Source: Eunapius fragilis (taxonomy: Eukaryota; Porifera; Demospongiae; Spongillida; Spongillidae). Taken from it: a stretch of 64,000 nucleotides of DNA. Shown here piece by piece: positions 1 to 64,000 of the stretch. The position numbers and the translations under genes are program-made. The notes under the pieces are model-generated. The model saw only the letters and a program-made list of their open reading frames with translations. It did not search any database and was not told where the DNA came from. Numbering within the stretch: the first letter of the stretch is position 1; every line of letters begins with the position of its first letter. The stretch is taken from assembly GCA_963681505.1 (NCBI GenBank), contig OY811971.1:23653036-23717035 (forward strand), read 5' to 3'.

Positions 1-352
1 TGGTACCAGTCATTGCCCCTACACAAGGGTAGTCTGAAGCCACACCTACAACCAGGTGTTATTCACATGAAAACACAACACACCATGGTCAACAGGCTAA
101 CCTTTGGTCGGATAATGGTCACATTCACACCCTGTGTGGGCATGGTACCAGTCATTGCCCCTACACAAGGGCAGTCTGAAGCCACACCTACAACCAGGTG
201 TTATTCACATGAAAACACAACACACCTTGGTCACCAGGCTAACCTTTGGTCGGATAATGGTCACATTCACACCCTGTGTCGGCATGGTACCAGTCATTGC
301 CCCTACACAAGGGCAGTCTGAAGCCACACCTACAACCAGGTGTTATTCTAAT
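1..352. repeat. 142-bp tandem repeat (about 2.5 copies)
   Basis: The motif TGGTACCAGTCATTGCCCCT begins at 1, 143 and 285, a period of exactly 142 bases, with only scattered substitutions between copies. The array is cut by the window start and ends near 350. The ORFs seen across it repeat with the unit and look non-genic. Confidence 0.92.
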
Positions 353-619
353 TAAAACACCAGCTCACAAGGTACCCAGACCTTAAATCAGAGTCCCATG
401 TACCACACTATAAAAGAAAACAAGCTTCTCCCAATGTCATACCCTCTTGGTAACTATACTCATTCACCAGGACAACCCTTTGAAATGATTTATAGTACCT
501 GTCAAGTGGTAAGGGTTGAGTCACACAAGCTGACAAGGTACCCAACCTTAGATCAGAGCCCCTCGCAAATACTTGCGTATATGTATATGCCAGGGAAGAT
601 CAGAGCGATATACACTCAC
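353..619. other. Unique non-coding stretch
   Basis: No gene, repeat or RNA is recognised here. It separates the 142-bp repeat from the first hAT-type element. Confidence 0.5.
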
Positions 620-968
620 CAGCCCCGGATCCAGCATAGGCTTGGGGGGGGGCGGCTGCCCCCCCCCCCCATTCATATGAAATACCGCTCTACCCCCCCC
701 CCCCCCCCCCCCCCGCTCCACTCCCCACGCACTATCACGCACGTGCTTACAAACCAAGATATAAATCATCGTACGGCAAGCAGCCCTCCCCCCCCTTCCC
801 ACTTTTCGTATCGGACCTAAAACGGACAGCACCCCCCCCCCCCCCCCTCCTGCTTTTTGTATCCGCCCCTGACTTCGCAAGCATTCATTGTCAATGTGCC
901 GCCCCTCCCGTAAAACCGCCCCCCCCCCCCCCCCCCCACCCCTTAGCCATATCCTGGATCCGGGGCTG
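620..968. mobile_element. Non-autonomous hAT element with poly-C tracts
   Basis: Perfect 15-bp terminal inverted repeats (CAGCCCCGGATCCAG and its complement) bound a 349-bp element. The 8-bp direct repeat ACACTCAC lies immediately outside both ends (612-619 and 969-976), the target-site duplication expected for hAT transposons. The interior has no transposase. It is made of long C runs separated by a repeated module containing CTTTTYGTATC. The same module recurs in the elements at 28087-28388 and 59083-59439, so these form one family. Confidence 0.9.
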
Positions 969-1155
969 ACACTCACCTACACATAACCACTGACATTCCT
1001 GTCCTCTAGCTAGTTATATCGCTGCGCTTGGGTCTAGCCGTTTAAAAGTTATCGTCACGCGCCCGGAACCAGCAACTTAAGATTTGAGTTATTTCGTGAA
1101 CGTTTAATTAGAAGGAAGGTCACATTTGCTTACCCTGGCAAAGATGATTCCAAAT

Positions 1156-1375
1156 CTAGTACGAGCAAACATATGGTAAATACGTACGTAAATATATGCC
1201 GCATTTACTCGCTCTGCAAACGTGGCGTAAATATGTATGTAAATATGTTTGCACCTTTACGTATGCGGTAAATGTATTGTAAATATTAGCGTAAAACGTA
1301 ATAATGTTTACGTCCGTGTAAATACGAGCGTAAATATGATGTTTCACGTTTGCAATAAATTTACGCATAGCGTTC
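1156..1375. repeat. TTTACG/CGTAAA low-complexity repeat replacing a gene 3' end
   Basis: The stretch consists of irregular 8-12 base units built on CGTAAATA (plus) or TATTTACG (minus), with many CGTAC motifs. It stays open in the frame of the membrane-protein gene, giving a compositionally odd tail rich in Tyr, Thr and Ile. I see it as repeat sequence rather than genuine protein-coding sequence. Confidence 0.65.
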
Positions 1376-4300
1376 AGACGTAGTAAAGCCATTTTTTTGT
1401 CCAGTGCAGTCCAGAAGCGGTACCGGTCCTTGAATGGTGCTTCATAGCTATCAACAAGTGGCTTAACTGTGTTGATCAATGAGAATACTTTCCAATGTGA
1501 CAACTTAACAATATATGGTGTCATTGGAATCAGCAGGGAATAGGGCACAAGAAAAAAAATAGTTACCAGTAGACCGATGATAAATAAACCTATGTGTCTT
1601 GGACTGAGAAACGTCACATTTCCATCATATGCCCACACAAACAAAGTAATGCCATCCGAAGTATCCATAGGGGAATAAGAAAATATAATTAAAACCGTTC
1701 TTAGCATTTTGGAGTAAAAAAGTAAACACAGAGTTGCAATGACTGGGAATAGGCGATAACGACACATCCTGGATACCTTAGATGATACCTTTCCGCCCAT
1801 GATGATAGCTCCAATAATAACTGCCACATATACTGAGAACACAAACTGTAACCACACCTTTCCAGTGCTCTCCATTTTTTCATAAAAGCATGTCTCAATT
1901 CCAAGATCTAGGTTTAACCATGCAATAAAGGGGGAAAGCAGATATTTTCCAAGTGCATTACAAGATAATGGGAAAAGCTTGTTTTCATTCAGTCTAATTA
2001 CAAATGCATATAAAATCAAACTGTTTATTGTCCCGCTACTAACAGTGAAATTAAATGCTAATAGAAAAGCCACCAGTGCCACACCCATGAGAGCAAATGG
2101 GATCAGTAGTAAGAGGTAGTAGTTGGAACAGTTTGAGTTGCACTGAGGTGATCCAAGCATCATACTCTGGCGACCTTGACATTGACCACATAGTACATTG
2201 GAGCGGTTGTATTTGCATAGAATATCAGGACTGGACAAGCTGACTGAGGTCAAATCATTGAAATATTCTGTTGGACAATCATCTATAATTCCAATTGTAT
2301 TATTTGAGAAAATACCAATCCACTTTGTACCTGATGACCAAGAAACAGACTGATTATGGATATTGCACTTGAATCCATGGTTCAATAATAGAAAGGCACA
2401 GTCACATGATGCAGATGAATCATTGCTTATTGAAAATCCAATGGGACAAGGTAACACAGTAATTTGAAAATAAATTCTATTCATGATCTCAACAGCACTG
2501 TTGAATGACACCTCAGTTGTCAGGCCTAAAATGTAAGGAGCAGGTTCATTTTTAACAGAAAAATTATATGTATCACAATACTTTGCAGTTCTAAATGCAG
2601 AAGCTATTAAGCAGTGGCGGATCCAGGGGGGGGTCTAGGGGGTCTAAAGACCCCCCCCTCGCTCCGATTGAACTATGAATAATTAACAAAGTATGAATAA
2701 TTAAAGCAATGTAAATTAATTTTAAAAGCAATTAATTGACACACGTTCCAATATTATGAAGCGTTCGAAGAGCACGATTCCGTTGCAAGGTGGCGAAAAG
2801 CGTAAAGCGAGGAAAAAAGAAGGCAATTTAACTGATTATTTTAGTTTGGATCGGTAAGTATCTCTCTGCACCATGCTTGCTTCTATAACCTGTTAATCAT
2901 ACATGCATGTAACTATTTATATTTGTTGCACATGTTTGTGAAGAATTTTGAGCTTGATATAATAAAAAGGCGTTGGTTTCTGGGGCTCTGCCCCCTTGTG
3001 AATATAATTATTAGACCCCCCCCTTCCAAATTCCTGTATCCGCCCCTGATTAAGTATCCATTATTCTTGTTCATGTAGACAACACCAGGAACAACCCCAC
3101 CTCTTTGGCCTTGTGTGATCAGTAATTTTGAAACTGTTTCTCCTGGGTACCGGTATACATTGTTACCTTCATTACCAGAATGTGAACACTGGAGTGGAGA
3201 ACTTTGTTTGCAATAACATACAATTGTAGGATCTGAAGCAATCAATGATGTAGAATTGTCATGTTGGCTGATGTAAGTTGTCATATTAAAAATTGCTCCA
3301 GATGATTTGGTGCACAAATCATGATATTGATGTGGTATATTTGTGCAATCCAAAGTACAGCTGTCAATATTCCCTCCATACAGCACGCTGCCAGCCTCCC
3401 CAGCATAGTTGTCTTCAAAGAACATAATAACTCCTAAACTTGCATTCGCATTAAATTGTAAGGCACACTTTTGTTGTGTGTATGGTGAAGGAATACCACT
3501 TTGGATATATATGGCACCACCTTGAATATAAGCAGTGTTACCAATAAAGGACACATTTGATGGAAAAAAGAGATACATGAAGGATGATAAATCTATATAA
3601 AGAGCTCCACCGTACGATGCATAATTGTAGGCAAAAAATACTACAGCACATTCTGAAATAAATAACTTCGAAGAAAGAAGTAATATTGATCCTCCATTTC
3701 TATTTGTAGCAATATTAGTGAAATTGACATTGCCATTTAAAATTATTGATGAATTAATAGCAGTTATACGACTGTGATCGAAATTGCTGTTAGAGATATA
3801 AACGTCAACTGAATCACTAAGCAGCTCAGCATACATTAGATAGGAGTTGTCCATTCTTACATGAGTATACTGTGTACCACTTATAATAAATCTCTCATTG
3901 TTGCCATTTGGATGTAAAGTATTAGCATACAAAAAAATAATGTATACAAATACGTGTCCTGCATTACTCTCTACTATGGAGGATGTATCATTAGTTAATG
4001 TTGTGTCATCCTTTATTATTGATCTTTCAAGATAAATGTGAACATTATGAAAGACACTCTCAGAGGTATTAATGTAAAGAGAACCACATGCAACACCATA
4101 GTTGCACTCCAAAGCAGAATTATTCATTATAAATAGAGATGTATTGCTTTTTAAATTCGATGAACTCATCATAGCATAAAAATACACACTTCCATAAGTT
4201 GACACTCCTGATTTGCTGGAAACTTTGTTGATTTTTATATCTGAACTAGAAAGTGCTTTAAAATAAAAGTTACTACCAAACTGTCCTTGATTTCTGTAAG

Positions 4301-5258
4301 ATAGAATGTGACTAATTATAATATGAGCATCATATGATTTCTGTTCCATTACCACTGCTAAACCAGTTCCAGGGGTAATAGTTTGACAGTTCGGAATTGA
4401 CCCATCAATACCAAAACTTAACACTAGATAGGAGAGTATTAATTCATGTCCTTCGGAAATATTATTGACCAGGTCTTGAAATTTAAGATAGAGATTTCCG
4501 CCACTCAATGCACTACAAGAATATTTATAATTGTTGTATACACTGGTTTTGATATTCAGCGTGTTGTTGCATATAGTTGAAACAAAAACTTTCGTCAGCT
4601 TATCTTTCACAATTTGATTGTTTCCTATAAATGATGAACTTCTTATTGCTGAGTGTCCTAGCACATTCACGCCCAATAAACCATACCCAGTACTATTTTT
4701 TATGGTCACACCATGTATCAAGAGGTCATTTACATTCAAAAGATGGGTGGTGGCATTAAGTGAGGTCTGAGATGAATGCACTCCACAGTTCGTTATCGTG
4801 ATGTTTATTAAGCGTAGGCTTGTTATGTTTGAAAACAAAAACCCAGATGAGCCAGTGCATGTAATCTTTGATAGTGACTCAGCATACGTGAAGCTGTTGT
4901 CATCATTGTAGTGGTCAAAATTGTATATAACGCCATCATTGGCTATGGAAGATGAATGCATAAGACTGCCATTACCTATTAAATCCAATGAGTAGATATC
5001 TTGAATTACAATAATTCCTTTGGTGTTTAGAAAGTGGTTGCCAGGTAAAAATATAAACGTAGAATTTGACACAAAGTATTGTGAGAGATTTTGAACATAT
5101 GTGTTGATATTAAAACATGCATTCCCATCAGGAGGACATGAGCTATTTGAGGTATCTTGTGGTACTACGTAATAAATATGACCACATGGTTTACCAATAG
5201 TCATGGTAAACATCAAAGTCATGATGATGCACCACAACCTCATTCTGTGACAGCACAA
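1156..5258 (-). CDS. Secreted beta-helix-like protein with C-terminal multi-pass membrane domain, split by a hAT insertion
   Basis: The first half (3049-5258) starts with a hydrophobic signal-like segment after MCCHRMRLW; Met6 is an equally possible start. About 700 residues of Asn/Ser-rich repeats follow, with motifs such as GGALYIDLS and GGAIYIQSG typical of Pmp-like or right-handed beta-helix repeats. The second half (1156-2605) has a Cys-rich juxtamembrane region (CDC, CGQCQG, CNSNC) and about five hydrophobic spans (for example YYLLLLIPFALMGVALVAF and LFIIGLLVTIFFLVPYSLL). The two halves are in different frames only because a 437-bp transposon with a 6-bp duplication lies at 2612-3048. 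Discounting 443 bases puts both in one register with no stop. The protein is probably a surface receptor or adhesin-like molecule; the function is unknown. The C-terminus after about 1376 is repeat-derived, so the copy is probably damaged. Similarity to large sponge families is from memory of the architecture. Confidence 0.75.
2612..3048. mobile_element. hAT deletion derivative inserted in the membrane-protein gene
   Basis: The terminal inverted repeats CAGTGGCGGATCCAGG and CCTGTATCCGCCCCTG match over 16 bases with two mismatches. The flanking direct repeat ATTAAG (2606-2611, 3049-3054) is six bases. The interior keeps a first-exon-like transposase start on the plus strand, so this is a deletion derivative rather than a pure MITE. 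Confidence 0.88.
2756..2852 (+). pseudogene. Remnant first exon of a hAT transposase
   Basis: An ATG opens about 32 codons of basic sequence (MKRSKSTIPLQGGEKRKARK, then GNLTDYFSL), ending at a good splice donor (CG followed by GTAAGT). The basic, short leader is what precedes the zinc-finger exon in many animal hAT/ZMYM-like transposases. No zinc finger or catalytic domain follows. It lies on the strand opposite the host gene. The family assignment rests on the surrounding TIRs. Confidence 0.5.
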
Positions 5259-5425
5259 AAGTGTTAGTCTGTGTTACCAGTTATATTCTGGGAGAAGAAA
5301 ATACATGAATTGTTAATAATACACATTGCTGATAGCCTGTCTAAGGTCAACCCATCCAATCCTCTAACCCACCCCAATCGTGTTGTGCATGATTTTTAAA
5401 AATCACCTCCAGGCTTAATTGGTGT

Positions 5426-5782
5426 ATGTTCCGTACGGATGACCAGCTATGTTACACGATGGATGCGTTCGAAGAATACCTTGTTGCTACATTTCCAAAA
5501 GACACTAAGAGAACAGGAAATGCCGTAATTCTCCAACAGTTTGAAGAACAGATCATCAGCTTTTTAAAGAATCCTCTGTGTATTGAGAATGCAAATACTC
5601 GCCATTTTGTTAAAAGAAGAGGATTTCAACTGCTTGACTTGCCTGAAGCTGGAATAAGGGGTTCATTGGTTGTCCAAGTTGAGGAGGAAAATGGAGGTAA
5701 TTGGTTTTGTATTCGTATTCATTATGCTGTATTTGATTACAATTTGCTGGTAAATAGAACTGTAATGATCACACAATCATGA
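5426..5782 (+). CDS. Unrecognised 118-residue ORF, possibly a transposon-derived exon
   Basis: I do not recognise this protein. It has an acidic N-terminal part (DAFEEYLVATFPKD), a helical stretch (LQQFEEQIISFLKNP) and a segment with KRRGFQLLDLPEAG. A possible splice donor (GGAG followed by GTAATTGG) lies near 5696, so the last 29 residues may be intron. No promoter or partner exon is evident, and the downstream 2 kb has no convincing coding continuation. It could be a captured exon of an integrase-like element; that is a guess from its composition. Confidence 0.35.
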   Translation: MFRTDDQLCYTMDAFEEYLVATFPKDTKRTGNAVILQQFEEQIISFLKNPLCIENANTRHFVKRRGFQLLDLPEAGIRGSLVVQVEEENGGNWFCIRIHYAVFDYNLLVNRTVMITQS

Positions 5783-8560
5783 AAGGCTATAGAAGGGTTG
5801 CTATAGTGGAGGAATTCTATAACTTTTTAAAACCGTTCCATGATAAAGATTGTGCAAGAAAAACCTATGCAAGAATTTGCAATTGAAGTACCATACATGC
5901 AGTTTTATAGTTAGGCTAAATTGAGTCATGTGTGTGCCACACCTTATACTTTATAGGTCCCATCATTGTGCAAGTTACGAGTGTTGAATTCATGCTATTC
6001 TGCTTGTGATCTGTAATTTTTGGAACTTCAGTCTATCAGTGGAAGGATGGGAAAGTTTTATCCGTGTCTCTTCAAGTGGCTTCACAAGAATGTGCACCAT
6101 CAAATTCATTTTCAAAGAATGCATTATCATTTTATCATCTGATTGCCTTTGCAATCAGATGATAAAAACTGAAGCACCTCACACTGCCATAATGGGGGTA
6201 ATTGCAAAAACAATGCATCAGCATGCAGGGAAATAATTAACACCATCTTATAGCACCAAAACTCTTTTCTTGCATGGATACTCCCATCATTATCATGCGT
6301 GTACAAAAAAATTAAGGCGCAACAGTCCTAAGTACAGCTGTTAAAAAAGAAACACTCTTCCCGCTCTGCTATTTTTCACCCATGACATTCTTGAACTAAT
6401 GAAGATTTTTAAAAACCTTGAGCAGGATAGATTAAACATTGCAACTAAGTGAAGATGATAAAGATGATGAAGACACCTGGGTTACTATCTGTGATGTGAA
6501 TATACATAGCGATTCAATTGCCCTACCGTTTGTTCATAACGCCAGGTAAATATTCATTTGTAACCCTGACGTGACGGATTACATTGACATCAGGCTTACG
6601 TACCCGCGTTCGGACCAATTAGTCAGGGGGTCGGATTGCGGTTGGTAATATTCATTTGTGTGAGTACGTGAGCAACATCCTCAAGACAACGTATGATTTC
6701 ATCTGGTCCCCACAAATAAATGGTTACCTGCAAAAAATGTACCCCTCCAGAGGGCTGCAACAAAATGTAAAAATGTACGATGGGATTTCTATCTCTTCAT
6801 AGAATGTATTGTCTCGAAACATCCACATTTTGCAAAAAAAAAGTCGCCTACTGGCATTACAGAATCACCAGGGCACCTTGTCAGCATTATTTAGAACAAT
6901 TACAGGATTTTGACGCACTACCCAGACCAAAGATATATGGGTGTTACGCCCATTTGGGTCGAAGTGCGAGACCCATATTGGTTTGCGATACCTGATACGC
7001 CTGAATTGCTGTGGTACCACAAGGCTATATACCTACATCTCCAATGAGCTAGCTGAATTACCTTATCATCACTGCTGCATAATTCATGCTGAAACACAAT
7101 TTACTACCTGCACTTAGCCAAAAAATTACGATGATTCCACCATATAAACAGTAAATGAAATTTGGCTGTGTACGTAACCTCTATAACATGCCAGCGCAAT
7201 ACAAATACTATTTCGCTGCCAGGGCCTTGCGAACACCGACTGCCCGACAGCAAATCCGTGCGGCATATATACATAGCCTAATGAGGGGATATGGGATGTG
7301 GTTCCATGGCGGGCGAGGCGGCCCGAAAAGGCAGCCTTGGGAACGGCGGCCCGAACGCAGGATACCCTGTATACAAACAAAATAGCTACAAAATGCAACA
7401 TGCGCTGCTTGGCATGCGTTATTTGTTTCAGTACCAAATTCAGAACAAAGCGGACCGATGAAGTGCTACAATAGGCACACATGCATGCAACTAGCTCTCG
7501 TGTCAAACCAAAAGGAAAGAAGTGTATGTAGATAAAGGTATTAATTCCTCAGTGGCCGCGTTATCTTTATACGAGTTATCATAACAACATGCATGTGTAG
7601 CTTTACATGTATAAGTGTTAGCGTATGGCATTATTCATGAACAATTCATTCTGACAGCAATGGTACCACCCATTCCTTTATATCCCAGCTGCCTCTATTA
7701 CACGTGGGGCGATGTATTGTATTGTAATCTTGAGGCTACCTTAGTATGTTGCAGGCAGATACAATTTATTTTGGGACGTCATTAGCATGGATGAATACCC
7801 AGTTCAGAAAATCCCGCGATTTGCTCTTACTCATTTCTTCTCTCGCTGAATCCGCCATTCCAGTGTTGCATGGATTCGAAAAACTTTGGTAGTCTATAAA
7901 TTGGCCCCACAAATTATTATGCTATAATTCCATTATCACTTCATTAACTTTGACATGCACGCAGTGTACGGGTAGACATTATACGTGGCAATACATAGAG
8001 CTTACATTGCAAAAGTCTTCCCGCTTTTCAAAGTATATACATAAGTCTAATTCTCTAAATGCTGCGTAAAATATATTTATATAGGCGGTACCGCAATTAA
8101 ATGTTAGCATGATTCTAACAATTAAATTGGCACACAAAGTGCCCCAACCTTAGCATACTCATCTCCTCACTACATCATCTCCCCAATCTCATATATCACT
8201 AGCTATGGTACGGATAAAACACTCTGTTCTCTGCCCCCACCTTCCCTGCTATGTCTACCTCTTCCTCCACCCTCTCCACCCCCACAGGTCCACCTTCCCT
8301 CCCACTGCTGTTGGCTTTCCCTGCTCATGGTACCTCCATCAACATCATTCAGAAGATAGGTACCAACTACCCCACCTTTGGTACATTCCTCCTCAATGAC
8401 CTCACTGGTAAAGTTTGGCATTGGCAGAGCTGTCTCCCCCCCCCCCCCCCCCCCCCCCCCCCTCCCAAGAGGTGCCTTAAGGCATGGCACTCATGTAAAG
8501 CATGGCAGAAAATGTCTGTGCTTAGAAATCTGGTCTGCTAAGGCATGGAGAGGGTCTCCA
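5783..8560. other. Long non-coding stretch with decayed repeats
   Basis: Only short ORFs occur, none with recognisable domains. Visible local structures are a short palindrome at about 6125-6167 (TTTTATCATCTGATTGCCTT mirrored by AAGGCAATCAGATGATAAAA-type sequence) and a 26-base C run at about 8437-8462. The region 7200-7380 is GC-richer, but I find no supported gene. Confidence 0.5.
8437..8462. repeat. Poly-C homopolymer run
   Basis: About 26 consecutive C residues follow CAGAGCTGTCT. Unlike the other C runs in this window it is not clearly inside a bounded hAT-like element. The proline-only ORFs across it are artefacts of the homopolymer. Confidence 0.85.
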
Positions 8561-8589
8561 TGATACTGGAACAATACGCTTCCCTTGAA

Positions 8590-8686
8590 GCCATCTGATC
8601 TCTTTAATATTGCTGTGGTGATGTTTTCAGCATTTAGAAGACCATTGGATGTGATAATTCCTATCAATGCACCCCAGACCACACAC
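8590..8686 (-). pseudogene. Possible Rpn1/PSMD2-like exon fragment
   Basis: Behind a plausible acceptor (AATGCAG at 8687-8693), the minus strand reads VVWGALIGIITSNG then ENITTAILKRSD. This resembles the part of Rpn1 where an Ala/Gly-rich repeat helix precedes a conserved T-S-T-I-L-type segment. It lies downstream, in the same orientation, of the much clearer Rpn1-like exon at 12139-12270, so both could belong to one degraded gene. No continuation with matching phase is visible. The similarity is short and could be chance. Confidence 0.3.
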
Positions 8687-8699
8687 CTGCATTGATAAA

Positions 8700-11600
8700 C
8701 CAAAACAGTATGACCCAACCTTGGCCACTCCCCTCATTGGTACTGTATGGCTGCTCACAAGATGGTCACTAGCTATGTTGAAAGTAAGTGTAATTCAGTC
8801 ATATAATACCCTTTCCATCTCCATCACCTCGCTATAACACTTAACCCCTTATGTACATTGTTACCGAAGGCCATTCCATGTCCTCGGTAACAAGGTACCA
8901 TTTGCCATTCCTTAGAGGCACCTCAGTCATGGATTCAGCTCTCGTGATAAACTCAGTACTGTATTGATCTCTGTTTGGCCCGTCCCCTCTTCCCATTTAT
9001 ATGCCTGCTGTCATCATCATGGATTTGATCACCTGACACTGGCAATACCTTGTAAAGATACACTTTGAGGGGATGAACCCAGTTAAGCAGCTGACCTATG
9101 GAGATCTATTTAGCTGTTTACTATTTTGAAAGACTAGCCTAACTGCACACACATACCCCCACACACATGCTCACACACCAGAGGCTAGCCAAGGTCCTGG
9201 ATTTGTACACATGACATCCATTAGTTGGCCAGCATTTCTAGCTGACCGGCGGGCTTACCCAGCTATCCTGGCTAGTGTAGCCTTAACCAGTGGCCAGGCT
9301 TGGAAAGGTTTTCTGATAACTCTTCCACATGTGTGTGACACTTGGTGTATGTACAGACAATGATGGACACTGATCGCTAGGATCCTTGTACAGGTGTGCA
9401 TGCCTTAAGGTTTGTCCATCAGGCCAGGGATATCCAGCCATAAAGTTGGGTATTGTCAGTACAGAGTCAACTCAAAGAAGTAGTGTGTGTGTGTGAGAGA
9501 GAGAGAGACAGAGAGGGAGGGATGGGGTAAAAGAAAAAGGAGTTGGTAAAAATGGTGGTTGTTTACAGTGGCTGTTACAACCACATGACCAATCATGGTT
9601 TACATCACCTGACTATAGGGTTAACAGCTGACCTTTGGAAACCTGATTGTCTATCTCCATCTATCTATATGTAACCTCAAACACATGTGACCCATGACTC
9701 CATGTGTACAGTGGGGAAAAATTGCACCTCATGAATCAAGAAAAATAATGACTTCAGCTGGAAGCAAAAGAAGCTACTGGTGCTCTTAGTCTGCCCTATC
9801 CATCAGCACTGCTTTTTGTGGGGCAAGATAAAGTTTGATACAGGTAAGCTAATAACACAGTTTCTTTTGCTTTTCCTGATAGGTGAGGTGCCATTTTCCT
9901 TATATGTAATTTTCCTTATATGTGAGTCCTACTGTATGAACATAATAAACATGTCTACCAGTGCACATGTAACCTCAAGGACATGTCACATGTGACCCAC
10001 CCAGCCTTCATAATTTTGTGCATGTGGATGTAACTTCCAGATAATGCCTACCTCTTGCCATGCATCATCATTTTTAAAATCACACTCAACCATACACATG
10101 TACACACAATACAGCAGTGAGTGGGGTGGGGGGAGAGAACATGTCCATGCCATACCTAGTGATCCAGTAGGTTGGGAAGATGGAGGTGTTGGTACAAGAT
10201 GACTGGTATGTAGTTGGGGCACTGCATGAGGCCAAAGTATAAAGTGCAGTGAGTTGGTTAATTCCTGCTTTCCTGACCACGTGACTGAGTAACCTGGTTG
10301 TTGCTGTCTATAATTTATGACCCTGTCAAGGATAACACTGTACTGAAAGGTCACAGCCCTAGTATGCGGCCATGCAATTTGTGGACAAAAGGCATACCTC
10401 TTGAAATATTGAAAAAGTGGCGCAATGCCCTAGCAATGACCCTTGACAACTGACACCCTTAAAATCTTTGCACTACATGTTTGCACCTGTCACCATTTAA
10501 AAGCCATACATGGAATGAAGAACCTTTGTTCTATTTGTAGCCAAAGTCACGTGGCCTAGTTTTCTCTCTACAACTTCCTACAAGCGGCCCTTTTTGGACA
10601 AACGCATCGACTTCACAGTACTTTTTTGACCCCGTAGGCAAATTCTGCTCCCCAGTTAGTAGCACAGAACAAAAGGAGACAGAAGGTACTTACGACATAT
10701 ACTATGGAACTGTAGCCATACTTTTTCTTGAAGTATACTGTGGTTTAAGCCACAGTGTTTGCTAGCCCAGAGGAAAAATCTTGCCCAAGGATGATGACAT
10801 GATGGTGATGTTTGATGGCTAATGGTGATGGGAAAGGTAAACTGTATCCCAGAGGATTTCATAGGTAATTGTGAGTACCTTAAGTGCTTTGTGTATGTGA
10901 TTCCCCACAAACACTCTACCCAAGGACTGCTGTCTAATGCTGTATCCAGCCCTTGAACAAAGCGTCCTTCATGCTGGTAGAATTTTTTGGTGTATTATAC
11001 ATAACACAGTACTATTTTACTTACCAAACCATCTGAAGGGATGGAGATGGTCTTGTCAGGACTTGTGGCGGCAAGCTTGCTTAGCACTTGTGATGCCATC
11101 TTCACTTCACCCTTGGTAGGTTTTGCATCACAATCATGGATATAATGTAATCACCAATACGTATGTTCTTCTTACAGGAAGAACACTCAACATGTATGTC
11201 CTGCAGGAGTACCATTATGATTGGTGGTGCTGTTTCAGTGCTGATGGCAATAAAGGTGCATCCACGAAGCTGCAAGGACATTTCACATTGCTACAACTGA
11301 AGGATTCAGATCACCTGACCATACATCACTAGTGCCCTACATGGGAGCTCCAATGGGCTGGCACAGGAGCTCCGGACAGATCAGGCATTACAATGATCCA
11401 GGATAGCTGAATTGTTCAAGCTTCTAAATGGCATATCAGGTGGGTGGGGTGGTGGGTGTTGGACAACCTATCTGATATGGTGGTGTTGGCTTAGCACCCC
11501 TTTTGGGATAACATACCTATATGCAAAAACATGCATGTAGTACAGACCCACAATTATGTTGATATTGATACCATGCATCTGTCTTCAGCATGAACCTACT

Positions 11601-11940
11601 CAGTGATTGCTGTTGAGCCGTAGCAAGTTTTAAGGGTCCCCCTATGTCTCAGGTGTCCCACACCACTCAGCACGTCTCAATACACTGAGATGGGGGACAA
11701 AATTATTAGTGGTTATGGACTAGAATGCACTACACCAATGAAGTTATGGTTTACACTTTCCCCTATCAGTGGTCATGCAGAAGGGGACTAAGCTATCAGG
11801 GATCTATCATATCCCAAGTTAGGAGGGGGGGGAGGGGAAGGTTCCAACACCACATCCATACTATGCTAGGGTCAGGTCAGGGTACATGTATTATAGCATC
11901 ATAGCGCCAATGGGGACTCATACAATTTATTAAATAACAT
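8700..11940. other. Non-coding stretch, possibly introns of a degraded minus-strand gene
   Basis: Only short ORFs occur. A splice-like context on the minus strand around 11020-11120 (open segment starting at ATG in GAAGATGGCATCACAAG, ending before GTAAGTAAA) could be an exon, but I recognise no domain. Short GT/GA microsatellites occur at about 9485-9515 and a G-rich tract at 11820-11840. Confidence 0.4.
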
Positions 11941-11949
11941 ATTAAAATT

Positions 11950-12150
11950 AACTAACTACTCATTATAAACAGTTGGGTGTGGTAAACTCACCTCTCTGGC
12001 TAAGTTGAGGAAGCGGGCGCATTGCCATCCATTTGGTGAACAACAGGTGCCAATGGGGGAGCTTACTGCAGTACACGTAACTAATTATTGACACATTAAT
12101 AACTAACTGTTATAAACAGTAGGGTGTGGTGACCTCACCCCTCTGGCTAA
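11950..12150. repeat. About 142-bp tandem duplication of an exon end and its splice donor
   Basis: The sequence ATTATAAACAGTTGGGTGTGGT with CTCACCTCTCTGGCTAAGTTGAG is echoed about 140 bases later as TTATAAACAGTAGGGTGTGGTGACCTCACCCCTCTGGCTAAGTAGAG. On the minus strand each copy ends with LARE/LARG followed by a GTGAG donor. The second unit is the end of the Rpn1-like exon at 12139-12270, so the exon 3' boundary has been duplicated. Confidence 0.7.
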
Positions 12151-12270
12151 GTAGAGAAAGTTGGTGTTGAGGTGTACATTGGACATGATCTCGGTGATGT
12201 CATCGGCATCAGAGCAGTCTTCTTCAAGCTCCAGGAACATCTGCTGTCTGTCCAACATGAAGGCCAGCTG
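12139..12270 (-). pseudogene. Rpn1/PSMD2-like exon (26S proteasome non-ATPase subunit)
   Basis: A 44-codon phase-0 exon lies between a CAGTAG acceptor and a GTGAGG donor. It reads [18 protein letters not shown], then [19 protein letters not shown]. This closely matches a conserved segment of eukaryotic Rpn1 (PSMD2), the largest base subunit of the 26S proteasome and a ubiquitin-receptor scaffold. In Rpn1 this segment follows directly after the part encoded by the last exon of the gene at 18631-20845, yet here it lies 8 kb away on the opposite strand and with a different intron phase. It is therefore a second, fragmentary locus rather than the missing continuation. It could be a real exon of a diverged paralogue whose other exons I cannot see. 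Confidence 0.7.
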
Positions 12271-12425
12271 CTACTGGTGGAAAGAGACAATGGTTACCAA
12301 TGGTAACTACATTTATACCATTACCATAGCAACATCAGGCATTCATTATACCCAGCTGCATGATACAATACTGTATATTGCTCATGCATGTGTGCAAGTC
12401 ACCATGGTGATGTATCAAACACCAC

Positions 12426-12427
<2 letters not shown>

Positions 12428-12499
<72 letters not shown>
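12428..12499. repeat. (CA)n microsatellite
   Basis: A near-pure CA dinucleotide tract of about 70 bases. The poly-His/Thr ORF across it is an artefact. Confidence 0.95.
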
Positions 12500-12503
<4 letters not shown>

Positions 12504-12859
12504 CATTACAACCAATCTCGCTTGTGTCCTGCTGTGTGCATGAGCTAAGCAATCGAGCACGCTCGGATGACTCGTGTCGTCCCACAACCAACAGGTCTAA
12601 TAATTATTATTGTGTGTACGGGGTTTGGGCTATGACAGCTGGCCCGCTGAATGCATGCGCTGGTGACATGCGTCATGGTTACTAACTCCTTCAAGTTAGG
12701 CCTTCTAGTAATCACGCTGCAATGCAAGCATTAATTGTGACAAAGATAAGACTTACGCCACATGACACATCCATTAATACGCACAGCTGCGCTGATATGC
12801 ATGTAGTCCGTCTGCGGCGATCTGTTCAGGAACTTTGCACGGCCAAACAATTGGAAGCT

Positions 12860-13035
12860 GGAGGTAAAATCCGTAACTGATAATATATTCGTCCGTTACG
12901 GATTGTTCTACTGATCCGATTGACGGTTTCGAAATCGGATCCGTAGCAAATGACGTGTAGCGGATTGTCATTACGGATCTGGCACAAATAGATATCTGAT
13001 TCGTCACAAATCCGTAACGGATCCGTAACAGACGT
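12860..13035. repeat. Dispersed CCGTAACGGAT-type motifs
   Basis: CCGTAAC, CGTTACGGAT, TTACGGATC and CCGTAACGGATCCGTAAC occur repeatedly on both strands within 180 bases, making several small palindromes. It could be the terminus of a degraded element. Similar CGTACCG/ACGG motifs occur at 25920-26060 and 27740-27970. Confidence 0.4.
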
Positions 13036-13049
13036 TTTGCCATAAATCA

Positions 13050-14500
13050 GGCACGTGATGGTCGCATTTAGAGCCCCTCCTACGTAGGTTTAAATTATTT
13101 AAAACACACGTTTTTATCTTCTAGAACACAGAATGCAAAGCGTACACACCGGGCACAAACAATAGTCCATTTTCTAAGTTCCACGTGCAGGAACAGCTAG
13201 CTTACTACAAATACAGAAAGATGTGAAATAGGGGGAAAAGTAACAACATCCCACTGACCTTATTATTTGAAACCGTATCTGCGAAAGAACAGACCATGTA
13301 ACCAATGCCACATGAGCTCAATGCCTACATTTAGAAATGTAAGTTCTACCAATGCTCTTCCGCAGACGCGTATGACGTTCGCCTGCTCAGAGTTTAGTGT
13401 CTAATCAATGTTAGAACAGTAGCCTTACCTGAAGGAGCAAAGCCCTGTAGAGTGCTGACTATTAACAAGACGATATGCCTGTTAAGACAGGGGATACAAC
13501 ATCGTACTTGTAAGGCATGTAGTCTGTATTTTGCAAGTAAAAAGATGCTTCAGCAACACAGAAGAATACATATGAAAAATAAAGGTGTTCCTCCAGTAGC
13601 CCCAATCATGTAGTTCCTCGTCGTATTATAGTAAGATTGGGAAATGAAGTGTTAGTAATAACTGGTGACCGCCCTGATGGTGAAGCAACAGATTGGGTGA
13701 ATCTCACTAAAATTCGCTGTTTGCATATGCACATATTCAAAGCCAATATATCACAAACAATAATTTAAAAACACGTCCTATACTCATGTTATACTAGTAC
13801 AACAGTATAAATGAATGAATAGTTGATTGATAACATCTCTGCTGATGGCTTATGGAAACGTGATATCATTTAAGCAGGGGTATGTATGGGGGTATGGTTC
13901 ATTCTTTGTGACAAATGTGAACAACATATGTAATGGTCCAAACATCATTACAATAGCGTGACATCATTTATGGACGCTCCCATAACCGGTATGCTGTAAG
14001 GTCAAATGTGCAGTTTAAGAGAGGGTGTGTGTGTGCAAATGTGCAGTTTTGTGGATGATTGAGACAGCCATATGATTCTCAACCTCTATTCTCCCGCTAA
14101 TCGTCCTTTTTTAAGACCGCTTTTTGTCCTTAAATAAGGAACTGTTTACACTATGTTTTTAAAATGAGTGATCTGTATTTTAGCAAAGTAAAGACGTTTT
14201 TTCATGGTGCATTTATTCTTGTTTACATTACAACACAAATTTTGTTACGTAGCTGAGTAGTACAATTAGACATCGATGTTTAGCAACATTTGACAAAACA
14301 GTTTAACTTGATGAAACATACCTCATCTTATGCCCACTTCCACATACCTGCAGTACCGTTCCTTTCTTTCCCATTCTCACTTTGAGCCTACCTACTACAC
14401 GGGAACCCATTGACTGCTTAGTCATTTAAAAGTCACTCTTGTTTGGCCAGATTTTACTGATAAATACCTATTAATAACTAGATTCTGCATGCAGTTTTTA
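13050..14500. other. No gene recognised
   Basis: AT-rich unique sequence with only very short ORFs. I see no splice-supported exon, RNA gene or bounded repeat. Confidence 0.5.
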
Positions 14501-14502
14501 AA

Positions 14503-14814
14503 TTGTATTATAATTTAAACCACCAATCTTACTTGATTTTTATGGAACTTAAATTTGGTCCATATTTAAGGACCATGGACTTAAATAAGGACGATTGGAG
14601 AATTAAGATTAAATATCAGTCTGGAACAGGAATATACAAAGCAATTGAGCATTCAAAAAATGTAGTCGACAAAAGTCCAATTGGTTGCTGTTATTGGCAT
14701 GGCGACCACATTTGTATTATCACAGCAGAATACATAGGGTCGTGGCAGTTAAAAGGGACCTCTAGAGCTTACTATAAAAATTTTCCAGAAAGGAGCATCA
14801 AAGTTGACGCTTGA
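14503..14814 (+). CDS. Unrecognised 103-residue ORF
   Basis: The frame is open from 14503, but the more natural start is the internal ATG at 14542 (MELKFGPYLRTMDLNKDDWR). The product is balanced in composition, with an aromatic/Cys-rich centre (IGCCYWHGDHICIIT) and a basic C-terminus. I recognise no domain. There are no detectable neighbours in the same orientation, and the next 100 bases lead into the left end of an inverted-repeat element. It could be a small host gene, a single exon or chance. Confidence 0.3.
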   Translation: MYYNLNHQSYLIFMELKFGPYLRTMDLNKDDWRIKIKYQSGTGIYKAIEHSKNVVDKSPIGCCYWHGDHICIITAEYIGSWQLKGTSRAYYKNFPERSIKVDA

Positions 14815-14933
14815 GTATACGATTGATTACAAATTCTGGCCAAATATGATGGATAGACTAACTTCCTGCTTAAGAAAGAAGTTATCATAAGTGCATGTCT
14901 CTTTGAATTTGCAAACTTGAAAGAGTATGCGCT

Positions 14934-15795
14934 AGGTCCGGCGTCATAGTCGCCAATGACTCTTCTAAATATTGACTCCCCATGCAGTCATTCGCGCCTA
15001 GGCATATATGACTACCGGTCATATATGCCTAGGCGTATATGACTCCCCAGTCATTCAAGCCTAGGCATATGACCCCCAAGTCATTCACGCCTAGGCATAT
15101 ATTACTCCCCCCTGATAAAAGTGACTGCCGGGATTTATTTCAGCCTTAGGCATAATTAACTCCCCGTCGATCTTGCCAGGCGTACATGTACATGCATGTA
15201 TATGACTCCACTATTATCTGCCTAGACAAAATTGACTCCTGCCTTGGGAAGTTTGAAGTTGGAGCTAACACTGACAAAAACAAATAACATCACAGTCTGC
15301 TTGATACTTATACAGATCGACAATTCATGCCCAACCATGATGCAGGAACACTTTTTAAAATTATCGTACCAGCTGAATAATATATACGTTCAGTTTTACC
15401 TTCAATCCCAGCATGGCATGACAAGAGAATGCGTCTTTTTTCGCCTTCAGTTCTAACACAAATGTTCCACCTTCCCCATCACCTTCGCCTTTTTTTACTC
15501 TTTTGAAATAGAGCACTCCACAGTCGAACTTGAAGTTTTTGCATTTGCGTCTTAGATTGGCCTTATATTCCTTCGAAATTCCCTCAGGATATTGTTTCCT
15601 ACGCAGGCAATTCTCGACAACACTGAATTCGTCCTTGTCCATGCGAGCGAGCTTTCTCACTTCAACAACTACACGTGGCTTATGGAATTCACGTGGAGAG
15701 TCATATATGCCTAGGAGGAGTCATTTACACCTTAGGCGTAAATCACCGGGGAAGTCATTTATGCCTGGGAGTCATTTATGCCTCTGACACCGGCC
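14934..15795. mobile_element. Inverted-repeat element with subterminal CCTAGGCATA repeats
   Basis: The left end (GTCCGGCGTCATAGTCGCC with AATGACTC) and right end (GAGTCATTTATGCCTCTGAC with ACCGGCC) are imperfect inverted repeats. Inside both ends are many short copies of GCCTAGGCATATATGACTCC-type units, direct on the left and inverted on the right. This pattern of subterminal motif clusters is common in cut-and-paste transposons. The interior holds a minus-strand ORF. Confidence 0.6.
15361..15660 (-). CDS. Integrase N-terminus-like ORF inside the inverted-repeat element
   Basis: The 99-residue product begins MRKLARMDKDEFSVVENCL and has a Lys-rich middle with GVLYFKRVKKGEG. A basic helical leader followed by a G-x-L-Y-F/Y-K-K strand resembles the start of integrases in Ginger-type transposons and related domesticated genes. 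No HHCC zinc site or DDE residues are visible, so only an N-terminal piece is present. Its position inside matching inverted repeats supports a transposon origin. The precise superfamily is inference. Confidence 0.4.
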   Translation of the reverse strand: MRKLARMDKDEFSVVENCLRRKQYPEGISKEYKANLRRKCKNFKFDCGVLYFKRVKKGEGDGEGGTFVLELKAKKDAFSCHAMLGLKVKLNVYIIQLVR

Positions 15796-15827
15796 CTTTT
15801 CGCTGCCTCGATCTCACGTATACAAGC

Positions 15828-16120
15828 TAAGTAAATAAAAACATTCTCTACGAGAAAGTTGGTGGGATATAGGATTTGCTGGCAATTGGTAGTGTAAAAA
15901 GCAAGGAAACAAGGTCTTATCAGAAGGGAAAATGTAATAGTCCTATATTTATAGCACATTTGTAGGCATATATTGTTCTGCATGTGCTAAATATAGGACT
16001 ATTACATTTTTCCTTCTGATATAAGACCTTGTTTCCTTGCTTTTTACACCACCAATTGCCTGCAAATCCTATATCCCACCAACTTTCTCGTAGATAATGT
16101 TTTATTTACTTGTTTCATTG
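15828..16120 (+). mobile_element. Hairpin-family copy A: long terminal hairpin
   Basis: Two arms of about 135 bases pair almost perfectly around a loop near 15960-15985. The outer end is AAGTAAATAAAAACATTCTC and the arms carry GTTGGTGGGATATAGGATTTG. Both arms share a copy-specific shortening (TCTACGAG rather than TCTAACGAG), as if they had been copied from each other. It is the first part of an element extending to about 16745. Confidence 0.8.
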
Positions 16121-16745
16121 ATTTTTTTTTGTATGTACATGTACAACGGGTTGTGTGACGTCATATGTGTGGGTGCAAGTCAAGTTTTAGTTAAAGGTGG
16201 GATGTGCGTTTTATATTTACCAAGGCATTTTGATAAAACAACTTCACTAACAAAAACGTTTCACACCAAACGACGATTGAATCACCAAAGTTTTCTCTAG
16301 TTGTGTGCTATTTATACAGATGCCTTAATTTCTATATACCGTAATTACGTCACACAAGATATTTTACAATAACACAGGCCGTATAGTCGATTCTGTACCA
16401 AAGTACTATTTTCATCAAGGAACCCCTTCCGACCAATTCCGAATCTAGTGGTGAAGTTTTCATCGTTTAAAAGTGTTCCTATCCCGAGTTATGAGCCCGC
16501 AAGGAGGAGGAGGATTGTTCCGGGACCGGGTACGAGGACGGGCAGTACCCTTTTGTTCTCAACAACCGCGCGGTTCTGTGACATAAAACAAAGACGAAAC
16601 TGCTCATTTTTGACTTCTAGTTCGATTGCCACAACAAGGTAAACCATCCGTTCGTCGGGAGTCTTGGTAGCTTAGAGACGGGTCGCGTGTTTTTAATGTG
16701 TTCATAATCGGGGTCAAATCCTATATTAAAGTTATAACGAAACTT
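16121..16745 (+). mobile_element. Hairpin-family copy A: body and 3' end
   Basis: This shares dispersed blocks with copies B and C: ACTTGTTTC right after the hairpin, GTTTAAAAGTGTTC with CGAGTTAT, a trinucleotide-rich tract (AGGAGGAGGAGG), TTCGATTGC, then CCGTTCGTCGG. Near the end TCAAATCCTATAT is the inverted copy of the 12-base ATATAGGATTTG in the hairpin arm. A 5-bp-stem hairpin (AAGTT...AACTT) then precedes CTAA followed by T. ORFs here are short and I regard them as non-coding. Confidence 0.65.
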
Positions 16746-17462
16746 CTAATACAGACACATTATTTTTCACTTACTCAGTTTAAATACTAGAGAATGCACG
16801 AATACATAGAAAAATAAACTTAAAGGATGTCCTGGAGGCCAAGGGAGGGAGCACATCTTGCCAATAAGGCTCTAGCCACAGCCCGAACCAGGGTGAAGTT
16901 CATTCAGCTGCCTGCTTTATAGCTCTGTGAGCACCTTCGAGAGAAAGTAGATTGGGCTTCCCTAAGTAATTATTATTTACAAAACCATATATGGGATAGC
17001 GGCCCTAGCGCAGAAGTATTTATAAATTCTTTTGTGTAAATATCGATCGTGGCCTGAATTTTTAATTACGCGTACATTTTAATTGTACGCGTAATACTCC
17101 CTTTCTGGTAAATTCGCTTAGTCCCTCAACCCATGCACATAATTGTAGTTGTGAGTATGGCAGTATTAATTGTTTCTGAACTGGCGGATTGTAATTCCGT
17201 CTACTAATAATATGTAATGTATATTCTTAATCATTATAGCAATTGCATAATGCACCTTTCTTCAGCCCCCTGGTCCCGGTATGGTATTATAAAAGCACGA
17301 CACCTAACTGATCCGTACGATGTTACCGACTAATGCAGCCTACTAGCGCATGTACATTACATTAGTGTACTTATCTTGAAATACAAGGTTCAGATTTCAA
17401 CATTGATATCAAAATTAGATTAAAGCAATGCAAAAGAGTACCTATATAGAGGGGTAACACAG
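16746..17462. other. No gene recognised
   Basis: AT-rich unique sequence. A short palindrome around 17070-17091 (ACGCGTACATTTTAATTGTACGCG) is the only structure noted. Confidence 0.5.
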
Positions 17463-18299
17463 GCTATTATGGGAAGAGGGGTGGGGCCAAAGAGAGGTCA
17501 GATGTACACAGGTCTACATGGGAAGAGGGGAGGGGCCAAAGAGAGGTCAGATGTACACAGGTCTACATGGGAACAGGGGAGGGGCCAAAGAGGGGTCACA
17601 TGTACACAGGTGTACATGGGAAGAGGGGAGGGGCCAAAGAGGGGTCACATGTACACAGGTCTACATGGGAAGAGGGGAGGGGACAAAGAGGGGTCACATG
17701 TACACAGGTCTACATGGGAAGAGGGGAGGGGCCAAAGAGGGGTCACATGTACACAGGTCTACATGGGAAGAGGGGAGGGGACAAAGAGGGGTCACATGTA
17801 CACAGGTCTACATGGGAAGAGGGGAGGGGCCAAAGAGGGGTCACATGTACACAGGTCTACATGGGAAGAGGGGAGTGGCCAAAGAGGGGTCACATGTACA
17901 CAGGTCTACATGGGAAGAGGGGAGGGGCCAAAGAGGGGTCACATGTACACAGGTCTACATGGGAAGAGGGGAGGGGCCAAAGAGGGGTTACATGTACACA
18001 GGTCTATATGGGAAGAGGGGAGGGGCCAAAGAGGGGTCCCATGTACACAGGTCTACATGGGAAGAGGGGAGGGGCCAAAGAGGGGTCACATGTACACAGG
18101 TCTACATGGGAAGAGGGGAGGGGCCAAAGAGGGGTCACATGTACATAGGTCTACATGGGAAGAGGGGAGGGGCCAAAGAGGGGTCACATGTACACAGGTG
18201 TACATGGGAAGAGGGGAGGGGCCAAAAAAGGTCACATGTACACAGGTCTACATGGGAAGAGGGGAGGGGTCAAAGCGGTCACATGTACACAGGTCTACC
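17463..18299. repeat. 49-bp minisatellite, about 17 copies
   Basis: The unit begins GGGAAGAGGGGAGGGGCCAA and ends GTACACAGGTCTACAT. Copies are nearly identical in the middle, with more substitutions at the edges, and the last two units are shortened. Because 49 is not a multiple of three and the unit lacks stops in most frames, long overlapping ORFs appear in all plus frames. These are artefacts. Confidence 0.97.
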
Positions 18300-18630
18300 T
18301 GGCCCGCTTCAATGCAGATCGCCGGTTTCAACTCTTAAATCTTTGCATAAATTAAAATCAACAGCGCGAAATGTGACCTATTTTTTCAAGTTATTATATT
18401 ATTGTTATGTTGTGCTCTTTAATAATATTAGAACTCCACACACACGAACTTGATGAAACTAATTCCCTCGCTAATTCCTCTATAAAACCTTATAACGATT
18501 AACATTGCATCATGTAGGTCTGGGAACTTTACCTTAGTAGTGTGTCTCGTCCGCAGGCAGCTCCAGAAATCATTCGAAATAGTGCGCATTACTCACGTGC
18601 TGTTAGCCATTAATAAGCAGGGCCTTGAAG

Positions 18631-19051
18631 ATGACAGATGAAATAAATTCGCTCAATGAACTAGCAGAAAGGCTCTTCACTAAACCTCCAGCGCTACAAG
18701 TGGGTTGATTTTATAGCATGCTTTATTGCCTTGTGCGTTACCTTCTCCACAAAGGGCGTTAATGGATTGGCTGTCGCTCGATATGTCAATGCTTGCGTCG
18801 ACGACATCGAAGAAGGTTTGGTGAGACAGCTGCTTAACATGGAGCTTTGTACCTCAGAGAGGGACTTGAAGGAGTTCGTACGTATGTCAATGAGTGTATT
18901 CAGCGGGGCTGTCTTCAATGGATGCTCTTGTCCTCGTTCAGAATGAATACGTTACCACTGGAAGTCTGCTCCACCTGCTGGCATTTGTTGGACGTCATGA
19001 GGCAGCCGAGTGGTTGCTTAGGAATGGCGCTCATGTACACAGCAGGACACA

Positions 19052-19092
<41 letters not shown>

Positions 19093-20631
19093 TGTGGTGT
19101 GTGTGTGTTTGTGTGCGTGTGTGTGTGTGTGTGTATTTGTCTGCGTGTACTTGGGTGTTTGATATTAGGATTTCTGTGTGCATGTATGCTTTCATGTTTG
19201 TGTGTAATATTCTGGGTTGAATAAGATTCAATACACACAGGGAGGCTCCACCCCCCTCCATGTAGCAGCCCTTAGGTACCACTCTGATACCATCAAGGTA
19301 CTCAGATTTCACCATGGTGATGTCTATGCTGAAAATAAGGTGGGTGGAGTCTTTTAATGGCATGCACATGTTGTCATGGAGATGTTAATGTTGTGTAGGA
19401 GAAGAAGAATGCACTGGACCTGGGACAGGGAGCAGATGATGTGAAGGAGTCTTTGTTGGCTAACAGATTTGGGTCTGAGGTAAGGGAATATCTCTGTAAC
19501 ATGGATGGCCTGTAATGTAACCACTGTCAGGGGAATTATTCACCTCATCATGACCACTGTTCGGGAAAATGTACATGTCATGTGACCACTGTTAGGGGAA
19601 TTGCACACCTCATGTCACCACTGTTAGGAGAATTGTATACCTCATCATGACCACTGTTAGGAGAATTGTACACCTCATCATGACCACTGTTTTGGTGATC
19701 ATACACCTCATCATGACCACTGTTAGGGGAATTGTACACCTCCCACCTTCATATGACCCCTCTTATTATTAGGTGTTAGAAGAGGAGTATTTACGTGACT
19801 GTCTTCCGATGATGGTGGAAAAGATAAAGGTATTTGGACCAGGTGTGTGTGTGGGTATTAGTAACACCTCCCTCCTCCCCAGTCCAAGGACACAGGTACT
19901 GAAGACCTCCTTCAAAACCTGCTGTCTCTCAGGGCAGAGATCAGGTCTTCCACCTCCTCCATGACCTCTGTACCCAAGCCACTTAAGCTTCTTAGGGAAC
20001 ACTATACACAGCTTAAGGAGGTCTACCTAAACACGGTATCCCGTGGTAACCAGCTTCTACCCAACATTGAGGCTTGTGTTGTTCTATATAGAGCACATCA
20101 AAGGAGGAGATTCGTGCAGTGCTGGCTGACGTTCTCTCTGTCCTGGCAGTGACAGTGGAGGATAAGGACAGAGACTGTCTCCACTTCAGACTGGCTGGCT
20201 CCAGGGAAAGAATCAGCTCATTTGGACACCCTTATATCAGGTGATGGGCACTAATTAGGGATGAGTGCTTAGTTGGTGGTCATGTACAAACACGTGTCAG
20301 AAGATGTTGATTATGATGAGTACCATTCGGTTACAAGGTATGTAGTAACGTTGTGACTTATCTTTTGCTACCTCCCTGCAGACGTGTGTGCACCCAGATC
20401 CCTGAGGAGTGGACTGTCCTCTCCAATCCCGAGGACAGCCTGCATGGTCTGGTGGTGGACATAGCCTCATACTGCCTCCTGCACAGTGCTGAGACAGAGG
20501 CTTGTGACGTCCTCATGGAGATAGAGCAGATTGACCTGATTGTGTCTCTGGTAACTACGGAAACGTATAGCCGTGTTTGTCTCTACCTTTCCAGGTAATG
20601 CCCACTTTATAATTAATGTACATGGTTGTTT

Positions 20632-20684
<53 letters not shown>

Positions 20685-20845
20685 AGTTGTGTGAAGTATG
20701 TACCAGAGCCAGAAGACTCTATACTCCTCAACACTACCATAAAAATCTACCTCAAGTTCCAGCAGTACCCTCAGGCCCTCAGACTGGCCATGATGCTCAA
20801 TGATCATCAGCTGATCAAGAAGATCTTCAATGAGTGTCATAACAG
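18631..20845 (+). CDS. Ankyrin-repeat / Rpn1 (PSMD2)-like fusion protein, 3' end missing
   Basis: Ten exons with consistent GT-AG boundaries: 18631-18699, 18755-18877, 18942-19052, 19241-19339, 19399-19479, 19773-19829, 19883-20035, 20092-20240, 20382-20594 and 20687-20845. The first seven junctions are phase 0 and the later ones phase 2; several introns are only 55-65 bases. The roughly 404 residues begin [16 protein letters not shown]. Exons 3-5 encode ankyrin repeats ([40 protein letters not shown]). From exon 6 on the sequence follows the N-terminal region of Rpn1/PSMD2: [75 protein letters not shown]. Rpn1 is a 26S proteasome base subunit that docks ubiquitin receptors. The canonical N-terminus is replaced by ankyrin repeats, and the continuation is lost in repeats and the gap. 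It looks like a diverged paralogue rather than the essential proteasome gene. Confidence 0.85.
19056..19139. repeat. (GT)n microsatellite in intron 3 of the fusion gene
   Basis: An imperfect GT tract begins directly after the GTGAGT splice donor, so the donor merges into the repeat. Length changes here could affect splicing. Confidence 0.9.
19515..19750. repeat. 33-bp tandem repeat in intron 5 of the fusion gene
   Basis: About seven imperfect copies of a unit resembling ATGACCACTGTTAGGGGAAT plus TGTACACCTCATC fill the largest intron of the gene. Confidence 0.85.
20633..20684. repeat. (CA)n microsatellite ending at a splice acceptor
   Basis: The CA tract runs into the CACCAG acceptor of the last visible exon. 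The polypyrimidine tract is thus replaced by CA repeats, which is unusual. Confidence 0.92.
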
Positions 20846-20860
20846 GTATGTGTGCTTCTC

Positions 20861-21085
20861 CCCCCCCCCCCCCAGCCTAACCAATAGTTAGACCATGGAC
20901 CTACATGTATGTGTGCTTCTCCCCCCACACCCTAACCAATAGTTAGACCATGGACCTACATGTATGTGTGCCCCTCCCCTCCACACCTAACCAGTAGTTA
21001 GACCATGGACCTACATGTAGTGTGCCCTTCCCCCACACCCTAACCAATAGTTAGACCATGGACCTACATGTATGTGTGGTACAGT
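20861..21085. repeat. About 55-bp tandem repeat after the last exon
   Basis: Four imperfect units contain CCTAACCAATAGTTAGACCA and TGGACCTACATGTATGTGTG. They start within the donor-side intron sequence of exon 10, and a C run lies at 20861-20874. Confidence 0.85.
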
Positions 21086-21086
21086 G

Positions 21087-21165
21087 TGAGATATGGTACA
21101 ATAAACCTCAGCTGATAAAGAAGGTCTTCCACGAATGTGGAGTGCTAAGAGAAGGCTCCTGGGAA
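21087..21165 (+). pseudogene. Diverged partial duplicate of the last Rpn1-like exon
   Basis: Reading NKPQLIKKVFHECGVLREGS, this echoes [14 protein letters not shown] at the end of exon 10 with similar but diverged nucleotides (CAGCTGATAAAGAAGGTCTT against CAGCTGATCAAGAAGATCTT). A splice into it from exon 10 would put it out of frame and meet a stop. I read it as a by-product of the tandem duplication that made the adjacent repeat. Confidence 0.55.
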
Positions 21166-21335
21166 GAGGGAGGGGAGGGAGGGGGGGGAGGGGAGGTAAT
21201 AAAACTGTTGCATCGTACCCTATCAGCACAGCGTAGCTATGGTAATTGGATAGCTATGGCAACGGGATACATGTTAGTAGCTGGCCATTGTTTTGGTCAG
21301 CCTGTGTAAAGGAGGGAGGATAGCTGTGTAAAGGA

Positions 21336-21535
21336 NNNNNNNNNNNNNNNNNNNNNNNNNNNNNNNNNNNNNNNNNNNNNNNNNNNNNNNNNNNNNNNNN
21401 NNNNNNNNNNNNNNNNNNNNNNNNNNNNNNNNNNNNNNNNNNNNNNNNNNNNNNNNNNNNNNNNNNNNNNNNNNNNNNNNNNNNNNNNNNNNNNNNNNNN
21501 NNNNNNNNNNNNNNNNNNNNNNNNNNNNNNNNNNN
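21336..21535. other. Assembly gap (200 N)
   Basis: Exactly 200 N, which suggests a fixed-size scaffold placeholder. The true distance is unknown. It sits between the truncated fusion gene and a tandem repeat that probably broke the assembly. Confidence 0.98.
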
Positions 21536-22022
21536 GCAGGAGTCAAGTATCTCAATGTATGCCTCCTGCAGAAGTCAAGTATGTCAGTATGTATGACTCC
21601 TGCAGGAGTCAAGTATGTCATGATGGATGACTCCTGCAGGAGTCAAGTATCTCTATACATGACTCCTGCAGGAGTCAAGTTTTTCTATTAATATATGACT
21701 CCTGCGGGAGTCAAGTATGTCATTATGTATGATTTCTGCAGGAGGTAAGTATCTCTATATGGATGACTCCTGCAGGAGTCAAGTATGTCAGTATGTATGA
21801 CTCCTGCAGGAGTATTAATGACTCTTGCAGGAGACAAGCATCTCCATGTATGACTCATGCAGGAGTCAAGTATGTCATTATGGATGACTCCTGCAAGAGT
21901 CAAGTATCTCCATGCATGACTCCTGCTGGAGTCCCGTATGTCAGTATGCATGACTCTTGCAGGAGTCATGCATTGAGATACTTGACTCCTGCACGAGTCA
22001 TACATATTGACATACTTGACTC
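21536..22022. repeat. Palindrome-cored tandem repeat (GACTCCTGCAGGAGTC)
   Basis: About 14 copies of the palindrome GACTCCTGCAGGAGTC occur at roughly 32-40 base spacing. They are separated by variable spacers such as AAGTATGTCAKTATGTAT or AAGTATCTCTATAYAT. The last copies are inverted in spacer order. The array starts at the gap edge and so probably extends into it. ORFs across it are artefacts. Confidence 0.9.
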
Positions 22023-22261
22023 CTATAACTCAACGTGCTGCTTGCGCTATTGAAGTGTAAGTGCTTCACTGACATGAAGTAACATAGATATATAGTTGAC
22101 CAGCATTGCCAGGATTCATAATCATACAGTGCATAGTAACAGCATTACACTTGAGGTAGTACCCTGCTGTTTGTGCAAAGGTTCAGTGTACACACCAAAC
22201 TTCGTGATTGACAAGTGAAGTAAAAAGCCAAAGAGAGAGGCAACTGCAGATACAAGTACAC

Positions 22262-22377
22262 CAGACTAAAGTCTCCACTATCACCATAATGGACATCTCC
22301 TGGTCAATGGTGAGGACAAACCTCCCTGGGACACCAGTGAACACTGGTAGCCAGTGAGGTAGAAGGGAATGGATGCC
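22262..22377 (-). pseudogene. Exon-like fragment, possibly Rpn1 C-terminal part
   Basis: Between an acceptor (CTATACAG) and a donor (CTG then GTGTAC), the minus strand reads SLLPHWLPVFTGVPGRF, then LTIDQEMSIMVIVE. It has the spacing of the Rpn1 C-terminal segment (P-R-x-L-V-T-x-D-E-E). A related copy lies on the plus strand at 24329-24450 with the same flanking splice signals. The Rpn1 assignment is tentative; the duplication itself is clear from the DNA. Confidence 0.4.
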
Positions 22378-22429
22378 CTGTATAGATAAGACAATAGATT
22401 AAACCTTATTATTAGTTAAGTATACACTG

Positions 22430-22545
22430 TTGCATTGGACCTAGCAATTATGAATAGAAGAGATTGACCTCGCAGGGTGCTTAACTTCTCACGTATAATC
22501 CCCATTATAGCTATACGGTTTCTCATTCTTACAATGCCGGTTACA
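22430..22545. repeat. Copy of the DM9 gene 5' flank
   Basis: TGTTGCATTGGACCTAGCAA with GAATAGAAGAGATTGACCTC and GGGTGCTTAAC reappears at 23767-23880 (same orientation) and, inverted, near 24840-24900 and 25395-25450. It marks an earlier additional copy of the DM9 promoter region. Confidence 0.7.
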
Positions 22546-23175
22546 TTACGCGCAATACCTGTTCATTTACAATTGTTTACACAATGCCACATGGCTCACC
22601 GATCGCAACGCGAACAATGAAGTTAACGAACAACATATCCAAGGGCAAAACAACGGCACGTGCATGCAATCTCCGCGCTGTTAACTGGACAACTTGTCCA
22701 ATTGTCGTACATTTCTTCGCGCAGCCGTGATTGGTTGCCTCTGTTTTGTCTGCAGGTTGTGCTGTAAATGACATGTTAGACAGTATAAAAAGCCCGCTAC
22801 ATTTCGGTGCAACAAGAACAGTCTTTATACATAGCTCGAGGATATAAAGCCCTAGCTTGCTTAGGTAATGATACATGCCAATGATTCGTCTTGTGTGCGC
22901 GATGCATGTCAGTTATCAGTTTAAAGTCCGGGGAGAGACTGCAGTCCCATGGGTCCAGATAATTGTTTATTGGTAACAAGCTAGGGAATTATACGTATGC
23001 GGTTCCGAAACGACTTAACGGCTTAACGACTTAATACCTTTGTTAACGTTCAATATGCATCGGCAATTTTAATTTAGCAAAAAGGTTCATGAAATACATG
23101 CACACAGCACGCACGCATAAGCTATTGATGCTGAACTGAACAGACATGATCGGCAAATAAGCGCTTGATTGAGCA

Positions 23176-23631
23176 TTAAGCGAGCAGGACATCGCAATTG
23201 GAAGTGAATTCCTCCTCTTTCCCTCCGAACGGAATATAGACCACCTTGTATTTGTAGCAGGCCTTCCCCGACACGAGCATCCCGTCCGCACGGCGAGCCC
23301 TCGCCACGTATAGGTCTCCGGTTCCCGTGTCGTTCCCTCCCATGACAGCACCATGAGGGGGGGCGGTGGCCTTGGCATCAAAGGGTACCCACTTGAGCTC
23401 CACTTGCTTGGGGTTAGTGAGGACTTCGTAATCCGGTAGGTAGATTTCTTTACCGCCGTGGCTGGCGTGAGCAATTTTATATGATGTAGCCAGTTTCCCC
23501 GGGGTTAGACCCGACGGAAGTTTTATTCTCGCTACATAAAGAGGTTCTCCGTCAGTGTTGCTCCCCCCACTCACCGCATGAGCCGGGAGGGAACCCTTGC
23601 AGCCTGCTTCCCAGACTAAGCTTTGAGCCAT
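23176..23631 (-). CDS. DM9-domain protein (two DM9 repeats)
   Basis: A single-exon gene of 151 residues starts MAQSLVWEAGCKGSLPAHAV. Two tandem DM9 repeats are visible. The first is about residues 6-76, with GGSNTDGEPLYVAR and GLTPGKLATSYKIAHASHGG. The second is about 78-150, with WVPFDAKATAPPHGAV, GGNDTGTGDLYVARAR and MLVSGKACYKYKVVYIPFGG. This W-x-G-x-P-x-x-A-V-x-G-G / LYVAR / PGK pattern is the DM9 signature. In oysters, two-repeat DM9 proteins are mannose-binding lectins with roles in recognition; that role is family knowledge, not shown here. There is no signal peptide, so it is probably cytosolic. A conserved TATA-like element lies about 65-75 bases upstream. A broken second copy lies inverted at 25563-25920. 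Confidence 0.88.
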   Translation of the reverse strand: MAQSLVWEAGCKGSLPAHAVSGGSNTDGEPLYVARIKLPSGLTPGKLATSYKIAHASHGGKEIYLPDYEVLTNPKQVELKWVPFDAKATAPPHGAVMGGNDTGTGDLYVARARRADGMLVSGKACYKYKVVYIPFGGKEEEFTSNCDVLLA

Positions 23632-23693
23632 TTATAGATTCCGACGTGATCTGTGCACTGAGAAGAAATGATATCCAGACGTCGAGTGTGTTA

Positions 23694-23703
23694 GATTTAA
23701 ATA
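23694..23703 (-). promoter_or_regulatory. TATA-like element of the DM9 gene
   Basis: The minus strand reads TATTTAAATC, 63-72 bases upstream of the start codon. The same GTATTTAAATCTAACACACT context is kept in both inverted flank copies (around 24940 and 25500), although their coding parts are broken. This fits a core promoter. Confidence 0.55.
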
Positions 23704-23892
23704 CTCAGCTATTCGAGTGCCCATGCATAGTTGCAACCTTAAACCTAACTTCTATTCTCAAGTATTGTTGCATTGGACCTAACATTTATGCATAGAAGAG
23801 ATTAACCTCGGAGACAATGGCTGGGTGCTTACTTTCACCATTAGCTATAGGGTTTCTCAGTTTTTGTGCACACAATTCGCTTTTAACACACT

Positions 23893-24012
23893 CCGCACAT
23901 ACACACACACACTCACACAACACACACATACTAACACACACACATATATACACCCACACGCAACACACACACGTACACACATAAGCACACATACACACCA
24001 ACACACACAAAT
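23893..24012. repeat. CA-rich imperfect microsatellite
   Basis: An ACACAC-rich tract with interruptions lies upstream of the DM9 gene. No coding potential. Confidence 0.85.
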
Positions 24013-24328
24013 ATGCACAAAATTAACACATAAATTACTCCGCGGCTAAATAGAGAGCGTTTAGTGATGATGGCTGCATGCATTGCTACTCGTTACTGTA
24101 TTCAGTTGATGCATGGTGGTCGTGCCCTATAGCGGATCGACGTCGTTTAGCATGTTTGTGCAGAGGGTAGCCCACAGATTAATTGTTATGCGAAATGTGA
24201 AGTTCTTTGCTACAATTGTATTTTCGACTTGGGCCCGGCTTGCGCAACAAGTTCATTGGCCTCGTTAGTTGAGGATGTTCATGTATATGTAGAAAATGTC
24301 TATTGTATAATCTACCCTATCCATACAG

Positions 24329-24450
24329 GGGCTTCTACCTCAATGGCTACCAGTGTTCACTGGTGTCCCATGGAGCATGCAACTGTTAGTCCTCGCCATT
24401 GACGAGGAGATGTCCATGATGGTGATAGTGGAGACCTTAGTCTGGCCCAG
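24329..24450 (+). pseudogene. Second copy of the exon-like fragment at 22262-22377, inverted
   Basis: The plus strand reads LLPQWLPVFTGVPWS, then LAIDEEMSMMVIVETLVW, behind a CCATACAG acceptor and ahead of a GTGTAC donor-like site. Flanking homology extends to CTGCAGTTGCCTCTC downstream. It differs from the other copy by a short insertion in the middle. It is possibly an Rpn1 C-terminal exon; the paralogy with 22262-22377 is firm. Confidence 0.4.
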
Positions 24451-24535
24451 GTGTACCTGCAGTTGCCTCTCGATTTGGCTTTTACCTCACTCGTCAGCAT
24501 GACAACATCTTACTAATGTCGTATGGCTCGTTCCA

Positions 24536-24835
24536 AAGGTGTATTGATCAGCCTATACACAATGATGTGTACTAAAGTGTGTTGACCAAACCTTATAGTT
24601 ATATAGCAGGCCATATAACGATATGTCCTTTCTCAATCATTAATTCTTTAGTAGTTATTATAGGGTTAGGGTGTGCCATGCAAGCATGACGATGGCTCAG
24701 AGGTGTATAGCGGTTCTGTTGGTGTAATTATTACTATAGAATTAAGGTTTGGTCAACACATATAACTTCAGTACGTTATCATGCATGTATAGGCTGATCA
24801 ATACAGGGTCAAGGACCCTTTTAAGCGTATTGTCA
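24536..24835. mobile_element. TIR element (GGGTCCTTGACCCTGTATTG family), left-truncated copy
   Basis: Left arm TGTATTGATCAGCCTATACA..., with GTTGACCAAACCTTA, is mirrored by TAAGGTTTGGTCAACACA...GGCTGATCAATACAGGGTCA. The right end extends to GGTCAAGGACCCTTTT but the left end lacks the matching terminus. The arms are about 75 bases. Confidence 0.75.
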
Positions 24836-24839
24836 CCGA

Positions 24840-25020
24840 GGTTAATTTCTGTTCATACCTGTTAGGTACATGCAAGCAGCAGTGAATACTTGATTAGGAG
24901 TTAGGTTTAAGGTAGCAACTATGGGAACTCGAATAGCTCAGTATTTAAATCTAACACACTCAACATCTGCATGGATACTATATTTCTTCTGCCCAGGTCC
25001 CATCGGAATCTAAATGGCTC
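24840..25020 (+). pseudogene. Isolated DM9 promoter and start-codon fragment
   Basis: This is the inverted copy of the DM9 5' flank: CACCGAGGTTAATTTC, GGTAGCAACTATGGG, TATTTAAATCTAACACACTC, then CTAAATGGCTCAAAC at the old start region. It ends right after the first codons, where unrelated sequence takes over. It is a truncated third DM9 copy. Confidence 0.65.
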
Positions 25021-25087
25021 AAACGCTTATAGTTTACGCGAAAATTAAAATTAATAGTTACATAAATAATTCATTCCCACGCTCATA

Positions 25088-25398
25088 AGGGTCCTTGACC
25101 CTGTATTGATTAGCCTATACATGATGACGTACTAAAGTGTGTTGATCAAACCTTAGTTCTATAGGAGGCCATAACGATATGTCCTTTCTCATTCTTTAAC
25201 TTCATTAGTAGTTATTAGCTGTACCATGCTAGCATGCATCTACAACGATGGCTCAATAGGTTTATAGCGGTTCTATGTAATCTGTTGGTGTAATTATTAA
25301 TCTCCTATAGAACTAAGGTTTGGTCAACACACTTAACTTTATTAGGTCATCATGTATATAGACTGATCAACACAAGGTCAAGGACCCTTTTGAGCGTC
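25088..25398. mobile_element. TIR element (AAGGGTCCTTGACCCTGTAT family), full copy
   Basis: Arms of about 85 bases run from AAGGGTCCTTGACC at the left to GGTCAAGGACCCTTTT at the right. The centre (CATAACGATATGTCCTTTCT... TTATAGCGGTTCTATGTAAT) is shared with the truncated copy 550 bases upstream. The two copies together with the DM9 flanks make a roughly 550-bp tandem duplication. Confidence 0.8.
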
Positions 25399-25562
25399 TT
25401 GCCACCGAGGTTAATTTCTATTCATAACTGTTAGGTACAATGCAGCAGTGAATACTTGATTAGGTTTAAGGTAGCAACTATGGGAACTCGAATAGCTGAG
25501 TATTTAAATCTAACACACTCGACGTCTGGATATTATTTCTACTCCAGACCCGATCGGAATCT

Positions 25563-25920
25563 AAATGGCTCAAAGCTTAGTCTGGGAAGCAGGCAGCAAG
25601 AGCTCCCTCCCGGCTCATGCGGGGAGAGCAACACTGGCTGAGAACCTCTATGTATAGCGAAAATAAAACTTCCGTCGGGTCTAACCCCGGGGAAACTGGC
25701 TACATCATATAAAATTGCTCACGCGAGCCACGGCGGTAAGGAAATCTGTCTACCGGATTATGAAGTCCTCACTAACCCCAAACAAGTGGAGCTCAAGTGG
25801 GCGCCCTTTAAAACCAAGGCCCCCCCCCCCCCCCCCCCCCCCTTGTGTTAAGCGTTAGGTGGTCTATAAACTGTTTGGCGGGAAAGAGGAGGAATTCACT
25901 ACCAATCACAGCGAAACCGC
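25563..25920 (+). pseudogene. Broken DM9 gene copy
   Basis: The start (CTAAATGGCTCAAAGCTTAGTC) and most of the first DM9 repeat match the gene at 23176-23631 in inverted orientation, but small indels break the frame early. About 120 bases of the second repeat are replaced by a run of about 22 C. Homology resumes at GTGGTCTATAAACTG and GGCGGGAAAGAGGAGGAATT. It cannot make a full DM9 protein. Confidence 0.85.
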
Positions 25921-26562
25921 TATCCGGAGACGGGTTGCAACGGTACTCCGTCTCTTTCGAACATGACGGGCTTCTACGTAAATGTCACGGAAACGTTTAG
26001 TGACGGTGCTCGTGTATATGCAATGGTAAACTAATCGACGAACGCTACAGCACGGTACCGTCCACATAGTTATTGACGTCATGGTCACATGATTATTATT
26101 ATTATTCTGACTGGTATAAGTGAAAATGAGCGGCAAGCGACGCTACTCACCACTGTGGGGAATACGTGTGTAGATCTACATGTACATGTCCTGTCCTGAA
26201 TGCTTCAAAATGAGCAGATACTGGTCTCCGGCCTGGGAGGTGTGGACCTTCACGGGCGTGACCTCATCTCAGGCCCGGCGCACAGGATCAAAAGTTGGTG
26301 CGGCCAAGTTAAGAAGTGTGGCAGCCCTCCCGCAAACGCGCGGAAGATTAATACTATACAATGAGTCCAATTAAGAATGAACGCAACATTTTTGAACGAG
26401 AATCGTTTATAAATTATTATTATTTTTGTTATGCATATTTGCGATTACTATAAAGCATAAGCCCCAACCCCTAAAACTACTCCCATCGATAAAGTGACTC
26501 ATTGAAGTCCTCGAACGCGGAAAATGATTTTTGCTACCAAAGATGCACCAATAGACCGGCTG

Positions 26563-26714
26563 CATTCATAACCAATCGTGATTTAAGTGAACTTCCTTTA
26601 AAGGCTTTCTACGACATCTGGAAGAGATAATTAGCCCCATGCAGCGTCAATGCTGTTGCATAGGGTCTTAAAACATTTAAAGGAAGTTCATTCAATCACG
26701 ATTGGTTATGAATA
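26563..26714. mobile_element. Short inverted-repeat element
   Basis: Arms of about 40 bases (CATTCATAACCAATCGTGAT with AAGTGAACTTCCTTTAAA, and the complement) enclose about 65 bases. It has no coding capacity. Hairpin-forming MITE or decayed palindrome. Confidence 0.7.
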
Positions 26715-27089
26715 CATTATACAACAGCAGGGCCATCTGCATTTGACACTGATAATTGACTCATCTTCTTTTAAAAATGTTGCAAACCGTTAAGGCGATC
26801 AGTACAATTAGATAAATCACCCGGCTTTTTTTTCCCTATCATGGGGCATGATAAGCGGTACATCATGGTACATATTACTTCTCACGCAAGAACACATATA
26901 TGAAATCAGACAAGCCCAAATTGCCCATATTTTGGGTTCAAGAGTTGGTGCGGCCAAAGCCGCACCAACCGTACCGTGTGCGCCGGGCCTGCATCTGGTA
27001 AATGTGTCGGTAGGCGCCATTTTTGTTGTGACGAACCCCCTTCTTTCAGTCTACAGGATCTAGGAATAGGTTGTAACGCGGAAGTACGT

Positions 27090-27440
27090 GCTTTTCGTTA
27101 TGTAAGTTGATATGATACTTGTTTTTCCTCTCGCTTACCCTTTCTACTAGCGTACTCTGGAGCGCCATGAGGTATGCATTTCAATGTGTCACAAGGATCT
27201 CTTTTTTTTTTGTAACAGATGAACGTTTGCTGGCAAGAGAGTTGTGTCTTTCGCACGCATTACGGTATACTCTTTCCAATCTGTAAGTTGTTGTATTATT
27301 ATTGTTGGGCTTATGATTTTTGTTTCCTCGCTTACAGTCGAAGTTACTTTGTTTGTCTTTGGAGCGCAATGAGGTATGTGCAAAAGAATCTTTTTCTCAC
27401 CTGCATGCGACTTTTTGTAAACAGATGAAGGTTTGATGAC
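27090..27440. repeat. About 190-bp tandem duplication
   Basis: TTTTTGTAACAGATGAACGTTTGCTGGCAAGAGAGTTGTG recurs about 190 bases later as TTTTTGTAAACAGATGAAGGTTTGATGACGAGAGAGTTGTG. Before it, CTCGCTTACCCTTTCT...TCTGGAGCGCCATGAGGTAT is echoed as CTCGCTTACAGTCGAA...TTGGAGCGCAATGAGGTAT. No gene is evident. Confidence 0.65.
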
Positions 27441-28086
27441 GAGAGAGTTGTGCGACTGTCTTACAGGTTCACGCCCGTGTCATCAATAACCTAACCACAA
27501 TTGTGATTAAGCAAGTACTTCGTGTGGTTCTCATCCTATAATCGTATTGTTCAACAGGACAGAATCCTACCAGTACAGTTGTTTCGTACATTAATACGTA
27601 CAGAGACCAAGCAAAATACTTGCGTTTCCCTTTCGTACATGCTTATGTATTTGTACAATGACTTTTTCAAAACTGCTTCAGAAAATGAGAAAGGTGCATG
27701 TGATAGTGTGGTGCTGCGCATGGGTGGAAGCGGCGCGGTGCCTAAAACGTACCGACGGTACGACACGGTAAAAAGCGAACCTCTTTAACCGTCGATTTAC
27801 CGAAGTGACGGATTTTAACGTATAAATGACGTGACAGAGTGACGGGGAAAGAGACGTTACTGTCCACTCTCAGTCCACAGACGGCCCGTTGAAATTGATT
27901 TCAACGGTATCCGTCTACATCAAAGAGACGGGTAAGGTCACGTGATGAAACGTTACCGTGTCCATGTAACGGTTTTTCGCTGTGAATTGCGATATCCAGG
28001 TCGCAATTTAAGTAATTAAATGCTCAATTATGCGATTTAATTGGCCGGTGTCACAGGAAAAATGGAATCCCTGAAAAATTTGCACC
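27441..28086. other. No gene recognised
   Basis: CG-containing unique sequence with several ACCGT/ACGGT motifs (27740-27970) resembling those near 25920-26060 and 12860-13035. No supported ORF. Confidence 0.4.
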
Positions 28087-28388
28087 CAGCGGCGGATCCG
28101 GGGTGCACTCGGGGCACGTGCCCCCCCCCCCCCCCCCCCCCCTCTCCATTTATAAATTCATAGTTTTTCGGACAGCATTTTATAGTAGCTGCACGCTTGC
28201 GCTGTCTATTGATACCCGCACGCATGAACCGGGCCCCCCGATACGCGATCATACCACCTCCCCCCCCCCCCGCTTTTCGTATCAGGGCAAAATTCTACTG
28301 ACAGCACCCCCCCCCCCTCCCCACACCCTCCCCGCTTTTCGTATCTGGCCAGAAGCCGAAGCACCCGCCCACCCTAAAACCGCCGCTG
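28087..28388. mobile_element. Non-autonomous hAT-like element with poly-C tracts
   Basis: It starts CAGCGGCGGATCCGGGG and ends CCTAAAACCGCCGCTG, inverted repeats with mismatches. Inside are C runs and the CTTTTCGTATC module with AGAAGCCGA, shared with 620-968 and 59083-59439. The flanks TTTGCACC and TGGCACCC suggest an imperfect target-site duplication. Confidence 0.75.
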
Positions 28389-28740
28389 TGGCACCCCCGA
28401 GCCATTTTTCTTAGGAATTTTGGCACCCCCACTCCAATTTTCCTAAAAAAAACTCGGCATCCCTTTAGGAAAATAGGCATCCCTTAGCATTGCCATTTCT
28501 CCTAGGAATTTTGGAACCCCCTCGCATTCCTAATAAATAATAATGGAAATCTCGAGTATTGTTCATTGGCCTTCTGACATACAAGAAAGCAAAGGACCAT
28601 TCATTTCAAGGCTCTTAATGGCTGTTATGTAATGTATGCCACGCAATAATAGAAATGTTTGAGCCGCTGCATTGAATGAGATAGTGACACGTATGGATGC
28701 TACATCTTTTTCACTGTTGAAGTTACTAAATAGTATTATC
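28389..28740. other. No gene recognised; local GGAATTTTGGCACCCC repeats
   Basis: Three short direct echoes of (A)GGAATTTTGGNACCCCC occur at 28412-28525 beside the hAT-like element, possibly part of a longer decayed element. The rest is unique sequence. Confidence 0.4.
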
Positions 28741-29392
28741 AGGAACTACGATAGTTCCTATATAGGAATTGACCCGGGTCGTGAATATCATTTTATAAAA
28801 CGCGACCCGCGTATAACTCGCGTACCGAGAAACGGATAGTGTAGCTCTTTGTTGCTATCGAACCAGAAGGCAAAGACGGTCATTCTAATGTTTTATTCCA
28901 GTCTTCGAACTGTTTGCTTTAAGAGAAGAAAAAGTTCGTGTTTTACATCGTCCCCAGGCCAAATCTTCTCCGTCGTCAACGTCGTCGTCTTCTTCTCGGG
29001 TGAGTATGACTCCGGATAGGAATGGTTTTAAAGAGCGCCAATTATACCAATCGCTTTAGAATATCTTGGAAGGACATCTTCAAGTATCAGATGTATGAAT
29101 AAAGCATAAAACTGACATACGTAATCATTACGTAATGCGTAATGTAAAATAGAAGCGTTCCCATGGCGACATCTACGTATATTTAGAATTGTGCAAACAA
29201 AAGAGGAGAGCTAAGCAACGAAACGACGAGTTAGAATTCTCCCGCGTTCCTTACAGTTATCCCAAACAAAAGCGGGCGTCTGCTCGTGACGGTAATTGAA
29301 GTGGGGGTGGGGGTGGGGGGGGGGGGTGGGGGGTGGGCACTTGCCGTAATAATAATCGATAAAAAATGATAATAAAAAAAATAGAGGAAACA
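28741..29392 (-). mobile_element. Hairpin-family copy B: body and 3' end
   Basis: On the minus strand this matches the bodies of copies A and C: a GAAGAAGACGACGACG-rich tract, GGTTCGATAGCAACA, ATCCGTTTCTCGG, then TCAATTCCTATAT. A perfect 7-bp stem hairpin (GGAACTA CGA TAGTTCC) follows, and then CTGA followed by T. ATATAGGAATTG is the inverted copy of the 12-base motif in its own long hairpin. A G-rich tract lies at about 29303-29335. Confidence 0.65.
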
Positions 29393-29697
29393 AGTAATGA
29401 AAAACATTCTCTAACGAGAAAGTTGGTGGGATATAGGAATTGGGGGCAATGGTGGTGTAAAAAGGAAGGGAACAAGGTTTTGAGAAAAGGGTAATGAGAC
29501 AAAAATCCTACATTTAGCACGTGTAAATGTAACAGAACCAAGAGAAGTGCTAAATATAGGATTTTTGTCTCACTACCCTTTTCTCAAAACCTTGTTCCTT
29601 TCCTTTTTACACCACCATTGCCTCCAATTCCTATATCCCACCAACTTTCTCGTTAGAGAATGTTTTTCTCGTTAGAGAATGTTTTTCATTACTTGTA
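29393..29697 (-). mobile_element. Hairpin-family copy B: long terminal hairpin
   Basis: Arms of about 140 bases share ACAAGTAATGAAAAACATTC at their outer ends (where copies A and C have TAAATAAAAAC) and GGGATATAGGAATTG inside. One arm carries an extra tandem CTCGTTAGAGAATGTTTTT unit. The internal parts of the arms differ strongly from copies A and C but match each other. Confidence 0.8.
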
Positions 29698-30031
29698 TAT
29701 ATATATAAATTGTTTGATGCAATGACCCCCAATTCTGTACCCCAAGTGCCCAGTGCATTCTTGATAGTTTTATATAGCTTTCTATAGAACCATCTGGGGA
29801 TCCAAGGGAGGATAACATTGGATCTGTTGATTTGACCATAAAACTATCCATAGACAAACATCATTTCTTTAATCAATGCATATTCCTCTTGCTGCAGGTC
29901 CAGTTCTGCATTCTGTAGGGAATAAATTAGTGCAACATTAGATAAATCAGCTAGAACTCTTCATAGTTTGGTGACCTGTACTCTTATTTAGTGGATCTGA
30001 AGCTGACCCATCATCACTACAGGTAGCACCA

Positions 30032-30745
30032 TTGATCAGCAAGTTACCTGACACACCAATCGAACTGTGTAATACTCAGTTTACTAATCGCCAATCATAT
30101 GAAGAAATGGCACAACAAGTGTTTTGTAGCACAAAGGTATCCAAAGAAGGTGCTGAGATGATTGAAAAGCATACAAGGCTACAGAGAGAATGCATGGAAT
30201 GGCACAACCAACGAAGAGGGCGCTTGACGGCATCAGTTTTTCATGATGTCTTTAGGCATAAACAAGGGAATACTGTTTTGTTGGTTTCAAGGCTTTTGAA
30301 ACCAAATGATCTAACTACACTACCTGGGGTATTGCTAATGAAAGCAAGGCAAGAGACATTTATTTATACACAAAAGATGGCTTCTACTCATACGAATTTT
30401 GAATGTCACACTTCTGGACTAGTAGTGAATCCTTCATATTCATTTCTTGGTGCCAGTCCAGATGGTGTTATGCTTTGTGGTTGTTGTGGTGAAGGAATAG
30501 TTGAAATTAAATGTCCATGCTCGATCAAAGACCATGACCCAAACACTTGTAGAGGGAAACCAAAGTTCTTTCTAATGCAACGTGGACTATGCACCACACA
30601 CACAAATATTATACACATGCAGGTTCAAGGTCAGCTAACCATATGTGATAAACAATTCTGTGATTTTATTGTGTGGACAACAAATGGATTGTTTATTCAA
30701 CGTATATGTAGAGACAGACGTTTTTGGTTAAAGCTTTCCCCATAG
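30032..30745 (+). CDS. YqaJ-like exonuclease of ISL2EU-type transposon
   Basis: The 237-residue ORF has the YqaJ/lambda-exonuclease-like PD-(D/E)XK core: RRGRLTASVF (about residues 61-70), LGASPDGVM with Asp144, and GIVEIKCP with Glu158 and Lys160. The later GQLTICDKQFCDFIVWT segment is the usual helix and strand after the active site. Such nucleases are thought to assist transposition in ISL2EU elements, perhaps by processing DNA ends; the exact role is not established. The stop at 30743-30745 is an in-frame nonsense codon, because the same frame continues into a PHD finger. The start at 30032 is the first Met in the open frame; upstream exons are possible. Confidence 0.82.
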   Translation: MISKLPDTPIELCNTQFTNRQSYEEMAQQVFCSTKVSKEGAEMIEKHTRLQRECMEWHNQRRGRLTASVFHDVFRHKQGNTVLLVSRLLKPNDLTTLPGVLLMKARQETFIYTQKMASTHTNFECHTSGLVVNPSYSFLGASPDGVMLCGCCGEGIVEIKCPCSIKDHDPNTCRGKPKFFLMQRGLCTTHTNIIHMQVQGQLTICDKQFCDFIVWTTNGLFIQRICRDRRFWLKLSP

Positions 30746-30985
30746 CTGTCAGAGTTTTATGTGACACACTATTTGCCAAGATGTTTAGAAGAGAGTGTTC
30801 TTCACCATAGTGATGATAAATTCTGTTTTTGCCAAAACATCGAACATGGTGAAATGGTGTTATGTGATAACCCGACATGTACCATACAATGGTACCATTT
30901 TTCATGTGTGGGGCTGCTATTCCCTCCCAAGGGTGAGTGCATGGTACTGTTCAAGATGTAATGTTGCAAAGTGTATGTAATTGTA
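30746..30985 (+). pseudogene. PHD finger continuing the YqaJ protein, frameshifted
   Basis: Past the nonsense codon the same frame gives LSEFYVTHYLPRCLEE and then a PHD finger: CFCQ, MVLCDNPTC, WYHFSCVGL. The closing WYCSRC is present only in the next frame, so a small indel breaks the finger before its last zinc ligands. PHD fingers following YqaJ domains are common in transposon-encoded proteins of animals. Together with the stop, this shows the unit is dead. Confidence 0.7.
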
Positions 30986-31034
30986 CTCTGAGTTGTAAAT
31001 TGATGAAAATGCCATGCATGAGTATGTATATTAT

Positions 31035-31740
31035 TCAAACATTAGGATGAAGATTTGATAAGGCAGCACATGTGATAAGTAGTTTATCAATAGTAGCGTA
31101 ACTAACATCGGTAGATGTTTTAAGGATAGAAACTGGTAGTGTTGAACTTAGTGTGCTATAATTCATTAATCTTCCAATGGCTCCTTCTACATGTATACGT
31201 AATCGTGAGAGCTGCCTTGAGCTTTCAACTTCCTGCCTGAGACAATTGATCTTTTCCCTTTGTGAAGGATGGAATTGAAAGGGATGCACCACACAGTGCA
31301 AGTTCATCAGCAATATCAAATCCCCTATCAGCAAGAACCATGTCACCTGGAAGAAGCTTTCGCAAAAAACCACTTTCAGTTGTAAGGTGCTTATCAGATA
31401 CCCGTCCACCCCAACATTTTGACAAAAACACAATAGTTCCTGTTGGATTGATTGCCAAGAAGAATTTGACCATATTGTGCCCTTTGTACGAAGAATAGAT
31501 TTGAGCTCTGGCAACTAGTGATGTTGGACGTTGGATAAATATTTCAGAGCAATCTGTAATGCATATTGCTCATGTAAAGGTAGGCTTGAAACATTCTGGC
31601 AAATATGGGCGAACAATCTCTCTGTCTGGCCAGTGAATTAAACTCAGCAATTCTCTTGACATAATATTTATCCAATAATGGAAACTTCAACTCACTTGTG
31701 TAACAGCAACTTGAAAGCGATATGCTAAGTCCTGATGTTT
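31035..31740 (-). pseudogene. DDE transposase (DDE_Tnp_4 type), frameshifted
   Basis: Reading minus from about 31740: MSRELLSLIHWPDREIV and YLPECFKPTF, then [12 protein letters not shown] (first Asp), [28 protein letters not shown] (second Asp) and IHVEGAIGRL (Glu). This order is the DDE_Tnp_4 catalytic core. A stop after FKPTFT and at least two frame changes interrupt it. It faces the YqaJ unit, as in ISL2EU elements. Confidence 0.78.
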
Positions 31741-32172
31741 GAATGCATGCCGAAGCTTCATGAGACCATTAAAAACTGCTTCTTAGGTGCAGTGAAGAAC
31801 AGAATCCAACTTTTTTGTCCAGAAACACAACATTGAGCGTGGTAAAATTTTTCATAAAGACAGCGCTAGACAGTATCTGTATAGTATCTGATGTGGTCAT
31901 TCCTTACATCCAGAGAAGAAAAAATTGTTCATTGTACACTTTCAATATCAGGAACATCAACACCTTTGTGCAGCATATAGGCAGTCTCGGTTTGAGTTGC
32001 CCTAGCAACCCAAATAACATCTTTATCTTGTATCACATATTGTCTCCTTGGTGTTGAATGTGATATTACATCCACAACCGAGTATTCTCCCGTTATTGTT
32101 TCTGTATCAATAAGAATAGGGAGACCTGTTTGAGTTGCATGATCAATCATAGCCTCGGTTTGTGTTCAAACA

Positions 32173-32679
32173 TCAACCAACAGAACAATCGATCTTTGAA
32201 CAGGAAACTGAGCTAGTGGCATTTCCTTTGAGATGCCTTTCAATGCGTTTGAATTGCTTGTCCAACTTGTGATATGATTTTATTGCATGTGAAAACTTGT
32301 TTGGTACATAATCAGGATGCTGTAACTGTCTGGTCGGCGCGCCTGCGAAATTTGACATTGAAATATCAAAAATGATATTAGTTATATCAGAAGTACGTTG
32401 TCTTACCTGATAAGAAATGCAAACAGCCAAGTCTAGAAGAAGCATTTAATTTGGTACCCATGCACGCTTTTCTACCAACGGCAGCGATCCATAAATTACA
32501 TCCGTTGGAAAACGAAAGAGCTTCATTCCCGTAGATTTATTATACCTAGATTGGCACCCAAACGCACAGCAACTTGAAGGCATTCTTGCGATTTCATTCA
32601 ACGTAATGTATATTTGCTCTACAAAATGGCACCGCACGCGATGCTCACGCGCTTCACGCCTAGTACGCTGTCTGTACAA
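32173..32679 (-). pseudogene. THAP DNA-binding domain and linker of the transposase
   Basis: The frame begins upstream, but the domain-like start is MPSSCCAFGCQSRYNKST followed by MKLFRFPTD, the zinc-finger start of a THAP domain. In the next frame AGAPTRQLQHPDYVPNKF follows, the conserved G-x-P...HPD-(Y/W)-VP motif at the end of THAP regions. The second pair of zinc ligands is not clearly visible between them, so the domain appears broken. It would bind the transposon ends. Confidence 0.7.
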
Positions 32680-32700
32680 TACTTAATGTATGCATCATCA

Positions 32701-33380
32701 CGCTGACAGAGACCCCCCCCCCCCCGCTCACCCTTGTGCGTGACGTACTTTATGGACAGCCCCTTTCAATTTCAACGACCCAAAGGCGGTCTAATAAATT
32801 TCCAATGGTATCCAAATTATAGTATCCGTAACAAGGTCTGTAAATTGTAGGAAATTAAGTCCGCCTCACAGCTGAATCACCTCGTTTGGCTAGCGGACCT
32901 CTTTGAAAGTTGGCCGTGTAAGAAAAAGTTATGGTAGAGTCTCCTTTTGTTTCAAATGATGTAAGAGTGTCGCCCTTCTTTTGCAACTGTGCCTTGATTA
33001 ATAACACCCTTCTGTTTGTATCTAGCTTTGATCGAACACTTATTGAACCTTGAACACTAGTGCAGTCTGGACTGTTTCTAAGGTGAGGCGGGCGTTATTG
33101 TCTCTGTTATTGCTGTGTAACTTTTGGCACGCTTAGTTTTTATATGGAGCGCACCTGGCCAGTTTTCGCTGGGCCCTTTAAATATTTGCACCTACTTCTA
33201 GGCGAAAAATGGGTTTGCATACAAGATGTAGACGTTGCTTCAACTCTGTCCATACCATTGTCCCATGAACTAGTAGGTGTGTCCTTTTCAATGGGGCAGC
33301 ATGTGCCACCATGATATTGTAGTGCACTTACTATTCTGATCCCAACTTTGTGATGTGATCTGGGTGAAGGATTTAACTAT
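32701..33380. other. No gene recognised
   Basis: Unique sequence with a short C run at about 32711-32724. No domain-bearing ORF. Confidence 0.45.
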
Positions 33381-33384
33381 GGAT

Positions 33385-33385
<1 letters not shown>

Positions 33386-33416
<31 letters not shown>

Positions 33417-33456
33417 TGTGTGTGTGTGTGTGTGTGTGCATATGTGTGTGTGTCAG
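33386..33456. repeat. (GT)n microsatellite
   Basis: An imperfect GT tract with GCATGT interruptions. Confidence 0.92.
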
Positions 33457-33689
33457 TGGTTTTGTCTGCTTACCCTGTTTGGTTTGTAGGTCATCTCATC
33501 CTGTTTGGTGACTACTGGTTCCTCTGTTCCTGTCTGGAGCCTTGGCTGCTGTTTTGTTTGTTTGTATCTCTATCTCTACTGGCCTCTAAGAGGTTAGAAC
33601 ATGTAAAAAATTGTATCGGAGGATGGGAGAGGGTGTGGTGGGGGTATTGCTTGGAGGTAAATCAGGCTAAATATAGATCAAACACTAAA

Positions 33690-33795
33690 ACCTTCAGGAT
33701 CCACGTGATTTAGAATCCCCTCAGGCCCTTAGATGGGTGCTATAGCCCAGGGCTCAAGAGGATTCTAAATCGCTTGGATCCCGAAGGGTTCAATT
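33690..33795. repeat. Hairpin-forming inverted repeat
   Basis: AACCTTCAGGATCCACGTGA with TTTAGAATCCCCT pairs with AGGATTCTAAATCGCTTGGA and TCCCGAAGGGTT across a short centre (CAGGCCCTTAG...AGCCCAGGGCT). It makes an imperfect hairpin of about 100 bases. Possibly a very short MITE. Confidence 0.65.
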
Positions 33796-33799
33796 TAGA

Positions 33800-34500
33800 C
33801 AACAGTAATGCGTGTGTAGCAACCAATAAATTCATGCAATGTAGAAATTAGATACATTCATAGCAAACATTAGAAATCTACTGTAATGGGCATAATACAT
33901 GTACGCATCAGAGAACAGTCCCTTGCTTATGCAACACTGCTGGAATCAGAGTGGGCTTATAACCAATCGCTAATTAACTGTGAGCCATTGCCGCTTTGGT
34001 TATGGAATGAACAGAGCAACCCATTATCACCGGTACAAAAGTATTGATTGCCAGTGTGAGAATGATGCAGATATTCTGAATAGCAATACATCAAAAGGAG
34101 TATGCACTATGTCATGCCTTTGCCACTGGAATCAAAAACTTCATGCATAAAGTCTACAACTATGGAACTTATAATTTCCACTGTAACTTTTAATATACAG
34201 TACATGTACATGTTAGAAATGTTAAAAGTATCTAGGAGCATTGAGTTAGCACATGGACCAGTATCCGTGAGAATGATCCATCATACATATATATATAAGT
34301 TATAAAAACGATTCACGTTTTAATCGTTATGACTTCAGAACATGGAGACGCACATGCACACACACATGTCACGATCTGTTACGCTGGCTTCTAAACCAGC
34401 TGCCCTCGACGTTCTTCGTCCAGTAACAGGTGGTGGTGATGATGGAGCTGGCTCGGAGGGAGGGACGGAGGGAGAGAGAACAGAGAGTGGGGTTTGAAAA
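33800..34500. other. No gene recognised
   Basis: Unique AT-rich sequence, becoming G-rich at 34440-34490, just ahead of the SET-like gene. It could hold that gene's promoter; no TATA element is obvious. Confidence 0.4.
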
Positions 34501-34785
34501 TATTTAAGGAGGTGGGATGTGTACCGAAAGCCACCATATGATTAACAGATGCTCACTCAGCATCCCTGAGGGGTACCATCAAAGGAGCCTTGCCATTCGT
34601 CGATTCTCCGCAACTGTATATCTGTCGCAGAAAATAAAACCATTGCATAACGTGGGAGACGTACATGAGACTGCGTGGCAGATTTGGCTTCCTCCTCAAC
34701 CGTTTGCCTGGCTGCGCTGGTTGCAGCCAAAAATTTATGAATAACATTAGATGCAGCCTCTGCACTAGTACTTGTACTAAGTCAT

Positions 34786-36600
34786 GTGTGTCTCATTTAC
34801 GTATACGCCCCCTCCCCGATGCAAAATCCAGTCTATTGGCCTCCGCTGTCACCACCACCTCAACCACCAGGCCCACCACCATCGCAGCCTCAACATCTAG
34901 GCCCACCACCACAGCCTCAGCCACCTCAACCACAGCCGTCACCATCACAGCCTCAACATCTAGGCCCACCACCACAGCCTCAGCCACCTCAACCACAGCC
35001 GTCACCACCAGGCCCACCACCCCCACCACAGCCTCAGCCATCACCACCACCTCAACCATCCACCTCAACCACCAGGCCCACCATCACCACCACCTCAACC
35101 ATCAGGCCCACCACCTCAGCCACCACCACCACCACCTCAACCATCAGGCCCACCACCACCTCAACCACCAGGCCCACCACCACAGCCTCAGCCATCACCA
35201 CCACCCCCACAGCCTCAGCCACCAGCCCCAAAAATACATTCCTGCTGAGGGAGGGGCATGACCCTTCGCTGGCCATCCAATATGTAGATGGGGATGGGGG
35301 GAACCTTGTGGCCGAATGCTTCCCGGGCATTCTAGAGGTGGCACGGGCACACAGGGTTCCCTGCCAGAGGATGCAGCCCCATGACCTGACTCTGGTGCCG
35401 CTTCGCGAGTGCCACCACGACGCACCAGAGTTGGGTCATGTCTACCAACTTAACCTAGGGGGTGCTAAGGTGGTTGTGCCCTTTGGTTACCGTGCCCTGG
35501 TCCATGCCAGGCTTCTTATGAGCTCTTGGAGGACGGTGGTTGTGGCCAGCCATGGCGCAGATGGAAAGGGGGGCAGACTGCTCGTTGAAATACGATCTGG
35601 TGGTGATGATTCTGCTACAACTACTGGTGTTTGCAGGATCGGCGCTGGGCTGAGCTACCCGTCCACACGGGCACCCCCTGCATACCACCAGGCCTACCAG
35701 AGGGCGCAAGCTACAAGAGCAGGCCTGCACGAATTCCACCTGACAGACGGTGAGGTGCTTCCAGGTGCGTTGAAGCACAAGCTCGCACATCTGGGGGCAT
35801 CCGTCACGCACACAACGTCGACCAACAACGTAAAGTGCGTGATCATCAATGACAGCACAACTCTCAACGAGAGTCATGTGCTCGAGATGCCGTCCACAAT
35901 ACCCAGTGCAGGTCGTGCTGCTATGCTTAGGCCAACGCCCCCTGGTAGGTCAAACTACATAATTCCAGCAGGGGCACGCATATGTCTGTATTCAGACATA
36001 TGCGTGCAAGGGGACCAAACAAACACTGACTATTTGATGGTGAGGGAGGTGGGAGGCAGGCGGATGATGTGGAACCCAACACATCCTGATGGTGCCAACA
36101 TTGGCCGCCTAGTAAATCAAGGAGGGCTGATTGAGGGACTAAAAGCACCGGTGGCATCTAGTGACGTTGCTTGTGGGCTGAATAATTACTCACCTCGTGA
36201 GGCAGAGGAAATATTCAAGGCCCACAGCAACGTCACATACAAATACGTACACCAACCTCACGCCCCCCCAGCAAACAGACACACACTGGAGGTAACTGCC
36301 CAAAGAACAATTACGTCATCCAGTACTCATGCCATAGAACTCTTTGGGAACTATGGCATCGAGTATTGGATGGCGTACATACTCAAAGAGCACCAGCAAT
36401 GGGGGTTAGCACATGAAGCCGTAAAGTGTGTGATGTGGCTCCTCCTGTCCAGGAATAGTGCAATGCCTGAGGAAGAAAGAAAGAAGTTCCTAGGACAGGG
36501 GGAGCACACCCTGGTGTCACAAGACACCAAAGAGACCTTCACACAAATGGAATGCCCCTTTCCTCTATCGAACGGAACAAGAAAAAGACAGAGACAATGA
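34786..36600 (+). CDS. Pro/Thr-rich repeat protein with SET-like domain (copy 1)
   Basis: The 604-residue ORF starts MCLIYVYAPSPMQNPVYWPP. Residues 20-92 are Pro/Gln-rich and 93-148 Thr-rich; the switch marks a frame change inside a DNA repeat, so the true N-terminus is uncertain. From residue 150 it is globular: TFLLREGHDPSLAIQYVDGD, CQRMQPHDLTLVPLREC. Residues about 360-530 look like a SET domain: NYIIPAGARICLYSD, then GANIGRLVNQ (like the N-x-x-R-x-x-N motif) and ELFGNYGIEYW (like DYGxxYW). SET domains are usually lysine methyltransferases. Here the N-H-S signature is N-Q-G, so activity is doubtful. The tail ends NGTRKRQRQ, a possible nuclear signal. A broken tandem copy lies at 37037-40755. 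Host or transposon origin is unclear. Confidence 0.6.
   Translation: MCLIYVYAPSPMQNPVYWPPLSPPPQPPGPPPSQPQHLGPPPQPQPPQPQPSPSQPQHLGPPPQPQPPQPQPSPPGPPPPPQPQPSPPPQPSTSTTRPTITTTSTIRPTTSATTTTTSTIRPTTTSTTRPTTTASAITTTPTASATSPKNTFLLREGHDPSLAIQYVDGDGGNLVAECFPGILEVARAHRVPCQRMQPHDLTLVPLRECHHDAPELGHVYQLNLGGAKVVVPFGYRALVHARLLMSSWRTVVVASHGADGKGGRLLVEIRSGGDDSATTTGVCRIGAGLSYPSTRAPPAYHQAYQRAQATRAGLHEFHLTDGEVLPGALKHKLAHLGASVTHTTSTNNVKCVIINDSTTLNESHVLEMPSTIPSAGRAAMLRPTPPGRSNYIIPAGARICLYSDICVQGDQTNTDYLMVREVGGRRMMWNPTHPDGANIGRLVNQGGLIEGLKAPVASSDVACGLNNYSPREAEEIFKAHSNVTYKYVHQPHAPPANRHTLEVTAQRTITSSSTHAIELFGNYGIEYWMAYILKEHQQWGLAHEAVKCVMWLLLSRNSAMPEEERKKFLGQGEHTLVSQDTKETFTQMECPFPLSNGTRKRQRQ
34845..35225. repeat. Codon-scale repeat (CCACCAGGCCCACCACCACA type)
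   Basis: Imperfect 15-54 base units rich in CCACCA, CAGCCTCAGCCA and ACCTCAACC. Depending on frame it encodes Pro/Gln, Thr/Ser or His/Asn repeats. A shorter homologous tract is at 37855-37985 in copy 2. Indels in it explain the frame switch. Confidence 0.85.
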
Positions 36601-37036
36601 CAATTTGTTTGTTTGTTTCTTTGTTTGTTTGTTTCTTTGTTGCATTCGAAATCAGACATGCTTAGAGTGTGCAGGCCATGTCTATTTCACAATCATCTCT
36701 ACCTACCACCTCTCCATAGGGTACTGTGCTTGAGTCCCTCCATCAGACAGGACAGTGCATGCTGCAAAAGGGTCCATTTCCACCATTCAACCTCCACCAT
36801 TTTTTAGCAAAAGTGTATGTCTCATTCACACACAAAGGCAGTCATTTTTAGCATGCCATACACAGAGTGCATGTCTTTTTCACACACAGTCCCTGCCATT
36901 TTCTTTGAGCCATTTTTCAGCCTAACTACAGGGGACATGCATAAGGGTACACCCCCACCCTGCTATCTAGATCATTGATAAAGATCATTGCAAGCATTAA
37001 ATTACATAAATGCATTACCCCGTTGCACATTATTGA
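36601..37036. other. 3' flank of copy 1 and 5' flank of copy 2
   Basis: A GTTTGTTTGTTTCTTTGTTG tract directly follows the stop codon and has a counterpart after the end of copy 2 (40770-40797), so the 3' UTR is part of the duplicated unit. No gene otherwise. Confidence 0.5.
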
Positions 37037-38455
37037 AAATGGCAGACGCATTGTTAGCTGGTCTTCATGCTGGTATCGTGGCTGGAGGATGCTACCTCAT
37101 TCCCCTCGCCGTCAACGGCCACTCCTGCCGTCCCTGCAATAGCAAGGCTGAGGCCTACTCCTCCTACTCCTCCCCCTTATCCTCCATCTCCTCCGCCCTC
37201 TCCTGCTGGCCCTTCACATGTGAGGCTTCCTCCTCCCACTCCATCTCCAACAACAGCACATCCAGGAACTAGTAGAGTGCAGGGTTCCAGGGGCCAAACC
37301 ATTCTACTGGAGCCAGAGCATGCATCAAAAAGGGCAGACACCCTTTTTGATGTCGGGTTAACCGCACACCCTGAGTGGATGGAACACCTCCATCGACAGC
37401 TCTCCACCAGGGTGATCCCGCTGGCCAACAGAGCAGTTAACATGCTGCACACCTGCTGCCTCCCGTCACCCAACTCTCTTCAGGAAGTAATGCAACAAGT
37501 CACCTCACTCCACACTGTAGCCAACGTTGTGAGAGTCTTGGCATGGTTCAAGGTTGGCAGGGTGCTGAAAACAACAGCCTTCGCAACCAGGCAGGTTGAG
37601 GCTTTTGCAGCCGACCTAAAAGGCCAGCTGTACCACCAGATGGTGAGGGAGTATGGGTGCCCCACCTGCAGGGAATGCGGTGCCGACCCCACCAACCTGC
37701 CTTGTGGTGGAGTCCAATTTCTCATTCAGGATGGTCCAGCCCCCAGTTTAATGACCTCACCCACAGCCACCTTGAGGCAAGCAAGAGGCTGGCCAGTCTC
37801 ATGTCCCCATGTACTATCGGGGCTTTTACCACCTTCAGCTGTGAAGAGGATTGTCCCAGCCATCACCACCTCAACCACCACCACCTCCCATCACCACCAC
37901 CAGGCCCACCACAGCCTCAGCCATCACCACCTCAACCAACAGGCCCACCACAGCCTCAGCCGTCACCACCAACTCAACCACCAGGCCCAAAAATACATTC
38001 CTGCTCAGAGAGGACCCTTCACTAGCCATCCAATATGCAGACGGGGATGGGGGGAACTTTGTGACAGAATGTTTCCCAAGCATTTTAGAGGTGGCACAGG
38101 TACACAGGGTTCCCTGCCAGAGGATGCAGCCCCATGACCTGACTCTCGTGCCATTTCGTGAATGTGACCACGATGCACCAGAGTTGGGTCGTGTCTAGGT
38201 GGAGCCAGGGTGGTTGTGCCATACAGGTACCACGCCCTGTTGAGGTTGTGGAGGACGGTGGTGATGGCTAACCACGGCGCCGATAGAAAGGGGGGCAGAC
38301 TGCTCGTGGAGATACGTGCTGGTGGTGCTGGTGGTGCTGGTGGTGCTGCTGCTGCTCCAACCGGGGTGTACCGAATAGAAGCTGGGCTAAGCTACCTCAC
38401 CGCACAGGCACCCCCTGCATACCACCAGGTCTACCAGAGGGCACAAGTTATGTGA
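37037..38455 (+). pseudogene. SET-like gene copy 2, N-terminal and central part
   Basis: It begins MADALLAGLHAGIVAGGC and after an early frame change continues in the 37067 frame: a Pro/Ser-rich stretch, then a globular region absent from copy 1 with SRGQTILLEPEHASKRADTL, VGLTAHPEWMEHLHRQLS and a Cys cluster, YGCPTCRECGADP. After another frame change and a repeat tract it matches copy 1: TFLLREDPSLAIQYADGD, CQRMQPHDLTLVPFREC. A stop or deletion near 38196 and loss of register at 38446-38455 end it. This copy reveals an extra upstream domain that copy 1 may have lost. Confidence 0.65.
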
Positions 38456-38519
38456 GCGATCTGTGGTTGTTAGTGTCTCTCTGTCATCCTGGGCCATCGT
38501 CACTGGTTTGGTGCGTGTT

Positions 38520-39240
38520 TTGGTCGGCGTTCGCCGGCCTTGCGGTCGCTCCTTTGCCTTAAGAGCCTCTTGAAGGGGTCCTGCAGCTGACTGCCGCCCG
38601 CGTCATTTCTCGCCGAACGTTCGTGGGGTACATTTATATCTTTGGGCCAGCTGCCACTCTCGGTCACGCGCTCCTTCCTGTATCCAAGCTGGACGTTTGG
38701 GTCCTGCCGCCGCAGCCGCGCGCTTGTTTCTTTGGGTCCCAAGCTCAGCACTTAGAGTGTCCTCGCCGCTTGCATCCCACCTCGCTGTATGCTTGGTTGC
38801 CGAGCCAGTCGCCGCTCGTGGTTGCGCACTCTTTCTCCTTGAATCCAAAGATGGACACTCAGGGCGTTTGGCCGGCCTTGCTGTCGCCTTTTTTGTCTTA
38901 AGACCCTCTTGAAGGGGTCCTGCAGCTGGCCGCCGCCCGAGTCTTTCTCGCTAAACGCTTATGGGAAAAACTTTTATCTTTGGGCCAGCCGCCCGTTGCA
39001 ATCGTGAGCTCCTTCCTGTATCCAGGCTGGTCGGTAGGGGTGCAGCCACCGCTGTCGCGCCCTTGTTTTCTTCGGGTTCCAAGCTCAGCACTTAGGGTGT
39101 TCTCGAGCTAGCCGCCGCATGTGTCAATTCCCACTGTACGCTTTGTTGCCGGACCAGCCGCCGCTCTGCTGCGCGATCGTTCTCCTTGAATTCGAGGGTG
39201 GACGCTCAAGGTGTGTTGCGCGCTCTTCTAGGAATCCCGG
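38520..39240. repeat. About 340-bp GC-rich tandem repeat (2 plus partial copies)
   Basis: GCCGGCCTTGCGGTCGCTCC with CTCTTGAAGGGGTCCTGCAG at about 38533 recurs at about 38870. TTTGGGCCAGC, CTCCTTCCTGTATCCA and CCAAGCTCAGCACTTAG recur at the same spacing, with a third partial unit to about 39240. ORFs across it are not supported. Confidence 0.85.
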
Positions 39241-39638
39241 CTCAGTGCTTGGAAGATCCTAGTAGCAGCCGCTGCTTGCATCCGCACGTCATAGTCGCAC
39301 AGGACATGCGTGGTATTGGCATGAGCCAGCCGCCATGCAGCGGGACATCATGGTCGCATGCCTAGGACTTAGTTTCGCCACCAAACATGGTACGGTCCTC
39401 CTCTGCTCGCAGCTATCTTTCTTTCTCTCTGGGGTCGCAAGCTGTTTGCTTGCAGGATACTGTACGTTCACCCCCGTCCCTATGGCAATCCTCCTCGTGC
39501 CCGCACGCACGGTTGTTAAGGGCGGCATTGCATTCCGTGCATGCATGACGAGGCACGTGCGCAGCCTAGATATCTTGTGACCTCCCCCTCTCCACTCCTT
39601 TTCCCCTCACAGTCCCATCCTCGCTCCCGCCCCTTCCC

Positions 39639-40340
39639 GTGTTTGACAACACCGAGGTGATGGTCAGACTCCGCTGCGTGGTTGCCTTCCAGAGCCAGCG
39701 CTGCTCATGGACCCTGCTGCAGTGCGCTGCTCGCTTGCCACCGAGGCTGGTGACCCGCATTCAGGCGCTGGAGTTTGAAGAGATGTCCGAGCTGTTGCAG
39801 GAGGCTTGGATTACGGAGGCGCCTGCCGATGGCACCACGCTTAGACTCCTGCGCCGGTCCTCCCCGATTACAGACCTTGGCATCTGGGCGAGTGGTTCTG
39901 CCTGATGGTCTCAGTCCTGTCCGCGAGGTTCCCTGCGAGATCCCTGGATTTGGGGGTCTACCTCAGGCGCATTCTCAGCTGCGCGAGCACGTTTGTGGGG
40001 CTCTCCTAGGTCACGTATGACTGGCTGTACCGCCGGCAGGCCACGGCGGCCTGTAGCATCAGCTGGTCAACTGAAGATCAGTCCCTCTACAATGAGGCTT
40101 TTGCCAGGAGGGCGGAGCCGACGGTGAGGGGTTGGCTCTGTCTGTGAGCATCACTCTGCCGAAGCATGCCTGGACACCCCTCGCTTCCCGCTCCTGCCTG
40201 CCGAGCCTGTTGCTCCACCTTCTAGCCGTGATATCTGCAGGCGCTTCAACCAGGAGAGCTGCTTTTCGTGTTCCTGCCGCTTCAGGCATGCGTGCAGCTT
40301 GTGTGTGGGGGCACACCCGGAGGCCAGCCCCGTAGAAGAG
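39639..40340 (+). pseudogene. DIRS-type Gag-like protein, frameshifted
   Basis: The first part reads LPPRLVTRIQALEFEEMSEL and ITDLGIW, resembling the N-terminal motif of DIRS Gag-like proteins. In another frame WLYRRQATAACSISWS and LYNEAFARRAEPT follow (the Y-x-R-Q-A...W-S...F-x-R-A motif). Then ICRRFNQESCFSCSCRFRHA and CSLCVGAHPEASP follow, the terminal C-x3-F-N...C-R-F-x-H-x-C-x2-C-x-G-x-H-P zinc motif. At least two frameshifts and a stop separate these parts. The identification rests on recognising these motifs. Confidence 0.65.
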
Positions 40341-40539
40341 CCGCCCTTGCGCTAGCGGCGGTGGCTGCAGCATAGTTTAGGCGCTTTGTGGGAGCTGCCT
40401 GCTTTTATATTCTCGCATGCAGGACATTCTCCCTGCTGTGCACACCTGCAGTGTGCGTGTATACTCTAGCTGTTATCACATGCAGGCATTTTACTGAGCA
40501 TGCCTTGTTTTCTGCATGCCAGCTTCTGATGTTAAGCTG

Positions 40540-40755
40540 GCAACCCCCCCCATTCTGAGAGACTTCCAAGAGTGGACGTTTCAGCATGTGGCTGTGAAGT
40601 GTGTCCCCCAGCTACTCCTATCGGAAAAAAGTGCAATGCCTGTTGCAAAATTTGTAGGTCCTGGTGAAAATCTATCAAGGGAGGTCATGGTTGGGTATAA
40701 ATATATGGACTGCCTTTTCCCCCTAACTCCATGCAGAAAGAGACCTAGACATTGA
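40540..40755 (+). pseudogene. SET-like gene copy 2, C-terminal end
   Basis: After the DIRS-type block the frame reads AVKCVPQLLLSEKSAMP, matching AVKCVMWLLLSRNSAMPEEE of copy 1. It ends with MDCLFPLTPCRKRPRH against MECPFPLSNGTRKRQRQ. The SET-like core (copy 1 residues about 310-530) is missing. Confidence 0.75.
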
Positions 40756-40799
40756 CTATATGTTTGGTGTTGTTGTTTGTTTGTTTGTTGCATTCCAGG

Positions 40800-43360
40800 C
40801 TTAGACCAGTGCATCGGACCCAGTGGTCAAGCATGTAACAGGGCACTGTACCCACAGCGGTGCCGCAAAGATGTCGAGCATCGCGGTGGCATATATGATA
40901 CAAACTATTAACTCCCGTGTCCACTTGACATTTTTTGGGGACCTCCATTATCAAACAATAATACATGACCTGCAAATAATTACTACACTAAATTTAAATC
41001 GATCACATGCAAGGTTTTAAAAGTAACTCTTATTTTCACCTTGTACACACCTATTACTTGTGGCATTACACTAGTGTTTTCCTTTCCGGGACCCTTTTCA
41101 TGCTGCCTAAGGGTCCAGTTTCAACCAACCACATGATCTGTTTAAGGAAGTTCGCCGTGTTTTATAAACCCTGGCTTTCTTTGACACTGAGCTGAGTGCA
41201 GAGAAGGGTGACCATGGGTGCAGAGTAGGTGACCATGATTGTAAGTAAGTGTGACCCAGATAGATTGCACTCACTATGTACAGGTGATTTAGCTCCCACC
41301 CGTCTCCCCACCATGGTGATGGTTGTTTCACTTACCCTATGGACATATTGTGTAGTTGAATCATGGAGGGGCAGAGAAACCTACGCTCCACGCTTCAATT
41401 GCCCAGTTAGATATACAACCAGCCGGAAAGAAATTAATCCATACGCACACACACACTTACTGTAAACCCAGTATCCACACGCAAGCACCTACTGATTTTG
41501 ATTGCTCAATGCACTCGATGTCCAATCTCCAAACACAATATTCTGTAGTGAAAACATGACGAGTCCTTACACATTGTTATCATGTCATACGGATGGCATG
41601 TTAGGGAAATACACACACACACACTTGTTACTTGGCCATCTGGATATCACTGTTGTAGAACCACGCATGGGTAGGCAGTTGGACAAAGGCCCTCTTCTTG
41701 CAACATCGGAACGTTTGATTTTCAACCAACTCTCTCAGGGTCTCACGTCCTCAGCAGAGGTTCCACTGTTCTGCTATTGCGAAATACATATCACCAGCTG
41801 GAAAATAAATTAATGTACATTAATCAACGCATACACACACAAACACAGGTGCAACGACTGTAATGTGGGTAAGAAGCCTACCAAATGTTTGTATGTGGAC
41901 ACAATATTGAAATAACTCTACGACGATTTACAAATACAGTACTGAAACCAGTTTTTATAGGAAATGTGTGTTTAAATTATCCACTGCCCTCTCCTGATCC
42001 TCTTCCAGAGACTAGCACTGTTGGTCTTTCGGTATTCTACTGGTTGCTACTTGGTTACTACTTGGTTACTACTGGTTCCTGATTTAGTCCTTTTGTGGTC
42101 ACTAAAGAAAAATAGGTTAGTATCTTACTTTAGTCAGCAGTATCACTTGCAAGGAGTGATATGTTATTACACATCACCGCTATACACAGAATGCCAATAG
42201 CTGAATTCTTTTTATGTTTAATTTCTGGAGCATTGACTCATGTGCAGCGCCGCTCTCTGGTTTGATGAGAACGGGCTGGGCTGAGGGTTGTGTATAGAAG
42301 CATAATTACTATTGCTGATGTTTGTCAGTAATAATTTCCATTATTGAATTAATGGCAAATTTAAAATGTCCAGACCAATCCTTTGTGAACTATATTTCCC
42401 GATTAATTCCCGAAGTCTACATTTACTACATTGCATGGCATAATATGCTTACATTTACTGGTATTGAAATTATACTTCCCAAATGCATTCCCAGTCCTAG
42501 CATCACCACTGCCTATATTGGGTTGTCTAGTTCCTGAACTTAAGAACATTATTAAGACAAGTATTGGAATTTTGCTGTTTTACTATGCAAGGATCATGAA
42601 TTTTCCAAAGCATTACAATCTTTGAAACATGATTCCCAATATTGGGATTATGCTTTCCAGTCTTGGTATCACCATCCCTATATTGGATTTCTATGTTTCC
42701 CAACCTTAATTGAAGACGTATTTCCCAATACTGGGATTACCATTACAATCTTGTAAATATGATTCCCGGGATTATGCTTTCCAGTCTTGGTATCACTATT
42801 TTCTATATTGGGATTGTATGCAATTTGGAAAACTTATTTCCCAACATTGGGAATGAAGTCCCAATGTAATAGAAAGGCAATACCATTGTTGGGAAAGCTA
42901 GGTCACAACAAACATCTCATGTTGGAAATTATTGATGGTACATTTCAAAGTCAAGAAAGAGTGCAAATCAGCTTTGCTGTTTTACGAAGGGTTCACGAAG
43001 GGCGAATGTGTGATATGAATGTTTTAAATTGCCAGCACCGAGTTTACTTTTTCCACTTGTCCCTCTATTCAGTTTCATTATTCTTCTTTAGGGACTGTAC
43101 TGGTTCTTCTGTTCTGTTTGGAGTCTTAGTCGTGGATTGAGCGCTTGTATATTGGACATTCAGCTTGTGATATTACTACTGTCAAACATTTTCAAAAGTG
43201 AGGTTGGCTCTTGTGAGGCTTTATTACTGTTGGTGAATCATATTCTTATATGTCAGTGGCTAATTACGAATTGCACGATGCACTTATTTCAGCAGCCAAC
43301 AAAAACTAGACACAATAATCGAGTCCCACACTAGGGCACACCAAAAAACAATCACTGGTT
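40800..43360. other. No gene recognised; diffuse repeats
   Basis: Short CACACA tracts occur at about 41445-41457 and 41609-41622. Between 42440 and 42880 phrases such as CCCAATATTGGGA, TTTCCAGTCTTGGTATCAC and GAAACATGATTCCC recur several times at irregular spacing, a decayed tandem array. No domain-bearing ORF is seen. Confidence 0.5.
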
Positions 43361-43368
43361 AGGACCTA

Positions 43369-43963
43369 CAGTTCCAGCCACAATAAAATTCACTTTCTGT
43401 TTCTGTGCTACGATTGTAGCACTGTGAGTTTTGTAAATAAACAACGATAAAACGAACTATTTGACACTTTTGTGTGCGTTAATGAGGTCCTCGAACTGCG
43501 CAACTTTGTTTACATTGGTTTTGTCTAAAGCATGGGTCTTAATGAACGCTGCGTGCATCGCTAAAAGACAGAGTAAGGAAGTTATCATTGGTCCTTCCGT
43601 TCATATTATGCCTGCCCAGATGTGGACTTTCAGTAGTTGTTGTATAGACGATGAATCCCACCACAAAGCACTGCAAGAAACGGTGGATGTATTCGCACGT
43701 ACTTGGAATACCCTCTAATATTGACTGCTGATTAATGATAGGAGCTTTAAACCCTAAAAACAATATCATACGTTTCATATAATCGCTGTACACCATCAAA
43801 AAACAATGACGTCAAATTAAAGACCAAGCGATTGACAACTTTGGTGTTAATCGTTCTTCGAAGAATCGCTACAAAGTCAGAACTAAACCAAACCAGAAGC
43901 CATATCTTAGTGCTACGATCGCAGCACTTAAACAGAACGTGACTTTTATTGTGGCCGGTACTG
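43369..43963. mobile_element. Tc1/mariner-like non-autonomous element
   Basis: The left end CAGTTCCAGCCACAATAAAA and right end TTTTATTGTGGCCGGTACTG are inverted repeats flanked by TA on both sides (43367-43368, 43964-43965), the target duplication of Tc1/mariner. The pairing continues inward for about 60 bases (GTGCTACGATTGTAGCAC and GTGCTACGATCGCAGCAC). The 595-base interior has no transposase. Confidence 0.82.
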
Positions 43964-44455
43964 TAGGTGGTGATGTTCAGGAGGTGGTGGGTGTGAGTTT
44001 AGAAAACATGCATGTGACGGTTAATTAGGCCGGTTTGGGTCTTAGGATATCTGATGTTTAGATTATGGATAACCACTTCATTCCAGGGTATAATTTTGTG
44101 CACATTTCAATATCATTTCAGGTCTCATGGCACAAGTTCCAAAAGGTAAGGTTACATGTAGATCTCCATCCAATCCATCCGTCCAATCCATGTATGTCAT
44201 CTAATGTGGTCATCTCTTCCATCCATCCCATCCCATAACATTATGTATGGAGCTTATAGAGGTGGAAAAGGGTATAAATGACCAAGAAATGGCACCTCAT
44301 TTCTAAGTCATTGCTTTTTATTCATTATTGTAACAGATATGGCCAAAAAAAAAAACTGCTATAAGAAAACATGTTTATGTCATGTTAAGAAGAATACAAG
44401 TCTCTGAGAATACAATGTAACATAATAACAGACAGATGTGTTTCTGGCATTGCCT

Positions 44456-45059
44456 CTACTCCCTGCACCATCGCAGGATGGTAGATGTGGACATAATGTT
44501 ATTTGACCACTCCTTTGCTTGGGTAGCAAGGTAGGTTCGGTAGGTAGGGGCAGATGTCTTCACGATTGCTTTGTAGAAGTTCACAAGACAGATTACTTGC
44601 TTGTTCATCACTGTGCTCTTTGCAAAGCTTAACTCAATTTCTATCCTGTCCTCTGGTACCAATCGGTCCAAAGTGGCTTTTGGATCAGTGAGGGCTGTTT
44701 GAAGCCTGTCAAACTGATTCTCTGACATTACTTTGTATGCCTCCCAGTCAGAGTCTTTTTGGCCAGCCCTCCTAATTCGTCTATGTTGGTTTCTCTTGCG
44801 TTGTGTATAAAACCTTCTGCGATGAGCCCTTTCCATAATTGCAGCTTTCCTTGCCTGGTAGATGGCCACAGGCTGTGTCCCTGACACAATCTTTAGGGTG
44901 TACAGCTGGGGTGTATGTCAGATGGAAGTACCACTTGCACTTGGCTTCGGTGAAACGGATCGCGTCATGATTGATACACATCGAATTTGCCCTGATAAAG
45001 ACCTTTTCCCACACCCTCTCATGCACAGGTTTAGGTTTCTTTCCACTGTGGCTTGCCAT
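44456..45059 (-). CDS. Unrecognised basic protein, probably one frame-shifted gene
   Basis: Two overlapping frames are open: 44781-45059 (MASHSGKKPKPVHERVWEKV, then EAKCKWYFHLTYTP) and 44456-44887 (SGTQPVAIYQARKAAIMERA, then RRFYTQRKRNQHRRIRRAGQ). The second looks like the continuation of the first after a one-base shift near 44880-44900. The joint product would be about 190 residues with a basic middle and an acidic-helical C-terminal half (DRLVPEDRIEIELSFAKS). I recognise no domain. It lies downstream of, and in the same orientation as, the gypsy element at 45420-49990, so it could be unrelated or an accessory fragment. Confidence 0.4.
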
Positions 45060-45419
45060 GTAACCTTACTCCCAAACCCAAAGTCAAATCACCCACGATT
45101 TAAGCACAAATGGATTACATGATAGTGTAATATTATGCATAACCAATGCCGAAAACTTTGATCATAGAACCCCGTACAGCACATTAGCAGTGTTATATAC
45201 ATACAGTGCACGTGCATGAGTTAACACATCATGCAGAGATAGCAAGTATCTCCGTAAACTACATGTACCATGTCCATAAGGGTACTTCCCATGTTACATA
45301 GCTTCCCTTTTTGTTTAGAATGAGTCCCATATTGTCATTGAGGTGGATGCCTTAAAAGATCAGGATATTGATGTGGTACTGGTGCTGGTAGTTCTTCCAC
45401 TGCAAAGAGGACAGGTTCA
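45060..45419. other. No gene recognised
   Basis: Unique sequence between the unknown ORF and the 3' end of the gypsy element. No long terminal repeat was recognised. Confidence 0.4.
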
Positions 45420-45469
45420 TCATCCTCTTCCACTAGTTCTGCATGTGTTCCAGGTGCAGGAGCTGGTGG

Positions 45470-46460
45470 TAATTATACTGGGAACACAGTGGCCTTGCTT
45501 GCTTTTGTAACATTTTGAGAGATACGGATATTAGGTGGACACTGTTCCAATGGATCGAAGTGTACTACTGACGATTTAGTGTATTCTGTATTCTGTATGT
45601 AACTGCACAGAGTCTCACTTTGAATGGAACAGTCCTTGGGTTGTGGGACTTCTTTGCTTTTCCTTTTGGTACTGCTGGGTGCAGTAACCATACCAAATCA
45701 CCAGCTTTGTATTGTTCTCCATGTATCTTCCAGTTGTAGAGCTCCTTCTGTTGCAGTTGTCTCCCACTTTTTCACGACAATACTTGTAGGCTTCTGAGAA
45801 TGACATTTTCATGTTGCAAACTTACTCAGGGACAATCCTCTCACTTTCTCCATGCAGTCCCCCATACATGTGTTCAATTGGGAGCTTTGCTTGCCTGCCA
45901 AGCATGAGGTAATATGGTGTGAATCCAGTAGTAGCTTGAATGCTAGTGTTATAAGAGAAACAAACTTTCTTGAGATGTTGTTCCCACTTAAAAGGGTGTT
46001 CCTAACACAGGTTGCAAGCATACTTCCAAGTGTTCAATTAAAGTGCTCCACAAGCCCATCAGACTGTGGGTGGTATGGTGTGGTCCTGGTTTTTTCAATA
46101 TGAAGGCTTCAGCAGATGTCCTTGATTACCTCTGATGCAAATTGATATAATATGCAATAGCTTTCAGTTAGGCAGCTCGATCGTTGATGACACATACCAT
46201 GGGGACTGAGGGGGGGGGGGGGGAGGGAGGGTTCGAGCGACCAAGCCAGGTCAACTTCACCCCCTCCCCCCTTCCCCCATTTTTCTTCTGTGCCACAGAG
46301 ATTGCTTCCTGGTTGGGTATAGCATATGGCTCCTTCCGTGGAGTAAAATAGTCTCCTACCACCAAGATATAAGTATTTCTAGCATTGCTCTCTGCCAAGG
46401 GACCTAAGATATCAATGGCCACCAACTGCATAGGATAGCCAGTTTGAAGTGATTGAAAAC
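45470..46460 (-). pseudogene. Gypsy integrase, broken
   Basis: MQLVAIDILGPLAESNARN carries the first catalytic Asp region of an integrase core. Further on, in another frame, VCFSYNTSIQATTGFTPYYL, LMLGRQAKLPIEHMYG and a tail with AGDLVWLLHPAVPKG and VHFDPLEQCPPNIRIS are typical of the C-terminal half of gypsy integrases. A G-rich insertion around 46207-46275 and several frame changes disrupt the DDE core. Confidence 0.7.
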
Positions 46461-47118
46461 CAGCACGTTGCTTTGGGGCTGATGTTTTCCTAGTGGCACA
46501 TGCTGAGGAGGTATTGCACCAGTTCTGTAATCATTCAAATGACCTGGCCAGTAGAACCGTTCTTTCAGTTTACCTAATGTCTTCTCCTGACCTTCTGTTG
46601 AGCCTTCAGGCTATTCTGCTAAGACCGTCTCTCGAAGGATCTGAGGTACAATCAACTGCAGATTGGATTCATAATTTCTTCACCAAATGAACGCACGATA
46701 CAGCACACCTTCTTTGACCATTAATCTGTATAAGGTGGTGTCCTTCCATGTTGAATGCCTTTACACTATCTGCAGGAGGGTATTAATTTACTTCCTTTGC
46801 ATGTAACACACGTCTGATTGCAAGCTGCCTGTCTCACATTGTTGTACCCTGCTCAACCAGTGTTGCTAGAATTTCTGGCAGTTTTTTCTTCTTCTCCAGA
46901 AACCGACAGCCTGGATAGGGGCATCTGCATTAGTATGGTTCCTTCCCTTGCAATGGAAAATTTTACTCCGGAAGGTGTTCCAGCCATCAGGCTATTTGCC
47001 CTTCTGGATCCTTAAAACTGCGCAACCATGCATATGAGCTGTTGTCTGTCCTAATAGTAAAGTGCCTTCCAAGGAGGTATGGCTTGTGAAAGATATACTG
47101 CCAGCAGTTCTCATCGTG

Positions 47119-47245
47119 TCACACAGTAGTTCTCTCGGTTTTGCTTAGTAGCCTGCTTCCGTAGGCTATAATGTGTTCAGTTCCATCACTTGTGGCCTGA
47201 GAGAGCACTGCTTCAATTCCAATATCACTGGCATCTGTATCTAGA
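47119..47245 (-). pseudogene. Gypsy RNase H segment
   Basis: VLDTDASDIGIEAVLSQATS and HIIAYGSRLLSKTE are the first-Asp strand and the following strand of an RNase H domain. The segment just before it (CQEAFGDLLNRFVCAP and PRDYILPF) lies at 48020-48128, separated by the inserted hairpin-family copy C. Confidence 0.8.
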
Positions 47246-47545
47246 ACAAGTAAATAAAAACATTCTCTAACGAGAAAGTTGGTGGGCATATAGGATTGAC
47301 AATGTTGGTGTAAAAAGCACGGAAACAAGTGTGACAGAAATGTTACTGGAAAATTGAAATAGGCCTATATTTAGCCCGTTTTCTCAGGCGTGCGCTGCCT
47401 AAATGTGACTGGGCTAAATATAGGCCTATTTCAATTTTCCAGTAACATTTCTGTCACACTTGTTTCCGTGCTTTTTACACCAACATTGTCAATCCTATAT
47501 GCCCACCAACTTTCTCGTTAGAGAATGTTTTTATTTACTTGTTTC
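47246..47545 (+). mobile_element. Hairpin-family copy C: long terminal hairpin
   Basis: About 118 internal arm bases, AACATTCTCTAACGAGAAAG through GGCCTATATTTAGCCC-type sequence, are identical as reverse complements, around a roughly 35-base loop near 47380-47410. A copy-specific variant, GGGCATATAGG rather than GGGATATAGG, is present in both arms. Confidence 0.88.
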
Positions 47546-48017
47546 ATAAGTTTTTTTTTTTTTTTTTAATTAAGAACTTGCTAGAACTTGCTAGATGGCC
47601 ATAGAACTTGCAACAAAATAGGGTATTTCTCGCTGTAGTTTCTTTCTAGATGTGATATGTGTCCAAATGACATGCTAGGATAACGTGCCGGTAAATTCTG
47701 AAGAGATTGGTACTATTGTCGTTCTTTAAAACCGTTCGTAGCTCGAGTTATACCTTCCTAAGGAAGACGACGACGACGACGACGACGAACAATTTTTTTG
47801 GGAATGGGCACGAGAAGCAGGTTCTTTGTTTGTCTGGAAGCGCATAGTTTAATGACATGAAACTAGCATGAAAACGTAGATCTAGGTGTTGTCGTTCGAT
47901 TGCTGCAGCGAGATAAGTGATCCGTTTCTCCGTTGTCCCTCCCGACGCGATTTAAAAATTTTAATGACATTCATCATTCCTCAATCAATCCTATATTGAA
48001 CCTGCTGACGCAGGTTC
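47546..48017 (+). mobile_element. Hairpin-family copy C: body and 3' end
   Basis: After ACTTGTTTC the body has GTTCTTTAAAACCGTTC with CGAGTTAT, a (GAC)7-like tract near 47768-47788, CGTTCGATTGC and GATCCGTTTCTCCG. It then has TCAATCCTATAT and a perfect 8-bp stem hairpin (GAACCTGC TGAC GCAGGTTC), ending CAGA before T. The boundaries are fixed by the interrupted RNase H coding sequence. Confidence 0.75.
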
Positions 48018-48128
48018 AGATAAATGGCAGTATATAATCCCTAGGAAAGCCAAAACCGGTGCACAAACAAAGCGGTTGAGTAGATCTCCAAATGCTTCCT
48101 GGCAAGCAGCTGTTCAATTGCAACTCAG

Positions 48129-48650
48129 TCAGACGATGGCTATCTCTGCAAACCCCTGGATGAACCTCCTATAGTACATGTAGTTTGTTGCAAAGCCCAG
48201 AAATTGTTGTACCTCTTGTGCTGACTTCGGTGTGGGCCATGATGCTACTTTTTCTGGATCAACCTGTAATCCATCTTCGCCGACAATGTGTCCCAAATAT
48301 TTCACCTGCTTTTGCAATGAGTGCACATTTATCACATTTAAGCCTGTACTTCTGATCCGGTCAAATACTGCCTTGATATTGTCAAGATGTTCATCCATAG
48401 TTTGCCCTTGAATAATCACATCATCCTAGTAAACGTAAACTCGACAGTGGGACCATTGCAGTCCAGCCAACACCAAGTCCATGAGACGTTGAAATGTGGC
48501 TGGGGCATTGCACAGTCCGAAAGGCATGACTTTGAATTCATACATGTAGAGACCTTGTGTTGTGCAGAAGGCGGTTTTGTGACAGTCATCTTCTGACATC
48601 TTCACTTGAGCCAGAATTTCAGACTATGACCTACGCATACCTCTTAGGAG
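48129..48650 (-). pseudogene. Gypsy reverse transcriptase palm and thumb, with a stop in the active-site motif
   Basis: [33 protein letters not shown] and, after the active site, VKYLGHIVGEDGLQVDPEKV are canonical RT blocks. At the Y-x-D-D motif the codons read Tyr, TAG, Asp, Asp (stop at 48426-48428). The enzyme cannot be made from this copy. Confidence 0.82.
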
Positions 48651-48659
48651 GAAAAAAGG

Positions 48660-49383
48660 TAGATAAACCTCCAGTCCAACACAACCGATTTTGGCTGGTC
48701 TTCATATCACTCTGGTTGTGCCACCATGGTGGCTGGCTGTAGCAGTTGCCTCTAATCTACGTAGGCAACATGGAACATAGCTTTGTCAGGACATAATGTC
48801 AGAAACTGTTCAGTGCAAGTAGCCAGACCCACTAATGGAAAGATACCTGTCTGCCTGTTGAACCCTCTGGACTATCCGGTAACTATGTATCAGGGAACAA
48901 ATGTATCAGGGAACAAACATTGATGAATTGGAAGAGGTAGATGGTGACAGCCTTCAAGTGAACATTGTACAGGGTAGAAGCAAGTCTAGCCACCAATATG
49001 TGTTTGCAGAAAAGAAACGACTCATTTGGTCATCAGCGGAAAGTGCTGGAGATCATCTCTTTACCACAGAGAAAGCAATTTTGTGACTTGCTCCTGAGTT
49101 ATGCTGATATCTTTGCCAGCAATGACGAAGACATTGGGCATACTAGCAGGTTGAAACATCACATCCATACAGGAGATGCCAAAACAATCCGTCAATCTAC
49201 ACATCCACTTACCACTATGCCAAAAAGAAGTTAGATGACATGCAGAAGCGAAATCTGATTGAACCTTCCAGTAGCCCATGGGCAGCACAAATAGTGCTTG
49301 TTCCACAAAAGGATGGCAGTGTCCAATTCTGTGTCGAATATCAAAAGCTGAATGCAGTGACAACAAAAGATGCATACCCTTAA
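48660..49383 (+). pseudogene. Inverted gypsy segment: linker and RT N-terminal part on the plus strand
   Basis: The plus strand reads VARPTNGKIPVCLLNP, YQGTNIDELEEVDGD, CDLLLSYADIFASND and, in another frame, [20 protein letters not shown]. These are the pieces expected between protease and RT palm, but in opposite orientation to both neighbours. Confidence 0.8.
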
Positions 49384-49990
49384 CAGTTCTCCTGTAGCTG
49401 CATTAATAATACAGCGATGCTTCTCAAGGTAGTCCAGACCGAGTATTCCCTCTCTTGTCAAGGATTCCACAATTACTACTGATGCAGGGAAATGCAAATG
49501 TTTCCCTTGCAGCATCAATTGTTTTTCTTTTCTGCCAAGGACATGAAGCTCGATTCCATCAGCTCCATCTAGCTTTCCTCCTGTCCAAGGTGACAGCTGG
49601 TTTTCGGGACCTTGACCCCATACATCACTACGTATGAGGGTTACTGCTGCCCCAGTGTCTACTACAAGGGAGACAAATTTTTGTCCAACTTGGGCGTGTA
49701 CGTTACTATTTCATGTAAGGTTGAAATAGTAATGCTATGAGCCTCCTTTGTTTGATCACCCTCGTGCTTCCGGTTAATGGATCCGAGGGTCAGACGTTTC
49801 CCTGATGTTGCTGTTGTTTTGGCCCCTGCACTGCCGGCTAACGTCTCCTTGGCAGCTACAATTCCAGCAGGTTACATTGCGTCACCCTTCTTGAGATCCA
49901 CTGTCATGTGTTGTTCGGCGAGTTTGTGTTCAATTCAGTCCAATTGTGAAATCAAATTGTCCAACGCGTATTGCCATGGGGAATTAACTA
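49384..49990 (-). pseudogene. Gypsy retropepsin-type protease and upstream region
   Basis: VGQKFVSLVVDTGAAVTLIR carries the catalytic D-T-G-A motif, and GILGLDYLEKHRCIIN is the second conserved block (I-L-G-x-D). The upstream part (KRLTLGSINRKHEGDQ region) is not clearly Gag. The downstream neighbour is inverted. Confidence 0.75.
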
Positions 49991-50553
49991 CTGCAACTGC
50001 CACTTTTTCCTTTTCTGGAAGAGGCTTACTGTAACTGTCGATGATTCCATTTCGAGAGTAGGATCACCGCTTTGTCTAAAGTCTTCGGTCTTCTCTGCTT
50101 CACGTTGAAAGCTATCATAGGGTGGTTCAGCCCAAGGAAAAAAATCTTGCAAGTTCTGGCATGATTCATGCATGATTTTCCAACCAATCCGTACTCTCCC
50201 CGCAATCTTTCATGTGCGATGCAAGACGTTCATGATCATGCATTATTGTCCGAAAATCATGCATGATTCAGCATGATTCTTTGCAAGATGGCATGGAAGA
50301 TTTTTTCCTTGGGAGCTGTTGGAGATAATGTGTCAGGGCCATCTGCACTCAGGCTCGTCTAGAAGAGTCGGATACGCCTTCTCAACTAGGGTGCAGAGAT
50401 CCTCTGAAAATTCTGCCCAGTCTTCGCTTTTCTTTTTCCTTCGCGCATCCAGCTCAGCTTTGTGCACTCCTTCAATGCCTTCTTGTTGTCATCATAGCTA
50501 GCTCACGTGGTCTCGGGCAAACGCTGGAACGCAAGTTGTGCCCGTCCAATAAG

Positions 50554-51341
50554 CAGTGGCGTAGGAACGATTTTAGCATTGGGGGGGCCAACTTTTTAAT
50601 TTAAATGATCCATGAATGAAAAATATGAAAATCAGTGTATTTATCTTGGTTACAAAAAATTTCCAAAAAGGCACTTCTCCTTTCATTTGAGGAACAAAAC
50701 TTATGCTTCTGTTGGCTGATACATAACGATATCATCGTTGCAACAAAGCCTTTCGCATTTCTCACTACCAGTAGAGTAGTCCTCAGACGGCAGGCGCGGG
50801 ACGTTAATACCTGAGGCTGATAACGCTACGCTAGGAATTGTATCAGAGATAATATATTATCTCTGATTGTATCCAGATATCTGGCAGCGATACCTTCCCG
50901 GTCTGTTTCAGCGGAACGCGCGTCAGTATTCCTCCGTTTGGCATTACCTTGTCCGATCACCCCAGGCACGCCAACTAACTCCCCTGAGCCTCGCTGTTCA
51001 GTGTTATTATCTTCAACAACTTCAAGTGAATTCTTGTACACTTTCGCTGGTTTGGCTATGGATTGAGAACTGGGAAAAATTGTGGTGCCGCTGGGAGGGG
51101 CAGTAAAACATAGAATCGACTTCAAGCCAGAGCGACTGTTCAAACAGACACACGTGCTGTGGTCAGTGTGGTAACTGTGGTTATAACCTATGTATTTTTA
51201 AAAACCGAGTACATGTATTGAATTAATTTCTGCAGCTCGGGGCGAGCATGAGTGGGTACGCAGATTAACACTACGGATCGACGCATGGATTTATATTTAA
51301 TGATTGGGAGGGCCACGGCCCCCCCGGTTCCTATGCCACTG
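50554..51341. mobile_element. Non-autonomous hAT-like element (CAGTGGCGTAGGAACG ends)
   Basis: The ends CAGTGGCGTAGGAACGA and CCGGTTCCTATGCCACTG are inverted repeats; ATAAG flanks both sides as a 5-bp direct repeat. The 788-bp interior has a minus-strand ORF (50826-51143) with no recognisable transposase motif, and a palindrome AGAGATAATATATTATCTCT at 50845-50864. Confidence 0.75.
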
Positions 51342-51790
51342 ATAAGACGCACTTTGACACCTTGAACCACACTAGTTTATTCGCGTTGTCCCACTCATTA
51401 ACCTCGCTGACACTTTCGAAGCGGTAATTTCACTGGGACCAACTCCTGTCGCCCATAAACGTACATGTATCTGGTAACACCAATGGTCTTGCTGCCATCC
51501 TGGCAGCTCTCTAAATGTTTATAGTGTTTGAAAAGTTTTGAACAGTAAGTGGTGCTTATCTATAAAATGTGTGGTAAAGCACGGAAATGAGTATAGTTTG
51601 TGTGTGGGCTGTGTTTTCATTTGGGATGAGAAGTTCAATGACTACATTGCATTAGTTCTTTGAATTTAGTGGAAAAATTGTTGTGAAGCAGTGTGACATT
51701 ACCCCATCTTTTGCAGTGTAGTGTATAGGTTCATCATTTCATCATATCATCTATCCATCCATCTATTCCATCAGTAAATTTTTTTTCCAG
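51342..51790. other. 5' flank of the nuclease/kinase-like gene
   Basis: No ORF of note. A good polypyrimidine tract and acceptor (TTTTTTTTCCAG) ends at 51790, just ahead of the coding start, so an upstream non-coding exon is likely. Confidence 0.45.
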
Positions 51791-51801
51791 CTACATCACC
51801 G

Positions 51802-53202
51802 ATGCTGCGTGAGCTACCGCAACTCATCCCCGCTGTCAGTCTCTCTCTCTCAAAGGCATCCGTTCATAAAGTTGTATCAATTTTGACGAAGCCGCTGGGG
51901 ATGCTCAAAGATAACACTTTTATTAACAATGTATGCCATTTTCCTCGCCCTAACATTTGGGAAGATCTAATAATGTGTCGTTCTGAAGGAGATGCCCAAT
52001 TACATGTTTGGCTATTGATGGGAACTGTTGTGACGGCCTTAAAACTGGACATACATATCACCAATGAAATATCTGTATTCCAGCCATATACCGATTTGTG
52101 GATTCTACTAAAAAAGTCTTTTGAGGGACATTCAATCCCTATTGGTGTTGTAGAAGTGAGGAAGCCTAACTCCAATCTCCACAATGGATGCACACATGGT
52201 CAACTCTATGACTATTTGAAGTTGTTGAAATTAAATTTGAACTTAAACTTTGCAATAGGTATATTGACTAATTTTAATGATTGGCAGGTTCTATGGCTGC
52301 ATGACAATGACGGTGATGCCATAGCTGCTGGAGATATAGACATGCAACAACAATCCAATCATCCAACTTTTACTGCATCTACCAGTGATAATAGTATTCC
52401 TACGTTGAACTTAGATGAATTGAATAATGATAATGAGTCAGACGTGGAATTTACTAGAGATAACGACCCAAGAATTTGTAGTGGAACAACTGTTGTCAGT
52501 AACAAGGATTCTCCTGAAAAGGTTCTATCCTTGCTTGCAACTACCATATGTAAAATGTATACTGTAGTACAGCCTTTATATACTGCACTCATTTCAAAGA
52601 ATCGAGAATTATTTCTCCATACTCCTGAAACTTATTTCTGGGTGCACAGTCCATGGAAGGACTCTGATCACCTTATTTATGACAAGATGCCTCACAGGAA
52701 TTCTAAGCATTTTTACTTTTTGAAAGAAATAGGACAGGGAAGGCATGGCAGGGTGTGGCTGGCATGTTCTTCATCACGAAATGTGTGTGCTATAAAATTT
52801 TATCATACACAAAAAATTACAACACCCGTTGATGCGGAACGTGAGGTAAATGTATGGAAGAGATTGGGATTTAATGGATCACGTGTTGTCACATTGGCAT
52901 CTAGGTGTGCTGTTGTCATGCCATATATGCTGCCCTGCGAGTCTATGATTGTTGAGGGCTTTGAAGAAATGGCCAAAGCTGCAATTGAGAGATTGTCAAG
53001 CTTAGGTTTATGTCACAATAGCATAAGAATTGCCAACATGGGCTACTACAAAACACCTAACAGTAAAGACATATATATATCATTTTTAGATTTGGGATCT
53101 GTTGTCGATTGTGACCAAACTGAAGCATCTGTTCAAATGAATTCTGACCTTAAGAAAGTGTTGGAAAAACTACCTGCTGTTAGTGGCATACCAACAAGAT
53201 AA
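51802..53202 (+). CDS. Restriction-endonuclease-like plus protein-kinase-like protein (Crinkler-type architecture)
   Basis: The 466-residue uninterrupted ORF follows a splice acceptor at 51790. Residues 55-170 look like a PD-(D/E)XK-type fold: PYTDLW, then IPIGVVEVRKP (Glu118, Lys121), GQLYDYLK and FAIGILTNFNDWQVLWL. An acidic linker (about 175-235) leads to a kinase-like domain: EIGQGRHGRVWLA (Gly loop, 309-321), CAIKF (Lys332), VVMPYM hinge, LCHNSIRIANMGY where HRD is replaced by H-N-S but Asn412 is kept, and FLDLGS (D430-L-G). Lack of the catalytic HRD Asp suggests a pseudokinase. Nuclease-kinase fusions are known from the Crinkler/CR family and are abundant in some invertebrates. It appears intact, so it may be a live host or selfish gene. 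The fold assignment of the N-terminal half is inference. Confidence 0.72.
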   Translation: MLRELPQLIPAVSLSLSKASVHKVVSILTKPLGMLKDNTFINNVCHFPRPNIWEDLIMCRSEGDAQLHVWLLMGTVVTALKLDIHITNEISVFQPYTDLWILLKKSFEGHSIPIGVVEVRKPNSNLHNGCTHGQLYDYLKLLKLNLNLNFAIGILTNFNDWQVLWLHDNDGDAIAAGDIDMQQQSNHPTFTASTSDNSIPTLNLDELNNDNESDVEFTRDNDPRICSGTTVVSNKDSPEKVLSLLATTICKMYTVVQPLYTALISKNRELFLHTPETYFWVHSPWKDSDHLIYDKMPHRNSKHFYFLKEIGQGRHGRVWLACSSSRNVCAIKFYHTQKITTPVDAEREVNVWKRLGFNGSRVVTLASRCAVVMPYMLPCESMIVEGFEEMAKAAIERLSSLGLCHNSIRIANMGYYKTPNSKDIYISFLDLGSVVDCDQTEASVQMNSDLKKVLEKLPAVSGIPTR

Positions 53203-53518
53203 ATACAAGATTCATTTACGTCCAGGAATATCACTTAAATTTTTCTTTACTATTTTTTGTAAATTATAATTGTATGTCTAATTGATCATGATAGTTATCA
53301 CATAACCATACATGAACACCTCACATCACACCAGACCACCACATGAATATTATCATGAGCACAGTTGCCCTCCCCCCTCCCCTCCACAACATGCAAGTAT
53401 GGTCCTATCTCATAGCCTTCACTGAATAGAATGAAAGTTATGATGTTGCCTGCTCTTGGCTTTAACTTTGACTACAAGCTACTATAAATTTGCATGCATT
53501 TATTTGTCACATATACAT

Positions 53519-55808
53519 GAAAGAACCACCACATTATACACCCTCACAGCACACCAGACCACCACATTATACACCCTCACATCACATCAGACCACCACAT
53601 TATACACCATCACATCACACCAGACCACCACATTATACACCCTCACATCACATCAGACCACCACATTATACACCCTCACATCACACCTGACCACCACATT
53701 ACACACCCTCACATCACACCAGACCATCACATTATACACCCTCACATCACACAAGACCACCACATTATACACCCTCACATCACACCAGACCACCACATTA
53801 TACACCCTCACATCACACCAGACCACCACATTATACACCCTCACATCACATCAGACCACCACATTATACACCCTCACATCACATCAGACCACCATATTAT
53901 ACACCCTCACATCACACCAGACCACCACCCTCACATCACACCAGACACCACATTATACACCCTCACATCACACCAGACCACCACATTATACACCCTCACA
54001 TCACACCAGATCATCACATTATACACCCTCACATCACACCAGACCACCACATTATACACCCTCACATCACATCAGACCACCACATTATACACCCTCGCAT
54101 TACATCTAACCACCACATTATTCACCCTCACTTCACACTAGACCACCACATTATACACCTCACATCACATCAGACCACATTATACACCCTCACATCACAT
54201 CAGACCACCACATGATACACCCTCACATCACATCAGACCTCACATTATACACCCCTCACATCACATCTCACATTATACACCCCTCACATCATATCAGACC
54301 ATCCAATTCTCCACCCTCACATCACATCAGACCACCACATTATACACCCTCACATCACATCAGACCACCATATTATACACCCTCACATCACACCAGACCA
54401 CCACCCTCACATCACACCAGACACCACATTATACACCCTCACATCACACCAGACCACCACATTATACACCCTCACATCACACCAGATCATCACATTATAC
54501 ACCCTCACATCACACCAGACCACCACATTATACACCCTCACATCACATCAGACCACCACATTATACACCCTCGCATTACATCTAACCACCACATTATTCA
54601 CCCTCACTTCACACTAGACCACCACATTATACACCTCACATCACATCAGACCACATTATACACCCTCACATCACATCAGACCACCACATGATACACCCTC
54701 ACATCACATCAGACCTCACATTATACACCCCTCACATCACATCTCACATTATACACCCCTCACATCATATCAGACCATCCAATTCTCCACCCTCACATCA
54801 CATCAGACCACCACATTATACACCCTCACATCACATCAGACCACCACATTATACACCCTCACATCACATCGGACCACCACATTATACACCCTCACATCAC
54901 ATCAGATTCTCTCATTATACACCCTCACATCACATCAGGCCCTCACATTATACACCCTCACATCACATCAGATCCTCACATTATACACCCTCACATCATA
55001 TCAGACCATCCAATTCTACACCCTCACAACGCATCAGACCACCACATTATACACCGTCACATCACATCAGACCACCACATTATGCACCCTTACATCCCAT
55101 CAGACCACCACATTATACACCCTCACATCACATCAGACCAACACATTATACACCTTCACATCACACTAGACAACCACATTATACACCCTCACATCACATC
55201 AGACCACCACATTATACACCCTCACATCACATCAGACCACCACATTATACACCCCTCACATCACATCAGACCATCCAATTCTACACTCTCACATCACATC
55301 AGACCACCACATTGTACACCCTCACATCACAGCAGACCACCACATTGTACACCCTCACATCACACCAGACCACCACATTATACACCATCACATCACATCA
55401 GACAACCACATTATACACCCTCACTCACACCAGACCACCACATTATACACTCTCACATCACACCAGACCACCACATTATGCACCCTCACATCACATCAGA
55501 CCACCACATTATACACCCTCACATCACACTTACCACCACATTATACACCCTCACATCACACCAGACCCTCACATTATACACCCTCACATCACATCAGACC
55601 CTCACATTATGCACCCTCACATCACATCAGACCACACTGATTATACAATCACAGCACACCAGACCACATTATACACCCTCACATCACATCAGACCACCAC
55701 ATTATACACCCCTCACATCACATGAGACCATCCAATTCTACACCCTCACATCACATCAGACCACCACATTATACACCCTCACATCACATCAGATTACCAC
55801 ATTATACC
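53519..55808. repeat. 33-bp satellite array
   Basis: The unit contains CCACATTATACACCCTCACA followed by TCACAYCAGAC, 33 bases, in about 68 copies with indel variants. Because 33 is a multiple of three, stop-free frames run for hundreds of codons; these are artefacts. A block of about 476 bases (about 53890-54365) is repeated at 54366-54841, making a higher-order unit. The same satellite reappears at 60690-60930. Confidence 0.96.
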
Positions 55809-56099
55809 ATAGATATTAGACTCGAAGGGATTGGAAACTGCACACATTTCAATAGAATGTAGTGCGGGACACTCCTGGTAGTTGCTAATTGGTTAGTCTG
55901 GCACCTCGCCTCTCAAAAGTTTTTGGTCAAGTACACAAGAGGCAAATAAGAAGAGTTGTAAAAGGTAGCGCACGAAACAAAAGTATTTTAAATACTCCAT
56001 TCCTTAAGAGAAGATGTTAGGCTTTAATGCTGTATGAATGCTCCTTCTGTGCTTATGCATAACCTATATATCTGACTCATGCATACCCCATCTAGGTCC

Positions 56100-56385
56100 C
56101 CGTCATGCGTCTAAACTAGTTGACGATAACTGTTTGCCCAAAAAGGGTCAGGCAGCAACCTGGTGACAGGGTGTACCCATCAGGCCAAGTCTGGGACCAA
56201 GGTAGCACTGGCTTGCCTTGGGTGCGACCAGATGTGCCACACCATGACACGGTCATGGGTTTGACGTGGTTGGTCAGGGTAGAAGCCCGAAGGGTGCCGC
56301 CTGCCATTGATGTATGACAGGAAAATCTGTGTACAGGTACAAACAGTGCATAAGAGGAGTGGTGGGTGGGTCAGCAAAAATTGAG
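56100..56385 (-). repeat. Dispersed repeat shared with 63045-63350
   Basis: On the minus strand it reads GACCCACCCACCACTCCTCT, CAATGGCAGGCGGCACCC, TTCGGGCTTCTACCCTGACC and later GGTCCCAGACTTGGC and GCTGCCTGACCCTTTTTGGG. The plus strand at 63045-63350 carries the same phrases in the same order with about 20-30 percent divergence by eye. It directly abuts, and encodes the odd C-terminal end of, the gypsy integrase ORF. Confidence 0.75.
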
Positions 56386-57280
56386 GTCGTCAATAGCTGG
56401 CTATGAGACTGAATGGTTGCTTTCCCCAAGATCACCCACGCCTCAGAACTGCGAGCATCAGAATTATGTATGTAAACATTGTCGCCCACTAGAAAGGTAC
56501 GGGAAACAGCATGTTGTTTGTGAGACTCCATTTGATGTTCCAGTGCAGAAGAAACCTTGGAAGACAAGTCAGGATGAATGAAGTCAAGATGCAATCTTGG
56601 TCTGCGTCGAAACAACAACCCTGCTGGAAAAATACCCGTGGAGGAGTGAGGCATTAACCTGTACTGGAACAGGAAACGAGCTATTCGAGTGTCTAGATCA
56701 TGCACCTTCAATTAAATCTTTCAAGGTTTGTACTGCTCTTTCTGCTGCACTGTTGCTAGCTGAATGATATAGGGGGCCACTCTTATGTGTCTGAAACCAT
56801 TGCGCTTAACAAAGGTCTCAATCTCAATACTGGTAAAGGCTGATCCATTATCTGACACCAAAATCTCTGGCAGACTGTGGGTAGTGAAAACAGAACGAAG
56901 AAATTTGATTGCCTGCTGCGTAGAAGTGGTAGGGACAACACCTACTTCCAACCATTTGGTGCTAGCATCGACGAGAACCATAAACTGTTTTTCTTGAAAA
57001 GGGCCTGTGAAGTCTACATGTAATCTGGACCATGGTCGTGAAGGTCATTCCCACGGATGCAAGAAATCAGGAGGTGGTGACTTGGCACACAGTGCAAGTA
57101 GCAACTTTAGCTTCCCAGTCCTTGTCAATACCAGGCCACCATAGACAACACCTCTTGCTAAGGATTTCATCCTTGTGATTCCTGGATGTGCATCGTGGAG
57201 AATCTTGATCACTGCTTCTCTTGCAGCTTTGGGAACTATACCACCCTGTTACCCCATAGAATACAACCATCTTGAACACT
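56386..57280 (-). pseudogene. Gypsy integrase, frameshifted
   Basis: The zinc-binding part has HPGITRMKSLARG-like sequence in one frame and WWPGIDKDWEAKV and CTVCQ in another. The core shows HVDFTGPFQEKQFMVLVD (first Asp) and LPEILVSDNGSAFTS (second Asp). The Glu-containing NSAAERAVQT is shifted by one base. The C-terminal part has MPHSSTGIFPAGLLFRRRPR. At least two frameshifts exist. Confidence 0.82.
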
Positions 57281-57709
57281 TAACTTCAGGTCACGCTGCT
57301 TGAAGGGATAAAATGTAGGATCTTTGGAAGAACCTGAACTCCAGGTTCCATGTTGAACCATACCACGAACACGGGAAAGAACTGGATCCTTGTTAGTTAA
57401 ACTCTTGATAGTGGAAGCAGATATAGGCTCTTCGCTCAAATCCAAAGCTTCCAACAGCAACACAGTATCACCTGCGCTTCCTGGAAAGCTGATTGCTGTA
57501 ATGACCAATGATTGCTGCTCTTCAAGAGGTCGTAAAGTGGTGCAAGTGTTGAAGAAAGGTTTGGCAGTTTGCCGTAATAGTTCAATAAGCCTAAGAAGGA
57601 TCTCAACTGTTTAATTTTTAGGAGCTGGGGCTTGCAAAATGGCTTTTTTTTTTTTTTTTTTTAAACAGTGGGCTCAATACCTTTGGCAGAGATGCGATGA
57701 CCTAAGTTT
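57281..57709 (-). pseudogene. Gypsy RT-integrase connection with RNase H deleted
   Basis: From the RT side the frame runs GHRISAKGIEP, a long T/A homopolymer (about 57645-57662), then QLRSFLGLIELLRQTAKPFF and LRPLEEQQ. The next conserved block is already TVLLLEALDLSEEPISAS and DPVLSRVRGMVQHG, which normally follows RNase H. The D-x-S, E and D segments of RNase H are absent, implying a deletion of roughly 400-500 bases. Confidence 0.7.
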
Positions 57710-58249
57710 TCAACGCAAGAAAGAAAGCTTCAATTTAACATCACTATCTTCCAAGCAAGAAGGTACTCTCTCTAGGGTTTGGAGATGATCACTCTCAGAT
57801 GAACCAGAAACCAGAATGTCATCAATGAACACGCAGACACCAGGAATACCCTTTAGAAAAGCTTCCATAGTGCGTTGAAATATAGCAGGTGCAGTAGCCA
57901 CCCCAAACGGTAACCGATTATAATGGTACAACCCTCTGTGAGTTGAAATGGTCACGAGCGGTTTTGAGTCCTCGTGGAGAGCTGATTGAAAATAAGCATT
58001 TGATAAATCCAGCTTGGAGATTCTCCCCTTTCCTGCGGATGCTAACAAATCATCGTTCACGCGAGGTAAGGGATAGGACTCAATGCTTGCTGCACAGTTG
58101 ACAGTCAGTTTAAAGTCACCACAAATACATACCGTACCATCGTTTTTAACTGCAGTAACAATAGGCGCGGCCCAATCGGAAAAGCGGACGGATTCGATGA
58201 TTCCAGCTTTCTCCAAACGATCAAGCTCTGCTGCTACCCTCTGGCTCAA
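57710..58249 (-). pseudogene. Gypsy reverse transcriptase
   Basis: A 179-residue open segment: LEKAGIIESVRFSDWAAPIV, CICGDFKLTVN, ISKLDLSNAYFQ, LPFGVATAPAIFQRTME and VCVFIDDILVSGS. The catalytic pair Asp143-Asp144 is intact with Phe-Ile in place of the usual Tyr-x. This is the best-preserved part of the element. The start is an internal Met; the true polyprotein frame is broken upstream. Confidence 0.85.
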
Positions 58250-58458
58250 GGCAAAAGGAACCAGTCTGCATGCATGGGTTTAAATTAAGAACATACTTGT
58301 CCACATGAAGCTTCACAGTAACCCCTTTGACTAAACCGAGCTCATCGCTGAACAAACTGAATGCTTATCAAGCATTGGCTGAAGATATAAGTGAATAAAC
58401 AGAATACACTGCCTGGACACAACTACTGACATCTATCTCGAGCGCGGTTAACCAATCC

Positions 58459-58715
58459 CTAGCTGCCTAGGAGCGTAGGACCATCACCAGAGACAACAAT
58501 TAATTCTAACTCTGCACTAGTACTGCTATTGTTGAAAGAAACATTAACCACTGTTTTACCTAAGACGCGAAGCTTCTGGCCTGAATACGTACGAAGTTCA
58601 ACCATAGAACGGACTAAACGTGGCTTTGAACTGTCTGGCCAGACGCTCTTAAACGTTCCCTCCCTGATTACAGAAACAGCTGCATGCGCATGCACCAGTG
58701 TCGATTTCCATGATA
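58459..58715 (-). pseudogene. Gypsy protease, broken at the active site
   Basis: MEIDTGA with the catalytic D-T-G is visible at 58690-58712, but a small duplication of GCATGC shifts the frame before AAVSVIREGTF. SGDGPTLLGS ends the domain (the usual G-x-x-L-L-G-R). The frame after it is not continuous with RT. Confidence 0.7.
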
Positions 58716-58723
58716 ACTCTATA

Positions 58724-59075
58724 GACCAGTTGCGGCGCGAACAATTATCAAATTATACCTTTATGAATAACATTATGAGGCACCGCCCTTGGTGGGCAAC
58801 AAATGTATAGGAGGTCTATGGGATAATGTACTGTTTTCCACTTTTTGACTTCTAGAAGCACGATCGTAAATTTGTATGAAAGGTATAATGAAGGGATGCG
58901 TCCATTAATGCTATGTGATGCTGGAATATACTATTGTGCGTTTCCGGAGTCAAAAAGAGGAAAAAAAGTGCAGTTTCCCATAGACCTCCTATACATTGTT
59001 GCCCACCAAGGGCGGTGCCTCATAATGTTTTCATAAAGGTATAATTTGATAATTGTTCGCGCCGCAACTGGTCTA
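58724..59075. mobile_element. TA-flanked element with about 115-bp terminal inverted repeats
   Basis: TAGACCAGTTGCGGCGCGAA at the left is mirrored by TTCGCGCCGCAACTGGTCTA at the right, both flanked by TA. The pairing continues inward through GGTATAATTTGATAATTG, GGCACCGCCCTTGGTGGGC and CCTATACATTGTTGCC-type sequence to a centre near 58830-58960. Near-complete palindrome; no coding capacity. Tc1/mariner-type MITE by its TA flanks. Confidence 0.82.
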
Positions 59076-59082
59076 TACCATG

Positions 59083-59096
59083 CAGCGGCGGATCCA

Positions 59097-59130
<34 letters not shown>

Positions 59131-59439
59131 TCGGGGCACGTGCCCCCCCCCCCCCCCCCCCCCTCTCCATTCATAACTTTTCGGGCCGCATTGTATATTA
59201 TAGCTGCACGATTGCGCTGCTTATTGATAAACCGTACGCATGAACTGTACTATTATATCCCGGGCCCCCCGATACGCGATCATACTCCCCCCGCCCTTCG
59301 TATCGGGCCAGAAACCGACAGCACCCCCCCCCCCCCCCGGCTTTTCGTATCGGGCCAGAAGCCGACCCCACCCCCAGCCACACCCACCATCCGTGCCCCC
59401 CCCCCCCCCCCCCCCCCCTAAAACCTGTATCCGCCGCTG
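59083..59439. mobile_element. Non-autonomous hAT-like element with poly-C/poly-G tracts
   Basis: It begins CAGCGGCGGATCCAGG and ends CCTGTATCCGCCGCTG, perfect 16-bp inverted repeats; CCATG flanks both sides. It contains G and C runs of 10-30 and two CTTTTCGTATCGGGCCAGAA modules, as in 28087-28388. It lies within eight bases of the preceding TA-flanked element, both between Gag and protease of the gypsy copy. Confidence 0.9.
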
Positions 59440-60060
59440 CCATGCATTGACCAGCACGGTATAACACAGAAAAGCTTGGCGCTTTTGGAGCCCATGCACT
59501 TGAACTTGTGAACCCCCTTCCGAAGGCGCTCGTTCGTTCTTAGGAAACTGAGCAGAAGAGGCTGATGCCTTACGTTTACCTCTAAGCGTACCATTCTTAC
59601 TACCTTGCTGTCCATTAGGCTTACTATGGCATACTTTGGCTAGATGACCCAGCTTGCCACAGTTATTACAAAACAACAGACTTGAATTTACAGTCTGAAG
59701 CGTAGTGTCTAGCGCCGCAACGATAGCAAGAAACAGAAGTTGGAATAATGTAGTACTATAATTAGATCTAGAAACTTCCTTACCCACAGAATTAACCGAA
59801 ACAGGAAGTGGAGGCGAAGATTGTGCATGGATATCACGCGGGAAAATTTCTCGGCACACTCAAACGCCTGAGCCATGTCGAGAGCCTTACTGAACGTTAG
59901 TTGATGCTCGGCTAGTGATCGTTCTGAAGTTGAGGATCACGCACCCCACACACCAACCGATCGCGTAACATGTTTATCTAACGTTCCATCGAATTCACAA
60001 TGAACGGCAAGACGGCGAAGCTCTGCGACAAACTGAGCGATCGACTCCTACTCTGTTTGA
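59440..60060 (-). pseudogene. Gypsy Gag with CCHC zinc knuckle
   Basis: CNNCGKLGHLAKVCH is a perfect C-x2-C-x4-H-x4-C knuckle (59629-59670). Upstream, in other frames, ESIAQFVAELRRLAVHC, LRDRLVCGVRDPQLQ and LTFSKALDMAQAFE are conserved blocks of gypsy Gag proteins. Frame changes between them show decay. The knuckle ORF runs on into the inserted poly-C element, which gives it an artefactual Gly-rich tail. Confidence 0.82.
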
Positions 60061-60689
60061 AAGCGAGAATGAAAATGAAAACGCTGAACTATACTGGAAA
60101 GCTTGGGAGTTATGTGATCGCCAACGACTTTAACAAGCTGTTCTAATGTCTTGTCGGCAGGCTTGTCGGGTGACAATAAGCTACGAATTAGTTTGTAGGT
60201 AGCTGGACTACTAGCGCTAAGAAAAAGCTGCCTTTATCCATTCTGCATTGGTAATCGTGTTTGCATCGAGGTACTGCTCTACCCTCTGACAAATAAGAAG
60301 TTACAGAACACGTGGCACACATTGAATACACGAAAACTGGACAGGCTGGACACAAAACCAGTTATATAAGTCTGCGGTGAAGTCTCGAAGAATCTATATG
60401 CACAATTACGCAACACAATCATAACACCCACTCATGGCCTTAAAATAAGCACTGCCATGCATAGATGATGCCATACGATTACCACACCAAACCCCAGCCC
60501 ACCTCTCTCCATGTGGTGTGTGATCCTCTTAGACATAAAATGACTGCATCCTGATCAAGAGAGTAATGTATGAACTCATTGATCATGATGTGCAGTATGG
60601 CCACATGCAGTATACCTGGCACATTTTTCAGTCGAATTATGTCATGCATAATGCAGGTGTGTTGGACCTCCTGACTGCTTTCTGTCTAT

Positions 60690-60930
60690 ACTATACACCA
60701 TCACATCAAAACAGATCACCATATTATACACCCTCACCACTCACATCAGACCACCACATTATACACCCTCACCTCACATCAGAACCATCACATTATACAC
60801 CCTCACCTCACATCAAACCATCACATTATACACCCTAACATCACATCAGACCACCACATTATACACCCTCACATCACATCAGACCACCACGTAATACACC
60901 CTCACACACATCAGACCATTAAACCTCTAA
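60690..60930. repeat. 33-bp satellite, distal fragment
   Basis: Seven diverged copies of the 53.5-55.8 kb satellite unit (ATTATACACCCTCACMTCAC). Its presence on the far side of the gypsy element implies the element is nested in, or bordered by, the same array. Confidence 0.9.
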
Positions 60931-61345
60931 TCATCACCCTAATCAAAGCTCTCACTCACCCTCTTATGCATGTGCATATCACATTGGTGACAAGGGTGAA
61001 GTAATTATACAGCTACAGCATGGCTAGGTGGGGGCATCCATCTTGGTGTAAATCAGGGAAGTGGAATGCCTAATGTGAAAGGACGGAGCAGCATTTCAGG
61101 TGGCCATACAGCAGTGTACTAACTCCTTAGTATTTGTGTGCGTATTACTTGGGAAAACGTATGAGATAAGGCGTTTGATGGTTGGTGCAACATGTGGATG
61201 AAAAAAATAACCATGCCTTACACAGCATGTTTTGATGGAAAGGGTAGATAAAGAAACAGGATACCTTAGATCATGATGTGGGTGTAGATCTTCTCCAGTA
61301 GTTGAGGTTACATGACGGCTCTACTAATTAACAGTCAACAGTAAT
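60931..61345. other. No gene recognised
   Basis: Unique sequence without a domain-bearing ORF. Confidence 0.4.
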
Positions 61346-61591
61346 TTGACCACCACGTGTTGGCTTGATTGCCAAGTTGGATGTCTCTACCAACATCTAT
61401 GTGTCCAAGGTATGCACAATGAAAATATAATTGGATTCATTGAGCTGCACACTAACACCATTGAGGCTTCACTTGCATCGTTGCAACCCTTAAAGTTGGC
61501 TCGCTGTGGTGATGAAGCCAAGCGCACTTCTATCGTTGTGGACCTTCGCACTACTTCAGGGCAGCCATCTGGGCAAGCTGTGCCAAAGTGA
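61346..61591 (+). CDS. Candidate internal exon of unknown gene
   Basis: An open segment (GFIELHTNTIEASLASLQPL, then DEAKRTSIVVDLRTTSG) ends directly at a good donor (CCAAA followed by GTGAGT at 61590), and an acceptor-like GCCAAG lies near 61376. Composition is protein-like and stop-free for 80 codons. I recognise no domain and no partner exon. Confidence 0.3.
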   Translation: MTTTCWLDCQVGCLYQHLCVQGMHNENIIGFIELHTNTIEASLASLQPLKLARCGDEAKRTSIVVDLRTTSGQPSGQAVPK

Positions 61592-61599
61592 GTACAATA

Positions 61600-62400
61600 A
61601 CAGACTCCATTATCCTATGTTGCCGCGTGTACTGTCCGTCTTTCCAACTGTAAGCCAAGTCGTTTAATACACTTTCGTATATGCCATATCCAGAAATGCG
61701 CGGTCAAAGGGAATTGACAATTGTTGCGGTTTGTACATTCGCGTATACTTCCGGATAACTCCCATAGAAAATGAACGGCGTTTTATAAACTTGATTGCTA
61801 TTTAATAACGTAATAGGGTACAACTTTTGTGGCTATCAATGTTGTTTCAGATACGTACGATCTTGATTTACCTAAACAAAAAACAACTGCTTTGTATTGA
61901 AAATTGTTGTAGTTTTTGTGAAAACAGCACTTTCCATAGAGATGTATGGAAAATCAACTTTTTTGCACCTAATTAAGGTATTCTGCAGCTCATAATTCTT
62001 ACACCAGTTTAGATTCAGATTTTGTGGGCCCCCAGAATAAGAGATCATGCAGTTCTATTATTTTTAGAGATATTTAAAAAAATTTACCTAGTATAGATTT
62101 CGGCCATTTGAATTTTAAATTGTTTTGGGTCACAATGAGTAGGATACAATTAGCGCCATCTTATTAAGTGTTTTTAATGTAGCTTCCATGGATACAGATA
62201 CATGGCTAAATGCAAATTAATTAATTAACTGGAACGTTGGCTTATTGAATAGGTTATTTGTCTAGTGCAAATGATGTCATGAGACCTGTTCAGCGCTGGC
62301 TGTACCAAGGACTACAACATTAGTCGTTGACTGTACCATGTGAGAGTGTACGTGTATTCATCCACTTCTTGTGCGCGCGCGAGATCTGGAGTTCGTGCGT
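61600..62400. other. No gene recognised
   Basis: AT-rich unique sequence with no ORF above background. Confidence 0.45.
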
Positions 62401-62595
62401 GTGTTTGTATGTGTGATTGCGTGTGTCTACATGTAGGCCTATGTGTGTGAGTGCGTGTGCGTGTGTGTGTGTGTGCGCGCGCGCTCACACACATACACGC
62501 ACACGACTCAAACTATGCATGCAGAGGGGAAAAAGAGGAAGGATTCATAGCCATTCGCACAACGCCCGTGAGCGCGCGCGTTCGTGTGATTGTAA

Positions 62596-62648
<53 letters not shown>

Positions 62649-62690
62649 GTGTGTGTGTGTGCGCGCGCGCGCGTGTATGAATCTATGTAT
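62388..62690. repeat. GT/GC alternating purine-pyrimidine tracts
   Basis: A GT-rich tract ending in GCGCGCGC (about 62440-62485), an inverted CA stretch and a second pure GT tract (62599-62660) ending in GCGCGCGCGCG. Such alternating GT/GC sequence favours Z-DNA. ORFs across it are artefacts. Confidence 0.92.
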
Positions 62691-63044
62691 TTATGTATGT
62701 ATATGTGTATGTATCGACGATCTATTTACATCAGTAGCCTATGTCTGAGTACGTATATGTATTTGTTTAGGTACTAAACTTGGTTTAATGTCTGGTAAAT
62801 GGGATCGGAGCCTATATGTCTGGAAAATCTCTGAGGACACTCTCACCTCTATTGAGACCAAATGTGTCTAATAAGGGAGCCTATAGGTCTAGCAAAGCAT
62901 AACCCTCACCTCTGTTCAAACCATCACACCTTTTACCCCCTCAATGACACTGCTAAACTGATATGGTTCCAGGTCCATGCATATATAAACAGTGGTGGTT
63001 GGTGGGCATCACTCAGTCTTACATTCAGCTACATGTAAAGCACT

Positions 63045-63350
63045 GCTGCCTGAATCGCTTACCCACCCATCACTCCACCTGTGCATTGATTGTACTTGTA
63101 CACATGTTTGCTGTGTTAACTATCAATGGTGGGCGGCACCCTTCGGGCTTCTACACCCTGACCTAACCACTTAACCTTGACCAGCGTCATGGTGGCACTG
63201 GCCGACCCAATGGTAACCAGCGTTACCCATTGGTCCCAGTTAGGCTCAGCGGTGGGGGGTCAGCACCCCTTGGCAGACCCGACTGGCTGGCTGCTGCCTG
63301 CCCCCTTTATGGGCACACAACATACTTATCAGTCAAACTCGCAAAGGGGG
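63045..63350 (+). repeat. Dispersed repeat, partner of 56100-56385
   Basis: CCCACCCATCACTCCACCTG, CAATGGTGGGCGGCACCC, TTCGGGCTTCTAC, GGTCCCAGTTAGGCTCAGC and GCTGCCTGCCCCCTTTATGG match the minus-strand sequence at 56100-56385 in order, over about 290 bases. No terminal repeats or RNA polymerase III boxes were convincing. Confidence 0.75.
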
Positions 63351-64000
63351 ACAGGGCAACTCACAGTTTGCATGTGCAGGTACAACTGTCAGCATACGAG
63401 AGCATTTAGACAGCATTAAGTATGTGCTTGTGTATAAAATTTTGATTTCAAATTGAACTCATGGGATATAAAGCCGTCCCATATGTGTAGATAACATCTG
63501 AATGGAGAGAAAATGCATCCAACGAAAGTGGGAGAATACAGTTTAAGGTGATAAATAAATTTAACTCCTTCAACAATTCAGGAGCCCTTTGCTGCTGGCA
63601 GGTGAATGCCACGAATTCAATAGTGAAAAACTAAATGTTCGTTAAAAACCAGAACACTATAAGGTGCGTGCATGTGTGTGTGTATCTGTGTGTATGTGTT
63701 GTGTGTGTGTATGTGTTGTGTGTGTATGTGTGTGTGGGAGGGGGGAGGGATAAATAGGCCTGAAGTTATTGTGTCTAAATTCATATCCAATCTAATAGGT
63801 TTCTATTCATCATTTTATAGGCATGCCCTGATACAAAAATTTTTGGGGGCTCATTTTACAGTCCATGTATACATATATGCCATTTTCCGTGAAAGTGAAG
63901 AGCGATTTACATGCATGCCTACATGTAGATCATGTAGATATAATTCTAACTTGTATATGGTTAACTATAATCTATTTGGAACGCCCTCTCTTTTTTGATG
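63351..64000. other. Non-coding, with GT-rich tract
   Basis: A GT/GTAT-rich tract lies at about 63666-63740. The ORF running from it to the window end is not supported by any domain. Confidence 0.45.

What the first reader, a model, noticed from the sequence alone, without database searches (positions are those of the whole stretch)
47246..48017. Hairpin-headed mobile element with no TIR and no clear target duplication, caught inside a gypsy RNase H
Copy C interrupts gypsy RNase H coding sequence between ILPF and LDTDAS. Dropping 47247-48020 or the equivalent 772-774 bases brings CTAGAA next to TAAATGG, which on the minus strand keeps P-F-I-L-D in frame. The site therefore shows a clean insertion with at most one ambiguous A repeated. 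The unit is a giant hairpin (arms about 118 identical bases or more), a body with a GAC repeat, and a short perfect hairpin followed by CAGA before a T. Ends that are not inverted repeats, lack of target duplication, a 3' hairpin with CTRR-like end and an A/T target resemble Helitron-type insertion. A huge 5' hairpin is not typical.
Basis: partly seen in the sequence, partly recalled or inferred. Interest (0 to 1): 0.9.

Follow-up and report, generated by a model that had tools for sequence, protein, structure and literature searches.

The report
Helitron with giant flipping 3' hairpin
This is a short, recently active rolling-circle jumping gene, probably from a freshwater sponge, whose tail end folds into an unusually long DNA hairpin whose loop is found in both orientations among otherwise near-identical copies, which suggests DNA copying through the hairpin.

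Summary
Window 47247-48020 is a 774-bp mobile element inserted between A and T, with no target duplication, inside a degenerate retroelement RNase H. In the 30 best-matching genome copies the left base is A in 30 and the right base T in 29. A mobile partner was found: a 10-kb element coding a 1995-aa RepHel (HUH nuclease, PIF1 helicase) that shares both ends. It is a RepHel (Helitron-superfamily) element, but not a canonical Helitron: no CTRR end, a 131-bp stem flush with the 3' end instead of a short palindrome about 11 nt inside, and a 5' hairpin as well. Unexpectedly, the loop occurs in both orientations (130 and 70 exact genome hits), also between copies with identical bodies, and some changes occur in both arms at once. 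Orientation is inherited in clonal groups, so it is not randomised each round. Best reading: DNA synthesis templated by the hairpin, through ordinary template switching or, more boldly, parvovirus-like self-priming. No such Helitron turned up in the papers searched.

The parts
47247..48020 (-). Whole non-autonomous element, 774 bp, 5'-TCTGAACC...TTTACTTG-3' on the minus strand
   Evidence: Same ends in the 30 best-matching copies, L020's TC end changed; empty-site paralogues
47246..47246 (.). Target base A on the + strand (T after the element's 3' end on the minus strand)
   Evidence: A in 30 of 30 copies; needed for a gap-free empty-site alignment
48021..48021 (.). Target base T on the + strand (A before the element's 5' TC on the minus strand)
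   Evidence: T in 29 of 30 copies
47997..48020 (-). 5' end: TC followed by a 9-bp stem / 4-nt loop hairpin (TGAACCTGC GTCA GCAGGTTCA)
   Evidence: Fold; 750 exact genome hits of GAACCTGCNNNNGCAGGTTCAGA, reversed control 0
47985..47996 (-). 12-nt motif ATATAGGATTGA next to the 5' hairpin; also at 47489-47500 (direct) and 47288-47299 (inverted), one in each arm of the giant hairpin
   Evidence: 1 of 1000 shuffles (first-order Markov) gives a shared word this long
47766..47786 (+). (GAC)7 microsatellite in the body, variable in length between copies
47411..47541 (-). Inner arm of the giant 3' hairpin (131 nt)
47378..47410 (-). Loop (33 nt), found in both orientations across the family
47247..47377 (-). 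Outer arm of the giant 3' hairpin (131 nt), flush with the 3' end CTTG
29391..29695 (+). Hairpin of an older relative, 'copy B' (arms 96% alike, about 79% to copy C, ungapped columns); its body lies to the left (match at 28971-29062)
15829..16112 (-). Hairpin of another relative, 'copy A' (arms 97% alike, about 90% to copy C, ungapped columns); its body seems to run to the right (by eye)

Best explanation
Window 47247-48020 is a non-autonomous rolling-circle (RepHel / Helitron-superfamily) transposon, to be read on the minus strand: A[TC + 9-bp 5' hairpin ... body ... giant 3' hairpin ending CTTG]T. Shown: the ends, the A^T target without duplication, a RepHel partner with the same ends, the 131-bp stem flush with the 3' end, the two loop orientations, and paired changes in the arms. 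Inferred: the RepHel nicks at A^TC, displaces one strand, and the giant hairpin in that strand marks the 3' end for the second cleavage (the role shown for the short hairpin of Helraiser). When the hairpin is single-stranded or being copied, polymerase uses one arm as template for the other. This keeps the arms matched and now and then inverts the loop; the new orientation is then inherited by daughter copies.
For: Ends and target. Autonomous partner G000:C1:17969400-17979760: its 5' 337 nt are 85% and its hairpin (inverted) 99% identical to copy C; the 1995-aa ORF lies between them and reads 5'->3' towards the hairpin. It matches Helitron_like_N and PIF1, has an HYH motif, Y2 motif YVTGYVTK and Walker A, and matches Helraiser 7lcc (over the helicase part). 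Loop orientation: flip 130 hits, flop 70 hits, controls 0; same-body class 67 flip and 7 flop of 74, some of them segmental duplicates; autonomous-type junction class 52 flip and 48 flop of the 100 listed of 108. L111 (flip) against L112 and L082 (flop): 340 of 340 body bases identical. Flops L065 and L113 match flip L001 over 185 body bases. Arms: in 30 copies 3 double changes, all 3 complementary, against 17 single-arm cells (L019 and L027, a duplicate pair, counted twice); arms are 96-100% alike within copies A, B, C and 78-91% between them. Template switching is known to homogenise arms and invert spacers (PMC8604942, passages).
Against: The 3' end is CTTG, not CTRR, and the hairpin is neither short nor subterminal. 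Of 78 Rep places compared (of 91 matches), only 2 have an exact-loop hairpin about 5.5 kb downstream in the expected sense; a third lies 11.9 kb downstream in that sense, one lies 9.9 kb downstream in the opposite sense, and one upstream. So the assignment of helper rests on few autonomous copies, of which I read one in full. Some single-arm mismatches are shared by independent insertions (L015, L020, L026), so arms are not corrected in every round. No expression, excision or circle data exist.
Confidence: 0.78

Rival explanations
1. Loop inversion and arm matching have nothing to do with transposition: they arise in situ, by ordinary template switching at the long inverted repeat during chromosome replication, in a Helitron whose hairpin merely grew by chance.
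For: This process is described for inverted repeats in yeast, with reversible spacer inversion (PMC8604942, passages). In the same-body class the flops are few (7 of 74).
Against: Whole subgroups share one orientation (for example 28 flips with the GTGAGT loop and 1 flop with it), so orientation passes through transposition. Two segmental-duplicate pairs kept the same orientation, but they are 99.9% identical and too young to weigh. The spacer inversions reported in that paper change 2-5 bp; here the loop is 33 nt.
Confidence: 0.4
2. Parvovirus-like rolling-hairpin step: the displaced strand ends with a 3'-OH exactly paired inside the hairpin, primes its own second strand, and terminal resolution by the HUH nuclease inverts the hairpin (flip/flop).
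For: The stem is flush with the 3' end, as self-priming requires; both orientations exist among copies with identical bodies; none of the 100 5' hairpins listed (of 750) shows a flipped loop.
Against: Orientation is clonal (67:7, 28:1), whereas an obligatory step should randomise it in each round; shared single-arm mismatches persist; the 5' stem is only 9 bp, so its lack of flips is a weak control.
Confidence: 0.2
3. One reading: the giant hairpin is a 5' head, and the RepHel gene is simply reversed, as in a few Helitron2 elements.
For: Reversed RepHel genes are on record for some Helitron2 elements (PMC3627910, passages).
Against: The 5' TC preceded by A fits only the minus-strand polarity; in the other sense the ends would be CA...GA. 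The one complete autonomous copy read has the expected sense.
Confidence: 0.05
4. Foldback or MITE-like cut-and-paste element.
For: Long inverted arms are present.
Against: The arms are both at one end, the two ends do not match, there is no target duplication, and the partner codes RepHel.
Confidence: 0.02

Closest known systems
Canonical Helitron (Helitron1), for example Helraiser / Helibat
   Same: 5' TC, insertion between A and T, no duplication, RepHel partner, a hairpin at the 3' side
   Different: 3' CTTG instead of CTAG/CTRR; 131-bp stem flush with the end instead of a 19-bp palindrome 11 nt inside (PMC4778049, passages); an additional 5' hairpin; loop in two orientations
Helitron2 / Helentron / HINE
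   Same: Hairpins at both ends; a 12-nt motif near the 5' end recurs inverted near the 3' end, like an ATIR
   Different: A^T target, not TT or TTTT; no endonuclease domain found in the RepHel frame; the motif does not form the 5' hairpin; hairpin size (PMC3627910, PMC4067079, PMC5148889, passages)
Parvovirus termini (rolling-hairpin replication)
   Same: HUH nuclease, 3'-terminal flush hairpin, flip/flop-like inversion
   Different: Only one end has it, orientation is inherited rather than randomised, and it is an integrated transposon (AAV model seen only as a figure legend in PMC5714925; the rest recalled)
Template-switch spacer inversion at short inverted repeats
   Same: Arm matching and reversible spacer inversion
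   Different: In the yeast study arms of 7-16 bp and inversions of 2-5 bp (PMC8604942, passages); here 131 bp and 33 nt, at a transposon end

Membership tests
Helitron superfamily (RepHel elements) | Autonomous partner coding HUH-Y2 Rep plus PIF1-type helicase, sharing both ends | tested here: met
   (one partner read in full)
Helitron superfamily (RepHel elements) | No terminal inverted repeats, no target duplication | tested here: met
Helitron1 (canonical) | 5' TC and insertion between A and T | tested here: met
   (29 of 30 at the TC side)
Helitron1 (canonical) | 3' CTRR | tested here: not met
   CTTG in 30 of 30 copies
Helitron1 (canonical) | 16-20 nt palindrome 10-12 nt before the 3' end | tested here: not met
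   131-bp stem flush with the end
Helitron1 (canonical) | No 5' hairpin | tested here: not met
   9-bp 5' stem
Helitron2 / Helentron | Hairpins at both ends | tested here: met
[quoted passage not shown]
   12-nt motif at positions 25 and 722 (inverted) and 521 (direct), outside the 5' hairpin
Helitron2 / Helentron | T-rich (TT/TTTT) target | tested here: not met
   A^T
Helentron | Endonuclease domain behind RepHel | tested here: not met
   Pfam scan of the RepHel frame shows Rep, PIF1 and other helicase models, DUF6570 and an OTU match below its cut-off; the element's other ORFs were not scanned
Foldback / MITE | Matching inverted ends and target duplication | tested here: not met
Rolling-hairpin replicon | 3'-terminal hairpin flush with the end, loop in two orientations | tested here: met
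Rolling-hairpin replicon | Orientation randomised at each round | tested here: not met
   67:7 and 28:1 within subgroups
Rolling-hairpin replicon | Self-primed intermediate with a covalently closed end | not testable with these tools
   Needs DNA intermediates

The most novel reading that the evidence does not exclude
A eukaryotic rolling-circle transposon lineage that has evolved a parvovirus-like 3' terminus: its displaced strand ends in a flush, self-priming 131-bp hairpin, is sometimes made double-stranded by rolling-hairpin synthesis, and carries the record of this as inverted loops and simultaneous changes in both arms.
Probability: 0.2. Interest if true: 0.88.

Novelty: new variant of a known kind. 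Interest (0 to 1): 0.63.

Why it matters
How Helitrons make their second strand and define their 3' end is, to my knowledge, not settled. A family with about 200 exactly scorable young copies, a 3' hairpin flush with the end and a loop whose orientation can be read gives a natural record of what happens to that end: each loop inversion or paired change marks an event of hairpin-templated synthesis. If new insertions flip and resident copies do not, the step belongs to transposition, and Helitrons would share a replication trick with parvoviruses, whose Rep is also an HUH nuclease. It also suggests that search programs relying on CTRR plus a short hairpin would miss such families.

Tried and rejected
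Foldback/MITE: rejected. Strict rolling-hairpin replication at each round: rejected, because orientation is clonal. Looking for the giant hairpin within about 1.2 kb of the TGCC-loop type of 5' end (5 places): not found; those elements may be longer. Linking every Rep gene to a hairpin: two clear exact-loop cases, one at 11.9 kb, two that do not fit, plus one conserved-base hairpin near a Rep gene of another group; I did not recover the 3' ends of the other Rep groups. Segmental duplicates as a clock for in-situ flipping: too young. Dating and a tree of the class-A bodies: not attempted beyond pairwise differences, since the 185-nt pieces of the five flops differ from the nearest flip by only 0-3 bases, which cannot tell one switch from several. 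Structure prediction: not run.

Dropped, selected or flawed rows: the 30 copies L001-L030 are best matches to a flip query, so they are all flip by selection; loci L063-L092 were taken from the flop list, so flop-only classes among them say nothing on proportions; only the counts bear on proportions. In one search, 61 hairpin records include L084, whose outer arm is not a real match, and L092 twice; both were set aside when reading the paired changes, and L072 was skipped by the script. One of the five paired changes in that call (L082, column 110) is also seen, in the arm visible, in the GTGAGT group. In one search, L015, L028, L073 and L082 were left undecided by the first script: L073 and L082 are flop; L015 and L028 are flip by the sequences printed. 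In one search end effects of the alignment exaggerate differences for L114-L118; one search repeats it with trimmed pieces. Flip/flop counts for and the facing pairs were read by eye from the listings; the first two were counted twice. One search used 78 of the 91 Rep places and only the first 100 of the 130 flips, so it can miss pairs. L105 is a flip whose body matches nothing well.

Full report
What was checked. The window's 'copy C' has arms at 47245-47377 and 47411-47543, 133 nt and 100% complementary; 131 of these pairs are inside the element and the rest is flank that happens to match. As single-stranded DNA the 295-nt hairpin has -162.8 kcal/mol against a mean of -27 for 200 shuffles. 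A genome search scored 40 of 2410 first-look candidates and listed 86 matches; I took the 30 loci given. In these 30 the element runs from the base after A to CAGA, with A before it in 30 of 30 and T after it in 29 of 30; L020 has a changed end there. So the element is window 47247-48020, 774 bp, in an A^T site.

Empty sites. The interrupted frame is a retroelement RNase H (RT_RNaseH, E 3e-10, 41 aa), already broken by stops. Joined flanks find 25 matches in the genome, two of them the site itself. Of five paralogues fetched, L099 and L102 align without a gap over 70 nt across the join, L098 and L101 reach 4 nt past it, and L100 stops before it. A second insertion, L021, lies in another repeat. 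Its paralogue in L011 reads straight through the join with no base gained or lost (88% over 186 columns, gaps elsewhere), and one in L038 does so at 80%. Neither site shows a target duplication.

The partner and the polarity. Helitron_like_N gives 91 matches in this genome. One of them, C1:17975346, lies in an element whose 5' end is 85% identical to copy C over 337 nt and whose hairpin is 99% identical in inverted orientation. Between them is a 1995-aa open frame with Helitron_like_N, PIF1, and an OTU match below Pfam's cut-off, an HYH motif, YVTGYVTK and a Walker A motif, and a match of its helicase part to Helraiser in the PDB. The gene starts at the small-hairpin end. The element is therefore to be read on the minus strand, A[TCTGAACC...TTTACTTG]T, and the giant hairpin is the 3' end. 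Among 254 protein relatives the two best (99% identity over the region searched) bear 'Em' gene names that I take for Ephydatia muelleri, and the third (95%) is named as that species. The host is thus probably a freshwater sponge of that kind; the genome itself is unnamed.

How it differs from known Helitrons. Helraiser has a 19-bp palindrome 11 nt before CTAG, and that hairpin works as a terminator (PMC4778049, passages). Helitron2 elements have hairpins at both ends and short asymmetric inverted repeats (PMC3627910, passages), Helentrons insert at TT (PMC4067079, passages), and the Fusarium elements are of the Helitron2 kind (PMC5148889, passages). Copy C has the TC start and the A^T target of Helitron1, a 5' hairpin as in Helitron2, a 12-nt motif repeated near the 5' end and in both arms (1 of 1000 shuffles), a CTTG end, and a stem of 131 bp flush with the 3' terminus.

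The loop is found in both orientations. The autonomous copy's loop is inverted relative to copy C. Genome-wide, exact patterns give 130 copies in the orientation of copy C ('flip') and 70 in the other ('flop'), with no hits for the reversed control patterns. Classed by the body next to the hairpin: copies with copy C's body are 67 flip and 7 flop, all 74 listed, with some segmental duplicates among them; copies with the autonomous-type junction are 52 flip and 48 flop among 100 listed of 108. Copies with identical bodies differ: L111 is flip, L112 and L082 are flop, 340 of 340 bases the same; L065 and L113 are flop and equal the flip L001 over 185 bases. But orientation is not random within groups: of the copies with the GTGAGT loop listed, 28 are flip and 1 is flop. 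It is inherited, with occasional switches.

The arms change together. In 30 flip copies there are 17 cells changed in one arm only (a duplicate pair counted twice) and 3 changed in both arms, all 3 complementary. In the larger set, five paired changes in single copies (one of them also seen in a subgroup) and one shared by the autonomous and a related class are seen. Against constant correction: L015, L020 and L026 share a one-arm mismatch. Over longer times the arms of copies A, B and C are 96-100% alike within a copy and 78-91% between copies, ungapped columns.

A wider group. The conserved base of the hairpin has 754 and 783 exact hits on the two strands; in the first 100 listed I count 29 facing pairs 177-241 bp apart, in several spacing classes. 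One pair lies about 3 kb downstream of a Rep gene of another group (L033). So giant hairpins are probably a feature of several Helitron families in this genome; the ends of those families were not read.

Mechanism. Shown: ends, target, partner, polarity, the two loop states, paired changes. Inferred: that the hairpin marks the 3' end for cleavage, and that DNA synthesis templated by one arm keeps the arms matched and inverts the loop. Template switching at inverted repeats is known to do both (PMC8604942, passages), so inversion alone does not prove a transposition step. The flush 3' end would also allow self-priming as in parvoviruses; a review sets the AAV model beside the Helitron model in one figure (legend and passages, PMC5714925). 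The clonal inheritance speaks against an obligatory rolling-hairpin step; an occasional one is open.

Novelty. Searches of the paper library for Helitron with rolling hairpin or flip, terminal hairpin/palindrome, foldback/long palindrome/sponge, freshwater sponge, terminal sequences/HELIANO/Helitron2, self-priming/cruciform/long hairpin, Ephydatia and Demospongiae listed no paper whose title or opening abstract describes a Helitron with such an end; only open-licence papers are held, most hits were seen as listings only, and passages of seven papers were read (the seventh, PMC13286980, reports an active wheat Helitron with a 17-nt hairpin 11 nt from its end). I rate it a new variant of a known kind.

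Noticed in passing
window 29391-29695: In the older relative 'copy B' a 19-base stretch near the outer end is repeated in tandem on one arm only, which may be a slip during hairpin copying.
   Followed up: partly
window 30032-30742 (+): ORF of 237 aa with YqaJ / viral alkaline exonuclease similarity, about 340 bases beyond the 3' hairpin of copy B.
   Followed up: no
window 23176-23628 (-): ORF with DM9 repeats, E 2e-33.
   Followed up: no
window 51802-53199 (+): ORF of 466 aa with DUF5898.
   Followed up: no
L061 (G000:C1:17969800-17979760): The autonomous element also carries a first ORF with many repeats of a 42-base (14-residue) unit and a proline-rich 202-aa ORF near its 3' end.
   Followed up: no
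G000 genome, one search list: A second type of 5' end (loop TGCC instead of TGAC), the commoner one among the 100 places listed of 750, belongs to elements whose 3' ends were not reached.
   Followed up: partly
G000:C4:3060518, C5:398474, C5:527362, C8:8933692, C10:5627031, C21:1283167: Six class-A copies share a shortened loop (inner stem lost), which may mark a clonal subgroup.
   Followed up: no
L003/L004 (C17:593386, 580175), L019/L027 (C2:12335098, 12317020): Pairs of copies that are young segmental duplications, 99.9% identical over 3.8 kb; they must not be counted as independent insertions.
   Followed up: yes
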